DNA from: Hydrogenobacter sp. T-8 | GTDB lineage: Bacteria > Aquificota > Aquificia > Aquificales > Aquificaceae | Direction: 5' to 3' | DNA: 64,000 bases | NCBI RefSeq assembly: GCF_011006175.1 | Contig: NZ_CP048795.1 | Span: 1,054,001-1,118,000 of the forward strand | Shown here: positions 1 through 64,000 of the stretch, one piece after another | Position numbering within the stretch: position 1 is the first letter of the stretch | Layout: each line of letters starts with the position of its first letter | Translations under genes and position numbers: made by a program | The notes under the pieces: model-generated | Databases searched by the model: none | What the model saw: the letters and a program-made list of their open reading frames with translations, nothing else | Told to the model about the DNA's origin: nothing

Positions 1-66
1 GTCTATTATGAAAAGGGAGATGAGAGCATAAAGATAAAAAGGCTTGAATATGAGAAAGGGAGTTGA
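1..66 (+). CDS. C-terminal end of an unidentified upstream gene (partial)
   Basis: The first frame is open from the window edge to a TGA at 64-66 and encodes 21 residues rich in Lys, Glu and Ile, in keeping with the neighbouring proteins. It overlaps the ROK kinase start at 50 by 17 bases, an overlap length common in this window. Too little is present to name a family. Upstream sequence would show whether it belongs to the same operon as the kinase and the flagellar genes that follow. Confidence 0.45.
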   Translation, partial: VYYEKGDESIKIKRLEYEKGS

Positions 67-907
67 CATAGGGGGTAGCTTTATAAAGGTTTACTGGGAG
101 GATGGTAGAAGGGAAAAGCATTACATAAGGGACATATCCAAAGACAGGGAACTTTTTTTACAAAGGATAAGGGAGATAGTCTTTGAGGGATATCCTTCCT
201 CTGTAGGAATTGCGGTCGCAGGTTTTACCTCCTTAGAGGGTGTGGTTTATAAATCTCCTAACATACCAGCCCTTAATGGTGTAAACCTTAAGGATATTCT
301 TAAGGGAATTAATGTGAAGGTGATTAACGATGTTTCCGCAGGAGCTTTTGGAGAGTGGTTTTATGACCATAGGGAAAGTAGGGTTTTACTCTTTGTTGCG
401 GTGGGCACTGGGCTTGGTGCTGGGCTTGTGGTTAATGGAAAGCCTTTTCTGGGAGCATGCGGAAGTGCTCTTGAGCTGGGACATCATACCATACTTCTTG
501 GAGGAGAAAGGTGTAGTTGCGGAAGGTTAGGGTGCTGGGAGGCTTATTGCTCCTCTTATGGTCTTGAGAGGATATACAAAAACCTCTCGGGAGAGGATCT
601 CAAGGACTACCAGATAATTCAGAGGGCAAAGGAGAGAGAGACCTATGCTTTGGAGGCGGTGGCAAGTTTTAAAAGGTTTCTTCTCGTGGGTCTTATGAAC
701 GCAGTTCACATACTAAATCCAGATAGGGTGGTGCTTGGTGGTGGTCTCATTGATGCCATGAAGGACCTACTTGGCAACCTTGAAGCAGACCTAAAAGCCC
801 TCTGTGAAAGCCTACCTGCGGAGTGCTTCAGTCTTAATTTTTCTTCCTGTGCGGAGTATTGTATGGCACGTGGGGCTTTAGCTCTTGCCCTAATGGACGA
901 TATTTAA
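50..907 (+). CDS. ROK-family sugar kinase (glucokinase-like)
   Basis: Predicted cytoplasmic kinase that phosphorylates a hexose, probably glucose, using ATP. The N-terminus carries the ROK phosphate-binding DIGGS motif. A central NDVSAGAFGE segment holds the catalytic Asp, followed by a glycine-rich AVGTGLGAG loop. The ROK zinc site CxCGxxGCxE (CSCGRLGCWE) is intact. Length (285 residues) is normal for the family. The ATG at 50 is preferred over the in-frame TTG at 44 because DIGGS then sits at the usual distance from the N-terminus and an AAAAAGG stretch lies just upstream. It is followed after 4 bases by the FliK-like gene. The exact sugar cannot be read from the sequence. Confidence 0.85.
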   Translation: MRKGVDIGGSFIKVYWEDGRREKHYIRDISKDRELFLQRIREIVFEGYPSSVGIAVAGFTSLEGVVYKSPNIPALNGVNLKDILKGINVKVINDVSAGAFGEWFYDHRESRVLLFVAVGTGLGAGLVVNGKPFLGACGSALELGHHTILLGGERCSCGRLGCWEAYCSSYGLERIYKNLSGEDLKDYQIIQRAKERETYALEAVASFKRFLLVGLMNAVHILNPDRVVLGGGLIDAMKDLLGNLEADLKALCESLPAECFSLNFSSCAEYCMARGALALALMDDI

Positions 908-911
908 CCCT

Positions 912-2315
912 ATGGAGATTAGAAGGATAGAAGGTATTCTTCTCCAGCAGGCTATTGAGCAGTCAAAACCTTCTCAAGCACAGAAGGCTGGAGAAGAGTT
1001 CAGGATAAAGGTTTTGTCTAGTGTTCCAGATGTTTTTCTTGAGCTTTCCTCTGGAGGCAGTAGCACAATAAAGGCAGAAGTCTCCTCTTCTGAGGGCAAT
1101 CTTTTAACTCTCCTTCTAAAGGATGGCTTTGAACTGAAAGCTGAAAACAGGTCTTCTCTTAGGTTTTTCCCCGGTGATATCCTTGAGCTTAAGATTGAAG
1201 AAGGAATCCCTCTCACCTTCAGGATAACAGGTCTATATAGGAAGGGCTATGAAGGAAACATCTTAAACCTCGTGCTTGAAGGAGAAGAAAAGTTTTACAT
1301 ATCTATCAATCCGGAGAAGTTCATGGAAGATTTGGATAATTCTGGAATCTTTTACGAGAGAAAGTTGGTTGAACTACTTCTTGGAAAGCTAAAGCCAGAG
1401 GAACTCATTAAAGATAAAAAAGCACAGCTTGTTCAGTCTATGCTTGTATATGCTGAGGAGCTTTCATCTTTGCTTAACATGGAGTATGAGCAAAGTGTTG
1501 ATGGTATAAAAAAACTTCTTGAAGCTTTAAAACTAAAGGTTGAAGAGTTCAATAGGGTATCCTCTTCCCTCAAGACCTTGCTCTTTGAAAACCTTGACCA
1601 TGAAGAATACATAAAGCTGGCAAAGTTTTTTGAATCTATGGGGGAAGTGAATCTCCTTAAGGCTATGGAGACAAAGGATACTCTTAACTTTTTGAGGTCT
1701 TTCTGGAATCTAACAGAGAGGGGTGTTCTTTCTGAATACAGAGAGGTCTTTGAAAAGCTCAAAGACTCCGAAGAACCTGTGGTAAGGGATTTTTTTAGGC
1801 TTGTGATAGAATCCTCAGAAAAAGACGCAAGAAATGTCTATAAAAGTTTTCAGGAATACATAGAGAGGGGTCGCAGTCTTTTGGAGTTTTATAATAGCAA
1901 AGGGGAGCGTATGGAAAGCTTCCTAAGCAGGCTGGAGTTTATAGAGCATCTGCAGTGGCTTTTAGCTAAACAGGGAGGTGCCTTTTACATACCCATATAC
2001 TACCAAGGTGGTAAAGGCGGGCTTATGTTTAAAAGTGGACAGGAATATTCCGCAGTGTTTAGGCTTGATTACGGAGATAGTTTTATTGCTGGTCTTTTAA
2101 AGATGCCAAGGTCTAAAGGGCTTTTGGATGTTATACTGTTTACAAATACAGAAAGTATAGCAGAAAAGATCAGGTCTAGGAAGGAGCTACTTCAGAGAAT
2201 GCTTTTAGAAGAGAAAATAAAGCTTAGGAGCTTTTCCATAAGCGTGTCAACAAAAGAAGGTGCGGCAGACACCATAAGGTCAAACTACGGAGAGGGTTTT
2301 TTCTTGTTGGTGTAA
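912..2315 (+). CDS. Putative FliK/YlqG-like flagellar hook-length control protein
   Basis: A 467-residue protein with no signal peptide or membrane segment. Residues about 40-130 look beta-rich, the middle (about 140-350) is helical and charged, and the last ~120 residues form a compact domain ending in hydrophobic residues. That C-terminal pattern resembles the export-gate-binding domain of FliK. The main support is context: it ends 2 bases before a small FlhB C-terminal homologue, the same order as ylqG-ylqH in other flagellated bacteria. FliK measures hook length and switches substrate specificity through FlhB. Sequence similarity is weak, so the family call is inference. Confidence 0.5.
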   Translation: MEIRRIEGILLQQAIEQSKPSQAQKAGEEFRIKVLSSVPDVFLELSSGGSSTIKAEVSSSEGNLLTLLLKDGFELKAENRSSLRFFPGDILELKIEEGIPLTFRITGLYRKGYEGNILNLVLEGEEKFYISINPEKFMEDLDNSGIFYERKLVELLLGKLKPEELIKDKKAQLVQSMLVYAEELSSLLNMEYEQSVDGIKKLLEALKLKVEEFNRVSSSLKTLLFENLDHEEYIKLAKFFESMGEVNLLKAMETKDTLNFLRSFWNLTERGVLSEYREVFEKLKDSEEPVVRDFFRLVIESSEKDARNVYKSFQEYIERGRSLLEFYNSKGERMESFLSRLEFIEHLQWLLAKQGGAFYIPIYYQGGKGGLMFKSGQEYSAVFRLDYGDSFIAGLLKMPRSKGLLDVILFTNTESIAEKIRSRKELLQRMLLEEKIKLRSFSISVSTKEGAADTIRSNYGEGFFLLV

Positions 2316-2317
2316 CC

Positions 2318-2575
2318 ATGGAAAGGAAAAAGGCAATAGCCATTAGATATGATCAAGGAAAGGATAAGGCTCCTATGGTTGTAGCAAAGGGCGTGGGTGA
2401 GCTTGCGGAAAAGATAATAGAAACTGCAAGAAAACACGGCGTTCCTGTCCTTGAGGACAAAGCTCTAATATCTGCATTAATGAAGGTGGAAATATACGAA
2501 GAGATACCTCCAGAGCTGTATAGGGCTGTAGCAAAGGTGCTCGTTTTTATAAAGGCTGTAAAGAGTTCAAGCTAA
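2318..2575 (+). CDS. FlhB C-terminal domain homologue (FhlB/YlqH type)
   Basis: An 85-residue protein that aligns with the cytoplasmic C-terminal domain of FlhB, including the one encoded at 28077-29123 (shared features: AIAIRY, KAPxVxAKG, GVPV, EEIPPxxYRAVA). It lacks all four transmembrane helices. The NPTH autocleavage site is also absent, because the protein starts where the cleaved C-terminal fragment of FlhB starts. Such FhlB proteins can substitute for or assist the FlhB C-terminal fragment during the export specificity switch. It is probably co-transcribed with the FliK-like gene (2-base gap) and converges with the next gene, overlapping it by 9 bases. Confidence 0.85.
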   Translation: MERKKAIAIRYDQGKDKAPMVVAKGVGELAEKIIETARKHGVPVLEDKALISALMKVEIYEEIPPELYRAVAKVLVFIKAVKSSS

Positions 2576-3025
2576 GTTCATATAAGCCCTGCGGGCAAGG
2601 GCTATTTGATACTTTAGAAGACTTGAAAGGCTATGGACCTCTTCTGCAGTGCTTAGCAGTATGTAGTAATCGCTCTTTCTCTGGGCTTCCTCTAAGGAGC
2701 TAAGTATCAACCTTAATTTCTGCATCGGGTCTCCCTCCAATAAACCCTGCAGAAATATGGGGCAAGATTCCTCTATTGCAGGAAGTATAAACCCCATCCA
2801 AGACAGGGCTTCAAGTATGAGATTAACCGTGTAATCGTCCCTTAGTTCTTCTGGAGAACTCAGTAGCTCACTTATCATGTCAAGAAGCTCAATGTTGTAG
2901 TAAAGAACATCAAAGGCGGTGTTTACGCTCAGTCTTGCTTTCTGAGAACCTGAGATAAGTAGGAGGTTTACCAGCTTCTCCTGAAGGGAAAGAAACTCTT
3001 CAACCCTTTCTAATATGTCCCTCAT
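2567..3025 (-). CDS. Conserved hypothetical helical protein next to hslU
   Basis: 152 residues, predicted entirely alpha-helical, acidic, with no signal peptide or membrane segment. Long Leu/Glu-rich stretches suggest a helical bundle; a FliS-type or secretion-chaperone fold is possible but not demonstrated. It starts within the last codons of hslU (4-base overlap), so it is translationally coupled to the protease ATPase. I do not recognise the family. Confidence 0.6.
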
Positions 3026-4368
3026 AGTATGTATTTGGAAAGCTCCACATCCTTTACTATACCTTCCAGCTTTGCCCTTACAAACCTTGCGTCTATGATT
3101 ATCCTCTGACCCGATAGCTCTGGTGCATTAAAGGATATGTCTTCAAGGAGCTTCTCCATTACCGTATGAAGCCTTCTTGCCCCTATGTTCTCAGTGCGAC
3201 TGTTGGCATCCTCTGCGATGCGTGCTATCTCCTCAAGGGCATCCTCTGTAAACTCAAGCTCAACTCCTTCTGTTTTGAGAAGCTCCGTATATTGCACTGT
3301 TAGGGCATTTTTTGGCTCTTTGAGTATTCTTACAAAGTCCTCTCTTGTGAGAGGGCTTAACTCAACCCTTATGGGAAACCTTCCCTGAAGCTCCGGCATG
3401 AGGTCTGAGGGCTTAGATATGTGAAAAGCACCCGCTGCGATGAAAAGTATATGGTCCGTTCTTACTGGTCCATACTTGGTCTTTACCACTGTTCCTTCTA
3501 CTATGGGAAGAAGGTCTCTTTGCACTCCTTCCCTTGACACTCCCGGACCAACACCCGGAGTTTTTACCGCAATCTTATCTATCTCGTCTATAAAGATTAT
3601 CCCAAAGTTCTCTGCTCTGCTTATGGCTTCTCTTGCTACCTCCTCTTGGTCTATGAGCTTTTCTGCTTCTTCTGATTCAAAAACCTGAAGGGCTTCTCTG
3701 ACTTTGAGCCTTCTTCTTTTCCTACCACCGCCAAGACCACCCAGCATGTTTCTAAGCTGTTCTTCAAGCTCCTCAAGACCTGGAGGTCCAGCTATACCTA
3801 TCACTGGAACGAACTTTTCCTGAACTTCAACCTCTATAACTCTGTCTTCTAATTCTCCTCTTCTTAGTTTTTCTCTTATTTCCTCCCTTTTACCTGCATC
3901 TTGTGGGCTTCTTATACCAAAGCTCAGCTGTTGAGGGACGAGGTAGTCAAGAAGTCTCTCTTCCGCAAGCCTTTTTGCTCTTTCTCTCACCTCTTGCATT
4001 TTCTCCTGTTTTACCATCTGGTAGGAGACCTCCACCAGCTCCCTTACCATAGACTCCACGTCCCTTCCCACATAACCTATCTCCGTATACTTTGTGGCTT
4101 CTACTTTGACAAAGGGAGCTTTTATAAGCTGTGCTATCCTGCGTGCTATTTCTGTCTTCCCCACTCCTGTGGGACCAATCATAAGGAGGTTCTTGGGTGC
4201 CACCTCGTCCCTTATGTGTTCTGGCAGTTTCTGTCTTCTCCATCTGTTTCTGAGGGCTATGGCAACTGCCCTTTTGGCACTCTCCTGTCCCACAATATAC
4301 TTGTCCAGCTCTTCCACGATCCTCTTAGGTGTTAGCTCTTCAAGTAGGTCAGAAAGGTATTTCGTCAT
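3022..4368 (-). CDS. hslU: ATP-dependent protease ATPase subunit HslU
   Basis: AAA+ unfoldase that feeds substrates to the HslV peptidase. The Walker A motif GPTGVGKT lies near residues 66-73 and Walker B FIDEIDK near 260. Between them is the family-specific I domain, with a charged helical stretch. The pore-loop GYVGRD and the C-terminal SKYIL tail, which inserts into HslV pockets to activate it, are both present. Length (448) is typical. The partner hslV is not in the window. It overlaps the upstream hypothetical gene by 20 bases and the downstream one by 4. Confidence 0.95.
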
Positions 4369-4816
4369 CGTCCGCCTTCTCCCACTCTAAGGTTTCTATT
4401 TCAACATTTTTAACAAGATTGTCAAGGAAACTGTCAAGGTCTTCTGGAAAGGCTTCAGCCTTAAAGCTAAGAGGGAAAACCCTTTCCACCACCTCTATGG
4501 GGGGATTGCCTACACCGAGGGCTGGCTCAATAACCTTAGGTATGCGTCTTGAAGCCTCAAGACATGCCATTTTATATGCCTCAGAAAGTGCAGTTTCTAT
4601 ATCTGAGAACCTTGCCACCTCATCTCCATATTCATAGAGCACTATATCGTAGGCACTTTCCTTGAAGGCTTCCCAGTCATGCACTTGGACCACATATTCC
4701 CTACCCTCTAATTCCCTTGTCTCCACACAGCTTTTATCCTTGAGTTTAAAGGATATTATGTAAGCATCTACAAGGTATCTGTCCGCATAAACATCGGGGA
4801 AAAAATAAAATTCCAT
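4349..4816 (-). CDS. Conserved hypothetical protein upstream of hslU
   Basis: 155 residues, soluble, with several beta-strand-like segments in the first 70 residues and an acidic C-terminus. I see no catalytic motif and cannot name a family. The stop lies 20 bases inside hslU, so the two are one transcription unit. It starts 18 bases from the divergent tsaE start. There is no ribosome binding site, but a TATATT/TATTAT-like box lies 7-9 bases upstream of the ATG, suggesting a leaderless transcript. Confidence 0.6.
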
Positions 4817-4822
4817 AGTCTT

Positions 4823-4831
4823 TATAATATA
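4823..4831. promoter_or_regulatory. Overlapping divergent -10 elements between tsaE and the hslU operon
   Basis: Only 18 bases separate the two divergent genes. The plus strand reads TATAAT at 4823-4828, six bases before the TTG start of tsaE. The minus strand reads TATATT at 4831-4826 or TATTAT at 4829-4824, 7-9 bases before the ATG at 4816. Both genes would have essentially no 5' leader. The -35 regions would lie inside the opposite coding sequence and are not obvious. Confidence 0.5.
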
Positions 4832-4834
4832 GCA

Positions 4835-5263
4835 TTGGTGCGTGTATTTTCCAGCTCTGAAGAAGAAACCCTTAAGATTGGAGAATTGATAGGCAGAAAT
4901 CTAAGAGGTGCGGAAGTGATCTGCCTTATTGGTCCCCTTGGTGCGGGGAAGACTACACTAATAAGGGGTATAGCGAAAGGTATGGGTCTACTTGAAGGCT
5001 ACCAAGTGCGTAGCCCTACCTTTACTTTAATAAACGAGTATCCCACAGAAAAGGGTTTGCTAATACATGCAGACCTGTACAGGGTCAAAGAGCTGGACCT
5101 CGAGGAGTTTATGGGCAGGGGAGTTCTCGTGGTGGAGTGGGGAGAGGGCTTGCAGGTGTGCACCTGCACCATAAGGATAGAAATATGGCAAGAGGGTAGA
5201 GTTTTGGATTTCTCAGAATGTGAAGAACTTGCTACAGCCCTTTCGTATGGCAAAGCCTGTTGA
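4835..5263 (+). CDS. tsaE: tRNA t6A37 synthesis ATPase TsaE
   Basis: Small ATPase of the TsaB-TsaD-TsaE complex that makes N6-threonylcarbamoyladenosine at A37 of ANN-decoding tRNAs. The P-loop GPLGAGKTT is near residue 33. The family motif SPTFTLINEY follows, then HADLYR and VEWGE. Length (142) is typical. Start is TTG at 4835 or GTG at 4838; both fit a leaderless transcript from TATAAT at 4823. It converges on the phosphatase gene, overlapping it by about 30 bases. Confidence 0.92.
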   Translation: MVRVFSSSEEETLKIGELIGRNLRGAEVICLIGPLGAGKTTLIRGIAKGMGLLEGYQVRSPTFTLINEYPTEKGLLIHADLYRVKELDLEEFMGRGVLVVEWGEGLQVCTCTIRIEIWQEGRVLDFSECEELATALSYGKAC

Positions 5264-5861
5264 GATGTTTTAGCTCAAACCTCCCTGAGTTATACCTAAG
5301 ATGGGTTATTCCCGTGTTGTCCATGTGTATGTTCCAGAGGTTCTCAAGCCCAAGCCCAAGGGCAAGGCATGTGATGGCATGAAGCGTTCCACCGTGTGCC
5401 ACTATGAGAAGGTTTTCATAGTCTGACCTTAGCACATCCGCCATGAAGCTCTCCACCCTTTTTCTGAAGCTCTCCATGTTTTCCTGGGTGGGTAGGGGGT
5501 TTTTCAGAGGGTTTGAGAGCCACGCTCGGAAGGTTTCTCCTTCTTCTTCCATCAGCGTCCAGAAGTGTTTGCCCTCATAGTCTCCAAAGGATATCTCCCT
5601 GATGCGCTCATCTACCACCACTTCAAGCCCTAAAAGGTCCGCCACTGTGAGGGCTGTCTTGTATGCCCTTCTCTGGGGGGAGGAGTATATCACCTGTATT
5701 TTTTTATCAAGAAACTCCCGGGCTACCAGCCTTGCCTGAACAAAGCCAAGAGGCGTCAGGTCGCTATCTAACCTTCCTTGAAATATTCCCTTTTCGTTAT
5801 ACTCACTCTGAGCGTGACGTAGGAGGTATAGGTTTTTAAACCTTTTAAACAGGGTTGACAT
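5232..5861 (-). CDS. Histidine phosphatase / phosphoglycerate mutase family protein
   Basis: 209 residues of the histidine phosphatase superfamily. The catalytic LRHAQSEYN motif (RHG signature, His phospho-acceptor) is near the N-terminus, a GRLDSDLTPLG segment follows, and the second catalytic His lies in VAHGGTLHA. Such enzymes include cofactor-dependent phosphoglycerate mutases, alpha-ribazole phosphatases and phosphoserine phosphatases. Hydrogenobacter uses a PspA-type phosphoserine phosphatase of this superfamily, so that role is possible. The ATG at 5861 is preferred over the TTG at 5891, which lies upstream of the -10 box and adds residues with no counterpart. The glycolytic mutase role is covered by apgM in this window. 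Confidence 0.8.
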   Translation of the reverse strand: MSTLFKRFKNLYLLRHAQSEYNEKGIFQGRLDSDLTPLGFVQARLVAREFLDKKIQVIYSSPQRRAYKTALTVADLLGLEVVVDERIREISFGDYEGKHFWTLMEEEGETFRAWLSNPLKNPLPTQENMESFRKRVESFMADVLRSDYENLLIVAHGGTLHAITCLALGLGLENLWNIHMDNTGITHLRYNSGRFELKHLNRLCHTKGL

Positions 5862-5886
5862 ATTAAATACTGGAACTATAATTATA
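5855..5886. promoter_or_regulatory. Consensus sigma70 promoter (plus) with a palindromic shared -10
   Basis: TTGACA at 5855-5860, a 16-base spacer and TATAAT at 5877-5882 form a perfect sigma70 promoter for the CsgG-domain gene at 5919, followed by AAAGGAGGT at 5902-5910. The ten bases 5877-5886 (TATAATTATA) are a perfect palindrome, so the minus strand also reads TATAAT at 5886-5881, upstream of the phosphatase ATG at 5861. Polymerase binding in the two directions would be mutually exclusive. Confidence 0.75.
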
Positions 5887-5918
5887 CACAAAAAAAAGAT
5901 AAAAGGAGGTGTTAGGGT

Positions 5919-7358
5919 ATGAAATACCTGGTGGGAGCCATCTTAGTAGGGGTGATTTCATTTGTTGTGCCTTCTTATGCACAAGAAGATCATGAATATG
6001 CAAAGGATGTAAAAGAAAGGACCCTTAGAATACCCACATGTAACAAACCCATAGGCACTGTTGCAGCACGCAGGTTCTCGTGTAAGGCTGCGGCTTGTAG
6101 GGGTGGGACTGTATACCTTGGACCTGGTTATACAGTTACTTTAACTACAGAGGCACTTGGTGATGGTCTTGCGGATATGCTTGTAACTGCGTTAGCCAAT
6201 ACTGGATGTTTTAGAGTATTAGAAAGGGCTGCAATGCAAGAAATAAAAGAAGAGCTTGAACTTATGGGTGTCCAGCCAAAGCAAACTCTTAAGGCTGCAG
6301 ATTTTATAATTACAGGTGCGGTAACTGCCCTTGAGACACAGGCTTCTGGTATAGGAGGTGGAGGCGTTGTTATCCCATTGCCTTTCAAGATTGGTGGAGG
6401 TCTAAAGATAGGCAAAGGCTCCGCTCATATAGGGTTAGATATGAGGCTGGTTTACGTTAAAGGAGGGGAGGTAATAGCTGCAAGGACAGTGGAAGGTAAA
6501 TCAGAGAGATGGCGGTTTGGTATCGCTGGTGGTGGTCTGTTTGGTACTACTATTGCTGGGGGTTGGTTTGAAGCCTTTAAGAACACACCCCTTGAGGAAG
6601 CAACCAGAGACCTTATAGCTAAGGCTGTAACCCTTATAGTTGAAGATGCAAAGAGGTTTGCCCCAGCTGATGTAAGCGTAGGTGAAAAAGTAGTTATGTA
6701 TGATGAGAAAGGTAATGTAGTAAAGGAAGAAATAAACATGCCTGTCTCAAAGGCACAACGTGAGGCTGGCGAGGGAGTGGTAGCCGGTTCTGTAAAAAGG
6801 GCAAGTTATAGTTTCTCTCATTACAAAAATGTGCTTTTGAGTGAGGACTTTTCCGGCTGTAAAGTTGTGCCTACTAATTTTCAAGTGCGTGGTAAGGCAG
6901 AGTGTGTGGAGATGGGAGGTAAAAGGTGGGTTTCCACCACCTACGGTCAAGTCATTCTTGAACGAACAATCCCTAAATTTGACCCAAAAGCTAACTGGGC
7001 TATAGAATATAAAGTAGCTCTTAGCCAAAGAGTGAGATTCCCTCAGGGTGCAGCCTTACATATTGGTAAGCAAGGAGGTCCGCTGGTTGTTTGGATAAAA
7101 GATGAAGGGAAAAAAGTTACAGTAAATGATCATACCGCACTTCAAGAAAATTTGGTTGGTAAAATAGTGAAGATAGGTATTGTGAAAAAAGACAACCAGG
7201 TTGACGTATTTGTGGATGATAAGAGGGTGTATACAGGAATACTTGACCCTGTGGCTATATCAAAGCTTGAACCCAAGCTAATATTTGATCTCCATGGTGA
7301 GGATATAGAAAAGGGGATATATACTCTGATTACGGATATAACGGTTTCTCAAGAATAG
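5919..7358 (+). CDS. Secreted CsgG-domain protein with a C-terminal beta-sandwich-like domain
   Basis: 479 residues with a clear Sec signal peptide (hydrophobic core at residues 6-18, predicted cleavage after SYA). No lipobox Cys follows, so unlike CsgG it is probably not a lipoprotein. Residues about 70-260 match the CsgG/LpoB-like fold: 'LADMLVTALANTGCFRVLER' (20 residues), an ELELMGVQ stretch and repeated glycine-rich segments. Residues about 305-479 look like a LamG/concanavalin-type sandwich (VLLSEDFSG, FVDDKRVY). It has the best promoter and ribosome binding site in the window, so it is probably abundant. A role in cell-surface assembly or secretion is inferred. Confidence 0.7.
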   Translation: MKYLVGAILVGVISFVVPSYAQEDHEYAKDVKERTLRIPTCNKPIGTVAARRFSCKAAACRGGTVYLGPGYTVTLTTEALGDGLADMLVTALANTGCFRVLERAAMQEIKEELELMGVQPKQTLKAADFIITGAVTALETQASGIGGGGVVIPLPFKIGGGLKIGKGSAHIGLDMRLVYVKGGEVIAARTVEGKSERWRFGIAGGGLFGTTIAGGWFEAFKNTPLEEATRDLIAKAVTLIVEDAKRFAPADVSVGEKVVMYDEKGNVVKEEINMPVSKAQREAGEGVVAGSVKRASYSFSHYKNVLLSEDFSGCKVVPTNFQVRGKAECVEMGGKRWVSTTYGQVILERTIPKFDPKANWAIEYKVALSQRVRFPQGAALHIGKQGGPLVVWIKDEGKKVTVNDHTALQENLVGKIVKIGIVKKDNQVDVFVDDKRVYTGILDPVAISKLEPKLIFDLHGEDIEKGIYTLITDITVSQE

Positions 7359-7371
7359 CTTTTTAGAAGTT

Positions 7372-8607
7372 CTAAACTGTTATTTTGATAACCTTCCCTG
7401 TAGGGATGCTATGTTTGTCTGTGTTTATTTGAATATAGTTTTCTGTGAGTAGTTTTCCGTAATCTATAACTGTTGCCCTTAGCTCCCTACCTCTGTTCTT
7501 TTCATAAAACTCTCTCCTTTTCTCACTATCCAGTTCCTTAAGTATTTTTACCCTTTCCTCCTTTGTTTGAGAAAACACTTTCCCCTCCATTTTACTCGCT
7601 TTGGTAAAGGGTCTATCTGAGTAGGGAAAAACATGCATGTAGGCTATGGGTAGCCCCTCTAAAAGTCTGTAGGTCTGCTCAAAGTCCTCTTCTGTTTCTG
7701 TAGGAAAGCCCACTATAATGTCTGTGCCTACGGCGGATATGGGTCTTTTGCTTATTATCTTATCCACAATCCTTACATAATCGCTCACCGTGTATTCTCT
7801 CTCCATAAGCTTTAAGATTCTGTCAGACCCGCTTTGAAGTGAAATATGAAAGTGGGATGCTATCTTTTCCTCTGAAGTTATAAGCTCCAAAAGCTCTCCC
7901 TCTATCTCGGAAGGATGCATGGAAGAAAGTCTTATAAGTTCAATGCCCTTGACTTCTATAAGCCCTCTTAGAAGCTCATAAAGGCTTGTTCCCATGTCCC
8001 AGCCATATTGAGTTAGCTGTGTGCCTGTTAGGACAACTTCTTGGAAGCCTTTTCGTGCCAAGAGTTCTACCTCTTTTATAACCTTCTCAGGTGGGACACT
8101 TCTTACCTTTCCTCTCGCATAGGGTATTACACAAAAAGTGCAAAAGCGATTACAACCCTCTTGGACCTTTATAAAGGGTCTTGCCTTTTCAAAAAAGGTT
8201 ATAAGGTCAAAGCTCTCAAGTCTTGACTGACGGAAGATGTTATCTACAAAGATATTCTCTCCCTTATCCTGCAAAAACTCCTCAATCAGCTCAACTATCC
8301 TGTGCTTGTGAGAGTTTCCCACTACCATATCCACGTCCTGCATACTTGATAATGCCTGTGGGTTTACCTGTGCGTAGCACCCTGTGGCTACCACTAAAGC
8401 TTTTGGATTTTTTCTCTTTGCTCTATGTATTGCTTGACGAGAGGACCTATCCGCCTCTGAGGTAACGGTGCATGTGTTTATTATGTAAATGTCCGCTTGT
8501 TCTTGGTAGTTTACAACCTCGTAGCCTTTTGACTTAAAGTAGTTTGCCATAAGCTCCGTATCAAAGGCGTTGCTCCTGCACCCGAGGGTTATAAGAGAAA
8601 CTTTCAT
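7372..8607 (-). CDS. mtaB: tRNA t6A37 methylthiotransferase MtaB
   Basis: Radical-SAM enzyme that converts t6A to ms2t6A at position 37 of tRNA. The N-terminal UPF0004 domain begins with a Cys in TLGCRSNAFDTE and has further conserved Cys in NTCTVT and ATGCYAQ, together binding one 4Fe-4S cluster. The radical-SAM CxxxCxxC (CNRFCTFC) follows near residue 150, and a short TRAM-like tail is present. CRSNAFDTE and EADRSSRQAI are typical of MtaB rather than MiaB or RimO. It acts on the product of the TsaE pathway encoded 2 kb upstream. TAAATT at 8621-8616 lies 8 bases before the ATG, suggesting a leaderless mRNA. Confidence 0.92.
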   Translation of the reverse strand: MKVSLITLGCRSNAFDTELMANYFKSKGYEVVNYQEQADIYIINTCTVTSEADRSSRQAIHRAKRKNPKALVVATGCYAQVNPQALSSMQDVDMVVGNSHKHRIVELIEEFLQDKGENIFVDNIFRQSRLESFDLITFFEKARPFIKVQEGCNRFCTFCVIPYARGKVRSVPPEKVIKEVELLARKGFQEVVLTGTQLTQYGWDMGTSLYELLRGLIEVKGIELIRLSSMHPSEIEGELLELITSEEKIASHFHISLQSGSDRILKLMEREYTVSDYVRIVDKIISKRPISAVGTDIIVGFPTETEEDFEQTYRLLEGLPIAYMHVFPYSDRPFTKASKMEGKVFSQTKEERVKILKELDSEKRREFYEKNRGRELRATVIDYGKLLTENYIQINTDKHSIPTGKVIKITV

Positions 8608-8625
8608 AGGTTTTAAATTTAAACC

Positions 8626-8676
8626 TTGACAAGAGGAAAAAAAGTAAGTATATATATACTATCATATGAAGGAGGT
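8626..8676 (+). promoter_or_regulatory. Sigma70 promoter and ribosome binding site of the hemerythrin gene
   Basis: TTGACA at 8626-8631 is followed after 17 bases by TATATA at 8649-8654, within a TA-rich run. GAAGGAGGT at 8668-8676 is the ribosome binding site for the ATG at 8682. The -35 box lies close to the minus-strand -10 of mtaB, so the two divergent promoters overlap. Confidence 0.65.
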
Positions 8677-8681
8677 TTTGC

Positions 8682-9110
8682 ATGTTTACCATAACCGAGT
8701 ATCTGACAGAAGAACACAGAGAGTGTGATGACCTGTATGCAAGAGTGGAGGAGCTTGTGAACTCTGGAAGTTGGGAAGAGGCGAGAAAGGCTTTTGAAGC
8801 TTTCAAAGACGAGACTCTCAGACACTTTCAAAAAGAAGAGGAGGTGCTATTTCCTGAGTTTGAGGGAAGGACAGGTATAGTCATGGGTCCTACGCAGGTT
8901 ATGAGGATGGAACATGCTCAGGCGAGAGAGCTTATACAGAGGATGGAACAGGCTCTTGAAAAAAGGGACAGGAAGACTTTTCTCTCCACTGGAGAAACCT
9001 TTATGATACTTATACAACAGCACAATATGAAAGAAGAGCAGATACTCTATCCCATGTGTGACCAGCATCTTGATGCACCAGAGGTTGTGCAAAAGATGGA
9101 AACACTATGA
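8682..9110 (+). CDS. Hemerythrin HHE-domain protein
   Basis: 142-residue four-helix bundle with the hemerythrin iron ligands: His in the EEHRE helix, HFQKEEE in the second, MEHAQ in the third and QQHNMKEEQ in the fourth. It should bind a non-heme di-iron centre and therefore O2 or NO. No signal peptide, so it is cytoplasmic. The next gene starts 4 bases before its stop and encodes a multi-pass membrane protein with conserved histidines. The pair may handle O2 or NO in a microaerophilic hydrogen or sulfur oxidiser; that role is inferred. Confidence 0.88.
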   Translation: MFTITEYLTEEHRECDDLYARVEELVNSGSWEEARKAFEAFKDETLRHFQKEEEVLFPEFEGRTGIVMGPTQVMRMEHAQARELIQRMEQALEKRDRKTFLSTGETFMILIQQHNMKEEQILYPMCDQHLDAPEVVQKMETL

Positions 9111-10315
9111 GCTTTCCCAAAGGGTTATCCCTATCTCAGGCTCCACCCTTCATTGTTGTTTCAGGCTTTTTTATAACAGCTTGTCTTTTGTGGTTTTTGG
9201 GTTCCTTGCTTGAAGTCTATGCCCTTCTAACAAACAGATTAAGCATACCTTTCCTTACACATATAACCACCGTTGGCTTTGCCCTCTTTACTATGTTTGG
9301 TGCCCTTTTTCAGATGCTTCCTGTTGTAGCAGGTGCGGTAATACAAAAGCCCAAACAAAAGGCTTTTATCTCTTGGCTTCTTTTATTGCCGGGCTATCTA
9401 TTGCTGTTATTTGGTTTTTATTTAAGTAGCTTTTCTGCACTTCTTGCTGGAGCATCACTCCTCTTTACTGGGATAGCTTACACAAGCCTTCTTATGCTTA
9501 ATAGGCTTATGAGGATAAAAAGCTATACTCCTACCTCGCAAGGCATAAAGTTTGCACTTTTGTTTGTGCTTATAGGAGGGTTTTCTGGCTTTCTTACTGC
9601 ACTTTCTTATGGTGGCTATATTGACAACACGGAAATCTTTCTGAAAGTGCACCGCCTATTTATGCTCTTTGGATGGATATTCCTTCTCATAACAAGCGTT
9701 TCTTTTCAGGTTGTAGAGATGTTCTTTGTCACAAAAGCCTATCCAAGGCTTTACGCTATGAATTTTCCATACCTTTTGACTCTTGCCCTCATCTTTTCTC
9801 TTTTTGAATTTAAACTATCAAACCTTCCACTTTCTATGCTTGTGTTTTTTCAAGCCCTTATTACACTCCATAGACTTTTCACAAGAAAAAGAAAAATTGC
9901 GGACAAAAGCCTCTACTTCTGGTATCTTTCCCACATCCATCTTTTAATAGCTGTTATTTTTCTGGTTTTTGATGGCTTTAATTATCGTTTCCTTTTTGTC
10001 TTCTTCCTTTTCTTTTCAACTCTAATAACAGGCATGATGCTTAGGATTATTCCCTTTCTTGTGTGGTTTCACCTTAGCAATGAAGGCTCATTAAAGGTCC
10101 CTCTTATGTCTGAAGTCATAGACCAGAAGCTTATAAATCTCTGCCTTTTGCTTAGTTTTGCAATATCTTTAAGCGTATATCTCTTGCCTATTATTGGACT
10201 TGCCCTTATACCTGCCTTCATGCATTCAGCTCTTAGCTTTCTTCTTTCTTACTCAGTAATTAAGGGTTCGTTTCTTTACTTTAGGCTAAGCCCTCTTTAT
10301 AATCCTTCTAAATGA
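9107..10315 (+). CDS. Polytopic membrane protein, heme-copper oxidase I/NnrS-like
   Basis: 402 residues with about 12 predicted transmembrane helices and no other domain. Single histidines sit in equivalent places of several helices, each followed by Gly-containing hydrophobic sequence: LTHITTVGF, KVHRLFMLFGW, LSHIHLL, then TGMMLRIIPFLVW. This pattern is seen in NnrS and related uncharacterised subunit-I-like proteins that bind heme. It overlaps the hemerythrin gene by 4 bases and murG by 4 bases. A role in NO/O2 sensing or detoxification is plausible but not shown; a transporter remains possible. Confidence 0.6.
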   Translation: MSFPKGLSLSQAPPFIVVSGFFITACLLWFLGSLLEVYALLTNRLSIPFLTHITTVGFALFTMFGALFQMLPVVAGAVIQKPKQKAFISWLLLLPGYLLLLFGFYLSSFSALLAGASLLFTGIAYTSLLMLNRLMRIKSYTPTSQGIKFALLFVLIGGFSGFLTALSYGGYIDNTEIFLKVHRLFMLFGWIFLLITSVSFQVVEMFFVTKAYPRLYAMNFPYLLTLALIFSLFEFKLSNLPLSMLVFFQALITLHRLFTRKRKIADKSLYFWYLSHIHLLIAVIFLVFDGFNYRFLFVFFLFFSTLITGMMLRIIPFLVWFHLSNEGSLKVPLMSEVIDQKLINLCLLLSFAISLSVYLLPIIGLALIPAFMHSALSFLLSYSVIKGSFLYFRLSPLYNPSK

Positions 10316-11376
10316 GAGTTTTTGTTTCAGGCGGTGGCACGGGTGGACACTTTTTCCCTGCGCTGGCACTTATAGAGTGTCTTCTTGAGGAGAAAATAGA
10401 TACTGTTTTTGTGGGTTCGGAAAGAGGCATAGAAAAAAGGCTAAGCGACAAATTGCCCGTCCAAAGCCACTTTGTGCAGGCTTATCCTTTTATGGGTAGA
10501 GGTATAAAGGAGAAACTCACTTCTGTGTTTAAAAACTTCAGGGGAGCTTTGCAAGTAGCCAGGCTATTAGAAAGAGGGGACAAGGCGGTGGTCTTTGGAG
10601 GATATGCGAGCCTTCCTCTGGGTTTAGCTTGCCCTCTAAAAGGCACTTCCTTATACCTTCATGAGCAAAATTCTGTGCCAAGCAAGACCAACAGGCTACT
10701 ATGGAGGTTTGCAAAAAGGGTCTTTATAACCTTTGAATACACAAAAAGATACTTTCCAAAGGAAAAGACTGTTAAGACTGGTCTGCCTGTTAGGAAATCC
10801 CTGTGGGAGGGACTTAGTCTAAGCAAGGAAGAAGCACTCAAAAGGTTGGGTTTGGAAGACAGAATTACGCTCCTTGTAGTGGGAGGCAGTCAGGGTGCAA
10901 GTTTCTTAAACCAGATAGCCCCCGAGGTCTTTCAAAAAACAGGCTGGCAGGGCATACACATAACTGGAGAAAGGGATTACGAAAAGTTAGAAGAATTTTA
11001 TAAACAAAAAGGACTAAAAGTTTTGGTCTTGCCCTTTAGTCATGAAATGCATATCCTATACAGAGCAAGCACTGTAGCCCTTAGCAGAGCGGGTGCAAGC
11101 ACCATAACAGAGCTTTCTCTTTTCGGCGTGCCTTCCGTTTTTATTCCCTTTCCTCATGCAATTGGAGACCATCAATATTACAACGCAAAAGAGATAGAAG
11201 ACCTTGGAGGTGGACTCCTTCTAAGACAGGAAGAAGTAAGCGTAGAAAGGTTAGTCAAAGAGATAGAGCGTATACTCAAAGACTATGAGCTTTTCTCCAA
11301 AAACATAAAAGTTTTTGCCAATCCACTTGCCTGTGAGGAAATAAAGAAGTATATTCTTCATGAGGAGGGAAAATGA
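10312..11376 (+). CDS. murG: Lipid II synthase MurG
   Basis: UDP-GlcNAc:undecaprenyl-PP-MurNAc-pentapeptide GlcNAc transferase, acting at the inner face of the cytoplasmic membrane in peptidoglycan synthesis. The N-terminal GGGTGGH loop, the LHEQNSVPSKTNR segment, the GGSQGA loop opening the UDP-GlcNAc domain and ALSRAGASTITEL with the HQYYNA motif are all present. Length (354) is normal. It starts with an ATGA overlap to the upstream membrane protein gene and overlaps the downstream coiled-coil gene the same way, so it is in an operon unrelated in function. Confidence 0.95.
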   Translation: MRVFVSGGGTGGHFFPALALIECLLEEKIDTVFVGSERGIEKRLSDKLPVQSHFVQAYPFMGRGIKEKLTSVFKNFRGALQVARLLERGDKAVVFGGYASLPLGLACPLKGTSLYLHEQNSVPSKTNRLLWRFAKRVFITFEYTKRYFPKEKTVKTGLPVRKSLWEGLSLSKEEALKRLGLEDRITLLVVGGSQGASFLNQIAPEVFQKTGWQGIHITGERDYEKLEEFYKQKGLKVLVLPFSHEMHILYRASTVALSRAGASTITELSLFGVPSVFIPFPHAIGDHQYYNAKEIEDLGGGLLLRQEEVSVERLVKEIERILKDYELFSKNIKVFANPLACEEIKKYILHEEGK

Positions 11377-11741
11377 AGAGGTTGTTTCTTTGCTTACTAT
11401 TCTTTTTTAGCATGTCTTTTGCCCTTACGCCAGAAGAGGAAAAACAGTTGCTAAAAGATGTTGCGGAGATAAAGGCATCCTTAAAGGTGTTTATGGAGCA
11501 GACAGAAAAAAGGTTTGAGCAAATAGACAAAAGGTTTGAGCAGGTAGATAAAAGGTTTGAGGAAGTTAATCACAAAATTGAGATGATTCTGGTCTTTATG
11601 GGTATTCTTGCTGGCACTTTTGCCACCATAACTGCGGTAACTATAAGCTTTGCCATATGGGACAAGTTTGAAGCCTTTGGAAAGCTGGCAAAAAGAGATG
11701 AGGAGCTTGCAAAATTCTTAAGAGAAAGAAATCTACTTTAA
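11373..11741 (+). CDS. Small membrane coiled-coil protein with heptad repeats
   Basis: 122 residues. An N-terminal hydrophobic segment (residues 3-17) looks like a signal peptide or anchor, a charged coiled coil spans about 20-72, a second hydrophobic segment about 72-95, and the tail is charged. Residues 46-66 are three tandem heptads of the form KRFE(Q/E)(I/V)(D/N), encoded by a 21-base tandem repeat. Similar short coiled-coil proteins are common in Aquificaceae, but their function is unknown to me. ATGA overlap with murG. Confidence 0.65.
   Translation: MKRLFLCLLFFFSMSFALTPEEEKQLLKDVAEIKASLKVFMEQTEKRFEQIDKRFEQVDKRFEEVNHKIEMILVFMGILAGTFATITAVTISFAIWDKFEAFGKLAKRDEELAKFLRERNLL
11508..11570 (+). 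repeat. Three 21-base tandem repeats inside a coiled-coil gene
   Basis: Units start at 11508, 11529 and 11550, each beginning AAAAGGTTTGAG. They are in frame and each encodes a seven-residue heptad, so unequal recombination would change coiled-coil length without breaking the frame. Confidence 0.8.
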
Positions 11742-11754
11742 GGAGGGTATAAAC

Positions 11755-12633
11755 ATGGAAGTAAGAAAGGCAGTTTTGCCAGTAGCAGGCTGGGGGACAA
11801 GGTTTTTGCCAGCAACAAAAGCTATGCCAAAGGAGATGTTTCCTATAATTGACAAGCCTGTCATACAGTTTATCGTGGAAGAGTGCCTTGATGCTGGCAT
11901 TGACAATATTATATTCGTCACAGGAAGGCATAAAAGACCCATTGAACACCACTTTGATATAAACACAGACCTTGAAAAGCACCTTGAACAATGCGGAAAA
12001 ACGGAGCTTTTGAAAAACATAATGGAGATAAGCAGGTTAATAAATCCCATATACATAAGACAAAAGGAACAGCTCGGACTTGGTCATGCGGTGCTTGTGG
12101 CAGAGCCTGTGGTGGGTTATGAGCCTTTTATAGTGTGTCTGGGAGACGTGATACTCAGAGATGAGGATAATGTGCTAAGAAAAATGATGGACGTATACAA
12201 GAGGTTTGGTAAAAGCGTAATAGCGGTCTTTGAAGTGGAACAAAGGGAGGTTTCAAAATATGGCATCATAGACGGCAGGCATATTGAAAAGGACATATAC
12301 ATAATAGATGACCTCGTGGAAAAGCCAAAGCCAGAAGAAGCTCCCTCAAGGCTCGCCATAGTGGGAAGATATCTCTTCACTCCAAGGATATTTGAAAAAC
12401 TTAAGATAACACCGCCCGGTAAGGGGGGTGAGATACAGCTTACCGACGCCATAAGACTACTTCTTGAAGAAGAAGCGGTCTATGCCATAAAGATTGACTC
12501 AAGGGTCTACGACACGGGAACACCTATGGGATACATACAGACCATCCTTGAATTTGCATTGCAGAGGGAAGACCTCAGGGAGGGATTACTAAGGTATATA
12601 AAAGAGCTCACCATTGAAACCACTGAGGTATAA
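11755..12633 (+). CDS. galU: UTP-glucose-1-phosphate uridylyltransferase GalU
   Basis: Makes UDP-glucose from UTP and glucose-1-phosphate for surface polysaccharide and lipopolysaccharide synthesis. The nucleotide-binding start AGWGTRFLPATKAMPKEM, the sugar-binding GLGHAV and the VGRYLFTP segment all match the family. Length (292) is typical. A clear AAGGAGGG precedes the ATG. Its stop codon TAA (12631-12633) is part of a TATAAT that may serve as the -10 of ctaA. Confidence 0.95.
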   Translation: MEVRKAVLPVAGWGTRFLPATKAMPKEMFPIIDKPVIQFIVEECLDAGIDNIIFVTGRHKRPIEHHFDINTDLEKHLEQCGKTELLKNIMEISRLINPIYIRQKEQLGLGHAVLVAEPVVGYEPFIVCLGDVILRDEDNVLRKMMDVYKRFGKSVIAVFEVEQREVSKYGIIDGRHIEKDIYIIDDLVEKPKPEEAPSRLAIVGRYLFTPRIFEKLKITPPGKGGEIQLTDAIRLLLEEEAVYAIKIDSRVYDTGTPMGYIQTILEFALQREDLREGLLRYIKELTIETTEV

Positions 12634-12634
12634 T
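12629..12634 (+). promoter_or_regulatory. Putative -10 element of ctaA overlapping the galU stop codon
   Basis: TATAAT at 12629-12634 includes the galU TAA. The ctaA ATG at 12646 follows after 11 bases and has no Shine-Dalgarno, so any leader would be only a few bases. No good -35 lies at the standard distance (TTGAAA at 12614 is too close), so confidence is moderate. Confidence 0.4.
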
Positions 12635-12645
12635 TTATAGCTATT

Positions 12646-13515
12646 ATGCTGAGGCTATTCTTAGGACTTGCGATACTGTTTACCTACATAGTGATGATAT
12701 GGGGAGGGGCGGTAAGGTCAACGGATTCTGGGCTTGCTTGTCCTGATTGGCCCCTCTGCTATGGTAACTTTCAGCCACCAAAGGAAACTTCTGCAAAGTT
12801 AGAAATGGGACACAGAACGGTTAGCGGGCTTGCGGGTATTTTTGTATTCCTCACCTTTTTCCTTTTATGGTTCAAATACAAGACTGCTCCAAAATCCGCA
12901 AAGATAGCATCTCTTGTTGCCTTGCTCTTTACCGTATCCGCTGCGCTTACTGGGATGAAGATGATAAGGTTAGAAGCTCCAAACCTCAAATATGTGTCTC
13001 ATATGCTCCTTGAGTCCTTCCACATATACGAGTCCATGATAATTCTTGGTGCTTTGGTTTTAACTTACAGATTTTTGCAAAGGGATGAAAAACCTTCTGG
13101 TGGTGTCCCCTTATGGGCTTATGCCTTTGCCCTTACCACTATGATAACCGGTGTCCTTGTGCGATACACGGGCTCTGGTGAAGCCTGTGGTCATGAGTGG
13201 CCTACCTGTGCAGGAAAGCTAATACCAGACCTTACTAACTGGCAGATCGCTCTCCAATTCGCCCACAGAAACATAGCCTATGTTACATGGCTTGCCTTTC
13301 TTTTGGCTATGGTATCTAACTTTAACAGGACAACGCTTACCGCCTTTGTTTTTATAAACCTTCAGTTCCTGTTCGCCATTTCTATGGTGGTATCTGGGTT
13401 CTTTCTCCCCTTTGTGTTTCTTGATACCGCTATGGGCTTTTTCTTTTTTGCTTGGCTTACATATAACCTTCAACTTAGTAAAACTCCAGAGCCAAGGGTA
13501 AAACCTGCATGGTAA
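12646..13515 (+). CDS. ctaA: Heme A synthase (CtaA/COX15)
   Basis: Membrane enzyme that oxidises the C8 methyl of heme O to the formyl of heme A. 289 residues with eight predicted transmembrane helices in two four-helix halves. The first half carries the signature SGLACPDWPLCYG and MGHRT; the second has GSGEACGHEWPTC with its Cys pair and AHR. The heme-ligand histidines are therefore retained. It overlaps ctaB by 7 bases and is followed by an oxidase-subunit-I-like gene, forming a terminal-oxidase maturation cassette. Confidence 0.93.
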   Translation: MLRLFLGLAILFTYIVMIWGGAVRSTDSGLACPDWPLCYGNFQPPKETSAKLEMGHRTVSGLAGIFVFLTFFLLWFKYKTAPKSAKIASLVALLFTVSAALTGMKMIRLEAPNLKYVSHMLLESFHIYESMIILGALVLTYRFLQRDEKPSGGVPLWAYAFALTTMITGVLVRYTGSGEACGHEWPTCAGKLIPDLTNWQIALQFAHRNIAYVTWLAFLLAMVSNFNRTTLTAFVFINLQFLFAISMVVSGFFLPFVFLDTAMGFFFFAWLTYNLQLSKTPEPRVKPAW

Positions 13516-14387
13516 ATAGGGCTGTGGTATACAGTAGTCTCATAAGGGATTACATAATCCTCACAAAACCTGGCATAGTCTTGCTCGTTCTAATAACAAC
13601 TCTCACTGGCATGTATTTTGCCAAGAGAGGCTTTCCAGACCCTTGGCTCGTCTTTTGGACCCTTCTTGGGACTGGACTTGCCTCTGCGGGCTCTGCGGTT
13701 CTCAATCAATTCTTTGATAGGGACTTGGATGCCCTTATGAGTAGGACAAAGGACAGACCACTGCCAAGCGGAAGCATACCACCTTCCAACGCCCTCGTCT
13801 TTGGCTTGTCTTTGCTTGTGCTTTCTGCGGTTGTAATGATTCTTAAAGTAAACCTGCTTTCAACCTTTTTTGTCTTCCTCGCTTCCTTCTTCTATGTGGT
13901 GGTCTATACCATCGCTCTAAAAAGAAAAAGTCCATTGGCAACAGAAATAGGTGGTGTTTCAGGTGCTCTTCCTCCTGTGATAGGGTATGCGTCGGTGAGA
14001 GGAGAGGTAGGCTTTGAAGCTCTTATACTTTTTCTCATAATGTTCATGTGGCAACCACCCCACTTTTGGGTTTTGGCAATAAAGTATGCGGAAGACTACA
14101 AAAGAGCGGGAATTCCAACCCTTCCTGTATCAAAGGGAATAGAGCATACCAAGATAAAAACCCTCATATACACTGCAGGACTACTTCCCCTAAGTCTTCT
14201 GCCTTCCCTTTATGGGTTGGCTGGGCATATCTATTTTATCTCCGCCCTTGTGCTTAGCGGTTTATACCTCGCCCTCACCCTTAGGTTTGTCCTTTCAAAA
14301 AAGCCCAACGGTATGTTTTTGTTTTTCTACTCGGTTCTCTATATAGCCCTTTTATTTTCTGTGATGGTCTTTGACATGAGGAGATAA
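13509..14387 (+). CDS. ctaB: Heme O synthase / protoheme IX farnesyltransferase (CtaB/CyoE)
   Basis: UbiA-family prenyltransferase that adds farnesyl to heme B to give heme O. 292 residues and about nine transmembrane helices. The first Asp-rich loop NQFFDRDLDALMSRTKDRPLP matches the NxxxDxxxDxxxxRT signature, with the second loop around KYAEDYKRAGIP. It overlaps ctaA and lies 3 bases from the next gene, so heme O and heme A synthesis are transcribed together with the probable acceptor protein. Confidence 0.95.
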   Translation: MVNRAVVYSSLIRDYIILTKPGIVLLVLITTLTGMYFAKRGFPDPWLVFWTLLGTGLASAGSAVLNQFFDRDLDALMSRTKDRPLPSGSIPPSNALVFGLSLLVLSAVVMILKVNLLSTFFVFLASFFYVVVYTIALKRKSPLATEIGGVSGALPPVIGYASVRGEVGFEALILFLIMFMWQPPHFWVLAIKYAEDYKRAGIPTLPVSKGIEHTKIKTLIYTAGLLPLSLLPSLYGLAGHIYFISALVLSGLYLALTLRFVLSKKPNGMFLFFYSVLYIALLFSVMVFDMRR

Positions 14388-14390
14388 ACT

Positions 14391-15710
14391 ATGCACAAAA
14401 AATGGCTTTTGCTTTCTATTGTTTCTTTGGGTCTTGGTGGTTTGCTTGCCCTCGTTGCCGCGATAGCAAGAACCCCCGCAGTTTATAAACTTGTCCCACC
14501 CGGCTATTTTTACCATTCTATAATAGGACATGTAGACCTTGCTATAGTGGGATTTTTCTTAACTTTTAGTCTTCTTCTTTGGCAGTTGACCTTCAGAGAG
14601 GAGCTTAAAACCCCCCTTTACTTCTCTTTAGGTGGTATTTTCCTTATAGCTCTCGTTTCTCTTCTTGGAGTTGGCAAGGGAGTGTCTAACAACTACCTTC
14701 CCACCATAGACCATCCACTTTTCTGGCTTGGTGCTTTGTTCTTTTTCGCCGGTTTTTGGCTCGGTGGCTTTGGACTTTTGGCAAGAGCTGAAAAGGGTAT
14801 ATTCTCAGAAAACCCAAGGAAACACTTAGCATCAATTTCTATCCTGCTTTCTATTTTTATGCTTCTTGCCTTCCTTACCTCTATACCAAAGGCAGGCTCA
14901 AGAGAAGAGCTCTACCTTTTTTACGAAAGGCTCTACTGGGCTCCAGGGCACATCCATCAGTTTATAAACGGTGTTATGCTCCTATACGCTTGGTATTACT
15001 TGTTTGAGATAAAGGGTATAAAACTTGAACTTGGAAGACTTAGATATGTGAGCTTTTTGTTTCTTTCCTTTTGCTTTATGTATGTGTTTATTCCCATAGT
15101 TTTTGCAGACCCTGTTTCTGAAAGTGCAAGAAGACTTACAGACCTGGGATATGCGGTAGGGCTTGGTCTTCCCATATTCTTCCATATATACTTCTTGCTT
15201 AAAAACTATAAGATGGGCAAAGACCTATATTCCACAGCCTTTTTTATCTCTCTTGTCCTCTACCTGCTTGGTGTATTTATCGCCTATGCTGGAGTTCTGC
15301 CTTCCCTTGTGTCTTATTTTATTAACCCCTCAAGCGAATACATAGGAATGAAGTCAAACCTTAGCATTCCTGCCCATTATCATGGAGTAATAACCAGCCA
15401 AACCCTTGCCTTTATGACAATCGCTTACCACCTCTTTAAGGAGCTGGGATATACCCAAAGGCTTAGCAAATTATCCCTGCCCCAAGTTTATCTATACGGC
15501 ACTGGCATGGTGCTTTTTGTGTTGGGACTCTTTTTTGCAGGTTTAAGGAATGCACCAAGAAAAACCTATGGCACAGGCTTTACCGATGACCCATTAGTGC
15601 TTATGTCTTTGGGTCTAATGGGTATTGGCACACTTCTTGCAGTTGCAGGTGGTGTTATATTTGTTCTCTACTCTCTTAAAGTGTTATTTGGTAGAAGTTC
15701 TCCACAATAG
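14391..15710 (+). CDS. Divergent heme-copper oxidase subunit I-like protein
   Basis: 439 residues with about 12 transmembrane helices. Histidines sit where heme-copper oxidases bind metal: IIGHVDLAIVGF (helix II), PGHIHQF where the usual subunit I has HPEVY, and PAHYHGV resembling the AHFHYV of helix X. A GLRNAPRKTYG loop resembles the conserved MPRRY. The usual His-His dyad for CuB is not seen. It is shorter than a standard subunit I (over 500). Position directly after ctaA-ctaB suggests it carries heme A or O. Subunits II and III are not adjacent. It overlaps mtnC by 35 bases at the 3' end. Confidence 0.65.
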   Translation: MHKKWLLLSIVSLGLGGLLALVAAIARTPAVYKLVPPGYFYHSIIGHVDLAIVGFFLTFSLLLWQLTFREELKTPLYFSLGGIFLIALVSLLGVGKGVSNNYLPTIDHPLFWLGALFFFAGFWLGGFGLLARAEKGIFSENPRKHLASISILLSIFMLLAFLTSIPKAGSREELYLFYERLYWAPGHIHQFINGVMLLYAWYYLFEIKGIKLELGRLRYVSFLFLSFCFMYVFIPIVFADPVSESARRLTDLGYAVGLGLPIFFHIYFLLKNYKMGKDLYSTAFFISLVLYLLGVFIAYAGVLPSLVSYFINPSSEYIGMKSNLSIPAHYHGVITSQTLAFMTIAYHLFKELGYTQRLSKLSLPQVYLYGTGMVLFVLGLFFAGLRNAPRKTYGTGFTDDPLVLMSLGLMGIGTLLAVAGGVIFVLYSLKVLFGRSSPQ

Positions 15711-16347
15711 GGTGTTTTGAATCTGTCTTTTCCGTGTCCCTTACAACCCTTATAGTTCTCATACCAGCGGACCTTGCACAGTCAAGCTCCTCCTCCAAGT
15801 CAGACAAAAACAAACACTCCTCCGGCTTTAGACCTATAAGCTCAGCAATTTTCAAATAAGACTCCTTCTCCTTTTTACTTCCCACAGAAGTGTCAAAAAA
15901 ACCATCAAAAAGATAGGTAAGGTCTCCATAGTCCGTGTTTCCAAAAAAGAGCTTTTGAGCCTTTACAGAACCAGAAGAGTAAACATAGAGCCTATAGCCT
16001 TGCTCCTTCCACTCTTTGAGTTTTTTGTAAGCATCTTCGTATATGTGTCCTTTTAATTCTCCTGAAGTAAACCCCTCTTCCCATATATGCCCTTGAAGTT
16101 CTTTGAGAAGTGGTTCCTTTAGGTCCCTGTCTATCCATTCCTCAAAGGTCTTTACTGCGGTGTCAAGGTCTACACTTCTTTGGAGCTTTTCCTCAAGCCC
16201 TCTTATTAGCTCCTTGACCTTATCCTCTTGCCAGTGAGCCTCAAGAAAACTTCTAAGCCTTATCTCTGAGTAGGGAAACATAACCTCTTTTACATAGGAT
16301 ATGGACGAAGTTGTCCCCTCTATGTCTGTTATGATCGCCCTTATCAT
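15676..16347 (-). CDS. mtnC: Enolase-phosphatase E1 (methionine salvage) MtnC
   Basis: HAD-superfamily enzyme that enolises and dephosphorylates 2,3-diketo-5-methylthiopentyl-1-phosphate to the acireductone. The first HAD motif is ITDIEGTTSSISYVK, with the family-typical DIEGT. Ser in YVYSSGS gives motif II, and FLSDLEEELDCARSAGM gives motif III. Length (223) is typical. It overlaps mtnD by 4 bases (ATGA), so the two consecutive pathway enzymes are translationally coupled. Confidence 0.93.
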   Translation of the reverse strand: MIRAIITDIEGTTSSISYVKEVMFPYSEIRLRSFLEAHWQEDKVKELIRGLEEKLQRSVDLDTAVKTFEEWIDRDLKEPLLKELQGHIWEEGFTSGELKGHIYEDAYKKLKEWKEQGYRLYVYSSGSVKAQKLFFGNTDYGDLTYLFDGFFDTSVGSKKEKESYLKIAELIGLKPEECLFLSDLEEELDCARSAGMRTIRVVRDTEKTDSKHPIVENFYQITL

Positions 16348-16898
16348 CTTAGCTTTAGGATATGGTCATGACTTGGTATTTTTTTGGATATGTCAGAGCC
16401 AGTAAAGTTCGCCACCCAACCATCAGGTATGGAGAAAAACCTAATAGCCTTAAAGAAAGGCTCTGTTCCCATATCAAACCAGTGCTTTGTGTTTGCAGGC
16501 ACGCTTATGAAATCACCCTTCTCACACAAGACCGCATAGACTTTATCCTCAGGGTGCAGATAAAAGGTTCCACAGCCATCAACAAAAAACCTCACTTCAA
16601 AGTCTGAGTGCGTATGCTCTGAAAGGAACATATTCCTTAGCTCTTCCTTTTTTGGATGCTCTGGTGTTAGGCTTACCACATCAATAGACTTGAAGTCAAA
16701 CTCCTTCACTATCCTGTCCACATCCTCCTTGTAGGCTTCAAGCACCTCTTCTTGACCTGCAGACCAGGGAAGCTCTGCCTTTGCCTCCCACCTTTCAAAG
16801 CGTATGCCAATGGACGCAAGCCTCTGAGATATCTTTTCGTAATCCCTTTCAACCTCCAAAAGCCTTCCTTCTTCGTCATAAACCACCAGCAAGCTCAT
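16344..16898 (-). CDS. mtnD: Acireductone dioxygenase MtnD
   Basis: Cupin enzyme that cleaves the acireductone with O2. With Fe2+ it yields the methionine precursor keto acid plus formate. The metal site HTHSDFEVRFFV (HxHxxxxE) and a later His in NTKHWFD are present. The ATG at 16898 is chosen because AAGAGG lies just upstream (16909-16904) and the 12 extra residues of the longer frame would extend back to the TATAAT at 16922-16917. Next enzyme in the pathway after MtnC. Confidence 0.93.
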   Translation of the reverse strand: MSLLVVYDEEGRLLEVERDYEKISQRLASIGIRFERWEAKAELPWSAGQEEVLEAYKEDVDRIVKEFDFKSIDVVSLTPEHPKKEELRNMFLSEHTHSDFEVRFFVDGCGTFYLHPEDKVYAVLCEKGDFISVPANTKHWFDMGTEPFFKAIRFFSIPDGWVANFTGSDISKKIPSHDHILKLR

Positions 16899-16903
16899 TT
16901 CGG

Positions 16904-16943
16904 ACCTCTTAAGTTTATTATAGCTTAAACTCAAAAGTGTCTT
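16904..16943 (-). promoter_or_regulatory. Promoter and ribosome binding site of mtnD-mtnC
   Basis: On the minus strand AAGACA (16943-16938), 15 bases, TATAAT (16922-16917) and then AAGAGG (16909-16904) precede the ATG at 16898. The promoter sits between the methyltransferase stop and mtnD, so mtnDC can be transcribed independently of mtnB and the methyltransferase. Confidence 0.5.
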
Positions 16944-16961
16944 TTGTCCTCATCTAAATTG

Positions 16962-18128
16962 TTAGTTAAAACGAACTTCCTCCGCAATATTCATCTGCAC
17001 CATTTTTCTATTTATGTGGATTTTATTTTTAAGAAATACTCTGGCAATAACTGTATCATAAGGACTTTCTTTGCTATTACTCACAAACTTCAAAAACACC
17101 TCTTTGCCCTTTACATAACGGTTCAAATATTCTAAAGCAGACTTCTTGTCCTTAATCCTCACACCAGCCAATTTCACTTTAATGCCAGTAGAAAGTAAGA
17201 GGGTATCTTCTGAAAGCACTTTTATAACTTTGTATAATCTATCTCCGTTAAACTTAAACTTCTTTTCATCAATCAATGGCTTAGCATCTTTTATCTTTGG
17301 CTCATAATTGACCTCTTCTACCTTATAGTCCTGAACTTCCCTTTTTATGACCTCAAGCCCAAACAAACCTAATTTCTCTCTCACCAATTTAACGTAGTCT
17401 TCCTTTATCTCATAGCCTATGGCTTTTCTACCAAGCTCTAAGGCTACTTTGAGAGTTGTCCCACTGCCTGCAAAAGGGTCAAGCACCGTGTCTCCTACAA
17501 AGGAAAACATCTTTATTAGCCTTCTTGGAAGCTCTTCTGGGAAAACCGCCTCGTGGTCAACTTGTCTTGCACCTGCGAATTTCCAATGACCAGAGAAGTA
17601 TTCCTTCCACTCTTCTTTTGTCAATTTTGAAGCCTCTTTAACGCTTTTTTCAACCTTGCGTTTACCTTCTTTTTTGAAAATTAGTATAAACTCGTAGTCT
17701 ATTTCTACGATACCATTCGGCGGATATGGAAAACTACCCATTACGTTTGCCCCACCTGTGGTATTCATAGTTGTCTTTTTCTGCCATATTATAGCACCCA
17801 TATAGTCAAAGCCTATTTCTTCACACATGCATATTATCTCCGCATGGATGGGGATAACCTTATATGTTCCATAGACTATGCTACGGGCAAACTGGTCTCC
17901 TATGTTTATGCAAAGTTTAGTTCCTCCTTTTAGAACCCTGTAGCATTCTTTAAAGACCGCATATAGGCTTTTTAAATACTCGTGCAGGTTCTGTCCATAT
18001 CCTATTTGACCTTCAACTCCATAGTCTTTGATGTGCCAATAGGGTGGTGAGGTAATGACAAGGTCTATACTCTCGTCGCTCAACTCTTTCATACTTCTTG
18101 CGTCCGCAATATAAAGCCTTGCCTTCAT
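16962..18128 (-). CDS. Beta-class DNA methyltransferase with SNase-like C-terminal domain
   Basis: 388 residues. The catalytic TSPPYW (motif IV) is at residues 26-31, followed by KDYG..GQIG. The SAM-binding DPFAGSGTT (motif I) is at 217-225, giving the beta-class motif order. SPPY types modify exocyclic amines (N4-cytosine or N6-adenine). Residues about 298-388 resemble a staphylococcal-nuclease-like domain (LSEDTLLL, VKLAGV, ALEYLNRYVKGKEV, ending NIAEEV), but the usual catalytic Asp/Glu/Arg positions are mostly altered. It starts with an ATGA overlap to mtnB. Its 3' half is visibly more AT-rich than its neighbours, consistent with transfer. No restriction enzyme gene is adjacent. Confidence 0.8.
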   Translation of the reverse strand: MKARLYIADARSMKELSDESIDLVITSPPYWHIKDYGVEGQIGYGQNLHEYLKSLYAVFKECYRVLKGGTKLCINIGDQFARSIVYGTYKVIPIHAEIICMCEEIGFDYMGAIIWQKKTTMNTTGGANVMGSFPYPPNGIVEIDYEFILIFKKEGKRKVEKSVKEASKLTKEEWKEYFSGHWKFAGARQVDHEAVFPEELPRRLIKMFSFVGDTVLDPFAGSGTTLKVALELGRKAIGYEIKEDYVKLVREKLGLFGLEVIKREVQDYKVEEVNYEPKIKDAKPLIDEKKFKFNGDRLYKVIKVLSEDTLLLSTGIKVKLAGVRIKDKKSALEYLNRYVKGKEVFLKFVSNSKESPYDTVIARVFLKNKIHINRKMVQMNIAEEVRFN

Positions 18129-18721
18129 GCCAAACGCATTAGCCTAAGCTCACACTCAAAGAGAAACTCAAAAGCCTCAAGCCTTATATAAGCCTCCCTT
18201 ATGCCTTTGCCCCATGTGTATAAGCCATGAGACCTAAGGAGAAAGCCGTAAACCTTTTCTTCCTTTAGTCTCTTTTCAATTTTCTTAGATAACTCCTCCA
18301 TGTCTTGGCAGTTTTCAAAGACAGGGACACTTATAATCGTTTCGTGGGTTTTTATGCCATCAAAGGCTTTCAGAAGCTCATACCCTTCAAGCCTTATGTC
18401 TTCTTGTGCCATTCTTGATATTAACGTGGAGTTTATAGAATGCACATGCAAGACGGACTTTGCCTGTGGAAAAACCCTATAGACTAAAAGATGAAGCTCC
18501 GTTTCCGCAGAAGGCTTTTTTGAGCCTTCTAATATCTCTCCCTTTAGGTTGACCACCACAAAGTCTTCTCTTGTAAGATGTCCCTTGTGGCTTCCTGAAG
18601 CGGTAATAAGCACCCTCTCATCCTCAAGCCTCACAGAAAGATTTCCACCACTTGCAGGTAGCCAACCCCTTAAATGCAAAAGCCTTCCTATCTCTATAAG
18701 TTCAGAGACTTCTGCGTGCAT
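18125..18721 (-). CDS. mtnB: Methylthioribulose-1-phosphate dehydratase MtnB
   Basis: Class II aldolase-fold zinc enzyme that dehydrates 5-methylthioribulose-1-phosphate in methionine salvage. GWLPASGGNLS near residue 19 binds phosphate, HVHSINSTL gives the first two zinc histidines and RSHGLYTWG the third. Length (198) is typical. Together with MtnC and MtnD in this cluster, three consecutive reactions are covered. The first steps (MtnN/MtnP, MtnA) are not in the window. Confidence 0.92.
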   Translation of the reverse strand: MHAEVSELIEIGRLLHLRGWLPASGGNLSVRLEDERVLITASGSHKGHLTREDFVVVNLKGEILEGSKKPSAETELHLLVYRVFPQAKSVLHVHSINSTLISRMAQEDIRLEGYELLKAFDGIKTHETIISVPVFENCQDMEELSKKIEKRLKEEKVYGFLLRSHGLYTWGKGIREAYIRLEAFEFLFECELRLMRLA

Positions 18722-18742
18722 AAGGTTTATAATTTTAGCACT

Positions 18743-19819
18743 TTAATTGAAAAGCCTTACTATCCTATAGTATGTGTCCCTCTGGGCAGGGATAAAGCCT
18801 GCGGACTTTATGGCTTGAACCATGTCCTCCACCTTCGGTATGCTTACCTTGTAGGAAGTAGAGGAGATGACATTTTCCTCTATCATCACACTGCCAAGGT
18901 CGTTGGCACCAAAGTGTAAGCCTATCGTTCCTATCTGCATGGTCTGAGTTACGTGAGAGCTTTGTATATTCTTGAAGTTGTCAAGGTATATTCTTGATAT
19001 GGCAAGCACCTTGAGATAGTAGGTAGAAGAGGCTTCCTCCACCTTGTCCAGCAGGGTATTACCCTTCTTGAAAGTCCAGGGTATAAAGGCGGTAAAGCCA
19101 CCTGTTTCATCCTGTATTTTTCTTACCCTCTCTAAGTGTTCCACTATATGCTCTGGTTTTTCCACATGCCCAAACATCATAGTGGCGGTAGAGGTCATAC
19201 CAAGCTCATGGGCAGTTCTGTGCACAAGCTCCCACTCCTCTACACTGCACTTGCCTGGGCTTAGAAAATTTCTTACTTCCTGAGATAGAATCTCCGCACC
19301 ACCACCGGGCAGAGAGTCAAGACCTGCGTCTTTTAGCCTTCTTAAGACTTCCCTTATGCTTAGCCTTTCTATCTTAGCCAAATAGACTATCTCAGGAGCG
19401 GAAAAGGAATGAACCTGAACTTGTGGAAACCTCTCCTTTATGGAGCTTATGAGGTCTTCGTAGTATTCTATTGGCAGGTCTGGGTTTAGACCACCTTGCA
19501 TAAGTAGAGTAGTCCCGCCCCAATCCACCAGCTCTTGCACCTTTTTGAGGATTTCCTCCTTTGAAAGCACATAACCCTCTGGCGACCCTACCTTTCTCTG
19601 AAAGGCACAAAACTTGCACCCAGCAACGCACACATTGGTGTAGTTGACATTTCTGTCTATTACAAAGGTGGCTATGTTCTCAGGATGATGTCTTTTCCTT
19701 ATCTCGTTGGCAAGAAAGCCAAGAGTGGATAGGTCTTCCTCAAAGAGCCTAAGGGCTTCCTCTGGGCTTATCCTTTCTCCTTCAAGAACTTTATCGTAAA
19801 TCTCTGTTTGCGTCTTCAT
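18743..19819 (-). CDS. mqnC: Cyclic dehypoxanthine futalosine synthase MqnC
   Basis: Radical-SAM enzyme of the futalosine route to menaquinone-type quinones, converting dehypoxanthine futalosine to its cyclic form. CVAGCKFCAF gives the CxxxCxxC cluster site. LMQGGLNPDLP, DSLPGGGAE and TAFIPWTF are typical for MqnC and distinguish it from MqnE. Length (358) is normal. Aquificaceae use methionaquinone-type quinones made by this pathway. The ATG has no Shine-Dalgarno; TAAATT at 19832-19827 ends 7 bases upstream. Confidence 0.93.
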   Translation of the reverse strand: MKTQTEIYDKVLEGERISPEEALRLFEEDLSTLGFLANEIRKRHHPENIATFVIDRNVNYTNVCVAGCKFCAFQRKVGSPEGYVLSKEEILKKVQELVDWGGTTLLMQGGLNPDLPIEYYEDLISSIKERFPQVQVHSFSAPEIVYLAKIERLSIREVLRRLKDAGLDSLPGGGAEILSQEVRNFLSPGKCSVEEWELVHRTAHELGMTSTATMMFGHVEKPEHIVEHLERVRKIQDETGGFTAFIPWTFKKGNTLLDKVEEASSTYYLKVLAISRIYLDNFKNIQSSHVTQTMQIGTIGLHFGANDLGSVMIEENVISSTSYKVSIPKVEDMVQAIKSAGFIPAQRDTYYRIVRLFN

Positions 19820-19834
19820 GCCATAGAATTTATC

Positions 19835-21052
19835 TCAAGCACCAAACTTGGCAAGCCTTAAAGAGTGTGCCAACATGAGATTTATGAGCTTTTCTGCGGG
19901 AAAAATGCCAAGCTCACCCTTTAAACACTCCCTCTCTGTAAACCTCTCTGAAGTTCCACCCAGCGCGTAGGGAGAATGCAAAAGCACTGGCACAGGATGC
20001 CAAGAGTGTCCCCTTAGCACGGAGGGAGTAGAGTGGTCTCCTGTTATAACAAACACGTCTGGTTTTAACTCCAAAAGCTCTGGCAGATGTTTGTCAAACT
20101 CCTCTATCACCCTTATCTTGCCTTCATAGTTGCCATCCTCACCGTAAGAGTCCGTTTTCTTTATATGCAGGAAGAAAAAGTCATAGTCCTGCCAGACATC
20201 TTTGAGAGCCATTATCTGGTCTTGTATGGACTGACCTTCAAAGTCTATGAGCTCCATACCCACAAGGCTTGCAAGACCCCTATACATGGGATAGACCGCA
20301 ATAGCACAGGCTTTTAGACCAAACCTCTCTTCAAAACTTTCCATCTTTGGCTTTTGAGAAAAACCCCTCAAAAGCATATAGTTAGCCTTTGGCTCATCTG
20401 CGAGCACTTCCTCTATTTTTTCCAAAAGTCTTCTCAAGACGTGAGCCACCTTTTCTGACGCTTCGTTCAAGCCTTTCGGCTCTATAGGCTCAAGTCCTTC
20501 CTTTTGTGGGTCTGTGTCCCTTATACGGTCGCTACCCTCTGGAAGAGCCTCTGGAAACCTTAAGAGCAAGGCAACTCTGTGCTCCATGCCCGGTGCAAAA
20601 AACACCCTTACACCATCCACTTCCCTTATCGCTTCTGAGAGCTTCTTAGTTATTCTTCTGTTCTCCTCCGTAGGAATCCTTCCTGCCCTCCTATCCTTTA
20701 CTATTAACCTACCATCTACCCTCTCCACCGTGGCGTAATTGCCCCTTATGGCTATGTCTGTATCCCTTACCTCAAGTCCAAGACCAAGAGCCTCCAATAT
20801 ACCCCTACCTATCTGATACTCCAAGGGATTGTAGCCAAAAATACCCAGATGACCAGGACCACTACCGGGTGTTATGCCATAGTCCACAGGAATATGCATG
20901 CCAAGGGCAGACCTTTTGGCTAAGCGGTCAAGGTTTGGAGTGTTGGCAAGCTCAAGCTCCGTCTTTGTATCCTTCACAGGTAGCCCACCAAGACCATCAA
21001 GGACCACCATGAGTATCTTTGTATTGTTTTTTACAAGCAAGTCCTTCAACAT
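19835..21052 (-). CDS. apgM: Cofactor-independent phosphoglycerate mutase, archaeal type (ApgM)
   Basis: Alkaline phosphatase-superfamily enzyme interconverting 3- and 2-phosphoglycerate. The metal-binding start is [10 protein letters not shown]. The phosphoserine nucleophile is in [16 protein letters not shown], and the C-terminal metal ligands are in [11 protein letters not shown] and ITGDHSTP. Length (405) matches ApgM rather than the 510-residue bacterial iPGM. The ATG at 21052 has TAAAAT 8 bases upstream and no Shine-Dalgarno. Confidence 0.95.
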
Positions 21053-21071
21053 AAGTTAAGATTTTACCAGC

Positions 21072-22481
21072 TTATGGTCCTATCTGTCTTAGGAAAGGAG
21101 GTATTTCTTCACTTTTGAGCCATCCGCATTCCTCAAGCCCTCTTTCTACAGCTTCCTGTGATTTTTTTGTCCTCTCCATAAGCAGTTTCACAAAGTCCTG
21201 CCTCCTGCCCTTATACTCCTCTATCTCTTCGTAGCTAACTTCAGGAAAACGGGAAACTATCCTATCCTTTACTATGTTCCACGCTGCAAGGTTAGAGTAT
21301 AGGTTAAACTCCTTGTCTCTGACAGTTTCCTTTACCGCAAGGGATTTTAGAAACTCAAACCTTTCTGGCTTTATGGTTAGGATGGCTTCCGCCATAAGCG
21401 GGTCAACGGTGTAGAATACACCAAATAGCTTACCCAGTATTCTCCTTTGAGTTCTTATAATCTGGTCAAGGATGCTCTGGACTTCTGGCTCTACCTTGTC
21501 GTATATCAGCTCAAAGTAGTTTAACTCTTCCAGTTCAAGACCGCCCAGATATCTTATAAAGTTGGCAAGCTCATGGTAGCTAACATTTGCTTCCTCTTTC
21601 CCTTCTTCCTCCAACTCCTTTTCAATCTCTCCATAGTCTAAGACCACATCCGTGTGGACTGGTGGTATTATGTGGTAGGTTTCAGACTCCCAGCCAGCCT
21701 TTCTTAGTATCTGCTCCGCACCATCCTCAGGGAGGTTATACTTTTGCATTAAAAGTCTTTTTAACCCAGCTCTGTCCTTCTTGTATTTATCAAGCTCCCC
21801 ATCGGGTATGTCCACCTCTACATAAACGAGCTTTTCTTTCCCATCTTGGAAAATCACCACGTTCTTTCTTCCCTTTATATGTCTTTTTATAAACTTCCAG
21901 TCTTCGTCGGTCATTATGGGCTCGGGATGCCACTGCTTTGACATTTCTTCCTCAAGCTCAAGGTATGGGACTGTTTCATACCATGTTGCCTTGCTTAGCT
22001 TTGATTCTATTACTTCCTCACTTTCGCCGGTCTTTTTCCTTGCGTATTCTACGAATTCCCTTCTCTTGAACTTAAACCTTTCTATCTCATCAAGGGTAAG
22101 CTCTGGGAAGAGAACTTTTAGCTTGTATTTTATAAAGTCCCAGTTTCCGAATAGGTTTTGAGGTTCAATAGCTTCATATCCGTATGGGTTTGTCCGGAGA
22201 AAATCAAAGTAATAACCTATAAATTTTCTTACCCTTGGGTCTGTTAGGGCAAGGGTCTTTATAAAATCTGGGTCGTAGAACTCAATTATGCTCAAGAGCC
22301 TGGCTATATTGACCTTTTTTATGTTGTGCAGATGGCAAAGCTCTACCGCATACCTCTTTGGCATATTGTCCACACCGCAGTATTCGTTTAGAACCTCCAT
22401 CTCAGAACGCAAAAGACTTCTAAAGAAGACTAATTTTTCCCTGTTTGAAAGGCTTTCTTTGTTAAGTATTAGCTCTATCAT
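21072..22481 (-). CDS. Uncharacterised protein with three CsbD-like repeats
   Basis: 469 residues from the ATG at 22481, chosen because AAGGAGGT lies 7 bases upstream. No signal peptide or membrane helix. A unit of the form W-x2-(I/V)-K...(F/I)P-E/D...E(I/L)..(F/Y)K..R..(F/L)(V/K)...S/P-E...L...W occurs three times, at about residues 113-168, 193-264 and 400-455. It resembles CsbD/YjbJ stress-protein domains. The middle copy has an inserted beta-hairpin-like stretch. The helical segments before copies 1 and 3 also look alike, suggesting an internal duplication. Function unknown. Its upstream region has a good promoter. Confidence 0.6.
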   Translation of the reverse strand: MIELILNKESLSNREKLVFFRSLLRSEMEVLNEYCGVDNMPKRYAVELCHLHNIKKVNIARLLSIIEFYDPDFIKTLALTDPRVRKFIGYYFDFLRTNPYGYEAIEPQNLFGNWDFIKYKLKVLFPELTLDEIERFKFKRREFVEYARKKTGESEEVIESKLSKATWYETVPYLELEEEMSKQWHPEPIMTDEDWKFIKRHIKGRKNVVIFQDGKEKLVYVEVDIPDGELDKYKKDRAGLKRLLMQKYNLPEDGAEQILRKAGWESETYHIIPPVHTDVVLDYGEIEKELEEEGKEEANVSYHELANFIRYLGGLELEELNYFELIYDKVEPEVQSILDQIIRTQRRILGKLFGVFYTVDPLMAEAILTIKPERFEFLKSLAVKETVRDKEFNLYSNLAAWNIVKDRIVSRFPEVSYEEIEEYKGRRQDFVKLLMERTKKSQEAVERGLEECGWLKSEEIPPFLRQIGP

Positions 22482-22503
22482 TTTTCCCACCTCCTTAGTT
22501 TTG

Positions 22504-22531
22504 AATATAGTCCCCATATACTTTCAGTCAA
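22504..22531 (-). promoter_or_regulatory. Sigma70 promoter of the CsbD-like repeat gene
   Basis: On the minus strand TTGACT (22531-22526), 16 bases, TATATT (22509-22504), then a leader with AAGGAGGT before the ATG at 22481. This is a leadered, Shine-Dalgarno-type gene. The rest of the 22482-22616 gap holds the divergent promoter of the exonuclease gene. Confidence 0.6.
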
Positions 22532-22592
22532 TAAAGCCTTTTTATCCCTTTATAAGGAAATTTTTGTTGGTGTTCATGGTCATAGTCTGTTT

Positions 22593-22612
22593 TAAAATAT
22601 ACATAGGAGGGA
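22593..22612 (+). promoter_or_regulatory. Probable -10 and ribosome binding site of the exonuclease gene
   Basis: TAAAAT at 22593-22598 is a candidate -10. AGGAGGGA at 22605-22612 is a clear ribosome binding site for the ATG at 22617. The -35 is weak. Confidence 0.4.
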
Positions 22613-22616
22613 TGGT

Positions 22617-23591
22617 ATGGGTAAAACTGTCAGCCTTGATATTGAGACCTTCTGTTTATTAGAGGAACTTACAGAGGAAGACCTTTCATACCTTAAAGGA
22701 AGAAAAGATTACGAGTCTGAAGAAGATTTTCATAGAGACCTTGCAACTAATCCATATGTTTCTTTTTTAGTTTCCTTTTCTCTTTTCTTCTTGGAAGAGA
22801 GCAAAGGCTACGTTTTTTACATGGGGGAGGAAGATAGAAAAGAAGAATCTCATACTACAGTAGGCGAGAGGAACGTGGAAGTCCTATATACATCTATATC
22901 CCTAAAAGATGGGTTTCTTTCTGCGGAGAGAAGGCTTCTTGGTGTCCTTTGGGAATATCTAAGGCATGCGGATACGCTCATCACTTTTCACGGAAAGTAT
23001 TTTGACATGGAGTTTATAAAGATAAGAACCATAATACAAGGTATGAAGCCTACCGCTTTTTACAAACACCTCTATTCTAAGGGTATAAGCCACATAGACC
23101 TCAAAGACCTATTCAAGGTGGGCAGGAATAACTATTCTCTTAACTTTATTGCGAGAAGGCTCAATCTTCCCATAGATAAGGGCGACATGGATGGTTCAAA
23201 GATAAGGGATGCCTTTCTAAGAAAAGAATACAGGAGGGTTGCGGATTACAACCTAAGGGACGCTCTTCTTACAGGCATGCTTTATGAGAGAGTTAGAGAC
23301 TATCTTTATCATGAGCCTGCTGTTGAGCTCGTAAAGTCCGCCGGTTTTTCTAACGGCAGAGAACTTATAGAGTATGCCCTTGATAACAATCTTCTTAGTG
23401 GAAGGGAAACCTCTATGCTTATAGATATATGCAAGGAAAAGGCAGACTCTGGACCTACAGAAAGACAGGTAGCTTATCTACGTGATCTGGTCAAAAACTC
23501 TGATTTAGACCTTAGGGATGTGTGTGGACTTTTGGGTTATGAGACCATAGACAAGATAATAAAGCTATCGGAGGAGGAAGAGATAACTTGA
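22617..23591 (+). CDS. DnaQ/PolB-type 3'-5' exonuclease-like protein
   Basis: 324 residues with an RNase H-fold exonuclease core. Exo I is SLDIET near residue 6, Exo II is ITFHGKYFDMEF near 120, and Exo III is YNLRDALLT near 210, so the DEDDy metal residues are present. The arrangement matches the exonuclease domain of family B polymerases or YprB-type nucleases rather than a polymerase, since no palm domain follows. The last ~70 residues are helical and may bind nucleic acid. It may act in DNA repair or RNA turnover. Confidence 0.75.
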   Translation: MGKTVSLDIETFCLLEELTEEDLSYLKGRKDYESEEDFHRDLATNPYVSFLVSFSLFFLEESKGYVFYMGEEDRKEESHTTVGERNVEVLYTSISLKDGFLSAERRLLGVLWEYLRHADTLITFHGKYFDMEFIKIRTIIQGMKPTAFYKHLYSKGISHIDLKDLFKVGRNNYSLNFIARRLNLPIDKGDMDGSKIRDAFLRKEYRRVADYNLRDALLTGMLYERVRDYLYHEPAVELVKSAGFSNGRELIEYALDNNLLSGRETSMLIDICKEKADSGPTERQVAYLRDLVKNSDLDLRDVCGLLGYETIDKIIKLSEEEEIT

Positions 23592-23639
23592 TCTTGCTCC
23601 TGCGGAGGTTGGGGATATATTTATGAGAAGGAGGTTAGT

Positions 23640-24770
23640 ATGTCTTTGAAACCCTTAAAACTTAGAAATAAAACTGTTCCAATTCCCATAATTCAAGGTG
23701 GGATGGGTGTGGGTATATCCTGGGAAAAGCTGGCAGGTGCTGTAGCGAGGGAGGGTGCGGTCGGTGTAGTATCTGCGGTAGGCACTGGCTACAGATATCC
23801 AGAGCTTGTCAAAAGAGACAGGTTTGGAAGACCCATAGGCTCCATATACACTCATAGCAAAGAAGCCCTCACAAGGATAATACAGGAGGCAAAAAAGATT
23901 TCGGAGGGTAATGGTGCCATAGGTGTAAACATACTCTGTGCCATAACTGACTACGGAAGAGTGGCACAGGATGCGGTTGAGGCTGGTGCGGATGCCATAA
24001 TATCAGGTGCTGGTCTTCCCCTTAGGCTTCCTGAATATGTAGGTGATGCGGATGTGGCATTAATTCCCATAGTTTCCTCTGCCAGAGCCCTTAACCTTAT
24101 ATGCAGGACTTGGGAGAAAAAATACAAAAGGCTTCCTGATGCGGTTGTTCTTGAGGGTCCAAAGTCTGGAGGGCATCAAGGCTTTAAATACGAAGAATGC
24201 TTTATGCCAGAATATCAACTTGAGAACCTTTTCCCTTCTGTCCTTGAAGAGGCCCAAAGGTGGGGAGGCATTCCGGTTATAGTGGCTGGTGGTGTATGGA
24301 GCTATAAGGACATAGTCTACTACATGCAGAAGGGTGCAAGCGGTGTGCAAATGGCAACACGCTTTATAGCTACTCATGAATGTGATGCACCACTAATATA
24401 CAAGGAGACAGTTCTTAATGCGGAGGAAGAGGACATAATTCTCTTTAAATCTCCTGTGGGATATCCACTAAGGGTTGTAAGGACACCCTTTATAGAAAGA
24501 CTTCTTGCCGGATACAATGGGTGGAACGGCTGTGTTTCTCATTGCATAACACCCTGCAACAAAGGGGAAGAGGCTAAGAAGGTAGGCTTTTGCATAGCGG
24601 ACAGACTTGGCTCTGCGTGGCTTGGAAACTACGAGGAGGGTATATTCATAAGCGGTGCAAACGGTCATCTTCTCAAAAAGCAAGGAATAATAAGCGTAAA
24701 GGAGCTTATTGAAATACTCACCGGCAAAAGACCAGACCCAACCCTTGAGAAAGAAGTTGTTTTAAAATAA
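23640..24770 (+). CDS. Nitronate monooxygenase family flavoprotein
   Basis: TIM-barrel FMN enzyme of the NMO/FabK superfamily, 376 residues. IIQGGMGVGISWEKLAGAVA opens the barrel, GANILCAI-like and GADAIISGAGLP strands follow, VLEGPKSGGHQGF holds the conserved His, and VIVAGGVWSYKD, GASGVQMATRF form the FMN phosphate site. A C-terminal region has several Cys (NGCVSHCITPCNKG) not needed in simple NMOs, perhaps a metal or Fe-S site. FabK-type enoyl-ACP reductase is the main alternative. A ribosome binding site GAAGGAGG precedes the ATG. Confidence 0.8.
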   Translation: MSLKPLKLRNKTVPIPIIQGGMGVGISWEKLAGAVAREGAVGVVSAVGTGYRYPELVKRDRFGRPIGSIYTHSKEALTRIIQEAKKISEGNGAIGVNILCAITDYGRVAQDAVEAGADAIISGAGLPLRLPEYVGDADVALIPIVSSARALNLICRTWEKKYKRLPDAVVLEGPKSGGHQGFKYEECFMPEYQLENLFPSVLEEAQRWGGIPVIVAGGVWSYKDIVYYMQKGASGVQMATRFIATHECDAPLIYKETVLNAEEEDIILFKSPVGYPLRVVRTPFIERLLAGYNGWNGCVSHCITPCNKGEEAKKVGFCIADRLGSAWLGNYEEGIFISGANGHLLKKQGIISVKELIEILTGKRPDPTLEKEVVLK

Positions 24771-24788
24771 AACTTAAGGAGGGGTAAT

Positions 24789-25577
24789 ATGTTTAGGGCA
24801 CTTTGGACATCGGCTTCAGGTATGACCGCTCAGCAGACAAACTTGGATGTGATATCCAACAATATGGCAAATGTGAACACGGTGGGCTTTAAGAAAATGA
24901 GAGCAACCTTTCAGGACCTGGTTTACCAAACCATAAGGGATCCGGGAGCACCTACATCGCCCGCTACGAGAAATCCATCTGGTTTTCAGGTGGGCTTGGG
25001 AACATACATATCGGACACTTACGGCATCTTCACTCAGGGGAACATCTTCCAAACAGGCAATCAGTTGGACATAGCCATTCAGGGAGAGGGCTTTTTTAAG
25101 GTGGTTTTGCCAGATGGCACAATAGCCTACACAAGGAACGGACAGTTCAGGCTTGATGCGGACGGAAGGATAGTTAATCCAGATGGCTATCCAATTGACC
25201 CAGAGATAACCATACCCCCAGACGCTATAAGCGTGGGTGTGGGTCCTGATGGAACTGTGACGGTTTTGAGGCAGGGTGCTACCGCTGTGGAAGAAGTAGG
25301 TAGGTTTGAACTTGCCAAGTTTGTAAACCCTGCAGGTCTTAGAAGAATAGGAAACAATCTATTTATACAAACTGATGCATCAGGTGAGCCAGTAGTGGAC
25401 AACCCAGGTAATCAGGGCATAGGTACGCTTCTTCAGGGGTATCTTGAAGCCTCCAACGTGAACATAGTGGAGGAGATGGTAAACCTCATAATAGCTCAAA
25501 GGGCTTTTGAGTTCAACACAAAGGGTATTACCGCTGCGGATGAGATGCTTGGACAGACCGCTAATTTAAGAAGGTAA
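24789..25577 (+). CDS. flgG: Flagellar distal rod protein FlgG
   Basis: 262 residues. N-terminal [28 protein letters not shown] is the rod/hook signature, and the C-terminal [25 protein letters not shown] is the matching amphipathic helix. FlgG forms the distal flagellar rod and is exported by the flagellar type III apparatus encoded directly downstream. An AGGAGGGG site lies 6 bases before the ATG. flgF, its usual partner, is 35 kb away at 60410. Confidence 0.95.
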
Positions 25578-25579
25578 GC

Positions 25580-25585
25580 TATAAT
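25580..25585 (+). promoter_or_regulatory. Putative -10 element of fliL (leaderless start)
   Basis: TATAAT at 25580-25585 ends 7 bases before the fliL ATG at 25593. There is no Shine-Dalgarno in between, and the flgG stop is 3 bases upstream of the box. Transcription would begin at or next to the A of ATG. Confidence 0.55.
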
Positions 25586-25592
25586 TTAATCC

Positions 25593-26069
25593 ATGGCTGA
25601 GGAGGTAAAAGAAGCAAAAGAGGAAAAAAAGGGCGGGTCTAAGAAGATACTTTTTATTTTACCGCTCCTGTTGGTTCTACTTGCAGGCGCTGGTGGAGCC
25701 TACTTTTTCCTTTTTGCGAAAAAGGAGAAAAAGGAAGATAACGCACCTCTCCCTTCTCAAGTAGGTGTTATGATGGACTTGGGAGTTTTTACCGTAAACC
25801 TTGCAGACAGGGAAGTGGATGCCTACGCAAGAGTTTCCATAACCCTTGAGCTTTCTAATGAGAAGGTAAGGCAAGAGGTAGATAAGAGGCTACCCATAAT
25901 AAAGGATGCTATAATTGATGTAATAAGCAGTAAAACCTCCTCCTTTGTGAGAACTCCCGAAGGTAGAGAAAGCCTAAGGCTTGAGCTTATAAAAAGGATA
26001 AATACCATACTCTTTGAGGGTGGAGTTAGGAACATATACTTTACAGAATTTGTGGTGCAGACCACATGA
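25593..26069 (+). CDS. fliL: Flagellar basal-body-associated protein FliL
   Basis: 158 residues. A charged cytoplasmic N-terminus is followed by one transmembrane helix (about residues 20-42) and a periplasmic domain with the FliL pattern: DLGVFTVNLADREVDAYARVSITLEL, then RLPIIKDAIIDVISS. FliL stabilises stator-rotor interaction and torque. First gene of a tightly overlapping export-gate run (ATGA overlap with fliO). Confidence 0.92.
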   Translation: MAEEVKEAKEEKKGGSKKILFILPLLLVLLAGAGGAYFFLFAKKEKKEDNAPLPSQVGVMMDLGVFTVNLADREVDAYARVSITLELSNEKVRQEVDKRLPIIKDAIIDVISSKTSSFVRTPEGRESLRLELIKRINTILFEGGVRNIYFTEFVVQTT

Positions 26070-26341
26070 CTGACTTCTTCCTTAGCTTTCTGCGTGCCCT
26101 TATTGCGCTAGGCATAGTGATAGTCCTTATACTTATCACTCTTCCATACCTGCTTCCTCTTCTTCAAAGGCTCCGCTGGACAAGGGAGGAAAAAGGGTCA
26201 GAGATTAAACTTAGAAGGGTCATACCCCTGGGTAGAAACATGCTCCTTGTGGAGCTTGAGATAAGAGGAAAGCTCTTTGTCCTTGCTATAACAGAAGGTG
26301 CGGTGGAGGTGGTCTATAGGGATGAAGATAATCCTGCTTAG
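26066..26341 (+). CDS. fliO: Flagellar biosynthesis protein FliO
   Basis: 91 residues: one N-terminal transmembrane helix (about residues 8-30) and a small cytoplasmic beta-rich domain with IKLRRVIPLGRNMLLVELEIRGKLFVLAI, the usual FliO pattern. It assists assembly of the FliP ring. Identification rests on that motif plus its position between fliL and fliP. Overlaps fliL by 4 bases and fliP by 20. Confidence 0.88.
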   Translation: MTDFFLSFLRALIALGIVIVLILITLPYLLPLLQRLRWTREEKGSEIKLRRVIPLGRNMLLVELEIRGKLFVLAITEGAVEVVYRDEDNPA

Positions 26342-27053
26342 TCTTCTACTTTCTTTACCCGCCCTATCTCAACAGATAATCCCCAACATAGACATAAGGG
26401 TGGGGACAGGTCAGTTAGACACATCCATAAGACTTCTGATATTGCTTACCATCCTTTCCCTTGCACCCTCTATCCTCATAATGACCACATCCTTTATAAG
26501 GATAGTTATAGTTCTTTCTCTTCTTAGACAGGCTTTGGGGGTTCCTACTGTTCCACCCAATCAGGTTATAGTTTCCCTTGCACTCTTCCTTACCTTCTTT
26601 ATTATGAAACCCGTCTTTGATAGGATAAACTCTGAGGCACTCCAACCCCTTCTTAAGAACCAAATCACAGACAGTGTTTTTTTTGATAGAACCTCTTCCA
26701 TCATGAAGGAATTCATGGCAAAAAACACCAAAAAAGAAAGCCTAAAGGTCTTCCTTGATATATCGGGTCTATCAAAGGAAGAGAAGGAGAATATAAAAAG
26801 CCCTCAAGATGTCCCTCTGAGCGTTCTTATACCTGCTTTCATGGTAAGCGAAATAACCACAGCCTTTCAGATAGTCTTTTTGCTTTATCTTCCCTTTTTG
26901 ATAATAGACCTTGTGGTTGCTTCTATCCTCATATCCATGGGTATTCTTATGATACCGCCTCAAATAATATCTCTACCCTTTAAGATAATGCTCTTTGTGC
27001 TTGCCAACGGCTGGGAGCTTGTGGTATTATCCCTTGTAAGGAGCTACCAATGA
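26322..27053 (+). CDS. fliP: Flagellar export gate protein FliP
   Basis: 243 residues from the ATG at 26322. The N-terminal hydrophobic stretch is a cleavable signal, as known for FliP. Family motifs TSFIRIVIVLSLLRQALG, PPNQVIVSLALFLTFF and FLIIDLVVASILISMGM-like sequence are present. FliP forms the pentameric core of the export gate with FliQ and FliR. The longer frame from 26298 would add eight residues before the signal peptide and is less likely. Overlaps fliQ by 4 bases. Confidence 0.95.
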   Translation: MKIILLSLLLSLPALSQQIIPNIDIRVGTGQLDTSIRLLILLTILSLAPSILIMTTSFIRIVIVLSLLRQALGVPTVPPNQVIVSLALFLTFFIMKPVFDRINSEALQPLLKNQITDSVFFDRTSSIMKEFMAKNTKKESLKVFLDISGLSKEEKENIKSPQDVPLSVLIPAFMVSEITTAFQIVFLLYLPFLIIDLVVASILISMGILMIPPQIISLPFKIMLFVLANGWELVVLSLVRSYQ

Positions 27054-27319
27054 GCCCAGATATGGTTATATCCTTTGGACAAAAGGCTCTTGAGATGGCT
27101 CTTATGCTCTCCGCACCAGTGCTTCTTGCCACCTTTTTAGTGGGTCTGATAATAAGCATCCTACAGTCCGCCACGCAGATACAGGAAATGACCCTAAGCT
27201 ACATACCGAAGATAATAGCTGCATACATAACCGTATTGGTGTTAGGTGCGTGGATGCTAAATAAACTTCTTGACTACACAAAAGAGCTAATCATAAATAT
27301 GCCCACTTGGCTAAGATGA
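27050..27319 (+). CDS. fliQ: Flagellar export gate protein FliQ
   Basis: 89 residues with two transmembrane helices in the family arrangement. LLATFLVGLIISILQSATQIQEMTLSYIPK is the FliQ signature. FliQ subunits pack around the FliP-FliR core. ATGA overlap on both sides. Confidence 0.95.
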   Translation: MSPDMVISFGQKALEMALMLSAPVLLATFLVGLIISILQSATQIQEMTLSYIPKIIAAYITVLVLGAWMLNKLLDYTKELIINMPTWLR

Positions 27320-28077
27320 CCCTTGATATAAACGCTCTCCTTACCCTATTTCTTGTATATCTTAGGGTGGTTAGTTTCCTCCTTTTAGTGCCCCTGTTTG
27401 GCAAGGAGTTTATGCCAAACACCTTTAAGGTTTTCTTGGCAACTGCCATAGGCTTTGCCCTATTTCTCTATTCAGATATAAAGCCTGTTGAGTTCCCTAC
27501 AACCGCACACTTTTTCCTTGCATGTTTAAAGGAAGTCCTCTTTGGATTTACTGCAGGGTTGATGCTTAGGCTTATTTTTGATGCCATGCAGATGGCTGGA
27601 GAGCTCATAAGCCTTAATATGGGTCTTGGTCTTGCTACCATATTTAACCCACAACAACCTCAGACCACAGTCTTCGCCTTTTTCTTGTCCCTTTTGGCAA
27701 CTATGTTTTTCCTTGCCTTAGGTGGTGCGGAGATTGTTTTGCTATCTATGAGCAGGAGTTTTCAGAGTGTTCCACCGGGAGGCTTTGACTTATATGGAAT
27801 AAACCCTGAGGTCTTTCTGGGCTTTTTCTACGAGAGCTTCCTTTTGGCTTTTAAGGTTGCACTTCCAATCATAATGGTTATGCTCTTTTTTAACCTTGTG
27901 CTTGCTCTAATAAACAGGTTCATACCTCAGATAAATGTCTTCATAGTTGGGTTGCCCATTCAGGTTTTTATAGGTTTTGTGGTTCTAACTTTGTCTTTTC
28001 CTGTGATATTTCTTGCTTATTCTTCCCACGTAAGAGAGTATATAATTAAGTTTGTAGCCCTTATAGGTGGACAGTAA
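27316..28077 (+). CDS. fliR: Flagellar export gate protein FliR
   Basis: 253 residues and about six to seven transmembrane helices. The family features are LRVVSFLLLVPLFG near the N-terminus, KEVLFGFTAGLMLRLIFDAMQMAGELI and a final QINVFIVGLPIQVFIGF. FliR caps the FliP5-FliR1 ring and contacts FlhB. The ATG at 27316 overlaps the fliQ TGA, which decides it against the TTG at 27307. The stop shares a base with the flhB start. Confidence 0.95.
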   Translation: MTLDINALLTLFLVYLRVVSFLLLVPLFGKEFMPNTFKVFLATAIGFALFLYSDIKPVEFPTTAHFFLACLKEVLFGFTAGLMLRLIFDAMQMAGELISLNMGLGLATIFNPQQPQTTVFAFFLSLLATMFFLALGGAEIVLLSMSRSFQSVPPGGFDLYGINPEVFLGFFYESFLLAFKVALPIIMVMLFFNLVLALINRFIPQINVFIVGLPIQVFIGFVVLTLSFPVIFLAYSSHVREYIIKFVALIGGQ

Positions 28078-29123
28078 TGGCTCAAGAAAACAGGACAGAA
28101 AAGGCAACGCCCTATAGGCGGAAAAAATTAAGGGAAGAGGGAAATGTAGCAAAAAGTCCAGAAATCGCATTTTCCTTAACGGTCTTTCTATCCACCGTTG
28201 TTTTGTTTTTTATAGGTGCTTATCTCTTTTATGAGGTCGTAGGTTTTATGCATTTTATTGTGGATAACCCTTCTATGAGTTTATCTTCTGCGGTTAAGTA
28301 TGCAAGCCAACGCTTTCCAAGAATACTTTTGCCACTATTTCTTATAACACTGCTTACCGTAGTGCTTGCCCATATGGGTCAGTTTGGCTTTATATTCACT
28401 CTAAAGCCACTCCAGTTTAAGTGGGAAAGGCTAAACCCTTTTGAAGGTCTAAAAAGGATTTTTTCCCTTAACACCGCCTTTGACCTTTTTAAAAATATAC
28501 TAAAAGTGTCCCTTTTTATGGCAATTTCCTACTTCATACTTAAGGGAGATTTGTATAACCTTCTCAGTGCCTCTTCTCACGACACTTCAAGCTTCCTGCT
28601 TTACGCTATAAGGCTTACCTTTAAGCTAATCTTAGTGCTTAGCGTTTTTGCAATACTTATAGCCTTGCTTGATTACGCTTACAAAAGGTGGGACTACGAA
28701 AGAAGAATAAGGATGAGCAAGGAAGAGATAAAGGAAGAATACAAACAACAAGAAGGAAACCCCCAGATAAAATCTGCCATAAAAAGGCGTATGAGACAGC
28801 TTGCCAGAGGTAGGATGATGAAAGAAGTTCCAAAGGCAAGCGTGGTTATCACAAACCCCACACACATAGCCATAGCCTTAAGATACAACCCTGAAGAAGG
28901 AGACAAAGCACCAAAGGTTTTAGCAAAGGGAAAGGGAGTTATAGCGGAAAGGATAGTTAGCATAGCCAGCGAGAGTGGTGTGCCAGTTATAAGGAAAGAG
29001 GAGCTCGCAAGAGCCATGTATCCTGTGGTGGAGGTGGGAGAAGAAATACCTCCAAAGTTCTACAGGGCTGTTGCAGAAATTATAGCCTTCATAATGTTTA
29101 GGAAAAGGAGGCTTACCGCATGA
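28077..29123 (+). CDS. flhB: Flagellar export switch protein FlhB
   Basis: 348 residues: four transmembrane helices in the first ~215 residues, a charged linker, and the cytoplasmic domain with the self-cleaving NPTH at residues 260-263. TEKATPYRRKKLREEGNVAKS at the N-terminus is typical. FlhB recognises export substrates and switches from rod/hook to filament export on a signal from FliK. A second, membrane-less FlhB C-terminal homologue is at 2318-2575. Confidence 0.97.
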   Translation: MAQENRTEKATPYRRKKLREEGNVAKSPEIAFSLTVFLSTVVLFFIGAYLFYEVVGFMHFIVDNPSMSLSSAVKYASQRFPRILLPLFLITLLTVVLAHMGQFGFIFTLKPLQFKWERLNPFEGLKRIFSLNTAFDLFKNILKVSLFMAISYFILKGDLYNLLSASSHDTSSFLLYAIRLTFKLILVLSVFAILIALLDYAYKRWDYERRIRMSKEEIKEEYKQQEGNPQIKSAIKRRMRQLARGRMMKEVPKASVVITNPTHIAIALRYNPEEGDKAPKVLAKGKGVIAERIVSIASESGVPVIRKEELARAMYPVVEVGEEIPPKFYRAVAEIIAFIMFRKRRLTA

Positions 29124-29347
29124 GTGAGGTGGGCAAAGTGATTCTGCTCATGGGTGTTGTCCTTGTTATTCTGGGGCTACTGCTTACCTTCTTTGAAAAA
29201 CTTCCCCTTGGGCTTGGAAGACTTCCAGGAGACATTGTGATAAAAAGGGATAACTTTACTTTCTACTTTCCCCTCGGCACTTCCATAATACTGAGCGTAG
29301 TCCTCTCTTTGCTTCTTACCCTTCTTTTTAGCCTGTTGAGGAAGTAA
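29120..29347 (+). CDS. DUF2905 small membrane protein
   Basis: 75 residues with two transmembrane helices separated by GLGRLPGDIVIKRDNFTFYFPL, the DUF2905 signature. Function unknown. ATGA overlap places it at the end of the flagellar export operon, though nothing ties it to motility. Its TAA stop is part of the putative -10 box of purK. Confidence 0.85.
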   Translation: MSEVGKVILLMGVVLVILGLLLTFFEKLPLGLGRLPGDIVIKRDNFTFYFPLGTSIILSVVLSLLLTLLFSLLRK

Positions 29348-29350
29348 AAT
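29345..29350 (+). promoter_or_regulatory. Putative -10 element of purK (leaderless start)
   Basis: TAAAAT at 29345-29350 begins with the stop codon of the preceding gene and ends 6 bases before the purK ATG at 29357. No Shine-Dalgarno is present. Confidence 0.45.
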
Positions 29351-29356
29351 TTTCTT

Positions 29357-30439
29357 ATGCGTGTGGGCATTCTTGGTGGTGGACAGCTCGGCTGGATGAC
29401 CATCCTTGAGGGTAGGAAGTTAGGATTTGAGTTTTTTGTCCTTGACCCAGACCCTAAGTCCCCTGCAAGCAAAATAGCGGATAGGTGGTTTCCACCAGAT
29501 AGGGTAGAAGAGTTTATAAAAACTTGTGATGTTATTACCTATGAGTTTGAACATATACACCAAGAGGTTTTAGAAAAGGTTTATGACCTTACCACACCAT
29601 CCCTAAACGTGCTTGAGACAAAAAGGAGTAGGATAAGAGAAAAAGAGTTTTACAGAAGAAGAGGCTACCCTACCGCAGAGTTTACCACCGCAAGTTGGAA
29701 AGACCTAAGGGAGAAGATAGAAGACTTTGGACTTCCCTGTATGGTAAAGTCAGAAAGTTTAGGATACGATGGAAAGGGACAGTATAGAGTTTACTACTTA
29801 GAGGATGTGGAGGATATTCTAAAAAATCATACTGAAGGAGAGAAGTTCCTAATAGAGCGGTTAGTGGATTTTAGCTTTGAGTTTTCTCTCATAGGTGTAA
29901 GAGACCAAAAGGGCAACAGCAAACTCTATCCTCTCACTGTAAACCACCACGAAGGTGGGGTTTTACTATATAACCAAACGAGGAGCTTTTCCATAAAGGA
30001 GGCGGAGGAGATAGTTTTGTCTCTAATGGAAGATTTAAACCTTGTAGGTCTTTTGGCGGTTGAGTTTTTCTACACTTGGGATGGTAAGGTCCTCATAAAC
30101 GAGTTTGCACCCAGACCTCACAACACAGGGCATTACAGCCTTGATGCCTGCTATACTTCTCAGTTTGAAAACTTGCTAAGGGCTATATGTGGTCTTCCGC
30201 TGGGCTCAACAAGGCTTAAACTGCCTTCAGGCATGGTTAACATCTTAGGGCTCTCCTTGGAGGATATAGACCTGTCAAGCCTTCTCTCCCTTGAGGGAGC
30301 AAAGCTCTACTGGTATGGAAAGGATAAAAAGCCAAAAAGAAAGATGGGACACATAAACATAATTGCAAGCACAGAGCAAGAGCTTGAGGAAAGGATTGAG
30401 AAGATAGTTAACCTTCTTTATTCCCATGAGCCTTCTTAA
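29357..30439 (+). CDS. purK: N5-carboxyaminoimidazole ribonucleotide synthase PurK
   Basis: ATP-grasp enzyme of purine synthesis that carboxylates AIR using bicarbonate. GILGGGQLGWM is the N-terminal signature. GLPCMVKSESLGYDGKGQYRV gives the ATP-binding loop, and EFAPRPHNTGHYSLDACYTSQFEN the metal and product site. Length (360) is normal. It overlaps the histidine kinase gene by 14 bases. Confidence 0.95.
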   Translation: MRVGILGGGQLGWMTILEGRKLGFEFFVLDPDPKSPASKIADRWFPPDRVEEFIKTCDVITYEFEHIHQEVLEKVYDLTTPSLNVLETKRSRIREKEFYRRRGYPTAEFTTASWKDLREKIEDFGLPCMVKSESLGYDGKGQYRVYYLEDVEDILKNHTEGEKFLIERLVDFSFEFSLIGVRDQKGNSKLYPLTVNHHEGGVLLYNQTRSFSIKEAEEIVLSLMEDLNLVGLLAVEFFYTWDGKVLINEFAPRPHNTGHYSLDACYTSQFENLLRAICGLPLGSTRLKLPSGMVNILGLSLEDIDLSSLLSLEGAKLYWYGKDKKPKRKMGHINIIASTEQELEERIEKIVNLLYSHEPS

Positions 30440-31412
30440 GGAATTTCTCAGTCAGGTGGGTGAGGGTTATTTGCTTATTGACAAGGAAGGAAGGGTGGTT
30501 TTTGGCAACGATTTTCTATTGAAAAGAAGGCTTTTAAGAGAAAACTTTGAAGGTAAACCCTACTATGAGTGTGTCAACAACCTTACAGTGGTGAGCTGTC
30601 TTGCGGAAGCCCTCTCAGAGAAAAAGGATAAGGTTTGCAACTTTGACCATGAGGAGAGGGAGTATACTCTATACGCCTTTACGAGAAGTGATCTCACCGT
30701 GGTTCGTTTTTCTGATATAACGGACCTAAAAAGGTATGAAAGGTCAAGAAGGGAGTTTGTTGCCAACGTGTCTCATGAACTGAAAACACCCATAGCGGTG
30801 CTTAAAAGCCTTTTGGAGACTCTATACGAAGAGGAGGACAGGGAGGAGAAAAGAGTATTTTTGGAAAAAGCCCTCAAACGTATTGAGGACATGAGAAGGC
30901 TTGTAGAAGACCTTCTTATACTTACCAAGTTGGAGTCTGGTGAGGAAAGAATAAAGAGGGAGGATGTGGACCTTAGGCTCTTAGTTGAGGAGGTCTTTGA
31001 CCTTCTTGAGCCTCAGGCAAAGGAAAGGGAGGTGAGTCTTGTAAACTCTGTGGAGCAGGGCTTTAAGGTCAGAGGCGACTGGGATAAGCTCTTCCTGCTT
31101 TTCAAAAACCTCGTGGACAACGGCATAAAATACAACAAAAGGGATGGCAAGGTAGAGGTCAGGGCAAGGAGGTCTGGCTCTCAGGTTCAAATAGAGGTGG
31201 AGGACACGGGAATAGGCATACCCAAGGAGCATCTGCCTTTTATCTTTGAGAGGTTCTACAGGGTAGACCCCTCCAGGTCAAGGAACTTGGGCGGGACTGG
31301 TCTTGGTCTTTCTATCGTAAAGCATATAGCCCTCTCTCACGGTGGGAGGATAGAGGTGGAAAGCAGGGAGGGCATGGGTAGCACCTTTACCGTATACCTT
31401 CCCTTAGAGTAG
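30426..31412 (+). CDS. PhoR-type sensor histidine kinase (cytosolic)
   Basis: 328 residues. A PAS-like domain (about 1-100) is followed by the HisKA helix [23 protein letters not shown] with the phospho-acceptor His, then the HATPase with N box [11 protein letters not shown]1 [10 protein letters not shown] box [11 protein letters not shown] and G2 GGTGLGLSI. No transmembrane helix, so it senses a cytoplasmic signal or is recruited by a partner. No response regulator gene is adjacent; the partner must be elsewhere. Converges on ribBA with a 9-base overlap. Confidence 0.9.
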
Positions 31413-32612
31413 GTGCCCCAGCTTTGTTTTCTTTGTCTCCAGATATCTCTGATTATGCTCGCAGGCTGGGAGTTTGAGAGGAACCCTTTCTACCACCTCA
31501 AGCCCATAGCCTTCAAGGGCTACTATCTTTCTGGGATTGTTGGTCAAAAGCCTCATCTTTCTTACACCCAGGTCAAGGAGTATTTGCACACCTATGCCGT
31601 AATCTCTGAGGTCTGCGGGGTATCCCACCTTCTCATTGGCTTCTACTGTATCATATCCCATATCCTGAAGGTGGTATGCCTTTATCTTGTTGACTATGCC
31701 TATGCCTCTACCCTCATGACCCATTATGTATACAAGCACTCCCTTGCCTTCTTGAGCTATTATTTCCATTGCGGTTTCAAGCTGTCCCCTACAGTCACAC
31801 CTAAGAGACTTAAAAACATCCCCAGTAAGACATTCAGAGTGAACCCTTACCAGAACAGGTTCTTCCTCCTTCCACTCACCCATAGTAAGGGCTACTTGCT
31901 CCTCACCGGTAAGTATGTGTCTGTATGCATGTATCTTGAAAAAGCCATACCTTGTGGGTAGGTTTGCGGTAGCTTCGCGCACCACCAGCCTTTCCCTCTT
32001 TAGCCTGTATCTTATAAGGTCCGCTATGGTTATTATCTTTAGGTCAAACCTTTTGGCAAACTCCATAAGGTCTGGCAGTCTTGCCATCGTGCCATCCTCT
32101 TTCATTATCTCACAGATAACACCCGCAGGATAAAGACCTGCAAGCCTTGCAAGGTCTACGCTTGCCTCTGTATGCCCTGCTCTTTCCAAAACACCCCCTG
32201 GCTTTGCCTTAAGAGGAAACACATGCCCCGGTCTTATAAAGTCCGATGGTTTTGCATCTGGACTTACCGCAAGCCTTATGGTCATAGCCCTGTCGAAGGC
32301 AGAGATGCCTGTGGTAGTGCCATACTTAGGGTGAGCATCTATAGATACACAAAAATAAGTGCCCTTTGGGTCTGTGTTTCTTACCGCCATTGGATATAGG
32401 TCAAGCTCATCACACCTTTGAGGTGTTAGTGTCAAGCATATAAGTCCTCTTGCATACTTTGCCATAAAGTTTATGGCTTCTGGTGTTACCTTCTCTGCGG
32501 CCATAACAAGGTCGCCTTCATTTTCCCTATCTGGGTCATCCACCACTATAACCATCTTCCCCTGAGCTATGTCCTCAAGGGCTTCTTCTATGGTGTTGAA
32601 CTTAAAATCCAT
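31404..32612 (-). CDS. ribBA: Bifunctional riboflavin synthesis enzyme RibBA
   Basis: 402 residues with two domains. Residues about 1-200 are 3,4-dihydroxy-2-butanone-4-phosphate synthase ([34 protein letters not shown]). Residues about 205-402 are GTP cyclohydrolase II, with the zinc site [18 protein letters not shown] and GHEGRGIGI. It makes both riboflavin precursors. AAAGGAGG lies 9 bases before the ATG. No room for a flavin riboswitch: the next gene is 12 bases upstream. Confidence 0.96.
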
Positions 32613-32624
32613 GCAAAACCTCCT

Positions 32625-32867
32625 TTAGGAGTTATTGGTGGAAGTGTCTTCCTTTTTTAAGACCTTTTTTATTCTTTCCCAAGCTTCGTCTATTATGCTT
32701 TTCCTATAGGATTGTTGTAGAGGAACCTCCTCCTTCTCAATAGCACCCTTTTTTAGCTCTTCTCCATACTGCCCTCTAAGTCTCTCCGCTAAGGGACTTC
32801 CATAGTGAACCCATACGTGATCTATCAAGAGAAAAGCCAAAATTATCCCTACAATCCATCTCACCAT
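32625..32867 (-). CDS. Small hypothetical membrane-anchored protein
   Basis: 80 residues: one N-terminal transmembrane helix (about residues 3-20), then a charged cytoplasmic or periplasmic tail with helical character. No recognisable family. Lies 12 bases upstream of ribBA on the same strand and diverges from the ABC transporter gene (26 bases). Confidence 0.5.
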   Translation of the reverse strand: MVRWIVGIILAFLLIDHVWVHYGSPLAERLRGQYGEELKKGAIEKEEVPLQQSYRKSIIDEAWERIKKVLKKEDTSTNNS

Positions 32868-32893
32868 GGCTCTTTAATAAAATAGTCTTTCAC

Positions 32894-34549
32894 ATGGAGA
32901 ATATCAAGTGGGCTATCAGGCGTCTTAGGGTATATTGGCATCTTATACTTCTTAGCCTTTTAGGCTCAGTCCTCGAAGCCACCGGAACCGCAGGTGTAAG
33001 TCTTCTAATAAAATCCCTCGTGGATGAGGTCTTTCTGCTAAGGGAAGGTGAACAGATAGTAAAAATAGTCATATCCCTAATGGGTCTGGTGTTTCTTTCT
33101 CAGTTGGGGAACTTTACAGTTAGGCTCTTTTCTTCTCTATACACAGAGCTTGAGATGAAAAAGTTAAGAGCTGAAGCTTTTGGAAGGCTTATGAGGGCGG
33201 ATTACTCCGCCTTTATGGGTATCTCCGCAGGAGAGTTTGCCTCAAGGGTCATATCAGACATGAACCTCTACAGAAATCTAATAGGCTCTTACGCAATAAA
33301 GCTCATAAGAGAGCCTATAACGGTGCTTTTTCTCTTTGGAGTGCTTCTATACAGAGACTGGGTTCTTACCCTGAGCCTTCTTATTCTCCTTCCCCTTCTT
33401 GCCTTTGCGGTTAGATATTTTGGCACAAAAAGAGGCAAACACATAAAGAAGGCTCAAGAGGGATATGCCAATATCACAGACAGGCTTTTTAGCTCCTTCT
33501 TGGGTTTTGATAGCATAAGGAGCTTTAAGGCTCAGTCCATGTTTGAGAGTCTTTTCCAAAAGCTTAATAGCCTTCTCTTTAGGTCCAGCTTCAAGTCGGA
33601 GCTATACTTTGCCATGAACTCGGTTTTTAACTACACCTTTGGCTACTTTGTGGTTGCTATGGTGATACTCTACGGTGGATATAGAATTGTGGAAGGTAGC
33701 TTAACCCCTGGGGATTTCATATCCTACATTACCGCCCTGGTCTTCTTACAAAACCCTCTTATGGAGGCTCAAAAGGGTGTGATGGAGGTGAGGTCTTCCC
33801 TTCCAGTGATACAGAGAATTAGAGAAGTCCTTAACCTGAAGGAGGAAGAGGAAGGAAGTCTCCCTCTTAGGAGCTTAAGGCAAGGCATACGGGTAGAAGG
33901 GCTCAAGGTAAAACTTGGAAATGTGGAGCTTTTAAAAGACATAAACCTTTCTATTCATAAAGGCGAGAAGATAGGCATAATGGGAGATACGGGCTCTGGA
34001 AAAAGCACCTTCTTGCGTGTTTTGGCAGGTTTTGTGCCATACGAGGGAAGTGTAAAAGTAGACGAGCTTGAGTTAAAGCATATAAGCAAAGAGGAGCTAA
34101 GAGAGCTCTTTCTGTTTCTTTCTCAAGACAGCTTTGTTTTTCCCGGCACGGTTAGAGAAAACCTCCTTATTGCAGAAGACAGGGACGAGGCAGAGCTTTG
34201 GGAAGCCCTTAGGCTTGCGGGTTGTGATTTTGTAGAGGACCTTGACCAACAGGTAAGTCCAAAGAGCCTATCAGGCGGGGAAAGGCAAAGGCTCGCTCTT
34301 GCAAGGCTTTTCTTGAGGTCTCCAGAGGTTCTTTTGCTTGACGAAGTCACCTCCGCCCTTGATGCCAAGAAGGAAGAAGAGGTTCTAAACAACCTGTTTG
34401 AGAGGTTCAAGGACAAGACCATGGTGCTCGTTGCACACCGATTTTCCAACATACTAAGGTGCGATAAGGTTTTTGTTTTCAAAGAGGGTAGGGTAGTATT
34501 TCAAGGTGAGCCAAAAACCGCCATAGAGTTTTTCCTTCAAAGCCCATAA
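32894..34549 (+). CDS. MsbA-like lipid/lipopolysaccharide ABC exporter
   Basis: 551 residues in one chain: a six-helix ABC exporter domain (about 1-310) fused to an ATPase. Walker A is GDTGSGKST, the signature is LSGGERQRLALAR and Walker B is VLLLDEVTSALD, followed by the His switch LVAHR. Half-transporters of this kind dimerise; MsbA flips lipid A-core across the inner membrane. The converging gene is lpxI, another lipid A gene, which supports the lipid call. TAAAAT at 32878-32883 lies 10 bases before the ATG. Confidence 0.85.
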   Translation: MENIKWAIRRLRVYWHLILLSLLGSVLEATGTAGVSLLIKSLVDEVFLLREGEQIVKIVISLMGLVFLSQLGNFTVRLFSSLYTELEMKKLRAEAFGRLMRADYSAFMGISAGEFASRVISDMNLYRNLIGSYAIKLIREPITVLFLFGVLLYRDWVLTLSLLILLPLLAFAVRYFGTKRGKHIKKAQEGYANITDRLFSSFLGFDSIRSFKAQSMFESLFQKLNSLLFRSSFKSELYFAMNSVFNYTFGYFVVAMVILYGGYRIVEGSLTPGDFISYITALVFLQNPLMEAQKGVMEVRSSLPVIQRIREVLNLKEEEEGSLPLRSLRQGIRVEGLKVKLGNVELLKDINLSIHKGEKIGIMGDTGSGKSTFLRVLAGFVPYEGSVKVDELELKHISKEELRELFLFLSQDSFVFPGTVRENLLIAEDRDEAELWEALRLAGCDFVEDLDQQVSPKSLSGGERQRLALARLFLRSPEVLLLDEVTSALDAKKEEEVLNNLFERFKDKTMVLVAHRFSNILRCDKVFVFKEGRVVFQGEPKTAIEFFLQSP

Positions 34550-35319
34550 ACCGCTATACCATACTTGTCTGCGAGTTTTATGAGCTTTTCTTTTTCCAAG
34601 AGGTATACCTTTCCAGCCTCTACAAAAAGCGTATCTCCTTTTATCTTCTTTATCGCCTCAATGGTTTTTGGACCTACAGTAGGCACATCTATGCGAAAGT
34701 CTTGACTTCTTCTTGCCACCTTTATAACCCTACAGCCCTTTCCCGCAAGCTCACCAGCCCTTTCTATGGCCTTTTGAGTGCCCTCCATAGCCTCCACGCT
34801 CACCACCGCCTTATCCTTTACCACGATAGTTTGTCCCACGTCAAGGTCTGCTATTTGCCTTGCTATAGGAAAGCCCCAAAGACCGTCTTCTATGGCTTCC
34901 TTAGAGGGCTCTTTTGAAGATATCTTACCTGCAGGTGCAAGAAGTTCTTCAAGGTAAGGCTTTGGGTCTGGAAACTCAAAACCAAGAGCCTCAAGCTCCT
35001 CCATGAGCGTTTTTATAAGGGTCTGAGGCTTTTTATCCTTGGCTTTCCTTAGTATCCTTATGGCAAGCTCATCAAGGGTCAAAAGGTGAGAAAATATGAG
35101 ACTATGCTCAAACTTTCCTAACATTACTATATCTTTTATCCCTTTTCTCTCAAGAGTTTTGAGTAGCCTTTCTATCTTGCCTAAAGGAAAGTATTCGTCC
35201 GCTTGCAGGTCCGTTATACCCTTAACCCCCGCAACAAAGACCTCAACACCCTTTTCCCTTGCACTTTTTAGAAAAACTTTTGGTAGTTCTCCAGAGCCAG
35301 CTATCAGACACAGCCTCAT
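34537..35319 (-). CDS. lpxI: UDP-2,3-diacylglucosamine pyrophosphatase LpxI
   Basis: 260 residues of the DUF1009/LpxI family, which hydrolyses UDP-2,3-diacylglucosamine to lipid X in lipid A synthesis, replacing Lpx[21 protein letters not shown] opens the N-terminal domain. The C-terminal domain has [22 protein letters not shown] and [15 protein letters not shown] with the catalytic Asp. It converges on the MsbA-like gene (13-base overlap) and overlaps folE by 4 bases. Confidence 0.92.
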
Positions 35320-35876
35320 AGAGGATGCTTGCCTACAAGCTTTAAAAACTCCTCTCTTGTCCTTATATCGCTAAGGAATAAGCCTCTAAGGGCAGACGTA
35401 ACGGTAAGATGCCCCGGAGACATTACACCCCTCATGGACATGCAAAGATGCTCCATCTCAAGCACCACCGCCACACCCTTTGGCTTTAGCTGTTCCATGA
35501 GGAAGTCCGCTATCTGGTTTGTAAGCCTTTCCTGCACCTGAGGTCTTAGGGCAAAGGCACGCACGGTTCTGACCAACTTGGAAAGACCGCATACTATGCC
35601 GTCGGGTATGTAGGCTATATGGGCCTTGCCGAAAAAGGGGAGGAGATGATGCTCACACAGGGAGTATATGTTTATATCCTTCACAAGCACCATCTCGTTG
35701 TATGAACCAAACTCCTCAAAGAGCTTAAAGTCAAAGCTCCGCTGCCTTTCAAACTCTTCCCACATGCGGGCAACCCTATCGGGCGTTTCTCTTAGACCCT
35801 CTCTGTCTGGGTCTTCTCCTATACCCTCAAGGAAGAGCCTTATAGCCTGCTTGATTTTTTCCTTGTCTATAGCCAT
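35316..35876 (-). CDS. folE: GTP cyclohydrolase I FolE
   Basis: Converts GTP to 7,8-dihydroneopterin triphosphate, the first step of folate and queuosine-type pterin routes. Zinc ligands are in [11 protein letters not shown] and [10 protein letters not shown]. The substrate loop is [23 protein letters not shown]. Length (186) is normal. The ATG at 35876 is preferred over that at 35882 because TATAAT (35890-35885) would end only 2 bases before the latter but 8 bases before the former. Works with FolP and the pterin synthase encoded elsewhere in this window. Confidence 0.93.
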
Positions 35877-35925
35877 AGGCATTAATTATAAAACCTCACG
35901 GCTTTAGCCTTTATGATATTTGACT

Positions 35926-36354
35926 ATGGAGGAGCTAAAAAGACATCAAAGCATATTGATTAGTAGTATAAGACGCATAGCCTGGGTTTTTGACGCCTTT
36001 ATCATTTTCACACTTTCAGTAGTGGGCTTATTTCTCATAGTGTGGATAGTCTACGAGTTTTACTTGGTGCTTTCGGGACAACTACCTCTTGAAAGAGGAG
36101 GTCTCAGTATTCTTGGCTCTGTTCTCATCCTCTATGCCATATCTGAGCTTTTGTCTGAGGAAATAAAGCACATAAGAGGAGGAGCGGTAAGCATAAGAGC
36201 TTTTGTGGGCGTTGCCTTAGCAGCGATTATAAGGAAGGTTCTTATCATCTCTCTTTCGCCAGAAAAGGTTCAGGAGCTTATAACCCTCGCTTTGGTTTTG
36301 GTAGCCTTGGGTCTCGTCTTCTGGCTTATTCATAAGGTGGAGAGCTCTTCATGA
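35926..36354 (+). CDS. PsiE-family membrane protein
   Basis: 142 residues with four predicted transmembrane helices. LSEEIKHIRGGAVSIRAFVGVALAAIIRKVLI matches the PsiE (phosphate-starvation-inducible) family. Function is not known. The ATG at 35926 is preferred over the TTG at 35920; there is no Shine-Dalgarno but TATGAT at 35912-35917 ends 8 bases upstream. A second family member is at 43857-44273. Confidence 0.75.
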   Translation: MEELKRHQSILISSIRRIAWVFDAFIIFTLSVVGLFLIVWIVYEFYLVLSGQLPLERGGLSILGSVLILYAISELLSEEIKHIRGGAVSIRAFVGVALAAIIRKVLIISLSPEKVQELITLALVLVALGLVFWLIHKVESSS

Positions 36355-36375
36355 GAATAGTCATATAACCTCCCC

Positions 36376-36429
36376 TTGAAAAAGACCACCATAAGGCTAT
36401 CATATTCTTAAGAAATTCTTACAGGAGGT
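36376..36429 (+). promoter_or_regulatory. Promoter and ribosome binding site of the IscA-like gene
   Basis: TTGAAA at 36376-36381, a 16-base spacer and TATCAT at 36398-36403, then CAGGAGGT at 36422-36429 before the ATG at 36436. The leader contains the perfect palindrome TTCTTAAGAA at 36405-36414, which may be chance or an operator. Confidence 0.55.
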
Positions 36430-36435
36430 AGTGTT

Positions 36436-36780
36436 ATGCAAAAGGTAGCTTTTAATTTCTTTGCTACAGACAAGGCGGTTCAGGAGGTGTTGAGGATAGC
36501 CCAAGAGAACAACATCACTGAACCCATACTCAGGATAAGAGTGGTCCCCGGAGGATGCTCCGGTTTTCAGTATGCCATGGGCTTTGATGACACAATTGAA
36601 GAAGGAGACAATGTATTTGAGTTTGGTGGGCTTAGGATAGCAATAGACCAGTTTTCTATGCCATATGTAAACAACGCAGAGCTTGACTATGTAATGGACT
36701 TTATGGGTGGTGGATTCACCATAAGGAATCCTAATGTAACTGGTTCCTGCGGTTGCGGTAGCTCCTTCTCCTGCGGATGA
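36436..36780 (+). CDS. IscA/ErpA-type iron-sulfur carrier
   Basis: 114-residue A-type carrier that hands Fe-S clusters to target proteins. The three invariant cysteines are in VVPGGCSGFQY and near the C-terminus in GSCGCGSSF. The FGGLRIAID and NVTGSCGCG patterns match ErpA/IscA. A final Cys follows. Transcribed alone between its own promoter and a strong terminator. Cluster-rich enzymes here (MtaB, MqnC, FrdB, TrpS) are plausible clients. Confidence 0.93.
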   Translation: MQKVAFNFFATDKAVQEVLRIAQENNITEPILRIRVVPGGCSGFQYAMGFDDTIEEGDNVFEFGGLRIAIDQFSMPYVNNAELDYVMDFMGGGFTIRNPNVTGSCGCGSSFSCG

Positions 36781-36782
36781 TA

Positions 36783-37175
36783 TTATGTGCCCCCTTCGGG
36801 GGCCTTTATTATCTTTACCCTTACGTATTCAGGCTCAATCCTTTCAACGGTTACCAAGAATCTTGGCAGGTTTTTCGCCTCTACTTTTAGAATGTATTCG
36901 CCTTCTTTCATACCTTTCACGTTTACCCCTACACCTACCCCTTCCAGCATTTCCTCAGGAACAAACCTTTCCATCACTTTGAGCCTTATCCTTGCTCTTT
37001 TCCTTTCCAGTTTGTATTCATAGCCCTGCTCTTTGTTATATACTTCAATATTCCTTTCCACGCTCATAGGAACCCTTTCTCCAAGGTTTACAAAAAACCA
37101 CAAAGTTGTACCCATCAGGAGAGAAAGGAGCTTGTATTGCCAATCTTTAAGCAGAAAAACCTCAAGCCTTCTCAA
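36783..37175 (-). CDS. cdaR: YbbR-domain protein, CdaR-like regulator of diadenylate cyclase
   Basis: 130 residues: one N-terminal transmembrane helix (KLLSLLMGTTLWFFVNLG) and a single YbbR-like beta domain outside the membrane (VERNIEVYNKEQGYEY, IEPEYVRVKI). CdaR proteins usually have several YbbR repeats; this one is minimal. It overlaps cdaA by 14 bases, the usual cdaA-cdaR order. Its last codons run through the terminator hairpin of the converging IscA-like gene. Confidence 0.85.
   Translation of the reverse strand: MRRLEVFLLKDWQYKLLSLLMGTTLWFFVNLGERVPMSVERNIEVYNKEQGYEYKLERKRARIRLKVMERFVPEEMLEGVGVGVNVKGMKEGEYILKVEAKNLPRFLVTVERIEPEYVRVKIIKAPEGGT
36789..36810 (+). terminator. Rho-independent terminator after the IscA-like gene
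   Basis: GCCCCC (36789-36794), loop TTC, GGGGGC (36798-36803), then CTTTATT. The stem of six G/C pairs followed by a T-rich tract fits termination of plus-strand transcription, 9 bases after the IscA-like stop. On the minus strand the hairpin codes for the end of cdaR. Confidence 0.75.
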
Positions 37176-37932
37176 TTCTCAGCTCCTTTAAAAGTAGTTC
37201 CTTTAGCATTTCTGTGTCAAGGTTTCTATGAAGTTTTCCTCCCACTGCGAGAGATATCTCCCCAGTTTCTTCAGAGACTACCACACACAGGGCATCTGTT
37301 TCTTCAGCAATACCTAAAGCCGCTCTATGCCTTGTCCCGTATTTCTTGGGAAGTTCCGCGGACTTTGAGAGTGGAAGTATACAAGAGGCGTATACAACTC
37401 TATCCCCTCTCACCACCACCGCGCCATCATGCAAAGGTGATATGGGGTTGAATATGGTAATTAGCAGTTCAACGGATACAAGGCTGTCTATAAGCACGCA
37501 TCCTTCTACCACACCTTCCACGCTTTGCCCTCTTTCAATAACTATAAGAGCTCCTATTTGCCTGTCTGATAGAAAGGAGCATGCTCTCACCACCCTGTCA
37601 ACAACCCTTTCCTCCACAGGCTTTATGACCGATATGCCTGTCCTCTGACCCAGCCTGCTGAGGGTCTTTCTTATCTCTGGTTGAAATATGACTACCAGCG
37701 AGAAAAGCCCCACTGTCCAGAGCTTTTCAAATACCCAGGAGAGAGTCCTAAGGTTCAGAAGCTCCGCAAGAAGCCAAAAGCCTGCAAGCACCACTATTCC
37801 TCTAAAGATCTGAAGACCCTTGGTTATGCGAAGAAAATGTAGAATGCCATATATAAAGGTAGAAACTGCCAGTATGTCAAGTAGGTCCCTCCATGAAAGT
37901 AGGTCAACCAGCTCCCAGCTAAAATTCGCCAT
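37162..37932 (-). CDS. cdaA: Diadenylate cyclase CdaA (DisA_N domain)
   Basis: Makes cyclic di-AMP from two ATP at the membrane. 256 residues: about three N-terminal transmembrane helices, a short coiled coil, and the DAC domain with SPLHDGAVVV (DGA motif) and GTRHRAALG (RHR motif), both required for catalysis. It overlaps folP by 14 bases upstream and cdaR by 14 downstream. Cyclic di-AMP controls potassium, osmotic and cell-wall homeostasis in other bacteria. Confidence 0.95.
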   Translation of the reverse strand: MANFSWELVDLLSWRDLLDILAVSTFIYGILHFLRITKGLQIFRGIVVLAGFWLLAELLNLRTLSWVFEKLWTVGLFSLVVIFQPEIRKTLSRLGQRTGISVIKPVEERVVDRVVRACSFLSDRQIGALIVIERGQSVEGVVEGCVLIDSLVSVELLITIFNPISPLHDGAVVVRGDRVVYASCILPLSKSAELPKKYGTRHRAALGIAEETDALCVVVSEETGEISLAVGGKLHRNLDTEMLKELLLKELRIEKA

Positions 37933-39097
37933 AGGTTCTTACCGTGTCGAGAAGTGCAAGAAACTCTCTGGTTTCCTTCACATCGTGGACTCTCACTATG
38001 TTTGCTCCCTTCATAACCGCAGGAGCAATAGCTCCCAAGCTGCCATATAGCCTCTCTGTAGGCTCTGTTTTTTTCCTAAGTAATCCTTCCAACACAATGC
38101 CTATAAAGGACTTTCTTGAAGCACCTACCAAAAGGGGCAAACCAAATATCTTTAACTCATCAAACCTCTTAAGTATTTCCACGTTATGCTCGGGCAGTTT
38201 TCCAAAGCCTATGCCCGGGTCAAGTATCACTTGTCCCTCGTATTGAGTTTCTCTCAATATTCTTAGCCTTTCCTCAAACCAAAGGATTATCTCCTCTACC
38301 ACATCCTCGTAAATAGGAGGTTCTTCCTTCCATGTTTCGGGCTTGCCCTTTATGTGCGTAAGCACATAGGGACAGCCATAGCGGGCAATTACTTTAAACA
38401 TATCCTCATCAAAGGTTCCACCGCTTATGTCGTTTATCATATCCGCCCCTTCTTCAAGGCAGGCTTCTGCCACCCTTGCCTTGTAGGTGTCTACGGAAAT
38501 CCAAACCTTTGGAAGCTCCCTTCGGACCTCTCTAAGAACTGGTAGGATTCTTCTTAGCTCTTCCTCTGCATCTATCCTCTTGGAGCCAGGTCTTGTGGAC
38601 TCTGCACCTATATCTATTATATCCGCACCCTCCTCAGCCATCTGCACAGCCCTTTTTATGGCATTGGAAGGTTCTAAATACAGACCACCATCGGAGAAGG
38701 AGTCTGGTGTTATGTTAAGAACACCCATAATGGCGGTTTTTATACCCAGAGGCAGTATTTTCTGGTTGTATTGGAGCTTAAAGGACCTTTTCCTGTAGCT
38801 TTGGAGCTTTTGGAGTATTTCAATCGCAAGCCTCTTGTCTTCCTTCACGAGAAGAGAGCAGAAATCTCTCAGCTGAGCTTCTGAACCGCAGAGGGCTACA
38901 GTACTGTCACCATAAAAGGCATGCAGGCAAGACCTTTTTGCCAGAGGGACAATAATCTCCGCCTTTACTCCCTTCAGATATAGCACATGGAAAACTCCTT
39001 CAAAGCCTCTGTCGTAGGCTTCTCTGAAAAACACGCCCATTTTCTCCTTCAGAAACCTATAGAAGGCTTCCCGACTTTCAAAGTGCTTGACCAGCAT
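37919..39097 (-). CDS. folP: Dihydropteroate synthase FolP with N-terminal extension
   Basis: About 392 residues from the ATG at 39097. The TIM-barrel DHPS domain starts near residue 120: GVLNITPDSFSDGG, DIIDIGAESTRPGS, NDISGG, GIGFGKLPEHN and the final RVHDV are all present, so it should condense pABA with hydroxymethyl-dihydropterin diphosphate. The first ~120 residues are an extra alpha/beta domain not needed in simple DHPS (about 270 residues), function unknown. The co-transcription with cdaA and cdaR is a common pairing. Confidence 0.93.
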   Translation of the reverse strand: MLVKHFESREAFYRFLKEKMGVFFREAYDRGFEGVFHVLYLKGVKAEIIVPLAKRSCLHAFYGDSTVALCGSEAQLRDFCSLLVKEDKRLAIEILQKLQSYRKRSFKLQYNQKILPLGIKTAIMGVLNITPDSFSDGGLYLEPSNAIKRAVQMAEEGADIIDIGAESTRPGSKRIDAEEELRRILPVLREVRRELPKVWISVDTYKARVAEACLEEGADMINDISGGTFDEDMFKVIARYGCPYVLTHIKGKPETWKEEPPIYEDVVEEIILWFEERLRILRETQYEGQVILDPGIGFGKLPEHNVEILKRFDELKIFGLPLLVGASRKSFIGIVLEGLLRKKTEPTERLYGSLGAIAPAVMKGANIVRVHDVKETREFLALLDTVRTYGEF

Positions 39098-39114
39098 ACA
39101 CAATAGGATACATT
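39087..39114 (+). promoter_or_regulatory. Promoter of the fumarate reductase/succinate dehydrogenase B gene
   Basis: TTGACC at 39087-39092, a 16-base spacer and TACATT at 39109-39114. The ATG at 39123 is 8 bases after the -10 box with no Shine-Dalgarno, so the transcript should be leaderless. The region overlaps the folP start on the other strand. Confidence 0.6.
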
Positions 39115-39122
39115 ATTTAAGC

Positions 39123-39806
39123 ATGGTTCTAAAGCTAAAAATAAGAAGGCAGGAAGACTCAGGGAAATCCTACTACCAAACCTTTGAGATACCCTACCAG
39201 GAGGGTATGACTCTTCTTATGGCACTCCAGAGGATAAAGGAGGAGCTTGACCCGAGCCTTTGCTTTAGGCATTTCTGCAGGGCGGGTATATGTGGCACCT
39301 GCACCATAATGGTCAATGGTTTTCCAAAACTCGCTTGCAAGGAGCAAGCATTACCCTACGCCCTTTTTGGGCAGGAGGTTCTTATAGAACCCGTAAGGAA
39401 CTTTAGGGTCATAAGGGACTTGGTGATAGACAACGAAAGGGTGATAGAGAAGATAAAAAGCCTAAGGCTCTGGATAAGGGAACAGAGCAAAGACCCAAGG
39501 ATAGAGCCAGAGCTTAGCAGGAAGATAGAGAACTCAGCGGACTGCATCCTTTGCCTTGCCTGCCAGTCCTACTGTCCTCAGGTTTTGGAGGAGAACTACG
39601 CAGGACCCCTTTTCTTTGCCAAGCTCTTTAGGTTCTACGAAGACCCAAGAGAGGAGCAAAAGGAGCTAAGGGCGAAGCAGGCGGTAAGGGAGGGAAACCT
39701 CTACCACTGCCTTTCCTGCAACAAGTGTAATCTGGTCTGTCCTAAGGAGGTGGAGCCTGCCACCCTCATAAGGGAGTTGATGCAGAGGATGGATGTGGCT
39801 TCTTAG
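39123..39806 (+). CDS. Succinate dehydrogenase/fumarate reductase iron-sulfur subunit
   Basis: 227 residues from the ATG at 39123. An N-terminal 2Fe-2S domain has HFCRAGICGTC and a fourth Cys in LACKE. The C-terminal ferredoxin domain has CILCLACQSYCP and CLSCNKCNLVCP, the ligands of the 4Fe-4S and 3Fe-4S/4Fe-4S clusters. In Hydrogenobacter the reductive TCA cycle uses fumarate reductase, so it probably transfers electrons to fumarate. The flavoprotein subunit is not in the window. It overlaps flgA by 14 bases. Confidence 0.9.
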   Translation: MVLKLKIRRQEDSGKSYYQTFEIPYQEGMTLLMALQRIKEELDPSLCFRHFCRAGICGTCTIMVNGFPKLACKEQALPYALFGQEVLIEPVRNFRVIRDLVIDNERVIEKIKSLRLWIREQSKDPRIEPELSRKIENSADCILCLACQSYCPQVLEENYAGPLFFAKLFRFYEDPREEQKELRAKQAVREGNLYHCLSCNKCNLVCPKEVEPATLIRELMQRMDVAS

Positions 39807-40413
39807 CCTTTTGCTCCTATTCTCTTTTGCCTTTTCCAGTCCAGAAGAGCTTATAGAATCAGAAGTCTACAAGCGTTTTGGCAATAGTGTAAAGGTTCAA
39901 AGTGTCAGGCTTTTTGCACCTAAAAACTTGGAGGTTGAAAGAGTTGAGCTAGATATGGAATACGGCAGGAGCAGGGCGGTTGCTTATCTCTATTCTGGCA
40001 AGGAGAGGTATCAAGCTATTGTAAATGCTTTGTGGAAGGCAAAGGTCTTTATAGCCCTTGAGGACATACCAAAGGGAAGTCCCATCAGACCTGAGCAGTT
40101 TAAGGTAGAAGAAAGGTTTATGAAAACCATTCCATCAGACCTAAGGCTAAGCTCAGAAGACTTTGAAAAATACATAGCGTCAACGCGTATAGCGAGAGGA
40201 ACTATTCTAAGAAGGTCTCTTCTCAAAGAGGTACCTATTGTGAAAAGTGGTGATTTAGTTGAAGCAGTATACAAAAGCGGTTCCATTGAGTTGAGCTTTC
40301 AAGCAGTGGCAGTGGATTCTGGCACAGCGGGAAAGATAATACGCATAAGGAGAGAGGATAAAATATTGAGGGGAAGGGTTCTGGCAAAGGGCAAGGTGGA
40401 AGTTCTACCATGA
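39793..40413 (+). CDS. flgA: Flagellar P-ring assembly chaperone FlgA
   Basis: 206 residues with a signal peptide (cleavage near FAFSS). The SAF domain (FIALEDIPKGSPIRPEQFKVEE) and the FlgA C-terminal domain (VKSGDLVEAVYKSGSIELSFQAVAVDSGTAGKIIRI) are clear. FlgA is a periplasmic chaperone for FlgI. It starts inside the frdB/sdhB-like gene and overlaps the Nudix gene by 4 bases. Confidence 0.92.
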   Translation: MWLLSLLLLFSFAFSSPEELIESEVYKRFGNSVKVQSVRLFAPKNLEVERVELDMEYGRSRAVAYLYSGKERYQAIVNALWKAKVFIALEDIPKGSPIRPEQFKVEERFMKTIPSDLRLSSEDFEKYIASTRIARGTILRRSLLKEVPIVKSGDLVEAVYKSGSIELSFQAVAVDSGTAGKIIRIRREDKILRGRVLAKGKVEVLP

Positions 40414-40820
40414 AGGAAGAATTTTCAGCAGGAGGTGTGCTAATAAAGGATGGAAAGGTATTGCTTATAAAGAATCCTTCTGACGTCTGGACGTTTCCAA
40501 AAGGTCTTGTGGAAAAGGGAGAAAAACCAGAGGAGGCAGCGGTCAGGGAAGTTTACGAAGAGACAGGAGTAAAGGGAAACATAGTTTCTGAGCTTGGTGA
40601 GATAAGCTACTGGTATGTGAGGGAGGGAGAAAAGATAAGGAAGAAGGTTTTTTATTATCTTATGAATTATATTCATGGAGAGCTTAAGCCCTCGTGGGAA
40701 GTAAAAGATGCAGAGTTTTTCCCGCTCAAAGAGGTGGAGAAGCTACTCAAGTATAAGGGGGATAAAGAAATATTCCGCAGGGCATTAGAGGTCATTTCTC
40801 CTCTAAATATTTCTTCATAA
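40410..40820 (+). CDS. Nudix hydrolase (Ap4A-hydrolase-like)
   Basis: 136 residues. The Nudix box GLVEKGEKPEEAAVREVYEETG spans about residues 32-54 and matches GX5EX7REUXEEXGU. SAGGVLIKDGKVLLIKN begins the domain. This arrangement, with a Trp-Phe-Pro-Lys-Gly segment, is common in diadenosine polyphosphate hydrolases. It overlaps the hydrolase-like gene by 29 bases at their converging ends. Confidence 0.85.
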   Translation: MKEEFSAGGVLIKDGKVLLIKNPSDVWTFPKGLVEKGEKPEEAAVREVYEETGVKGNIVSELGEISYWYVREGEKIRKKVFYYLMNYIHGELKPSWEVKDAEFFPLKEVEKLLKYKGDKEIFRRALEVISPLNISS

Positions 40821-41676
40821 AAAGAGTAGACCTTATAAGAGCATCCTTTGAGGCAAGGTCATCCGCAAAGGTTCTCCTGTCAAGCCTGAAGTCAAAGCCT
40901 CTACCCACACCAGGATAAACCACTATCCATATGGGTACACCTTTAGCTCTGAGGTGTTCTACAGCTACCAGTGCTGGTCTTATTCTCTGATACTGTTCAT
41001 TCTCACCTACGAGTATAAGGGTTGGTATCTTAAGGCTTTCCCATTCTGGGGCGTAGCGGTAAACTTGCTCAGGCTCTGGAGCGTTCGGGTTTTGCATGTG
41101 CGGGTAGTAAGCTACAAAGCATGCTATATCCTTTTCTTGTCTTTTAAAGGTCACGAGCAGTCTAATTGCATAGTAACCCCCTCTGGTCAGCCCGTAAGCA
41201 CAGAGTTTCTTACCCTTTATGTCACCTCTGTTAAGGGCGTACACAAGGACCGCGTCAAGGTCTTCCTCAAGCACTGGGTCATGCTCTATTGGAAATTGGG
41301 GTATGAGCCTACCAGTGTAGAGGTCTGGAGCTACTACAAGGAATCCTTTGCTCGCAAGCCTCTTTGCATGTAATTTAAAGAGGTCATCAAGACCTCTTCT
41401 TCCATGTATAAAAAGAACCCCTGGATACTTCTCCCCGTCGTCAGGTCTGTATATGAAAACAGGTACTTCTACATCTTTCTTTTTGACTACTGCGGTTTCC
41501 ACCCTTACCCTGTAGTTAGGCACATTTTCTATATAGCCCTCATCCCACCATTTTGAGTTCCACCACCAAGCAGACTGACCTTTCTCCATGAGCTTTTCTA
41601 TAAGTCCTTTTACAAACTCATCGGTTGCAATGCCTATGCTTACCAGAGTCAAGAGAAAAAAGACTATCTTTTTCAT
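40792..41676 (-). CDS. Secreted dienelactone-hydrolase-like protein with an altered triad
   Basis: 294 residues with a signal peptide (residues 1-17) and an alpha/beta-hydrolase fold. GVLFIHGRRGLDD and VVAPDLYTGR match dienelactone hydrolases. The nucleophile elbow reads GLTRGG, so Thr164 stands where Cys or Ser is expected. The usual catalytic Asp region reads LVGENEQ, and the usual GHGFD reads GRGFD (Arg259 for His). It may be non-catalytic, binding rather than cleaving, or use another mechanism. It overlaps glcD by 4 bases. Confidence 0.75.
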   Translation of the reverse strand: MKKIVFFLLTLVSIGIATDEFVKGLIEKLMEKGQSAWWWNSKWWDEGYIENVPNYRVRVETAVVKKKDVEVPVFIYRPDDGEKYPGVLFIHGRRGLDDLFKLHAKRLASKGFLVVAPDLYTGRLIPQFPIEHDPVLEEDLDAVLVYALNRGDIKGKKLCAYGLTRGGYYAIRLLVTFKRQEKDIACFVAYYPHMQNPNAPEPEQVYRYAPEWESLKIPTLILVGENEQYQRIRPALVAVEHLRAKGVPIWIVVYPGVGRGFDFRLDRRTFADDLASKDALIRSTLFMKKYLEEK

Positions 41677-43070
41677 ATCAACACCTCCACCACCTTGCCA
41701 GGGTTAAAGAGGTTTTTGGGGTCAAAGAGCAGTTTTATTCCCCTAAGGAGTTCATACCCTGCTGGTCCAAACTGCCACTGGAGAAACTTCTTTTTGGTAA
41801 GCCCAACACCATGCTCTCCAGTTATAGAGCCATTGTATTTGAGAGCTATTTCAAACACCTCATCCACAGCCCTTTCTGCTCTTTCTTCCTCTTCCCTGTT
41901 TGCCTTATCATAGAGAAGGTTCACATGCAAGTTTCCATCGCCTATATGACCAAATATTACCATCATAAGGTCATACTTCCTTGCTACTTTTCTGAACTCT
42001 GGTATGGCTTCTGAGAGGTATATCCTTGGTATTACTATGTCTTCGTTTATCTTACCTGTTTTGAGATTTCCCAAGGCTGGACCAAGGCTCTTTCTGGCAC
42101 TCCATAGTTTTTCTTCCTCTTCTTTGCTTTGTGCGGTTTTCACTTCAATTCCCATAGGCTCAAGAAGGTTTTTTATATCTCTTATGTCTTCTTGGACGCT
42201 CTGGGGTGAGCCATCCACCTCTATAAGTAGCAGGGCAGATACCCTTGGCAGACCCACTGGCTTGTAGTCCTCCACAGCTCTTATGGCGTCTTCATCCATA
42301 AACTCAAGGGCGGAGGGAAATATGCCTGAGGTGAAAATTTTGGTGACCGCCTTGCCCACATCCTCAAGCCTGTTAAAGAGAGCCAGCGCAGTTGCCCTCG
42401 CCTTTGGTTTTGGTATGAGCTTGAGGGTTGCGGAAGTAATAAGACCTAAGGTCCCTTCTGAGCCTACAAGGAGCTTTGTAATGTCGTAGCCTGCCACATC
42501 CTTTATAACAGGGTTGCCTGTCTTTATGGTCTGTCCCTCCTTTATGACCGCAGTAAGTCCAAGCACATACTCACGAGTGACCCCATACTTTAGACATCTT
42601 GGACCGCCTGCGTTTTCTGCAATGTTGCCCCCAATGGTGGAATACTTAAAGGAGGAGGGGTCTGGAGGATAGAAAAGTCCAAGCCTTTCCACATACTCCT
42701 GAAAGTGAGCGGTTATTACCCCAGGCTGGACTTCTGCAGTGGCATTGTCTACGTTTACTTCAAAACGGTTCATCCTTTCAAAGGAGACTACCACACCCCT
42801 TTCTGAGGTGGGCACCGCCCCCCCCGTTAGCCCAGAGCCAGCGCCTCTTGGAAATATAGGTATATCCTCCTCGTAGCAAACCTTTACCAGCTTTACCACA
42901 TCTTCATGGCTTTCTGGAAAAACCACAGCGGAGGGAAGAGCCCTTTCAAGGGGTATGGGTGTAGCATCGTAAGAATATAGTTTCCTTTCAGGGAGGGAAG
43001 TGTTCACCTTTTGCTTTCCCAAAACCTCTACAAGTTTGTCAAGGGGCTTCTTTCTCAGCATTCCTAACAT
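41673..43070 (-). CDS. GlcD-type FAD-linked oxidase (glycolate/D-lactate oxidase family)
   Basis: 465 residues with a PCMH-type FAD domain and a C-terminal FAD-oxidase domain. IFPRGAGSGLTGGAVPTSERGVVV and YSTIGGNIAENAGGPRCLKYGVTREYV bind FAD. VIFGHIGDGNLH and GSITGEHGVGL carry the active-site histidines. It oxidises an alpha-hydroxy acid. GlcE and GlcF partners are not adjacent. On the minus strand TATATT (43083-43078) ends 7 bases before the ATG. Confidence 0.9.
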   Translation of the reverse strand: MLGMLRKKPLDKLVEVLGKQKVNTSLPERKLYSYDATPIPLERALPSAVVFPESHEDVVKLVKVCYEEDIPIFPRGAGSGLTGGAVPTSERGVVVSFERMNRFEVNVDNATAEVQPGVITAHFQEYVERLGLFYPPDPSSFKYSTIGGNIAENAGGPRCLKYGVTREYVLGLTAVIKEGQTIKTGNPVIKDVAGYDITKLLVGSEGTLGLITSATLKLIPKPKARATALALFNRLEDVGKAVTKIFTSGIFPSALEFMDEDAIRAVEDYKPVGLPRVSALLLIEVDGSPQSVQEDIRDIKNLLEPMGIEVKTAQSKEEEEKLWSARKSLGPALGNLKTGKINEDIVIPRIYLSEAIPEFRKVARKYDLMMVIFGHIGDGNLHVNLLYDKANREEEERAERAVDEVFEIALKYNGSITGEHGVGLTKKKFLQWQFGPAGYELLRGIKLLFDPKNLFNPGKVVEVLI

Positions 43071-43077
43071 GGCATAA

Positions 43078-43098
43078 AATATAAACCCAGCCTATATT
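43078..43098. promoter_or_regulatory. Divergent -10 pair between glcD-like gene and 43106 gene
   Basis: In a 35-base gap the minus strand has TATATT at 43083-43078 and the plus strand TATATT at 43093-43098. Each ends exactly 7 bases before its own ATG (43070 and 43106). Neither gene has a Shine-Dalgarno, so both should be leaderless. Confidence 0.6.
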
Positions 43099-43105
43099 TA
43101 TAACA

Positions 43106-43615
43106 ATGCCTCTTGTCAGTATGCTTTGGGGAAGCCAGGAGGGACATAGCTTTTATCCTCAGAAAATATTCTGGCTTTTGGAAAACCCTCATCCACACTG
43201 GGTAGAGACGGTGAAGGACAACCTAAAACTTGACTTCAGAGAGAGTGGCTTTAGGCAGTTTGTCTCCCTGTCCTCTAAACACCTTATTACCGATGCCATG
43301 CTCATGTTTGGGCTTGAGTATGCCCTTGAAAGAGAGCGTCTCATAGAGAGCTTAAATCCCATAAGGCTTACCGTTAGGGTAAAGCCTGGTAGTTTTTTGG
43401 GTATAAGCCACCATTTCCTTGGAGCACCCTTTGAGATAGAAAACGACGAAGTGCTTAGGGAGTTTCTTTACACTTCAAGAAGACTGCTTGAGGAAGGTGG
43501 CTTTGGGTTAAGTGTGGTGGTAATATCTTACAGTCCCTTTGTGGAGGATATAATTTTAGAAAACTTGGAGAAGATACGCGGTCTTAACTACAGGTTTCAT
43601 GGAGCAAGGCTATGA
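43106..43615 (+). CDS. Conserved hypothetical protein
   Basis: 169 residues, soluble, mixed alpha/beta, with several His residues near the N-terminus (GHSFY, NPHPHW) and SHHFLG in the middle that could bind metal. I recognise no family. It overlaps the small TPR gene by 4 bases and starts from a leaderless-type promoter. Confidence 0.6.
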   Translation: MPLVSMLWGSQEGHSFYPQKIFWLLENPHPHWVETVKDNLKLDFRESGFRQFVSLSSKHLITDAMLMFGLEYALERERLIESLNPIRLTVRVKPGSFLGISHHFLGAPFEIENDEVLREFLYTSRRLLEEGGFGLSVVVISYSPFVEDIILENLEKIRGLNYRFHGARL

Positions 43616-43854
43616 TGGATAAAGGCTATAGGGGTATTTTTAGCAAGATGGGAGAGGGTCTATTGGAGAAGTTTATAGAGGACTTAAAAAAGGAGATAGA
43701 ACAAAAACCACAAGACCCAGAGCTTCTTTTCAAGCTGGGAGTTGCCTACACGAGAGCTGGAAAGGTTTCACAGGCAAGGGAGGTCTACAAAAGGCTAAAG
43801 GAAATAGACCCACAAAAAGCCAGCGAGCTTCTTGACATCATATACGAAGTGTAG
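43612..43854 (+). CDS. Small TPR-like protein
   Basis: 80 residues. Residues about 35-70 match one and a half tetratricopeptide repeats (DPELLFKLGVAYTRAGKVSQAREVYKRLKEIDP). An N-terminal amphipathic helix precedes it. It probably mediates protein contacts; the partner is unknown, though the upstream gene is coupled to it. Confidence 0.7.
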   Translation: MMDKGYRGIFSKMGEGLLEKFIEDLKKEIEQKPQDPELLFKLGVAYTRAGKVSQAREVYKRLKEIDPQKASELLDIIYEV

Positions 43855-43856
43855 GC

Positions 43857-44273
43857 TCACTTGGTGGGTTTATATATCACCGTTAGGGTCCTTGCACCCA
43901 CAAGAAGGGCTATACCAAGGGTCCAGAGGACCACATCAGTCCCCTTAAGATTCCCAGCGAAGATATATATCATAAGCTCTCTTATCATAAAGGCTATTGC
44001 TATTTCTATGAGAATTTCAATTCTAACCCTTTCGTGTTCAAAGTAGTCCACGAAAGCCCTCACCAGTTCAAGGAGTATAACTATAGACAGCACGTTGGTG
44101 ACCAACTCCTTTATGCTAAGCCTCACCGTTTCCTCGGTGAACACAAAACCAAGCTCCATAATGGTCCTTCCCAAGCCCACAAAGAGCGAGAAGAGAAGTA
44201 TCACTATGGCTATGTTGAAGACTATTCCAGTAAAAAACTTGTAGATCCTTAATATGTTCTCTTGCAGGTTCAT
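43857..44273 (-). CDS. PsiE-family membrane protein (second copy)
   Basis: 138 residues and four transmembrane helices. ELVRAFVDYFEHERVRIEILIEIAIAFMIRELMIYIF matches the same family as the protein at 35926-36354. It overlaps the citryl-CoA lyase gene by 4 bases, so it is co-translated with it. No functional link is obvious. Confidence 0.7.
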   Translation of the reverse strand: MNLQENILRIYKFFTGIVFNIAIVILLFSLFVGLGRTIMELGFVFTEETVRLSIKELVTNVLSIVILLELVRAFVDYFEHERVRIEILIEIAIAFMIRELMIYIFAGNLKGTDVVLWTLGIALLVGARTLTVIYKPTK

Positions 44274-45049
44274 ATCCTTTTGAACTCTGGAGGTAGCTCC
44301 CTTGGTGGCACGCCCGTATACTCGGTCTCCGTTTCTTCATCAAGCCTTTTGGAGAAGGGCTTTTCTGTGGTTAGCTCTTCGTAAACGTGTGCCACAAGCC
44401 CTGGCACCCTTCCTATTATGAAAAAGCCCTTTCCAAGCCTCCAATCAAAGCCCATCTCCGAGGCAACTGCAGCAATACCTCCGTCCACATTAAGAACCAG
44501 CTTTTTACCCTTTTGCCTGCCAATTTCCTCCTGGACTGCCTCTGCAAACTCACAGTGCTTGCCATAAAAGCCAAGCTCTTTGGCTATATCCATAAGCCTC
44601 TTTGTCCTTGGGTCAAAGTCCTTGTAGTATCTGTGTCCGTAGCCGGGTATGGGTCTTTTTGTCTCAAGATACTCCCTTACTATATCCTCCACACTCTTTT
44701 GACTTGCCACGCCCTCTTGGATAAACTTCATGGCATCCTCAAGAGCACCACCATGAGCAGAGCCAAAGGCAAGCACGCCTGCCGCAACACCCACATTGAG
44801 TGAGTTTCCACCAGAAGCGACCGCCCTTGCGGATATGACAGAGGGTGGTGCTATGCCGTGGTCTATAACAGAGACAAATATGGCTTCCATCATCTTGGAC
44901 TCTTTTTCGCTGGGAAGCTCACCTTTGAGAATGAGGTATATAGCCTGAGCAAAGCTCAAGTTTCCCACGAGGTCCAAAAGCCTATAGCCCCTTATGTAGG
45001 TCTCATGACCCACATGCTGTGTTATGGCGGTTCTCCACTTTTTCTCCAT
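44270..45049 (-). CDS. ccl: Citryl-CoA lyase
   Basis: About 259 residues, homologous only to the C-terminal catalytic part of citrate synthase. The catalytic His and Asp regions are ISARAVASGG..HGG, GYGHRYYKDFDPR and NVDGGIAA. In Hydrogenobacter the ATP-citrate lyase step is split into citryl-CoA synthetase and a lyase of this size, which cleaves citryl-CoA to acetyl-CoA and oxaloacetate in the reductive TCA cycle. The start at 45049 is set by GGAGGTG overlapping the end of the upstream ppiD-like gene. The CcsAB synthetase genes are not in the window. Confidence 0.88.
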   Translation of the reverse strand: MEKKWRTAITQHVGHETYIRGYRLLDLVGNLSFAQAIYLILKGELPSEKESKMMEAIFVSVIDHGIAPPSVISARAVASGGNSLNVGVAAGVLAFGSAHGGALEDAMKFIQEGVASQKSVEDIVREYLETKRPIPGYGHRYYKDFDPRTKRLMDIAKELGFYGKHCEFAEAVQEEIGRQKGKKLVLNVDGGIAAVASEMGFDWRLGKGFFIIGRVPGLVAHVYEELTTEKPFSKRLDEETETEYTGVPPRELPPEFKRI

Positions 45050-45050
45050 C

Positions 45051-46385
45051 TTATCCACCTCCAAGTAGTTCCTTGTTTATGCGTATTTTAGTGTTCTTTT
45101 TCAGATATTCCACATACTGGTTTAGCATAGCTTGAGATTTAAGACTAAGTATGTCTTTGAAGGCTTCTTCTTTCTCTTCTGGCTTTAATTCCCTTTTGCT
45201 CCTCTTTTCCACAAGCACTACGCCGTAGCCCTGTCTGAGGGGGTATGGACCAAAGACCCTATCCTGGGAAAGCACTATACGGGCTATATCCTTTTGGTCT
45301 ATGTTAGCCACTGCATTAAGCTGAAGAGCTGGCGTATCGGAGAAGTTGAGGAATCTCACCTCTGGCTTTTTCCCCTCCTTCAAGAGCCTGGCAACTTCCT
45401 GTGCCTTTTGCTCTACCAAAGATAGAGACTTTTCCTCTACGAGTTTTTCCTTTACCTTTTCCTTTACCTTTTCAAAGTCCTCATAACCTGCAGGGATAAC
45501 CTGCTTGAGATACAGAACCAAATAATCCTCACCCTCCTTTGTAATACTTACTCTCTCCTGAGGTGTGAGCCTTTGAGCTTCTTTCTCAAGAAGACCACTC
45601 ATCTTCTGAAAGTCTTCTGGCAGTTTGTATTCTTGATAGCCTTCTGCTTCTTTTCCAGCCTTTAGATTGTTATAAATAGAAAGTGCCTTCTCCTTGTTCT
45701 TTTCTCTCCACACCCAGACTACTTTTCCTTCTGGTCTTTTGAAAAGCTCTTTGTTCTTCTGGTAATACTCCAATAGCTCTTGTTCTGTAGGCTTGTATTT
45801 TTGGGATACATCCGCAGAGGTTATAAGGTAGAGACTACCGCTCAGAAGAGTGCTGTCCGCAAGAAGGTTTATTTCCAATTCCTTCTCCGTAAGGTAGACG
45901 CCGTTGGTTAGAAAGCTAAGGAGTTTTTGAATGCTAAGCAGTTTTCTTATGTATTCTTCATATTCCTTTGGCGTCATACCTATCCTTGAGAGCACCTCTC
46001 TGTATTTGGAAGAGCTAAAAAGCCCACCCTCTTGAAAGGAGGGGTCAGACTTTATAACCTCAACCACCTCTTCATCACTTGCGATAAAAGATAGGCTCTT
46101 TGCCCTTTGATAAAGTAGCTCTTGGGCTATAAGGTTAGAGAGAACCTGCTCCCTTACCAGCTCCTCCATCCGTGGGTTTTTCAAAAGTTCAGAAAACCTC
46201 AAAAGCTCCCTTCTGTAGTCCTTAAGGGTTATACACCCTGAGCCTACCTCCACTACACACCTTTTAGAAGGAGAGGTTATATCTCTAACACTTCCTGCGA
46301 AGAAGAGCCATAGGAAAAAGCCACCAGTAGCCAAAGCTATGATGGCTACAGTTATACTTTTGTATCTGTGAAGAATGGAATACAT
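45051..46385 (-). CDS. PpiD/SurA-like periplasmic chaperone, membrane anchored
   Basis: About 444 residues from the ATG at 46385. One N-terminal transmembrane helix, then a SurA_N-type helical chaperone domain (LVREQVLSNLIAQELLYQRA, EYEEYIRKLLSIQKLLSFL), a degenerate parvulin-like region (about 210-290) and a helical C-terminus. Probably helps fold outer-membrane or secreted proteins. TAAAAT at 46399-46394 ends 8 bases before this ATG, whereas the ATG at 46403 would lie upstream of the box. Confidence 0.8.
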   Translation of the reverse strand: MYSILHRYKSITVAIIALATGGFFLWLFFAGSVRDITSPSKRCVVEVGSGCITLKDYRRELLRFSELLKNPRMEELVREQVLSNLIAQELLYQRAKSLSFIASDEEVVEVIKSDPSFQEGGLFSSSKYREVLSRIGMTPKEYEEYIRKLLSIQKLLSFLTNGVYLTEKELEINLLADSTLLSGSLYLITSADVSQKYKPTEQELLEYYQKNKELFKRPEGKVVWVWREKNKEKALSIYNNLKAGKEAEGYQEYKLPEDFQKMSGLLEKEAQRLTPQERVSITKEGEDYLVLYLKQVIPAGYEDFEKVKEKVKEKLVEEKSLSLVEQKAQEVARLLKEGKKPEVRFLNFSDTPALQLNAVANIDQKDIARIVLSQDRVFGPYPLRQGYGVVLVEKRSKRELKPEEKEEAFKDILSLKSQAMLNQYVEYLKKNTKIRINKELLGGG

Positions 46386-46438
46386 CGGGAAAAATTTTAG
46401 CATATATTATTCTGAATTCCTTTTTCAGGAGGGCTAAC

Positions 46439-46882
46439 ATGCTGAGTAGAGAAGAGCTTGAAATTCTTAAGGAGAAACTTCTTGAGGAGAAGGCAAAGCT
46501 GTTAGAGCGTTACAGAAAAAAGGAGGACACACAGGCGAGGATTGAAGAGGAGGTTAAAGAGCCAAGGGACTTGGAAGACATAGGCCAGATGACCTATACT
46601 CAGGAACTTCTTGATACTCTCTCCGCAAGGGAATTTTTCATAATCAAAGAGATTGACCATGCCCTCAGCAAGATGCAGGCAGGAACCTACGGTATATGCG
46701 AATACTGTAGCGAAGAGATACCCTTTGAAAGGCTAATGGCAATACCTTGGACAAGATACCACGCCCACTGTGCGGAAAAGGCAGAAGAGGAAGGCATATT
46801 GCCCACATACCCAGCCCTAACCTTTGAGGCAACCATACCCGAAGAGGTAGAAATCCAAAGGGAAGACATAACAGAGGCATGA
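46439..46882 (+). CDS. DksA/TraR-family zinc-finger protein
   Basis: 147 residues. An N-terminal helical coiled coil (1-70) is followed by the zinc finger YGICEYCSEEIPFERLMAIP with a HxHC second half. DksA proteins bind RNA polymerase in the secondary channel and, with ppGpp, reset transcription. CAGGAGGG is the ribosome binding site. The ATGA overlap couples it to the alcohol dehydrogenase. Confidence 0.88.
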   Translation: MLSREELEILKEKLLEEKAKLLERYRKKEDTQARIEEEVKEPRDLEDIGQMTYTQELLDTLSAREFFIIKEIDHALSKMQAGTYGICEYCSEEIPFERLMAIPWTRYHAHCAEKAEEEGILPTYPALTFEATIPEEVEIQREDITEA

Positions 46883-48039
46883 ACTTTGAGTTTTACCTCC
46901 CCGTTGAGATAATCTTTGGTGTGGGTTCTGTAAACAAGGTTGGAGAAGTTGGTAAACGCTTTGGCTACAGAGTCCTTATAGTCACTGGAAGGAAAAGCAC
47001 AAAGGAAAATGGCTCTCTTCAAAGGGTGATTGAATCCCTTAGAAGAAATGGTGCGGAAGAGGTTTTCCTATTTGACGAGATTGAGCCAAACCCCACAGAC
47101 AAGAGCGTAAACAAGGCAAGTGAGCTTGTGGTAAGGGAAAAGATAGACTACATTGTGGGTCTTGGTGGAGGTAGCAGTCTTGACAGTGCAAAAGCCATAT
47201 CCATAGTTTCTTCCAATGAAGGCTACGCCTGGGACTATGTGAACTATCCTGAAGGTCCAAGGCTCATACCCTTCTTGAATAGACCTGTGATATGCATTCC
47301 AACCACTGCAGGCACGGGAAGCGAGGTAAACAGGTATGCGGTTCTTTCAAACCCCATAAGAAAGGAAAAGCTGGTTATATCTCACTCCTTAAACTACCCA
47401 AGGGTAGCCATAATAGACCCATCCTTGACTGTAAGTATGAACGCAAGGCTTACCGCCATAACAGGCATAGACGCCCTTATGCATGCCCTTGAATCCCTTA
47501 CCAACAAACTTTCCAATACCCTCGCAGAAGAGTTTGCCATAAGAGCCATAAGCCTCATAAAGCAGTGGCTACCTATTGCCATAGAAGAGCCAGAAAATCT
47601 TCAGGCAAGGTCTTATATGAGTTATGCGAGCATGCTCGCAGGCATTGCCATAGACAGAAAAAGGGTAGCCCTCATACATGGCATGGAGCATCCCGTGTCC
47701 GCCCACTATCCTCAGGTAGCTCATGGAGAAGGTCTTTCCGCTTTGGCGGTTGCCATTACGGACTTTAATTACAAAGGAAATCCACAAAAATACGCCCTCT
47801 TTGCAGAGCTTATGGGTTATGAGCCAAAGCCTCACATGGCAGTAAAAGCCCTTGAGGATTTCTTAGAAAGGGTTGGCATGAGACTTAGCCTCAAAGACCT
47901 TGGCGTGGAAAAGGATAAACTTGAAAGGCTTACAGAGGATGTGTATATGCTCTCAAGAGGCTTGTTTGCCATAAACCCCGTAGAGCCTACCCTTGAGGAT
48001 GTGCAAAGGCTCTATGAAAGGGCATATGAGGGATATTGA
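46879..48039 (+). CDS. Iron-containing alcohol dehydrogenase
   Basis: 386 residues of the group III alcohol dehydrogenases. The N-terminal NAD(P) domain has VGLGGGSSLDSAKAISI and PTTAGTGSEVNRYAV. The C-terminal metal domain has the iron ligands in DALMHALES, HGMEHPVSAHY and VAHGEGLSAL. It reduces an aldehyde or oxidises an alcohol; the substrate is not readable. It ends 88 bases before the SOR-like gene. Confidence 0.9.
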   Translation: MNFEFYLPVEIIFGVGSVNKVGEVGKRFGYRVLIVTGRKSTKENGSLQRVIESLRRNGAEEVFLFDEIEPNPTDKSVNKASELVVREKIDYIVGLGGGSSLDSAKAISIVSSNEGYAWDYVNYPEGPRLIPFLNRPVICIPTTAGTGSEVNRYAVLSNPIRKEKLVISHSLNYPRVAIIDPSLTVSMNARLTAITGIDALMHALESLTNKLSNTLAEEFAIRAISLIKQWLPIAIEEPENLQARSYMSYASMLAGIAIDRKRVALIHGMEHPVSAHYPQVAHGEGLSALAVAITDFNYKGNPQKYALFAELMGYEPKPHMAVKALEDFLERVGMRLSLKDLGVEKDKLERLTEDVYMLSRGLFAINPVEPTLEDVQRLYERAYEGY

Positions 48040-48087
48040 GTGTCAATATTTATGATTTAACGCATAGCCTTTTATTAAGAATTTCAT

Positions 48088-48120
48088 TATATTGTAATAC
48101 GCTTAAAAACTCTTAGGAGG
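48088..48120 (+). promoter_or_regulatory. Probable promoter and ribosome binding site of the SOR-like gene
   Basis: TATATT at 48088-48093 and TGTAAT at 48093-48098 are candidate -10 boxes; the -35 is weak in both cases. AGGAGG at 48115-48120 lies 7 bases before the ATG at 48128. The 88-base gap after the dehydrogenase supports independent transcription. Confidence 0.45.
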
Positions 48121-48127
48121 TGCTAAC

Positions 48128-48583
48128 ATGTATGGAAACTATATAGTGGACGTTCCAGAGGATGCAATAGTTAACATAAACTATGTGGTGCTCAAAGAGG
48201 GTGTTACCATTGACGATGTGGCAGAAAGGGTGGCATACCTCTGCGAGCATGTAAAGACTTACCACTCAGACACTGGCTTTTACGGAGGCTTTGTGGCACT
48301 CAACACTGGCGGTGTCTCCCTTGAGGGCTCAACCGCAGGTCAGACCACAGAGCACCCACTCAAAAACAGAGAAGTGCTTATCATTACCTTCTGGAGGTCC
48401 TTGGAAGACCACGAAGAATCCCACAGAAGCGAGGGCTTTAACAAGCTCTTTAAGGAGCTAACGGAGCTCGCAGAAAGCACCCACGAAGTGGTCTATCAGA
48501 TGCTTTGGCAAGGCAAAGCCTACGACCCAGAAATGGCAAAGAAGGCAAGAGAAGCAAAAGAGGCAAACTGCGTCAACTGTTAA
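48128..48583 (+). CDS. Half-length sulfur oxygenase reductase (SOR)-like protein
   Basis: 151 residues, no signal peptide; predicted single ferredoxin-like alpha+beta barrel. Compared with the Acidianus SOR sequence as remembered, C39 aligns with the catalytic Cys31. TFW(R)..EDHEESHR aligns with TFWKDWKDHEEMHR, giving H95 and H99 for iron ligands H86 and H90, and E120 aligns with E114 after a 3-residue gap. The Cys-to-His spacing is 56 versus 55. SOR Cys101 and Cys104 are Glu110 and Glu113 here, but the protein ends in a CxxC (C148, C151). Full SOR has about 310 residues and two such domains. It should bind mononuclear non-heme iron and perhaps a sulfur chain; the reaction is unproven. The alternative is a generic antibiotic-monooxygenase-fold protein. 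Confidence 0.7.
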   Translation: MYGNYIVDVPEDAIVNINYVVLKEGVTIDDVAERVAYLCEHVKTYHSDTGFYGGFVALNTGGVSLEGSTAGQTTEHPLKNREVLIITFWRSLEDHEESHRSEGFNKLFKELTELAESTHEVVYQMLWQGKAYDPEMAKKAREAKEANCVNC

Positions 48584-48927
48584 TCTTCCCAATACTCCGC
48601 CCCACAGTCTTCCTTTTCCCAAACCACAACTTTGGAGACTGTGGGGTATTTTTCTTTGACCTTCTCATAAATCCACCTTGCCATATTCTCCGCACTTGGA
48701 GAGAAATCCACAAACTCGTTCAAAAGCCTGTAGTCTGGCAATAGCTCTCTCAAGAATGCGTCAACCTCCAAGAAATCGTAGCCCATACCACCTGCATCCA
48801 CCTTGTCCGCCCTTATGTGCACCTCTACCATCCATGTGTGTCCATGAATAGGCTCTGGAGCACCATGATAGTCCGTAAGGAAGTGAGCCCAGCTGAATTT
48901 TTTCTTTACTATCACATTCCAAGGCAT
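48580..48927 (-). CDS. 6-pyruvoyl-tetrahydropterin synthase family protein (QueD or PTPS-III)
   Basis: 115 residues. Zinc ligands are H15 (FSWAHFL) and H28/H30 (PIHGHTW); SAENMARWIYEKV matches the family. QueD has a catalytic Cys four residues before HGH; here there is no Cys and Glu25 lies three residues before it (EPIHGH). That change is known in PTPS-III enzymes, which make 6-hydroxymethyl-dihydropterin for folate in place of FolB. With folE and folP in the window a folate role is reasonable, but queuosine synthesis cannot be excluded. The stop overlaps the SOR-like gene by 4 bases. Confidence 0.75.
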   Translation of the reverse strand: MPWNVIVKKKFSWAHFLTDYHGAPEPIHGHTWMVEVHIRADKVDAGGMGYDFLEVDAFLRELLPDYRLLNEFVDFSPSAENMARWIYEKVKEKYPTVSKVVVWEKEDCGAEYWED

Positions 48928-48943
48928 GATTTTATTATACCTT

Positions 48944-49627
48944 TTATTTGTTAAGCATTTTATACATATTTTTGGCTCTATACATGCTTTTGTCCGCTTC
49001 GTGGATTAACTCTTCTATGCTTTGTCCATGTTCAGGGTAGCAAGCAAAGCCAATACTTAGAGTAACTTTTACATCTCCATACGAAACATTTACCTCACTA
49101 TACAATCTATCTATTACCTCAAGTAGTTCATTACAGTTTGTTTCTGTAAGAAAAACAGCGAATTCGTCACCACCCCATCTTGCGATAATATCACAGTCTC
49201 TTAAAGTATTTGAGAGCTTTGTTGCTATTAAATTTAACACCTTATCCCCTGCGGAATGTCCGAATCTGTCATTAATTAATTTAAAATCATTCAAATCGAT
49301 GAACAAAACACTGAACTTTTTATTATATCTCTTAGCTTTTCCTAGTTCTTTCTTTATATATTCTTCAAAGAAATATCTAGAGTAAACACCTGTCAGGGAG
49401 TCTATAATTGCTAACTTTTTATCAATCGCATTTCTTGTTCTTAATGTGTATAAAAGAACAGAGGTCCCAATGATAATGTAAAAAATACCTATAACATAGG
49501 GAATTTGGGTAAAGGATAAACCTATGAAGCACAGCCCTATTACTAAAGAGTATATATTTTTCGCAAGCATAGAGACTATTAAAATGAAAATTCCCAATAG
49601 AAAGGGTATTAGTGATTCAACTTCCAT
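48944..49627 (-). CDS. Membrane-bound diguanylate cyclase (GGDEF)
   Basis: 227 residues: about three N-terminal transmembrane segments (residues 7-65) and a GGDEF domain. DSLTGVYSRYFFEEYI opens it, IDLNDFKLINDRFGHSAGD follows, and the active site WGGDEFAVFL is intact, so it should make cyclic di-GMP. No clear inhibitory RxxD site precedes GGDEF. The gene is conspicuously AT-rich relative to its neighbours, suggesting transfer. It starts within the last codons of the small gene upstream. Confidence 0.9.
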   Translation of the reverse strand: MEVESLIPFLLGIFILIVSMLAKNIYSLVIGLCFIGLSFTQIPYVIGIFYIIIGTSVLLYTLRTRNAIDKKLAIIDSLTGVYSRYFFEEYIKKELGKAKRYNKKFSVLFIDLNDFKLINDRFGHSAGDKVLNLIATKLSNTLRDCDIIARWGGDEFAVFLTETNCNELLEVIDRLYSEVNVSYGDVKVTLSIGFACYPEHGQSIEELIHEADKSMYRAKNMYKMLNK

Positions 49628-49853
49628 CCAGTTCCTCCCCCCTTATGAGCCTTTGGGCGTAGTTTACACAGGCTAGCACCATAAACCACAGGGCGTGGTT
49701 GTTGATATCTTCAAAGTTCTCCTTTACCCAGAGGGTTCCATCCTCTTTTTTTACAAGACTTATGTATTCAAAGGCTTTCATGGCAAGGGCCTTGTTGGAG
49801 ACCTTCTGAAGGATTTTCTCCTTTATATCTTCAGGGAGGGGCATTTCTTCCAT
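49617..49853 (-). CDS. Small hypothetical protein between PHP and GGDEF genes
   Basis: 78 residues, helical, Lys/Glu-rich, no membrane segment. The ATG at 49853 is chosen because AAGGAGGT lies 5 bases upstream; a longer open frame to 49988 only runs over the PHP gene. It overlaps the PHP gene by 23 bases and the cyclase gene by 11. Function unknown. Confidence 0.6.
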   Translation of the reverse strand: MEEMPLPEDIKEKILQKVSNKALAMKAFEYISLVKKEDGTLWVKENFEDINNHALWFMVLACVNYAQRLIRGEELDGS

Positions 49854-50883
49854 CTCCGACCTCCTTGCGCACAAATAAGAAAAGGGGCGTAAGCCCAAAG
49901 TAAAACCTCCACAACCTGAAATTATAAGTATATGCCAGAAGGAAACTTCTTCCAGAAGGTGCAGGTAGCTCAAAGTAGGATCCGGCATAGAATTCCTCCC
50001 TATCCTCTTTCAGAAGACATAGGAGACAGTTAGTGGGCGTCAGAACTTTGAGTGTTTGGGATTCTTTCCAGAATAAGGTAGGCTTTTTGCTGAAGGATAT
50101 TAGGGTATTGCCTTGCTGAAGCTCTCTGAGAAAGTCCTCTGCGCCCTTTACCTTTCTGTCCGTTATAAGAAAGTTCCTCACCATTCTAAAGCTGTGCTGG
50201 TAGTTGGGAAATAAAAACCTTATGCCCACCTCCCTTATGTATACCTTTACATGGTGGTCAAGCCCGGCAACCACTGGGTTTTTTATATCCATATTCATAT
50301 ACATGAGAGCGTATCTTTTTATGTCTACAAGCCTCTTTAAAAAGTTCAAAGCCAAGTCTACGGATACTAAAGACCTTAGAAATATGTATGGCAAAAGAAA
50401 GAAAAGTAGCATTTTTCTCTCAAGCAGAGCATCCTTTAGGTCTATCAGCTCAAAAAGATAGTCCTCTGGGAGTGGAAGACGCCATTTGTATTTTTCCTTA
50501 AAGGGGTGTGCTACCACCCTTAGGTCTCCTACTTCAAGAAGATCTCCCAGTATCTTGCCCTTTTCATCAGTAATCTTTACTTCCTTACCCGCTATTATGC
50601 CCTCATCCGCAAAGTATTTTATATGGTCGTTGTCGTGGTCTGTAATTATGAGAAAGTCTATATCTTCTTCTTTCGAAGCCCTTTTTATATCTTCTGGTTT
50701 TCCAAGAGAGTCGTAGGAAAACTGTGTATGGATATGGAGCTCGAAGGAATATAGGTATAGGGGTGGTAGGTTTGGTAGGTTTGCTTTGTTAATCTTCTCA
50801 ACCCTTAAAAACCTTATGGGATAAAGCTCAGCAATCAGTATATATATGGCAAAGAAAAGGATCGCCAAAAGTATGTAGGTCAT
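49831..50883 (-). CDS. Membrane-anchored PHP-domain phosphoesterase-like protein
   Basis: 350 residues. An N-terminal transmembrane helix (about 2-20) is followed by a PHP domain: ELHIHTQFSYDS (first metal motif), IITDHDND (second), AHPFKEKYK and AGLDHH later. Further hydrophobic stretches occur near residues 150-170 and at the C-terminus. PHP proteins are metal-dependent phosphoesterases. Substrate unknown. It overlaps trpS by 4 bases. Confidence 0.75.
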   Translation of the reverse strand: MTYILLAILFFAIYILIAELYPIRFLRVEKINKANLPNLPPLYLYSFELHIHTQFSYDSLGKPEDIKRASKEEDIDFLIITDHDNDHIKYFADEGIIAGKEVKITDEKGKILGDLLEVGDLRVVAHPFKEKYKWRLPLPEDYLFELIDLKDALLERKMLLFFLLPYIFLRSLVSVDLALNFLKRLVDIKRYALMYMNMDIKNPVVAGLDHHVKVYIREVGIRFLFPNYQHSFRMVRNFLITDRKVKGAEDFLRELQQGNTLISFSKKPTLFWKESQTLKVLTPTNCLLCLLKEDREEFYAGSYFELPAPSGRSFLLAYTYNFRLWRFYFGLTPLFLFVRKEVGDGRNAPP

Positions 50884-52064
50884 CCCACCTTTGTTTTTAA
50901 TCTCACTTCTTCCATAGTTTCTTTGGCTATACGCCTTGCCTTTTCCGAGCCTTCCTCAAGGATATATATAAGAAGCTCCCTGTCTTTTGCAACCTCTTCT
51001 CTTCTTTCTCTCATGGGTTTAAGAAAAGCCTCAAGACCCTCAAGCATGATTTTTTTACAGTCCACGCATCCAAGTCTACCGCTTTTGCATTCCCTTTCTA
51101 TTTCTTGAGTTTTTTCTGATGGAGAGAAAATCTTATGGTAGAAAAACACAGGGCATATTTCTGGTCTTCCAGGGTCTCCTTTTCTTAGTTTTTGTGGGTC
51201 TGTGTAAAAGCTCATGACTTTCTTCTTTACCTCTTCTTCGCTGTCTGCAAAGTATATGGCATTGTTATAAGACTTGCTCATCTTCCTTCCATCTGTGCCT
51301 GGAAGTCTTGGAGTTTCTGTGAGTATAGCCTGAGGCTCTGGAAAGGTTTCTCCGTATAGGTGATTAAACCTTCTTGCTATTTCCCTTGAGAGTTCTATGT
51401 GAGGTAGCTGGTCTTCTCCTACTGGAACTGCCTGAGCCTTGTATATGAGTATGTCCACCGCCTGAAGCACTGGGTAGCCCAAAAAGCCATAGGTGTCCGT
51501 GTCGTAAAAGTCCCTCTTTGAAACATTGAGCTCCTTTAGCATTTCCTTGTCCAGATAACCCTCAAAGAGAGCAGTTATGAGGGCATCGGACAGCATATCG
51601 AGAAATAGTTCCTCAAGTGCTTCGAAGTCCTCAACTTTGTAAGGAAGTTTTGCTATAAAGGTCTTTACGTGGTCTCTAAGACCGCCTTTAAACATAAGGC
51701 TAAGGTCGGCAATTCTAAGAAGGTTATACTTAGTGTCCTTGTAAGTGGGGTTCCACTCAAGCCAGCTCTTGGGGGTTATCATGGAAAATATGAGGAAAAG
51801 CTCCGCATGTTCCTTTACCTTTGATTGTTGAAATACCACACTCTTTTTTGGGTCAATGCCTAAAGTAAGCCAGTCTATTAGCATATCCTCTATGTTTTGA
51901 GGTATCTCCTCTACCCTTTTATAGCCTGTAGTAAGGGCATGCCAGTCCGCCACCATATAAAAGGTTTCGTGCTCCTCTTGGAGTTTTACCCAGTTTTTTA
52001 TCACACCAAAGTAATGCCCAAGGTGCAGTTTACCTGTAGGTCTCATACCGCTTAAAACTCTCAT
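50880..52064 (-). CDS. trpS: Tryptophanyl-tRNA synthetase with probable 4Fe-4S site
   Basis: Charges tRNA-Trp. The class I motifs are GKLHLGHYFG (HIGH) and KMSKS. An insertion of about 60 residues after KMSKS carries cysteines spaced C-x21-C-x6-C-x2-C, close to the C-x22-C-x6-C-x2-C that binds a 4Fe-4S cluster near the anticodon in the Thermotoga enzyme. Length (394) is longer than the usual 330 for that reason. TAATAT (52077-52072) ends 7 bases before the ATG, suggesting a leaderless mRNA. Confidence 0.95.
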   Translation of the reverse strand: MRVLSGMRPTGKLHLGHYFGVIKNWVKLQEEHETFYMVADWHALTTGYKRVEEIPQNIEDMLIDWLTLGIDPKKSVVFQQSKVKEHAELFLIFSMITPKSWLEWNPTYKDTKYNLLRIADLSLMFKGGLRDHVKTFIAKLPYKVEDFEALEELFLDMLSDALITALFEGYLDKEMLKELNVSKRDFYDTDTYGFLGYPVLQAVDILIYKAQAVPVGEDQLPHIELSREIARRFNHLYGETFPEPQAILTETPRLPGTDGRKMSKSYNNAIYFADSEEEVKKKVMSFYTDPQKLRKGDPGRPEICPVFFYHKIFSPSEKTQEIERECKSGRLGCVDCKKIMLEGLEAFLKPMRERREEVAKDRELLIYILEEGSEKARRIAKETMEEVRLKTKVG

Positions 52065-52071
52065 GGTCTAA

Positions 52072-52099
52072 ATATTAAAACACAGTTGACGATTATAAT
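52072..52099. promoter_or_regulatory. Divergent -10 pair between trpS and motA
   Basis: Minus strand TAATAT (52077-52072) and plus strand TATAAT (52094-52099) each end 7 bases before the trpS ATG (52064) and the motA ATG (52107). No Shine-Dalgarno is present on either side. Confidence 0.55.
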
Positions 52100-52106
52100 A
52101 GTTATC

Positions 52107-52853
52107 ATGGATCTCCTTACGGTCATAGGTATTGTGGGAGGGCTTGTAGCTCTTCTTATAGGCGCGGTTCTTAAGGGGGCAAGCATCCTTTTTCTTATTC
52201 AGCCCGCTGCCTTTGTTATAGTAGTCCCTACAACCCTCTTTGCAAGCCTTGTAACCATACCTTTGTCAAAGTTTTCTCTAATCATAGAGGGGCTTAAACT
52301 GGCTTTTAAGGGTGGAGGCAACGAGGTTCTTGAGACAAAGACTCAGCTTGTGGAGTTGGCAAATGTTGTAAGGAAGGAAGGTATGCTTGCTCTTGAAACC
52401 CGTGCGGAGGAGATAGAAGACCCTTTTCTTAGAAGGGCCATAGACCTAATGGTTCTTGGTGTGGATGAGAACGTGCTCGTGGAAAGTCTTGAGGCGGAAA
52501 TAGCAAAAAAAGAAGAAGACTTTGAAATAGCGGTAGAATACTGGAAAAACTCCGCAGAGAGCGCACCTACCTTTGGGCTTGTGGGTGCTGTCTTTGGGCT
52601 CATGAAGGCTCTAAAGAGCCTTGATAATGCTCAAGAACTTGCTTATGGAATATCCGCAGCTTTTGTGGCAACCGTCTATGGTATAACCTTCTCCTATCTT
52701 GTCTTCGGTCCTCTCTCCAAAAAGATTAAGATAAAGTCCAAGGAAGAAATACTAAGAATGTATATGATACTGGATGCTTGTAGAATGATGGTGAGGGGTG
52801 AGAACCCAAGGCTTATAGAAGAAAGGCTCAGCTCTTACGTTGAGGTCAAATAA
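52107..52853 (+). CDS. motA: Flagellar stator protein MotA
   Basis: 248 residues from the ATG at 52107; the frame to 52086 would start upstream of the TATAAT and is rejected. Four transmembrane helices. A large cytoplasmic loop (about 60-150) contains the torque residues, with ALETRAEEIEDPFLRRAIDLMVLG. The C-terminal SAESAPTFGLVGAVFGLMKALKSL is the MotA/PomA signature with the helix-3 prolines. Forms the proton or sodium channel with MotB, whose gene starts at its stop. Confidence 0.95.
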   Translation: MDLLTVIGIVGGLVALLIGAVLKGASILFLIQPAAFVIVVPTTLFASLVTIPLSKFSLIIEGLKLAFKGGGNEVLETKTQLVELANVVRKEGMLALETRAEEIEDPFLRRAIDLMVLGVDENVLVESLEAEIAKKEEDFEIAVEYWKNSAESAPTFGLVGAVFGLMKALKSLDNAQELAYGISAAFVATVYGITFSYLVFGPLSKKIKIKSKEEILRMYMILDACRMMVRGENPRLIEERLSSYVEVK

Positions 52854-53584
52854 TGGCGAGGAAAAAGAAGTGTCCAGAAGAGGTTTCAGAAAGGTGGGCA
52901 ATACCCTATGCGGATTTTCTAACGCTACTTCTTTGTCTTTTTATAGCCCTTTTTGCCATGGCTCAAGCTGGCAAGCAGGCAGCCCTTGAATATGCTCAGG
53001 CTTTTGCAAAGGCTTTTGGTATGAGGCTTGTTCCCTTTCAGGAAACTTTGCCAAAACAGATACTTCCAGAGCCGGTGATTAAAAGGGCGGAGCCAACAGA
53101 AAGGGGCAGAAGAATTCAAAGGCAACTTCAAGAGCTCCAAGAGATGCTAAAAAAGATGGGGCTTGAAGGAGAGTTTAAAATAGCTTACGAAGCTATAGGC
53201 ATAAGGCTAATACTTCAGGAAAAGCTCCTCTTTGAGTCCGGAAGTGCAGATATAAAGCCAGAGATGAGACCTGTGCTTGACAAACTTTACGAAGTAATCA
53301 AAGAGCTTCCAAACCCTGTGGAGGTGGAAGGACATACCGACAATATACCTATATCGACAGAAAGGTTTCCCTCTAACTGGGAGCTGTCTACCGCAAGGGC
53401 GAGCACCATTGTAAGGTATTTCATAGCCAAAGGCATAAACCCAGAAAGGTTAAAGGCATCGGGTTATGCGGACACCAGACCTATAGCTCCCAACACCACT
53501 CCAGAAGGCAAAGCCCAAAACAGAAGAGTAGAAATAGTTATCCTCAACATAAGGGGTTCGGAGCTAACCCAACCTCAACCATAA
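52853..53584 (+). CDS. motB: Flagellar stator protein MotB
   Basis: 243 residues. One transmembrane helix carries the ion-binding Asp in WAIPYADFLTLLLCLFIALFAM. The periplasmic OmpA-like peptidoglycan-binding domain (about 120-235) has VEGHTDNIP, NWELSTARASTIVRYF and NRRVEIVI. It anchors the stator to the cell wall. It converges on the aminotransferase gene with a 41-base overlap. Confidence 0.95.
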   Translation: MARKKKCPEEVSERWAIPYADFLTLLLCLFIALFAMAQAGKQAALEYAQAFAKAFGMRLVPFQETLPKQILPEPVIKRAEPTERGRRIQRQLQELQEMLKKMGLEGEFKIAYEAIGIRLILQEKLLFESGSADIKPEMRPVLDKLYEVIKELPNPVEVEGHTDNIPISTERFPSNWELSTARASTIVRYFIAKGINPERLKASGYADTRPIAPNTTPEGKAQNRRVEIVILNIRGSELTQPQP

Positions 53585-54602
53585 GGCTTTCTGTGATAAA
53601 GTTTATCTCTTCCTCGGTAAGGTAGGGATGGACTGGTATGGAAAAGACTTCTTTTCTGAATTTTTCTGCGTTTGGTGTGGGTAAGTGCTCCGCGCCTCTT
53701 AGCTGGTGCAAAAGATAGCTATAATAGACCCTTGCGTCCACACCCTTTTCCCTTAGTTTTTCCACTATGGCGTCTCTGTCGGGATGCCTTAGGGTATAAA
53801 GATGGTATACGTGGTATGCTCCTTCTCTTTCCACAGGATGGACAAAGCCACCGTTTAAGGATTGCATATACTTAGAGGCGTTCTCCCTTCTTTTTTTGTT
53901 GTGCTCTTCAAGCCTTTTTAGCATAAGGTATCCAATGCCTGCTTGAAACTCGGTTATCCTAACATTAAAGGCAGGGTGGTCTCCAAAGTCTATCCACTTT
54001 TTTATCTCTTTGGCGAGTTCGTCGCTGTTTGTGGCTATTGCACCACCTTCTCCCATAGGTAGGTTCTTGGAGGCATAAAAGCTAAAGGCGGAGATATGCC
54101 CGAAAGAGCCAGCCCTTTTGCCCTTCCAAAGAGCTCCGTGAGCTTGAGCGGAATCTTCAAGCACATAAAAGCCATATCTTTCAGAGAGCCACATAATGGC
54201 GTCCATATCCGCAGTCTGTCCGTATAGATGCACGGGTATAACCACCTTTGGTCTGTATTTTTTTACCGCATCCTCAAGTTGCTCAGGGTCCATGGTATAG
54301 TAGCTGTCCACATCCACTACCACTGGCACACCACCCGCAAGATAGACCGCATCAATGGTTGCCATAAAACTCATGGCAGGGACTATTACCCTTTCTCCCT
54401 CAACACCAAGAGCCTTCAAAGCTATAAAGAGAGCCACAGTCCCAGAGCAAACAGTAAATACGTGCTCTACACCAAGGTATTTGGCAAACTCCTCTTGAAA
54501 GAGAGAAGTCCACTTACCCCTTGTTATCTGCCCACTTTCCAATATCTCAAGGACAAGCTCTTTTTCCTCCTGTGTAAACCTCTGCTCAATAATTTTAATC
54601 AT
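53544..54602 (-). CDS. DegT/DnrJ/EryC1-family sugar aminotransferase
   Basis: 352 residues, PLP-dependent. The PLP Lys is in SFYASKNLPMGEGG, the phosphate and Asp regions are TVCSGTVALFIALKAL and VLEDSAQAHGA. Such enzymes aminate keto-sugar nucleotides for O-antigen or glycoprotein sugars. No other sugar gene is adjacent, so the exact product is not readable. TATATT (54617-54612) ends 9 bases before the ATG. Confidence 0.9.
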   Translation of the reverse strand: MIKIIEQRFTQEEKELVLEILESGQITRGKWTSLFQEEFAKYLGVEHVFTVCSGTVALFIALKALGVEGERVIVPAMSFMATIDAVYLAGGVPVVVDVDSYYTMDPEQLEDAVKKYRPKVVIPVHLYGQTADMDAIMWLSERYGFYVLEDSAQAHGALWKGKRAGSFGHISAFSFYASKNLPMGEGGAIATNSDELAKEIKKWIDFGDHPAFNVRITEFQAGIGYLMLKRLEEHNKKRRENASKYMQSLNGGFVHPVEREGAYHVYHLYTLRHPDRDAIVEKLREKGVDARVYYSYLLHQLRGAEHLPTPNAEKFRKEVFSIPVHPYLTEEEINFITESLMVEVGLAPNPLC

Positions 54603-54681
54603 AATCAGACCAATATATGCCTAATGCCTTTGCAAAGTTGCGAAGGGTAAATTATATCAAATCCATAACAGTTGCAAACTT

Positions 54682-56862
54682 TCACAAAAGCTTAAGCAAA
54701 GTTTCCAACTTCTCCGCATCAGTGAAGCTTGTAGACAAGTCCGCAGTAGGATGTCCATAAAGACCACAAAGGGTAACCACTTTGGTGTCCGTGTGCTTTT
54801 TCAAAAGCCTTATTACAAAGTCTGTCCTGTAGCAATGGACTCCCACAAGCACCGTTAGGTCATGTTTCCCGTGCAGGACCGCATGGTGTGGGTTTGGTGG
54901 GTCCATCTCCACCGCAGGGTCATACTTTTTGAGCTTTGGTCTGTAGTCAGGTAAGACCTTTACATTAAACTTCCCTACCTTTTCTATCAGTTCCCTTACA
55001 AGCCTTGCCTTATTTTGTAGCTCCTTATCTCCAAAGTCCCAAAAGAGCAAGGGTCCCACCACCAGCGTGGGTCTTTCCGACTCCCTTATCCACTTTGCAA
55101 GGGTTTCAAAGGCTTGCTGGTAGCTAAGGACTTCTTCTCCTATGGTTGCCTCCCCGAGGAAAACCTCCCTTTGCATAGAGGTTCTTGTCCTGTCCTCCTC
55201 AGGCGTCGGCACTGCCTTAGGCTTTTTGTAATAGGAGGGTTTAAAGTCCACAAGGTAAGGTGAAAAGTCAAAGCTAAGCTCCCTTTTGCCAACCTCCTCT
55301 TTCACATCTTCCTTTATGGAAAGGCTCTTGTAGAGGTCTTCTTTTATAAGGTCAAGCTCCACTGTAAACTCTCCATGATATGCCTTTTCTTCCTCTTCCA
55401 CTCCAAGACTGTAGCAAGTGGTCCCTACTATATCAAAAAGCACACCTTTTGCACCCTCTTGAGAAGCCCTTCTGAATATCTCATACCGCTTTTCGTAAAA
55501 CTCATAACAGCAATGTCCTATATAGGTGTATCCATTCTGAGCACACCAAAGGAGCGTATCCCTCAAAAGCTCAAAGGAGGTTATAGTAATAGGTATCATG
55601 CCCTTTTGGTAGGCAAGCCTGTAGGCATCTCCTACCGTGCAACCTCCACACTCCCCACAGTCATCAAGATGTCTGTAGTCGCACCAGCGAGGCTTAGCAC
55701 AGTAAGGCAGAAGCATAACCTTAGCCTTTTCTATGTTTTCTATAAGCCCACCACCTATGGACGCTATTATGTTATTCAGTCTTTTTTTTTCTATACCCAA
55801 GTCTATTCCCTCTGTTTTTCTGAGAGGAAAGAGCACCGCCTCTACAAGGTCTTCCACGGTGAGGTTTAGCCCTTCCCAGTCCCTTTGAGAGAAGAACTCC
55901 CTTATTCTCTTTTCCACATCCACTATGGGTGTGTGCTTTAGATAAGCCTCAAGGTCGTATATGAGCCTTTGAGGTCTCACGAAAAAGTCTCCGTTTATTA
56001 TTACCTGTTGGAGGACTTTGCTCTGCAGGTCCACCTTGGCGGAAACCCTAAAAGTCCCCCCAGGACATCTGTATATACCAAAGAGCATTTCACTATCTTC
56101 AGGTGCCTTCTTTACATGATAGACCCAATCATCACTTCTAAAATAGTCCCTTTTTTCTTCAAGCAGCCTTATCTCCTCCTGTGTGAGGTCTCCCCACTCA
56201 AATTCAATGTTGAGTTCTTCCCTTAGACCCTCAAGGAGTGCGGAAAAAACCTCTTCCTTGGGAGGCAAATATCCCAAAGCCCTCTTTACCCACTCAACCC
56301 TGTCCTCTGCGGATTTTATACCCTTTGAGGTGAGCTTTTCCACAGGAATCTGCAATGACTTTAGCATCCTTTCCACGTTAAAGTCCATAAGCACTGTTCC
56401 TTGATATAGGAAAGCTCTGCCTTCAAAAACTCCACCTGTGCCAGATATCTTTCTGCCCTCCACCTCTATGTCATTTCTTGGTCTAAACTCCGCCCTTATT
56501 CCAAGTTTTTGAAGTCCCTTTGCCACACCGGTGCATATTTTCCTTGTAAGCTCTTCGTAGCTAAGGTTTCCAAGCTGGTCGGTGGTGGCTATAACCTCCC
56601 ACCCTATCTGCGTTTCGTCAAAGTATATGGCACCACCGCCTGTTATCCTTCTTCCTACCTCTATGCCCTCTCTTTGTGTATATTCAAGCCTTACCTCTTG
56701 CTCCACAGCTTGATGAAAGCCCACAAGCACACACTCAGGTTTAAACTGCAAAAACCTTATAGTGGGTGGAATTTTGCCCTCGGACATTAAGTCCAGCATT
56801 ATCCTATCAAGTGCTATGTTCTCATAGTGAGGTCTTTGACCTGTATACAAAACTCGCCACAT
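54682..56862 (-). CDS. Lipoate-protein ligase fused to DUF116 and a CdhB-like domain
   Basis: 726 residues in three parts. Residues 1-240 are an LplA-type ligase with RRITGGGAIYFD and the adenylate Lys in GRKISGTGG (K138); 240-330 look like the accessory lipoate-ligase C-terminal domain. Residues about 345-500 match DUF116, with Cys at 388, 394, 402, 405, 408 and again 440, 451, 452, a probable metal or Fe-S site. Residues about 575-726 resemble the Rossmann-like epsilon (CdhB) subunit of CO dehydrogenase. Attachment of octanoate or lipoate to a carrier protein is the likely core role; Aquificaceae use lipoate in glycine cleavage and in the sulfur-oxidising sHdr system. The fusion's purpose is unknown. 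AAAGGAGG precedes the ATG. Confidence 0.8.
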   Translation of the reverse strand: MWRVLYTGQRPHYENIALDRIMLDLMSEGKIPPTIRFLQFKPECVLVGFHQAVEQEVRLEYTQREGIEVGRRITGGGAIYFDETQIGWEVIATTDQLGNLSYEELTRKICTGVAKGLQKLGIRAEFRPRNDIEVEGRKISGTGGVFEGRAFLYQGTVLMDFNVERMLKSLQIPVEKLTSKGIKSAEDRVEWVKRALGYLPPKEEVFSALLEGLREELNIEFEWGDLTQEEIRLLEEKRDYFRSDDWVYHVKKAPEDSEMLFGIYRCPGGTFRVSAKVDLQSKVLQQVIINGDFFVRPQRLIYDLEAYLKHTPIVDVEKRIREFFSQRDWEGLNLTVEDLVEAVLFPLRKTEGIDLGIEKKRLNNIIASIGGGLIENIEKAKVMLLPYCAKPRWCDYRHLDDCGECGGCTVGDAYRLAYQKGMIPITITSFELLRDTLLWCAQNGYTYIGHCCYEFYEKRYEIFRRASQEGAKGVLFDIVGTTCYSLGVEEEEKAYHGEFTVELDLIKEDLYKSLSIKEDVKEEVGKRELSFDFSPYLVDFKPSYYKKPKAVPTPEEDRTRTSMQREVFLGEATIGEEVLSYQQAFETLAKWIRESERPTLVVGPLLFWDFGDKELQNKARLVRELIEKVGKFNVKVLPDYRPKLKKYDPAVEMDPPNPHHAVLHGKHDLTVLVGVHCYRTDFVIRLLKKHTDTKVVTLCGLYGHPTADLSTSFTDAEKLETLLKLL

Positions 56863-56970
56863 ACCTGCCTCCTTTTTAAGTTCAAGTAAATTTTAGGCTT
56901 TTGTGTAGTTTGTTTTTGTGATATGCGTCAGATTATTTCAAGAAAGGCTGTGGTAGGCTTTTAACAGGTT

Positions 56971-57903
56971 ATGAGTTTTCTCGCCAAGTTTCAAAGCCTT
57001 TGGGTCATCTTTGCAGTCCTCTTGGGTTTGTATTTGAGTAGGTTTGAGGTTATAAGGGAAGTCTCTGGCTACCTTATAACGCCCTCTTTGGTTCTTATGC
57101 TCTTTGGTCTATTTCTTGGCATGCCCCTTAGGGAAGTGTTAGATGCTTACAGAAACCGTAGGTTTTTCTTTATAAGCCTAATGGTTAACTTTCTCATTAC
57201 CCCTGCGGTTGCATATCTTCTTGGGTATATATTCCTAAGGGAAAATACAGCCCTCTGGATAGGCTTTGTGATGCTCTTAGTCACTCCTTGCACTGACTGG
57301 TATCTTATCTTCACCGCCATGGCAGGTGGAAACCTACCCCTTAGCACCTCCATACTTCCTGTGAACTTTTTTATGCAGGTAGCCCTTTTGCCCCTTTATC
57401 TGGAGCTGTTCTTTTCTAAGGAAGGCTTTGTTAACCTCTGGTCTATTTTGGAAAGCATAGCCTTTGTGATAGTGTTGCCCCTTCTTACTGCCCAAGCTCT
57501 CAGAAGGTTAAGGTTTTCGGAGAGGCTTTCCTTCTTAGCGAGTTTTCAAAGCCTTTTTCTCTTCATTGCCATCGTATCCATGTTTGCCTCTCAAGGTCAG
57601 GCTATAACCCACAAGCCATTTTTGCTTTTGAAGATGCTTACGCCTCTTCTTATCTTCTTTCTCTTTGCCTTTTTAGTAGGTGTTTTTCTTGGACGCCTCA
57701 TACTCAGGAGCTACCAGAACACTGCCAGCTTGACCCTTACCCTAATGGCAAGGAACTCACCCATAGCTTTGGCTATAGCCCTTACCGCCTTTGAGAACGA
57801 ACCCCTTATAGCCCTTGCCTTAGTGATAGGACCCTTGGTAGAACTGCCCGTGCTCTTTTTAGCAGTAAGAGGGCTTTTACTCTTAAAGAAATTGAGCTTA
57901 TAA
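56971..57903 (+). CDS. ACR3/BASS-family membrane transporter
   Basis: 310 residues and ten predicted transmembrane helices. LLVTPCTDWYLIFTAMAGGN resembles the conserved Cys motif of ACR3 arsenite carriers (usually APCTAMV) but with Asp after Thr, as in a branch of uncharacterised members. NSPIALAIALTAF is the second family motif. Arsenite efflux or anion export is possible. Its stop codon forms part of the putative -10 of argH. Confidence 0.75.
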   Translation: MSFLAKFQSLWVIFAVLLGLYLSRFEVIREVSGYLITPSLVLMLFGLFLGMPLREVLDAYRNRRFFFISLMVNFLITPAVAYLLGYIFLRENTALWIGFVMLLVTPCTDWYLIFTAMAGGNLPLSTSILPVNFFMQVALLPLYLELFFSKEGFVNLWSILESIAFVIVLPLLTAQALRRLRFSERLSFLASFQSLFLFIAIVSMFASQGQAITHKPFLLLKMLTPLLIFFLFAFLVGVFLGRLILRSYQNTASLTLTLMARNSPIALAIALTAFENEPLIALALVIGPLVELPVLFLAVRGLLLLKKLSL

Positions 57904-57904
57904 T
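57899..57904 (+). promoter_or_regulatory. Putative -10 element of argH overlapping an upstream stop codon
   Basis: TATAAT at 57899-57904 contains the TAA of the transporter gene and ends 6 bases before the argH ATG at 57911. TTTTAC at 57875-57880 lies 18 bases upstream. No Shine-Dalgarno; a leaderless transcript is expected. Confidence 0.5.
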
Positions 57905-57910
57905 TTCCCC

Positions 57911-59287
57911 ATGCAGAAGCCCTGGGAAGGCAGGTTTAAAGAAAAAACAGAGGAGTTTGTGGAGAGGTTTACCCAGTCGGTAAGTTTTGACAAGGAGCTT
58001 GCCCTGTGGGATATAAAACAAAGCAAAGCCCACGTAAAGACCCTACAAAAGGCTGGAGTGCTTACAGAAGAAGAAGCCCAAAAACTCCTTCTTGGTCTTG
58101 AAGACATAGAAAAGGACATAAAGGAAGGAAGTTTTGACTTCAAGCAGGAGCTGGAAGATGTGCATATGAACATAGAGGCGGAGCTCATAAGAAGGCTTGG
58201 AGAAGTGGGAGGAAAGCTACACACCGCAAGAAGCAGAAACGACCAAGTGGCTACCGACGAAAGACTATACATAAAGGACAAGCTCACAGAGGTTATCCAA
58301 AGTCTAAGAGCTCTCAGAAAAGAGCTCGTGAAATTAGCGGAAAGGTCCGTAGATATCCTACTGCCTTCCTACACTCACCTTCAGAGGGCTCAACCTATAA
58401 GGCTTGCTCACTACTTTCTTGCCTACAGAGAGATGTTTCTAAGCGACGAGCAAAGGTTTATAAACGCCTATAGAAGTGCGGACTGTTTACCCCTTGGCTC
58501 TGGAGCGTCCGCAGGCGTAGACTTTCCACTGGATAGGTTTTATACCGCAGAGCTCTTAGGCTTTGGTAGGCTCTGTAGAAACTCCCTGCAGGCAACTGCA
58601 GAGAGGGACTTTATACTTGATGTGTTATACGCCTGTGCGGTTTGTGGCATGAGGCTTTCAAGGCTTTCAGAAGACTTGATAATCTGGTCTACAGAGGAGT
58701 TTGGCTTTGTGGACCTACCCGATAGGCTATGCACTGGAAGCTCCATAATGCCTCAGAAGAAAAACCCAGATGTGCTTGAACTAATAAGAGGCAAAACTGG
58801 AAGGCTTTATGGAAATCTTATGAACCTTTTGGTGGTCCTAAAGGGTCTTCCCATGGCATACAACAGAGACCTACAAGAGGACAAAGAACCCCTCTTTGAT
58901 AGCTTAAGGACTATAAAGGACTGTATTGAAGGTATGACGCTTGTGTTAGAAGGTATGAGTATAAGGACAGACAGGATGGAAAAAGCAAGCGGAGGCTTTA
59001 CCCTCATGACAGACCTTGCCAATTACTTGGTCTTGAAAGGAATCCCCTTTAGGCAGGCACATAAAACCGCAGGCTCAATAACCGCCTACCTTCTTGAAAA
59101 GGGTAAAAGACCAGAGGAGCTTACCCTTGAAGAGCTAAGGAGCTTTTCTGAGCTTTACCAAGAGGATGCCTTGGAGCTTTTGAGACCAGATAGGGTAGCG
59201 GACAGGAGAAAAACCTACGGCGGGACTGCAAGGGAAGAAGTTTTAAAAAGGCTACAAGTAGCTAAAAGGGAGGAAGGCATACCATGA
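57911..59287 (+). CDS. argH: Argininosuccinate lyase ArgH
   Basis: Last step of arginine synthesis. Fumarase-superfamily signatures: DVHMNIEAEL, TARSRNDQVATD, LPSYTHLQRAQP, and the mobile loop TGSSIMPQKKNPD with the catalytic Ser. Length (458) is standard. It overlaps the small membrane protein gene by 4 bases. Confidence 0.97.
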   Translation: MQKPWEGRFKEKTEEFVERFTQSVSFDKELALWDIKQSKAHVKTLQKAGVLTEEEAQKLLLGLEDIEKDIKEGSFDFKQELEDVHMNIEAELIRRLGEVGGKLHTARSRNDQVATDERLYIKDKLTEVIQSLRALRKELVKLAERSVDILLPSYTHLQRAQPIRLAHYFLAYREMFLSDEQRFINAYRSADCLPLGSGASAGVDFPLDRFYTAELLGFGRLCRNSLQATAERDFILDVLYACAVCGMRLSRLSEDLIIWSTEEFGFVDLPDRLCTGSSIMPQKKNPDVLELIRGKTGRLYGNLMNLLVVLKGLPMAYNRDLQEDKEPLFDSLRTIKDCIEGMTLVLEGMSIRTDRMEKASGGFTLMTDLANYLVLKGIPFRQAHKTAGSITAYLLEKGKRPEELTLEELRSFSELYQEDALELLRPDRVADRRKTYGGTAREEVLKRLQVAKREEGIP

Positions 59288-59508
59288 AGATGGTTCTGGT
59301 TTTTATTCTTCTCATAATAATTGCAGGAATATCTGGCACTATAGTATTCCTCAATCAGGAAAAGGTTATGTTGGTGCTTACGCCAACCTTTAGAGATGTA
59401 TACTACATAGTCCCTCCAATCCCTCTGGGACTTTTGGTAGTTTTGAGTTTCTTTGTAGGTCTCTTCATAGGCTACGTAGGTGGAGTTATATCTAAATTCT
59501 TCAAGTAG
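59284..59508 (+). CDS. LapA-like small membrane protein (DUF1049)
   Basis: 74 residues with two transmembrane helices and the NQEKVMLVLTP...PLGLLVVLSFFVGLFIGY pattern of the lipopolysaccharide assembly protein A domain. Function in this organism unknown. Translationally coupled to argH. Confidence 0.7.
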   Translation: MKMVLVFILLIIIAGISGTIVFLNQEKVMLVLTPTFRDVYYIVPPIPLGLLVVLSFFVGLFIGYVGGVISKFFK

Positions 59509-59510
59509 AG

Positions 59511-60348
59511 TTATAGATTGAACTCCTCCTTTAAAACGTGGAGCAAGTCTTCAGCAACTACAAGTTTTTTAAACAAAATCAGTTACCTCGTCTGGCACAT
59601 AGCCGAGCCTACATTCTATGAGACTTAAAACCATCTCTTGGGTGGACTTTAAAAGACCTTCCTCAAGACCGATTTGCTCGCCTTCCTTAAGCCCAAGCCT
59701 ATATAGAATATCCTTTTTCAGCCTTCTCTTTGGCAATTTTATATCCTCAGGTCTAACCGCTATAGGCACATGCTTGACATCCTCCGTGAGCCTTATCCTT
59801 AAGTTAGGTCGCAGTTCTGTTAGTGTCAATGCTTTCAGTAGATAGTCCTTCCTTTCTTCCTCGTTCATCCCTTCCATAGTCCTTATGAGTTTCTCTATCA
59901 GATATGCCTCGTCCTCTACCTTACACAAACAAGCTAAAAGCCTATCCATAGGGTCTGGGCTTTCCAAAAGCACTTTGCAGTCTATCTGCCTTATGTCAAT
60001 CATCTCGTAGCTAAAGCTAAGGTTTCTAAGCCTTAGCCTTGACTTCATTCTTAGTTTTCTGTTTCCCACATACACAAGGAGCTGTTTTATAGGACTGCTT
60101 GGATATCTCTCTAATATGGCAAGGTAATAGCGTAGCATTCTAAAGGGCATGTTAGTGTCGTTAAAGGACTGGAACTCTATATGCAGTATGCTTTCATCCT
60201 CAAGCCTTGCTAAAAAGTCCACTCTTAACTCTGTGGAAGGGAAGTTGGTGGGTAGCAGTTCCTTTATGGGTGCGGGTGCGAGTATTTTGCTTAGTCTGTG
60301 TGGGATTTCTTCAAAAACATCCTTTAAAACTATGTCCTTTGAAGACAC
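59511..60348 (-). pseudogene. Rpn/PD-(D/E)XK transposase-like nuclease with a 3' frameshift
   Basis: The intact frame runs from a GTG at 60348 to a TAA at 59571-59569 (259 residues). An N-terminal PD-(D/E)XK-like core reads RVDFLARLEDESILHIEFQ, giving the Asp and Glu-x-Gln of recombination-promoting nucleases. Just past the stop, in the next frame, the sequence continues for about 18 residues (beginning KKLVVAEDLL) to a TAA at 59511, which matches the style of this protein. One extra base in the TTT/AAAAAA run at the stop would explain it. It may be a recent mutation or a sequencing error; the core is intact and may still work. TATAAT (60359-60354) ends 5 bases before the GTG. Confidence 0.65.
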
Positions 60349-60409
60349 GGGAAATTATAGCACACTACTTGCAACCTACATTAAAATATAAACTGGGGAG
60401 GATGAAGGT

Positions 60410-61132
60410 ATGGCGATAGAATACCAGCCCTTATACATACTATCAAGCGGAATGCTACTCCAACAGAGAAAGTTGGAAACCATAACCAACAACCTTGCAA
60501 ACGTGGACACGCCAGCCTTTAAGAAAGACCTAATTTTGGCAAGCCTCTGGGAAACTCCTATGGGTCAGAGCTTTCCAGACATTGACCCACAAAACCCAAG
60601 CAACAACTTTTTGTATCCAGTCGTAGAGAGAATCTTTACAGACCTCTCTCAGGGTGCTATAAAACAGACGGGCAACCCGCTTGACCTTGCCATAGAGGGC
60701 AATGGCTTTTTTGCGGTTAGAAGTGGTCAAGAGGTGCTATATACAAGAAAGGGAAACTTTAGGCTGGACGCAGAAAGCTATCTTGTCAATGAGCTTGGCT
60801 ACAGAGTGCTTGATACAAACCTCAATGAGATAAGGCTGGAAGGGCAACCAACTTTTGGTATTGATGGTTCTGTGTTTGTGAACGGTCAGCAAATTGCTAC
60901 TATCGGTGTGTTTGAGCTTCAAAACCCTCAGAAAATAGGAAGAGACCTCTTTACAGGTCAGGCTCAGCCTGCTCAAGGCTATAGGCTCATGCAAGGCTTT
61001 CTTGAACTTTCCAATGTGAACCCTATTCTTGAAATGGCAAAGCTTATTCAAACCCACAGAGCTCACGAGGTTTATTCCAATCTTATAAGGTCTCTTGACG
61101 CCATTTATGAGAGGTTTAACCAGAGCTTTTAA
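60410..61132 (+). CDS. flgF: Flagellar proximal rod protein FlgF
   Basis: 240 residues. N-terminal SSGMLLQQRKLETITNNLANVDTPAFKKD and C-terminal LSNVNPILEMAKLIQTHRAHEVYSN are rod-protein signatures. GNPLDLAIEGNGFFAVR is shared with FlgG. It lacks the extra length of hook protein. FlgF forms the proximal rod; it is isolated from flgG (24789), in line with dispersed flagellar genes. GGGGAGG is the ribosome binding site. Confidence 0.9.
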   Translation: MAIEYQPLYILSSGMLLQQRKLETITNNLANVDTPAFKKDLILASLWETPMGQSFPDIDPQNPSNNFLYPVVERIFTDLSQGAIKQTGNPLDLAIEGNGFFAVRSGQEVLYTRKGNFRLDAESYLVNELGYRVLDTNLNEIRLEGQPTFGIDGSVFVNGQQIATIGVFELQNPQKIGRDLFTGQAQPAQGYRLMQGFLELSNVNPILEMAKLIQTHRAHEVYSNLIRSLDAIYERFNQSF

Positions 61133-61998
61133 AAAAGGCTCTTCTGTGTGGATGTCTTTGAGAGGCTGTCAAGCTCCTTTATAAGGCTTTTCATTTCCAA
61201 TTCTTCAAACCTTTTCCTTAATGCGTTAAAGTTAGGACTTTTTAGCCTTAACTCTTCTTCTTTTAGGCTTAAACCCTCTACTTTTTGCAGTTTTAGAAGA
61301 GATAAAGCAAGCTCAAGGCTTTCTCTGTTTGCCTGAGGAAAGGCTCTAAGGAAGTCTTGCCAGTTTCTCAAAAGGTTTTCCACACTACCGTAGGCTTCAA
61401 GAACTTTTATGGCAGTTTTTGGACCTATACCCTTTACGCCTTCTATATTATCCACCTTATCACCCACAAGGGCAAGGTAGTCTGGAAGTTTTTCTGGTGG
61501 AACGCCAAACTTTTCCAAAACTTTTTTCCTGTCAAAGACCTCACCGCTTATGGGATTAACCACCACAAGCCTTTCACACACAAGCGACAATATATCCTTG
61601 TCTGGTGAGTAGACTTTTACAGAAAAGCCTCTTTCAAGAGCCCACCAGCTTATGGTTGCAATTATGTCATCCGCCTCATAGCCTTCCACTTCATACCTTT
61701 TAATGCCAAGAAGGTCAACAAGCTCCTTTATAACTGGTATCTGGACCTTTAAGGGGTCTGGCATGGAAGGTCTTTTGGCTTTGTATTCTCTATAGACCTC
61801 TTCTCTCTTTGTGGGTGCAGGCAGGTCAAAGGCTATGGCAAAGTAAGAAGGCTTTTCTGTTTTTAGTATGGAAAAGATAGCCCTCATAAAGCCGTATATG
61901 GCACCGGTGGGAAAGCCAGACCTTGTGGAAAGAGGTGGAAGAGCAAAAAAGCTCCTATACAGAAAGGCGGAGCCGTCAAGGAGATGCAAAACCTTCAT
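61129..61998 (-). CDS. Stand-alone 5'-3' exonuclease (Pol I N-terminal type)
   Basis: 289 residues matching only the 5' nuclease domain of DNA polymerase I. LLDGSAFLYRSFFAL opens it, the metal-binding EVEGYEADDIIAT and PDKDILSLV follow, and DYLALVGDKVDNIEGVKGIGPKTAIKVL is the helix-hairpin-helix. It should remove RNA primers and flaps. In Aquifex, Pol I lacks this domain, so a separate gene is expected. Overlaps flgF by 4 bases at the converging ends and thiE by 23 bases. Confidence 0.9.
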   Translation of the reverse strand: MKVLHLLDGSAFLYRSFFALPPLSTRSGFPTGAIYGFMRAIFSILKTEKPSYFAIAFDLPAPTKREEVYREYKAKRPSMPDPLKVQIPVIKELVDLLGIKRYEVEGYEADDIIATISWWALERGFSVKVYSPDKDILSLVCERLVVVNPISGEVFDRKKVLEKFGVPPEKLPDYLALVGDKVDNIEGVKGIGPKTAIKVLEAYGSVENLLRNWQDFLRAFPQANRESLELALSLLKLQKVEGLSLKEEELRLKSPNFNALRKRFEELEMKSLIKELDSLSKTSTQKSLF

Positions 61999-62638
61999 GG
62001 AGAGCCCTTCTGTAATAGCCTTTCATAGCTTCCACAAGGCTTCTTGTAGCCTTTTCTACGTCCTCAAAGCCAAGGATAGCAGAAACCACCGCAATACCCT
62101 TTGCACCCGCAGCGAGCACTTCCGCAACACGATAGTGAGTTATACCACCTATGGCGACTATGGGCTTTGAGGTTAGCTTTACCGCTTGACGCAGACCCTC
62201 TATACCCACCAATTTGTAGTTTGCCTTTGTGGTAGTCTCATACACAGAACCAAAGCCTATATAGTCTATGGGAAGATGCTCCACCTCTTTTAGCTTATCC
62301 ACAGAGTTTACTGAGTAACCTATAAACATCTTGTCTCCTACGAGCTTTCTGACCACATCGGGAGGAAGGTCTTCTTGACCCACATGAACACCGTCCGCAG
62401 ACACCGCAAGAGCTAAGTCCACCCTATCGTTTACCACAAGCTGAACATTATACCTTTGAGTGAGCTCTCTAAGAACCAAAAGCTCCTCATACATCTGCCT
62501 TGTGGACTTGTTTTTAAACCTATACTGGAGTGCAGTTATTCCACCCTTTATGGCGGACTCTATGGTAGATACGAGGTCCCTGTCCATAAAGTAGCGGTCA
62601 TCGGTTACAAGGTATAGGGTTAGATTGGGCTTTTGCAT
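61976..62638 (-). CDS. thiE: Thiamine-phosphate synthase ThiE
   Basis: TIM-barrel enzyme that joins the pyrimidine and thiazole moieties of thiamine. LYLVTDD, ALQYRFKNKSTRQMYEE, LVVNDRVDLALAVSADGVHVGQEDLP and IAIGGITHYRVAEVLAAGAKGIAVVSAI are all conserved. The ATG at 62638 is supported by CAGGAGG just upstream. The promoter overlaps that of the divergent fur gene. No TPP riboswitch fits in the gap. Confidence 0.95.
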   Translation of the reverse strand: MQKPNLTLYLVTDDRYFMDRDLVSTIESAIKGGITALQYRFKNKSTRQMYEELLVLRELTQRYNVQLVVNDRVDLALAVSADGVHVGQEDLPPDVVRKLVGDKMFIGYSVNSVDKLKEVEHLPIDYIGFGSVYETTTKANYKLVGIEGLRQAVKLTSKPIVAIGGITHYRVAEVLAAGAKGIAVVSAILGFEDVEKATRSLVEAMKGYYRRALHEGFASP

Positions 62639-62650
62639 GTTTTCCTCCTG

Positions 62651-62682
62651 TTGCAAATGATATTCAGTTAGACTATATTATA
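62651..62682. promoter_or_regulatory. Divergent fur/thiE promoters with a Fur-box-like site
   Basis: Plus strand: TTGCAA (62651-62656), 17 bases, TATATT (62674-62679), ending 7 bases before the fur ATG. Minus strand: TATAAT (62682-62677) for thiE. The 19 bases at 62653-62671 match about 12 of 19 positions of the classical Fur box and lie between the fur -35 and -10, as expected for autoregulation. By-eye match only. Confidence 0.45.
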
Positions 62683-62686
62683 TGCT

Positions 62687-63160
62687 ATGCAGTTGGAAGA
62701 GCTAAAGCAGAAGTTTGAGCAGTTTCTCAGACAGAACGGACACAAGATAACAAAGGGCAGGTTTGAGATAATAGACAAAATAGCCAGCTATGGTCCTCAC
62801 TTTGAGATAGAAGAACTTGTCCGCTGGATAGCAAACCAAGACAGGACAATAGCCAGCCGGTCCACCGTCTACAGAACCGTAAGGCTTCTTCAGGAGTTTG
62901 GAGCAATAAGGGAGGTAATAAAGCTGGGTAACAGAACCATATACGAGTTTGTGGCGGGAAAGCCACACCATGAGCATCTCATATGCGTGGAATGCGGGAA
63001 GATAATAGAGTTTTACAAAGAGGAAATAGAGGAGTTTCAAGACAAGGTATGCGAAGAGCACAACTTTACACCTTTAAACCACAGACTTGAAATTTTTGGT
63101 ATATGCTCAGACTGCAAGGCAAAAAAATATGAGAATAGAAGGCTGGAAGTTGGAGCTTAA
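62687..63160 (+). CDS. Fur-family metalloregulator
   Basis: 157 residues. A winged-helix domain (about 1-85: KFEQFLRQNGHKITKGRFEII, IASRSTVYRTVRLLQEFGAI) is followed by the dimer/metal domain with HHEHLICVECGKIIEF and ICSDCKAKK, giving two CxxC structural zinc pairs. It could be Fur (iron) or PerR (peroxide); the sensory residues do not decide this by eye. Overlaps the transglycosylase gene by 32 bases. Confidence 0.9.
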   Translation: MQLEELKQKFEQFLRQNGHKITKGRFEIIDKIASYGPHFEIEELVRWIANQDRTIASRSTVYRTVRLLQEFGAIREVIKLGNRTIYEFVAGKPHHEHLICVECGKIIEFYKEEIEEFQDKVCEEHNFTPLNHRLEIFGICSDCKAKKYENRRLEVGA

Positions 63161-63644
63161 AACTACGAGAGCAGGGCATATAAAACCCAGCGAGGACTTT
63201 AGCTCTTACCTTAACTCTGCTATAGAAAAACCACAGGAGCAGGTCAATAAAGAAGCCTTGCCAGTAGATGCAAGAATTAGTGCAAAGGTGGAAGAGGTAT
63301 CCAAAAAGTATGGTATCCCTAAGGAGTTAATCTATGCAATAATAAAGCAAGAGAGCAATTTCAACCCTATGGCTTACAATAAAAACAAAGATGGCACAGA
63401 GGATAGAGGTCTCATGCAGGTCAACTACCAGCACAACCTAAGGCTTATGAGAGAATATGGCATAACAGACCCAAACCAGCTTTTTGATATAGAAACCAAC
63501 ATAGAGCTTGGAGCAAGGATACTCTATGAAAACTTCCAAAGGTTTGGCAACTGGGCTATGGCTGTAAAAGCCTACAATGGGCTAAGGGCGGACAACTGGG
63601 ACTATGTGAGGGGAGTTTTTGAGAAGCTGGCTCTTTTTAGGTGA
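63129..63644 (+). CDS. Lytic transglycosylase (SLT domain)
   Basis: 171 residues from the ATG at 63129. A polar N-terminal ~50 residues without an obvious signal peptide precedes the SLT domain. The catalytic Glu is in IIKQESNFNP, with GLMQVN and AYNGL motifs. It cleaves peptidoglycan glycan strands. Lack of a Sec signal and the nearby flagellar rod gene allow a role in rod penetration of the wall through flagellar export, but this is speculation. Confidence 0.85.
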   Translation: MRIEGWKLELKTTRAGHIKPSEDFSSYLNSAIEKPQEQVNKEALPVDARISAKVEEVSKKYGIPKELIYAIIKQESNFNPMAYNKNKDGTEDRGLMQVNYQHNLRLMREYGITDPNQLFDIETNIELGARILYENFQRFGNWAMAVKAYNGLRADNWDYVRGVFEKLALFR

Positions 63645-63650
63645 GGTGCA

Positions 63651-64000
63651 ATGGAAATAAAGGAGCTTACCCAAAAACAAAAGGACTTTCTAAAAAACCT
63701 CTTTGGGATTGAAGAACTTCCAGAGGATATGGAGTTGGAGGAGTTTCTTGCCTCAAAGGGTTGTAAACTATACGAGTGCCTAAGTTGTGGCAAGCTGGTA
63801 TTTCACGATAATTATGAGTTTTGGAACTTAACGGATTGTTGTGATGACAATTCAAAGCTGGTGGAAGGTGGGCTACTTTGTGAGGTATGCTACTCAAGAA
63901 CTCCAGAGAACCTAAAGCACTGGATATTTTTCAGACCTACTTACTACAAAGAGGTGAGCTTTTTGTCACCAGAAGGTAAAAATAAGCCAACAAAAGAATA
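63651..64000 (+). CDS. Zn-ribbon protein of unknown function (partial)
   Basis: Open from ATG at 63651 to the window end (116 codons). An N-terminal acidic helical part is followed by CLSCGK, DCCDD and CEVCY, likely zinc-binding Cys pairs, and then an aromatic segment. Starts 6 bases after the transglycosylase stop with GAGGTG upstream. No family recognised; the 3' end is missing. Confidence 0.6.
   Translation, partial: MEIKELTQKQKDFLKNLFGIEELPEDMELEEFLASKGCKLYECLSCGKLVFHDNYEFWNLTDCCDDNSKLVEGGLLCEVCYSRTPENLKHWIFFRPTYYKEVSFLSPEGKNKPTKE

Follow-up and report, generated by a model that had tools for sequence, protein, structure and literature searches.

A lipoate ligase fused to DUF116 and a delta-subunit-like domain in Aquificaceae, with a predicted part in the LipS1/LipS2 lipoate pathway

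Domain layout of the fusion gene

Aquificaceae are thermophilic sulfur- and hydrogen-oxidising bacteria, and lipoate is a sulfur cofactor attached to proteins. Within the window, that is, the whole stretch of 64,000 nucleotides of Hydrogenobacter sp. T-8 that was analysed, we confirmed an open reading frame of 726 amino acids on the minus strand (genome coordinates 1108685-1110862) that joins a lipoate ligase to two further domains (Table 1). An earlier note made from the sequence alone had described a three-part fusion of LplA, DUF116 and a C-terminal domain, and all three parts were seen, but LplB is matched separately and thus the protein has four units. Profile searches placed Pfam LplA-B_cat at residues 12-213 (E 7.5e-44) and CO_dh (PF02552) at residues 572-721 (E 1.1e-32), with lower scores for the units in between. 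LplB was matched by NCBIfam NF053749 at residues 262-343 with 44.1 bits against a curated cut-off of 65, and weakly by Pfam Lip_prot_lig_C (PF10437) at residues 265-341, while DUF116 (PF01976, residues 356-427) reached 22.9 bits in hmmscan and 25.4 in the genome scan against a Pfam cut-off of 25. An AlphaFold model of the full-length protein had a mean pLDDT of 86.7; its domains are well folded, and confidence is low at residues 523-528 and 641-658.

Table 1. Features of the fusion gene, in window coordinates.
Feature	Position	Strand	Evidence
Whole ORF, LplA-LplB-DUF116-PorD/ForD-like fusion, 726 aa	54682..56862	-	Profile searches, homologues
LplA catalytic domain, residues 12-213	56224..56829	-	Pfam; PDB ligases by sequence and fold; motif conservation
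Codon of catalytic Lys138	56449..56451	-	Motif alignment
LplB accessory domain, residues 262-343	55834..56079	-	NF053749 below cut-off, PF10437 weak
DUF116 domain, residues 360-521	55300..55785	-	PF01976, alignment of 41 homologues, AF2 model
Conserved Cys C388, C394, C402, C405, C408, C451, C452, C483	55414..55701	-	41-sequence alignment
POR/OGOR delta-subunit-like (CO_dh/CdhB-type) domain, residues about 545-726	54685..55230	-	PF02552, PorD/ForD identity and motifs

Lipoate and sHdr genes of the genome

That Aquificaceae carry the sHdr sulfur-oxidation pathway with a lipoate system, as stated in the earlier note, holds for this genome. Its sHdr cluster, at about 1022-1032 kb, encodes two DsrE, HdrC1, B1, A, Hyp, C2, B2, two LbpA and LipS1 (sHdrB1 at 1024070, lipS1 at 1030590) with OGOR genes directly upstream, and lipS2 and lipT are found at 1192453-1193472 and 1200944-1201969 of the same contig (G000:C1). 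Only lipS1 among the lipoate assembly genes therefore sits within the sHdr cluster, in contrast to published systems, where the sLpl(AB) gene lies inside the lipS1-lipT-lipS2/sHdr cluster. Beside the two LbpA the genome encodes three more GcvH-like proteins, as well as separate LipM-like and LplA/LipB-like proteins; the fusion is its sole protein in which LplA and LplB occur together, and its remaining LplA-family members are 263 and 222 amino acids long. No lipoate or sHdr pathway gene adjoins the fusion gene in the window, and across the genome the gene is unlinked to lipS1/lipS2 or to sHdr-lbpA. Likewise, we found no conserved neighbourhood of the fusion gene in an Aquifex-like genome (G046) or a Hydrogenobacter-like genome (G031). 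In the same Aquifex-like genome, several stop codons break the matched sHdrB1 frame (G046:C1:267033-268370).

The ligase half groups with sLpl(AB)

The ligase motifs that had been read from the sequence were all there, with RRITGGGA at residues 71-78, RPRNDIEV at residues 127-134 and an intact Lys138. Loss of Lys138 in orthologues had been named beforehand as grounds for abandoning the reading, and instead this residue, together with R71, R72, T74, GGG, N130 and D131, is kept in every one of the 44 Aquificaceae sequences from outside Hydrogenobaculum in which the site is covered. PDB ligases match the LplA domain by sequence as well, and a Foldseek search with the ligase half hit LplA structures over about 350 residues (E about 1e-22). 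From these intact motifs, ATP-dependent ligation is the predicted activity of the fusion.

Stand-alone sLpl(AB) proteins from proteobacterial sHdr-LbpA-LipS1 clusters share 43-48% identity with the fusion over LplA-LplB. The nearest of these stand-alone relatives are encoded directly 3' of lipS1 within sHdr-lbpA clusters, with one proteobacterial locus running sHdr genes, LbpA, LipS1, sLplAB, LipT and LipS2. In a maximum-likelihood tree, whose reading is limited by midpoint rooting and by the long branches of the proteobacterial LplA-DUF116 proteins, the fusion ligases joined the stand-alone Hydrogenobaculum sLplAB with support of 100/99, and these in turn joined the proteobacterial sLplAB with support of 100/99, with archaeal LplAB-DUF116 proteins basal and paraphyletic. 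Identity and tree placement thus uphold the claim of a specialised lipoate assembly ligase, and by homology this half of the protein falls in the sLpl(AB) clade, by which LbpA is lipoylated in sHdr sulfur oxidisers and members of which are reported to be LbpA-specific (PMC6067878). The fusion is like the sLpl(AB) of these oxidisers (PMC6067878, PMC10332631) in its LplA-LplB motifs, its clade and its LipS1/LipS2/LipT partners, whereas the published proteins possess neither DUF116 nor the delta-like domain.

Cysteines of DUF116 and their survival beside decayed ligases

Across 41 DUF116 sequences from several phyla, C388, C394, C402, C405, C408, C452 and C483 are invariant and C451 is kept in at least 90%, giving the pattern C-x5-C-x7-C-x2-C-x2-C ... 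CC ... C, which includes a CxxCxxC. All eight cysteine positions noted earlier (388, 394, 402, 405, 408, 440, 451 and 452) were exact, although C483 had been overlooked and conservation of C440 is confined to Aquificaceae. The domain is modelled as alternating alpha/beta (pLDDT 91.5), and we found no significant solved structural relative (best fold match E 0.02, best sequence match E 1.3). A published prediction for DUF116 proteins is that they bind metal, adopt a flavodoxin-like fold and transfer electrons (PMC5898192). The stand-alone archaeal DUF116/COG1852 proteins of that study resemble the DUF116 of the fusion in their CxxCxxC, many cysteines and alpha/beta fold but carry two transmembrane segments at the N-terminus, and that study did not connect them with lipoate. 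Most likely these cysteines bind an Fe-S centre, as we infer from their conservation, which alone is no proof.

Three lineages show what becomes of DUF116 when its ligase changes. The fused ligase of Hydrogenobaculum is missing its N-terminus together with the RRxTGGG motif, N130, D131 and K138, while the rest of the protein remains close to that of the window, with DUF116 88% and the delta-like domain 72% identical. This genus carries a stand-alone sLplAB together with the fusion whose ligase has decayed (G018:C1:878410-879420 and 1464567-1466543). Similarly, at a Thermoplasmatota locus (L210 of genome G173; 1193-2563 and 3661-5616), an intact LplAB without DUF116 adjoins a decayed LplA with DUF116, and in the latter the ligase bears N130T, D131W and K138R and all eight cysteines are kept. 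Proteobacteria show a milder version of the same division, with altered motifs in LplA-DUF116 and Lys138 kept. Because the cysteines of DUF116 persisted in these lineages when the ligase joined to them decayed or diverged, DUF116 is a separable component of the lipoate pathway and probably has its own job there, and we regard this separability as the strongest evidence for it. For the same reason it would not be a mere regulator of the ligase to which it is joined, and the suggestion that it serves redox control of lipoylation has to be given up in that form.

The C-terminal domain is related to PorD and ForD

The "CdhB-like" label given earlier to the C-terminal domain is borne out by the PF02552 match, but the delta-subunit family of POR and OGOR describes it more precisely. 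CODH/ACS epsilon (CdhB) shares PF02552 with the domain, and similarity to the solved archaeal epsilon subunit 1ytl is marginal; we rejected CdhB proper because the fusion scores 19.5 bits against the epsilon equivalog TIGR00315, far below the cut-off of 101.2, and because its closer relatives in this genome are PorD and ForD. These are the genome's two other strong PF02552 members, each encoded a short distance upstream of an alpha subunit gene within the POR or the OGOR cluster. The domain shares 25-34% identity with PorD/ForD over their whole length, N-terminal region included, along with the motifs DYRPK, GxHC and GH. We therefore conclude that the C-terminal domain is, on sequence grounds, a third paralogue of the PorD/ForD delta subunits of the Aquificota five-subunit pyruvate/2-oxoglutarate:ferredoxin oxidoreductases, which fix carbon in the cell. 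The role of PorD/ForD in Aquificota POR/OGOR has been described as intriguing and unexplained (PMC10052474), and we found no solved relative of ForD. Every Aquificota locus that we read has its PorD/ForD gene close upstream of the alpha gene, and this holds also for families and one genus that lack the fusion. Unlike these true delta genes, the fusion gene lies outside any POR/OGOR operon and not directly upstream of any alpha subunit gene, and its delta-like copy forms part of a larger protein.

The fusion tracks LipS1 and LipS2 rather than sHdr

Among 121 Aquificota genomes the fusion was found in 49, all of them Aquificaceae and representing every sampled genus of the family but one, a recurrence that argues against a chance architecture. 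In several genomes its two parts, LplAB and DUF116-delta, are encoded as neighbouring ORFs, which at one locus overlap by 4 bases. To relate it to its candidate partners we used the 42 Aquificaceae genomes with a completeness of 90% or more, which are related to one another so that the counts are not independent. The fusion was present in 39 of these, accompanied by LipS1 and LipS2 in 38 each, by sHdrB1 in 36 and by LipT in 35. The three genomes without it belong to a single genus and lack LipS1, LipS2 and LipT (0/3 each), yet sHdrB1 is present. In this genus (G040:C12:104001-120000; also G033 and G064) sHdr-LbpA occurs without LipS1, LipS2, LipT or the fusion ligase, and the sHdr-LbpA cluster of that locus stops without lipS1. 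The Aquificaceae fusion thus tracks the LipS1/LipS2 pathway and not sHdr as such, and strict co-occurrence of fusion and sHdr is rejected. Of the profile proposed in the earlier note, covariation with lipS1/S2 was found (38/39 versus 0/3), and covariation with sHdr itself was not.

Outside Aquificaceae, LplAB-DUF116 proteins of about 518-577 amino acids occur in 15 of 293 Thermoplasmatota genomes, 8 of 23 Hydrothermarchaeota genomes and also in Caldisericia. In Thermoplasmatota their gene is followed by lipT-lipS1-lipS2 and in Caldisericia by lipT, with lipT, lipS1 or lipS2 flanking it at eight loci from these two groups, and no Lip genes adjoined it in the Hydrothermarchaeota loci that we read. 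These archaeal and Caldisericia fusions, on which no paper was found in the literature searched, share domain order, cysteines and 40-52% ligase-half identity with the Aquificaceae protein but end without the C-terminal delta-like domain, and several are operonic with lipT/lipS1/lipS2. Among 24 proteobacterial genomes bearing sLpl(AB), 10 have an additional LplA-DUF116 with altered ligase motifs, and no DUF116 protein was found in the other 14, many of which are incomplete. In Thioalkalivibrio the LplA-DUF116 gene is divergent from lipS1.

Proposed role and its alternatives

We propose that the fusion acts as the sLpl(AB) of Aquificaceae, an octanoate/lipoate:protein ligase that would open the LipS1/LipS2 (LipT) lipoate pathway and whose main acceptor is likely LbpA of the sHdr system. 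Its DUF116 was presumably inherited from an archaeal-type LplAB-DUF116 protein and would be a flavodoxin-like domain whose Fe-S centre aids sulfur insertion by LipS1 and LipS2, through either low-potential electrons or renewal of the consumed cluster. The delta-like domain, in a guess from kinship, would dock on, or draw electrons from, the same ferredoxin/POR system. For these three parts taken together, we lean slightly towards acceptance. The auxiliary [4Fe-4S] clusters of LipS1/S2 supply the sulfur and, with a ferredoxin system in vitro, allow only about 1-1.5 turnovers (PMC9585515), and since they are consumed, renewal is needed in the cell. It is this turnover limit, combined with the predictions and the model for DUF116, that led us to propose a DUF116 Fe-S centre feeding or renewing LipS1/S2; a point against it is that LipT is present and thus an electron donor already exists. 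In its fullest form, DUF116 would be the missing cluster or sulfur renewer of LipS1/LipS2, the counterpart of NfuA for LipA, with the POR-delta paralogue linking it to the CO2-fixation ferredoxin pool, a version that we advance tentatively and consider rather unlikely.

Whether the ligase instead serves GcvH or other lipoyl domains generally, with its sHdr association incidental, has to be weighed against its clade. The three further GcvH-like proteins, the closer fit of the fusion to LipS1/S2 than to sHdr, and archaeal relatives in which sHdr is not required would all suit a general ligase; however, the fusion falls in a clade of reportedly LbpA-specific enzymes (PMC6067878), and the LipM-like and LplA/LipB-like proteins could serve GcvH, so that we hold this to be unlikely. 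More doubtful still is that the cysteines sense redox state or oxygen, turn the ligase to which they are fused on and off, and take no part in sulfur insertion. Although a ligase is fused to DUF116 in all cases that we read in detail, in Hydrogenobaculum and G173 that ligase is without Lys138 and a separate intact one is encoded in the same genome; a sensor of its own ligase is not expected to survive such a loss, and some Aquificaceae encode LplAB and DUF116-delta as two distinct, adjacent ORFs.

The C-terminal domain has a little under an even chance of being a plain structural or nucleotide-binding appendage with no functional link to POR/OGOR. Its identity to PorD/ForD is modest, as given above, and PorD/ForD are themselves without known function (PMC10052474), but the domain has retained their motifs and stayed with DUF116 after ligase loss in Hydrogenobaculum. 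That it stands in for LipT as electron donor is extremely improbable and was rejected: the lipT gene does lie outside the sHdr cluster, but a LipT orthologue is present in this genome and, as counted above, in most good fusion-bearing genomes. Under the preferred reading, a ligase with an Fe-S helper and a docking domain, the recurrent pathway partner, the near-invariant cysteines and the survival past ligase decay make DUF116 a concrete, testable candidate renewer. We found no published link between DUF116 and lipoate in the literature searched, and as far as that literature shows our proposal is unreported. The fusion points to an unrecognised helper of a lipoate pathway that was itself discovered recently and gives the delta-subunit family a first functional context outside POR/OGOR; if the renewer version is true, one protein spans ligation, support of sulfur insertion and electron supply.

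Observations at PorD/ForD loci

At four loci we found PorD/ForD also outside Aquificaceae within the order (family f2), whereas the subunits have been described as exclusive to Aquificaceae (PMC10052474). Around the PorD gene of the Hydrogenobacter genome lie three mutually alike ORFs (L109, 7361-7900, 8481-9020 and 8993-9559), which probably resemble the Uma2-like ORF described for the POR cluster of Aquifex.
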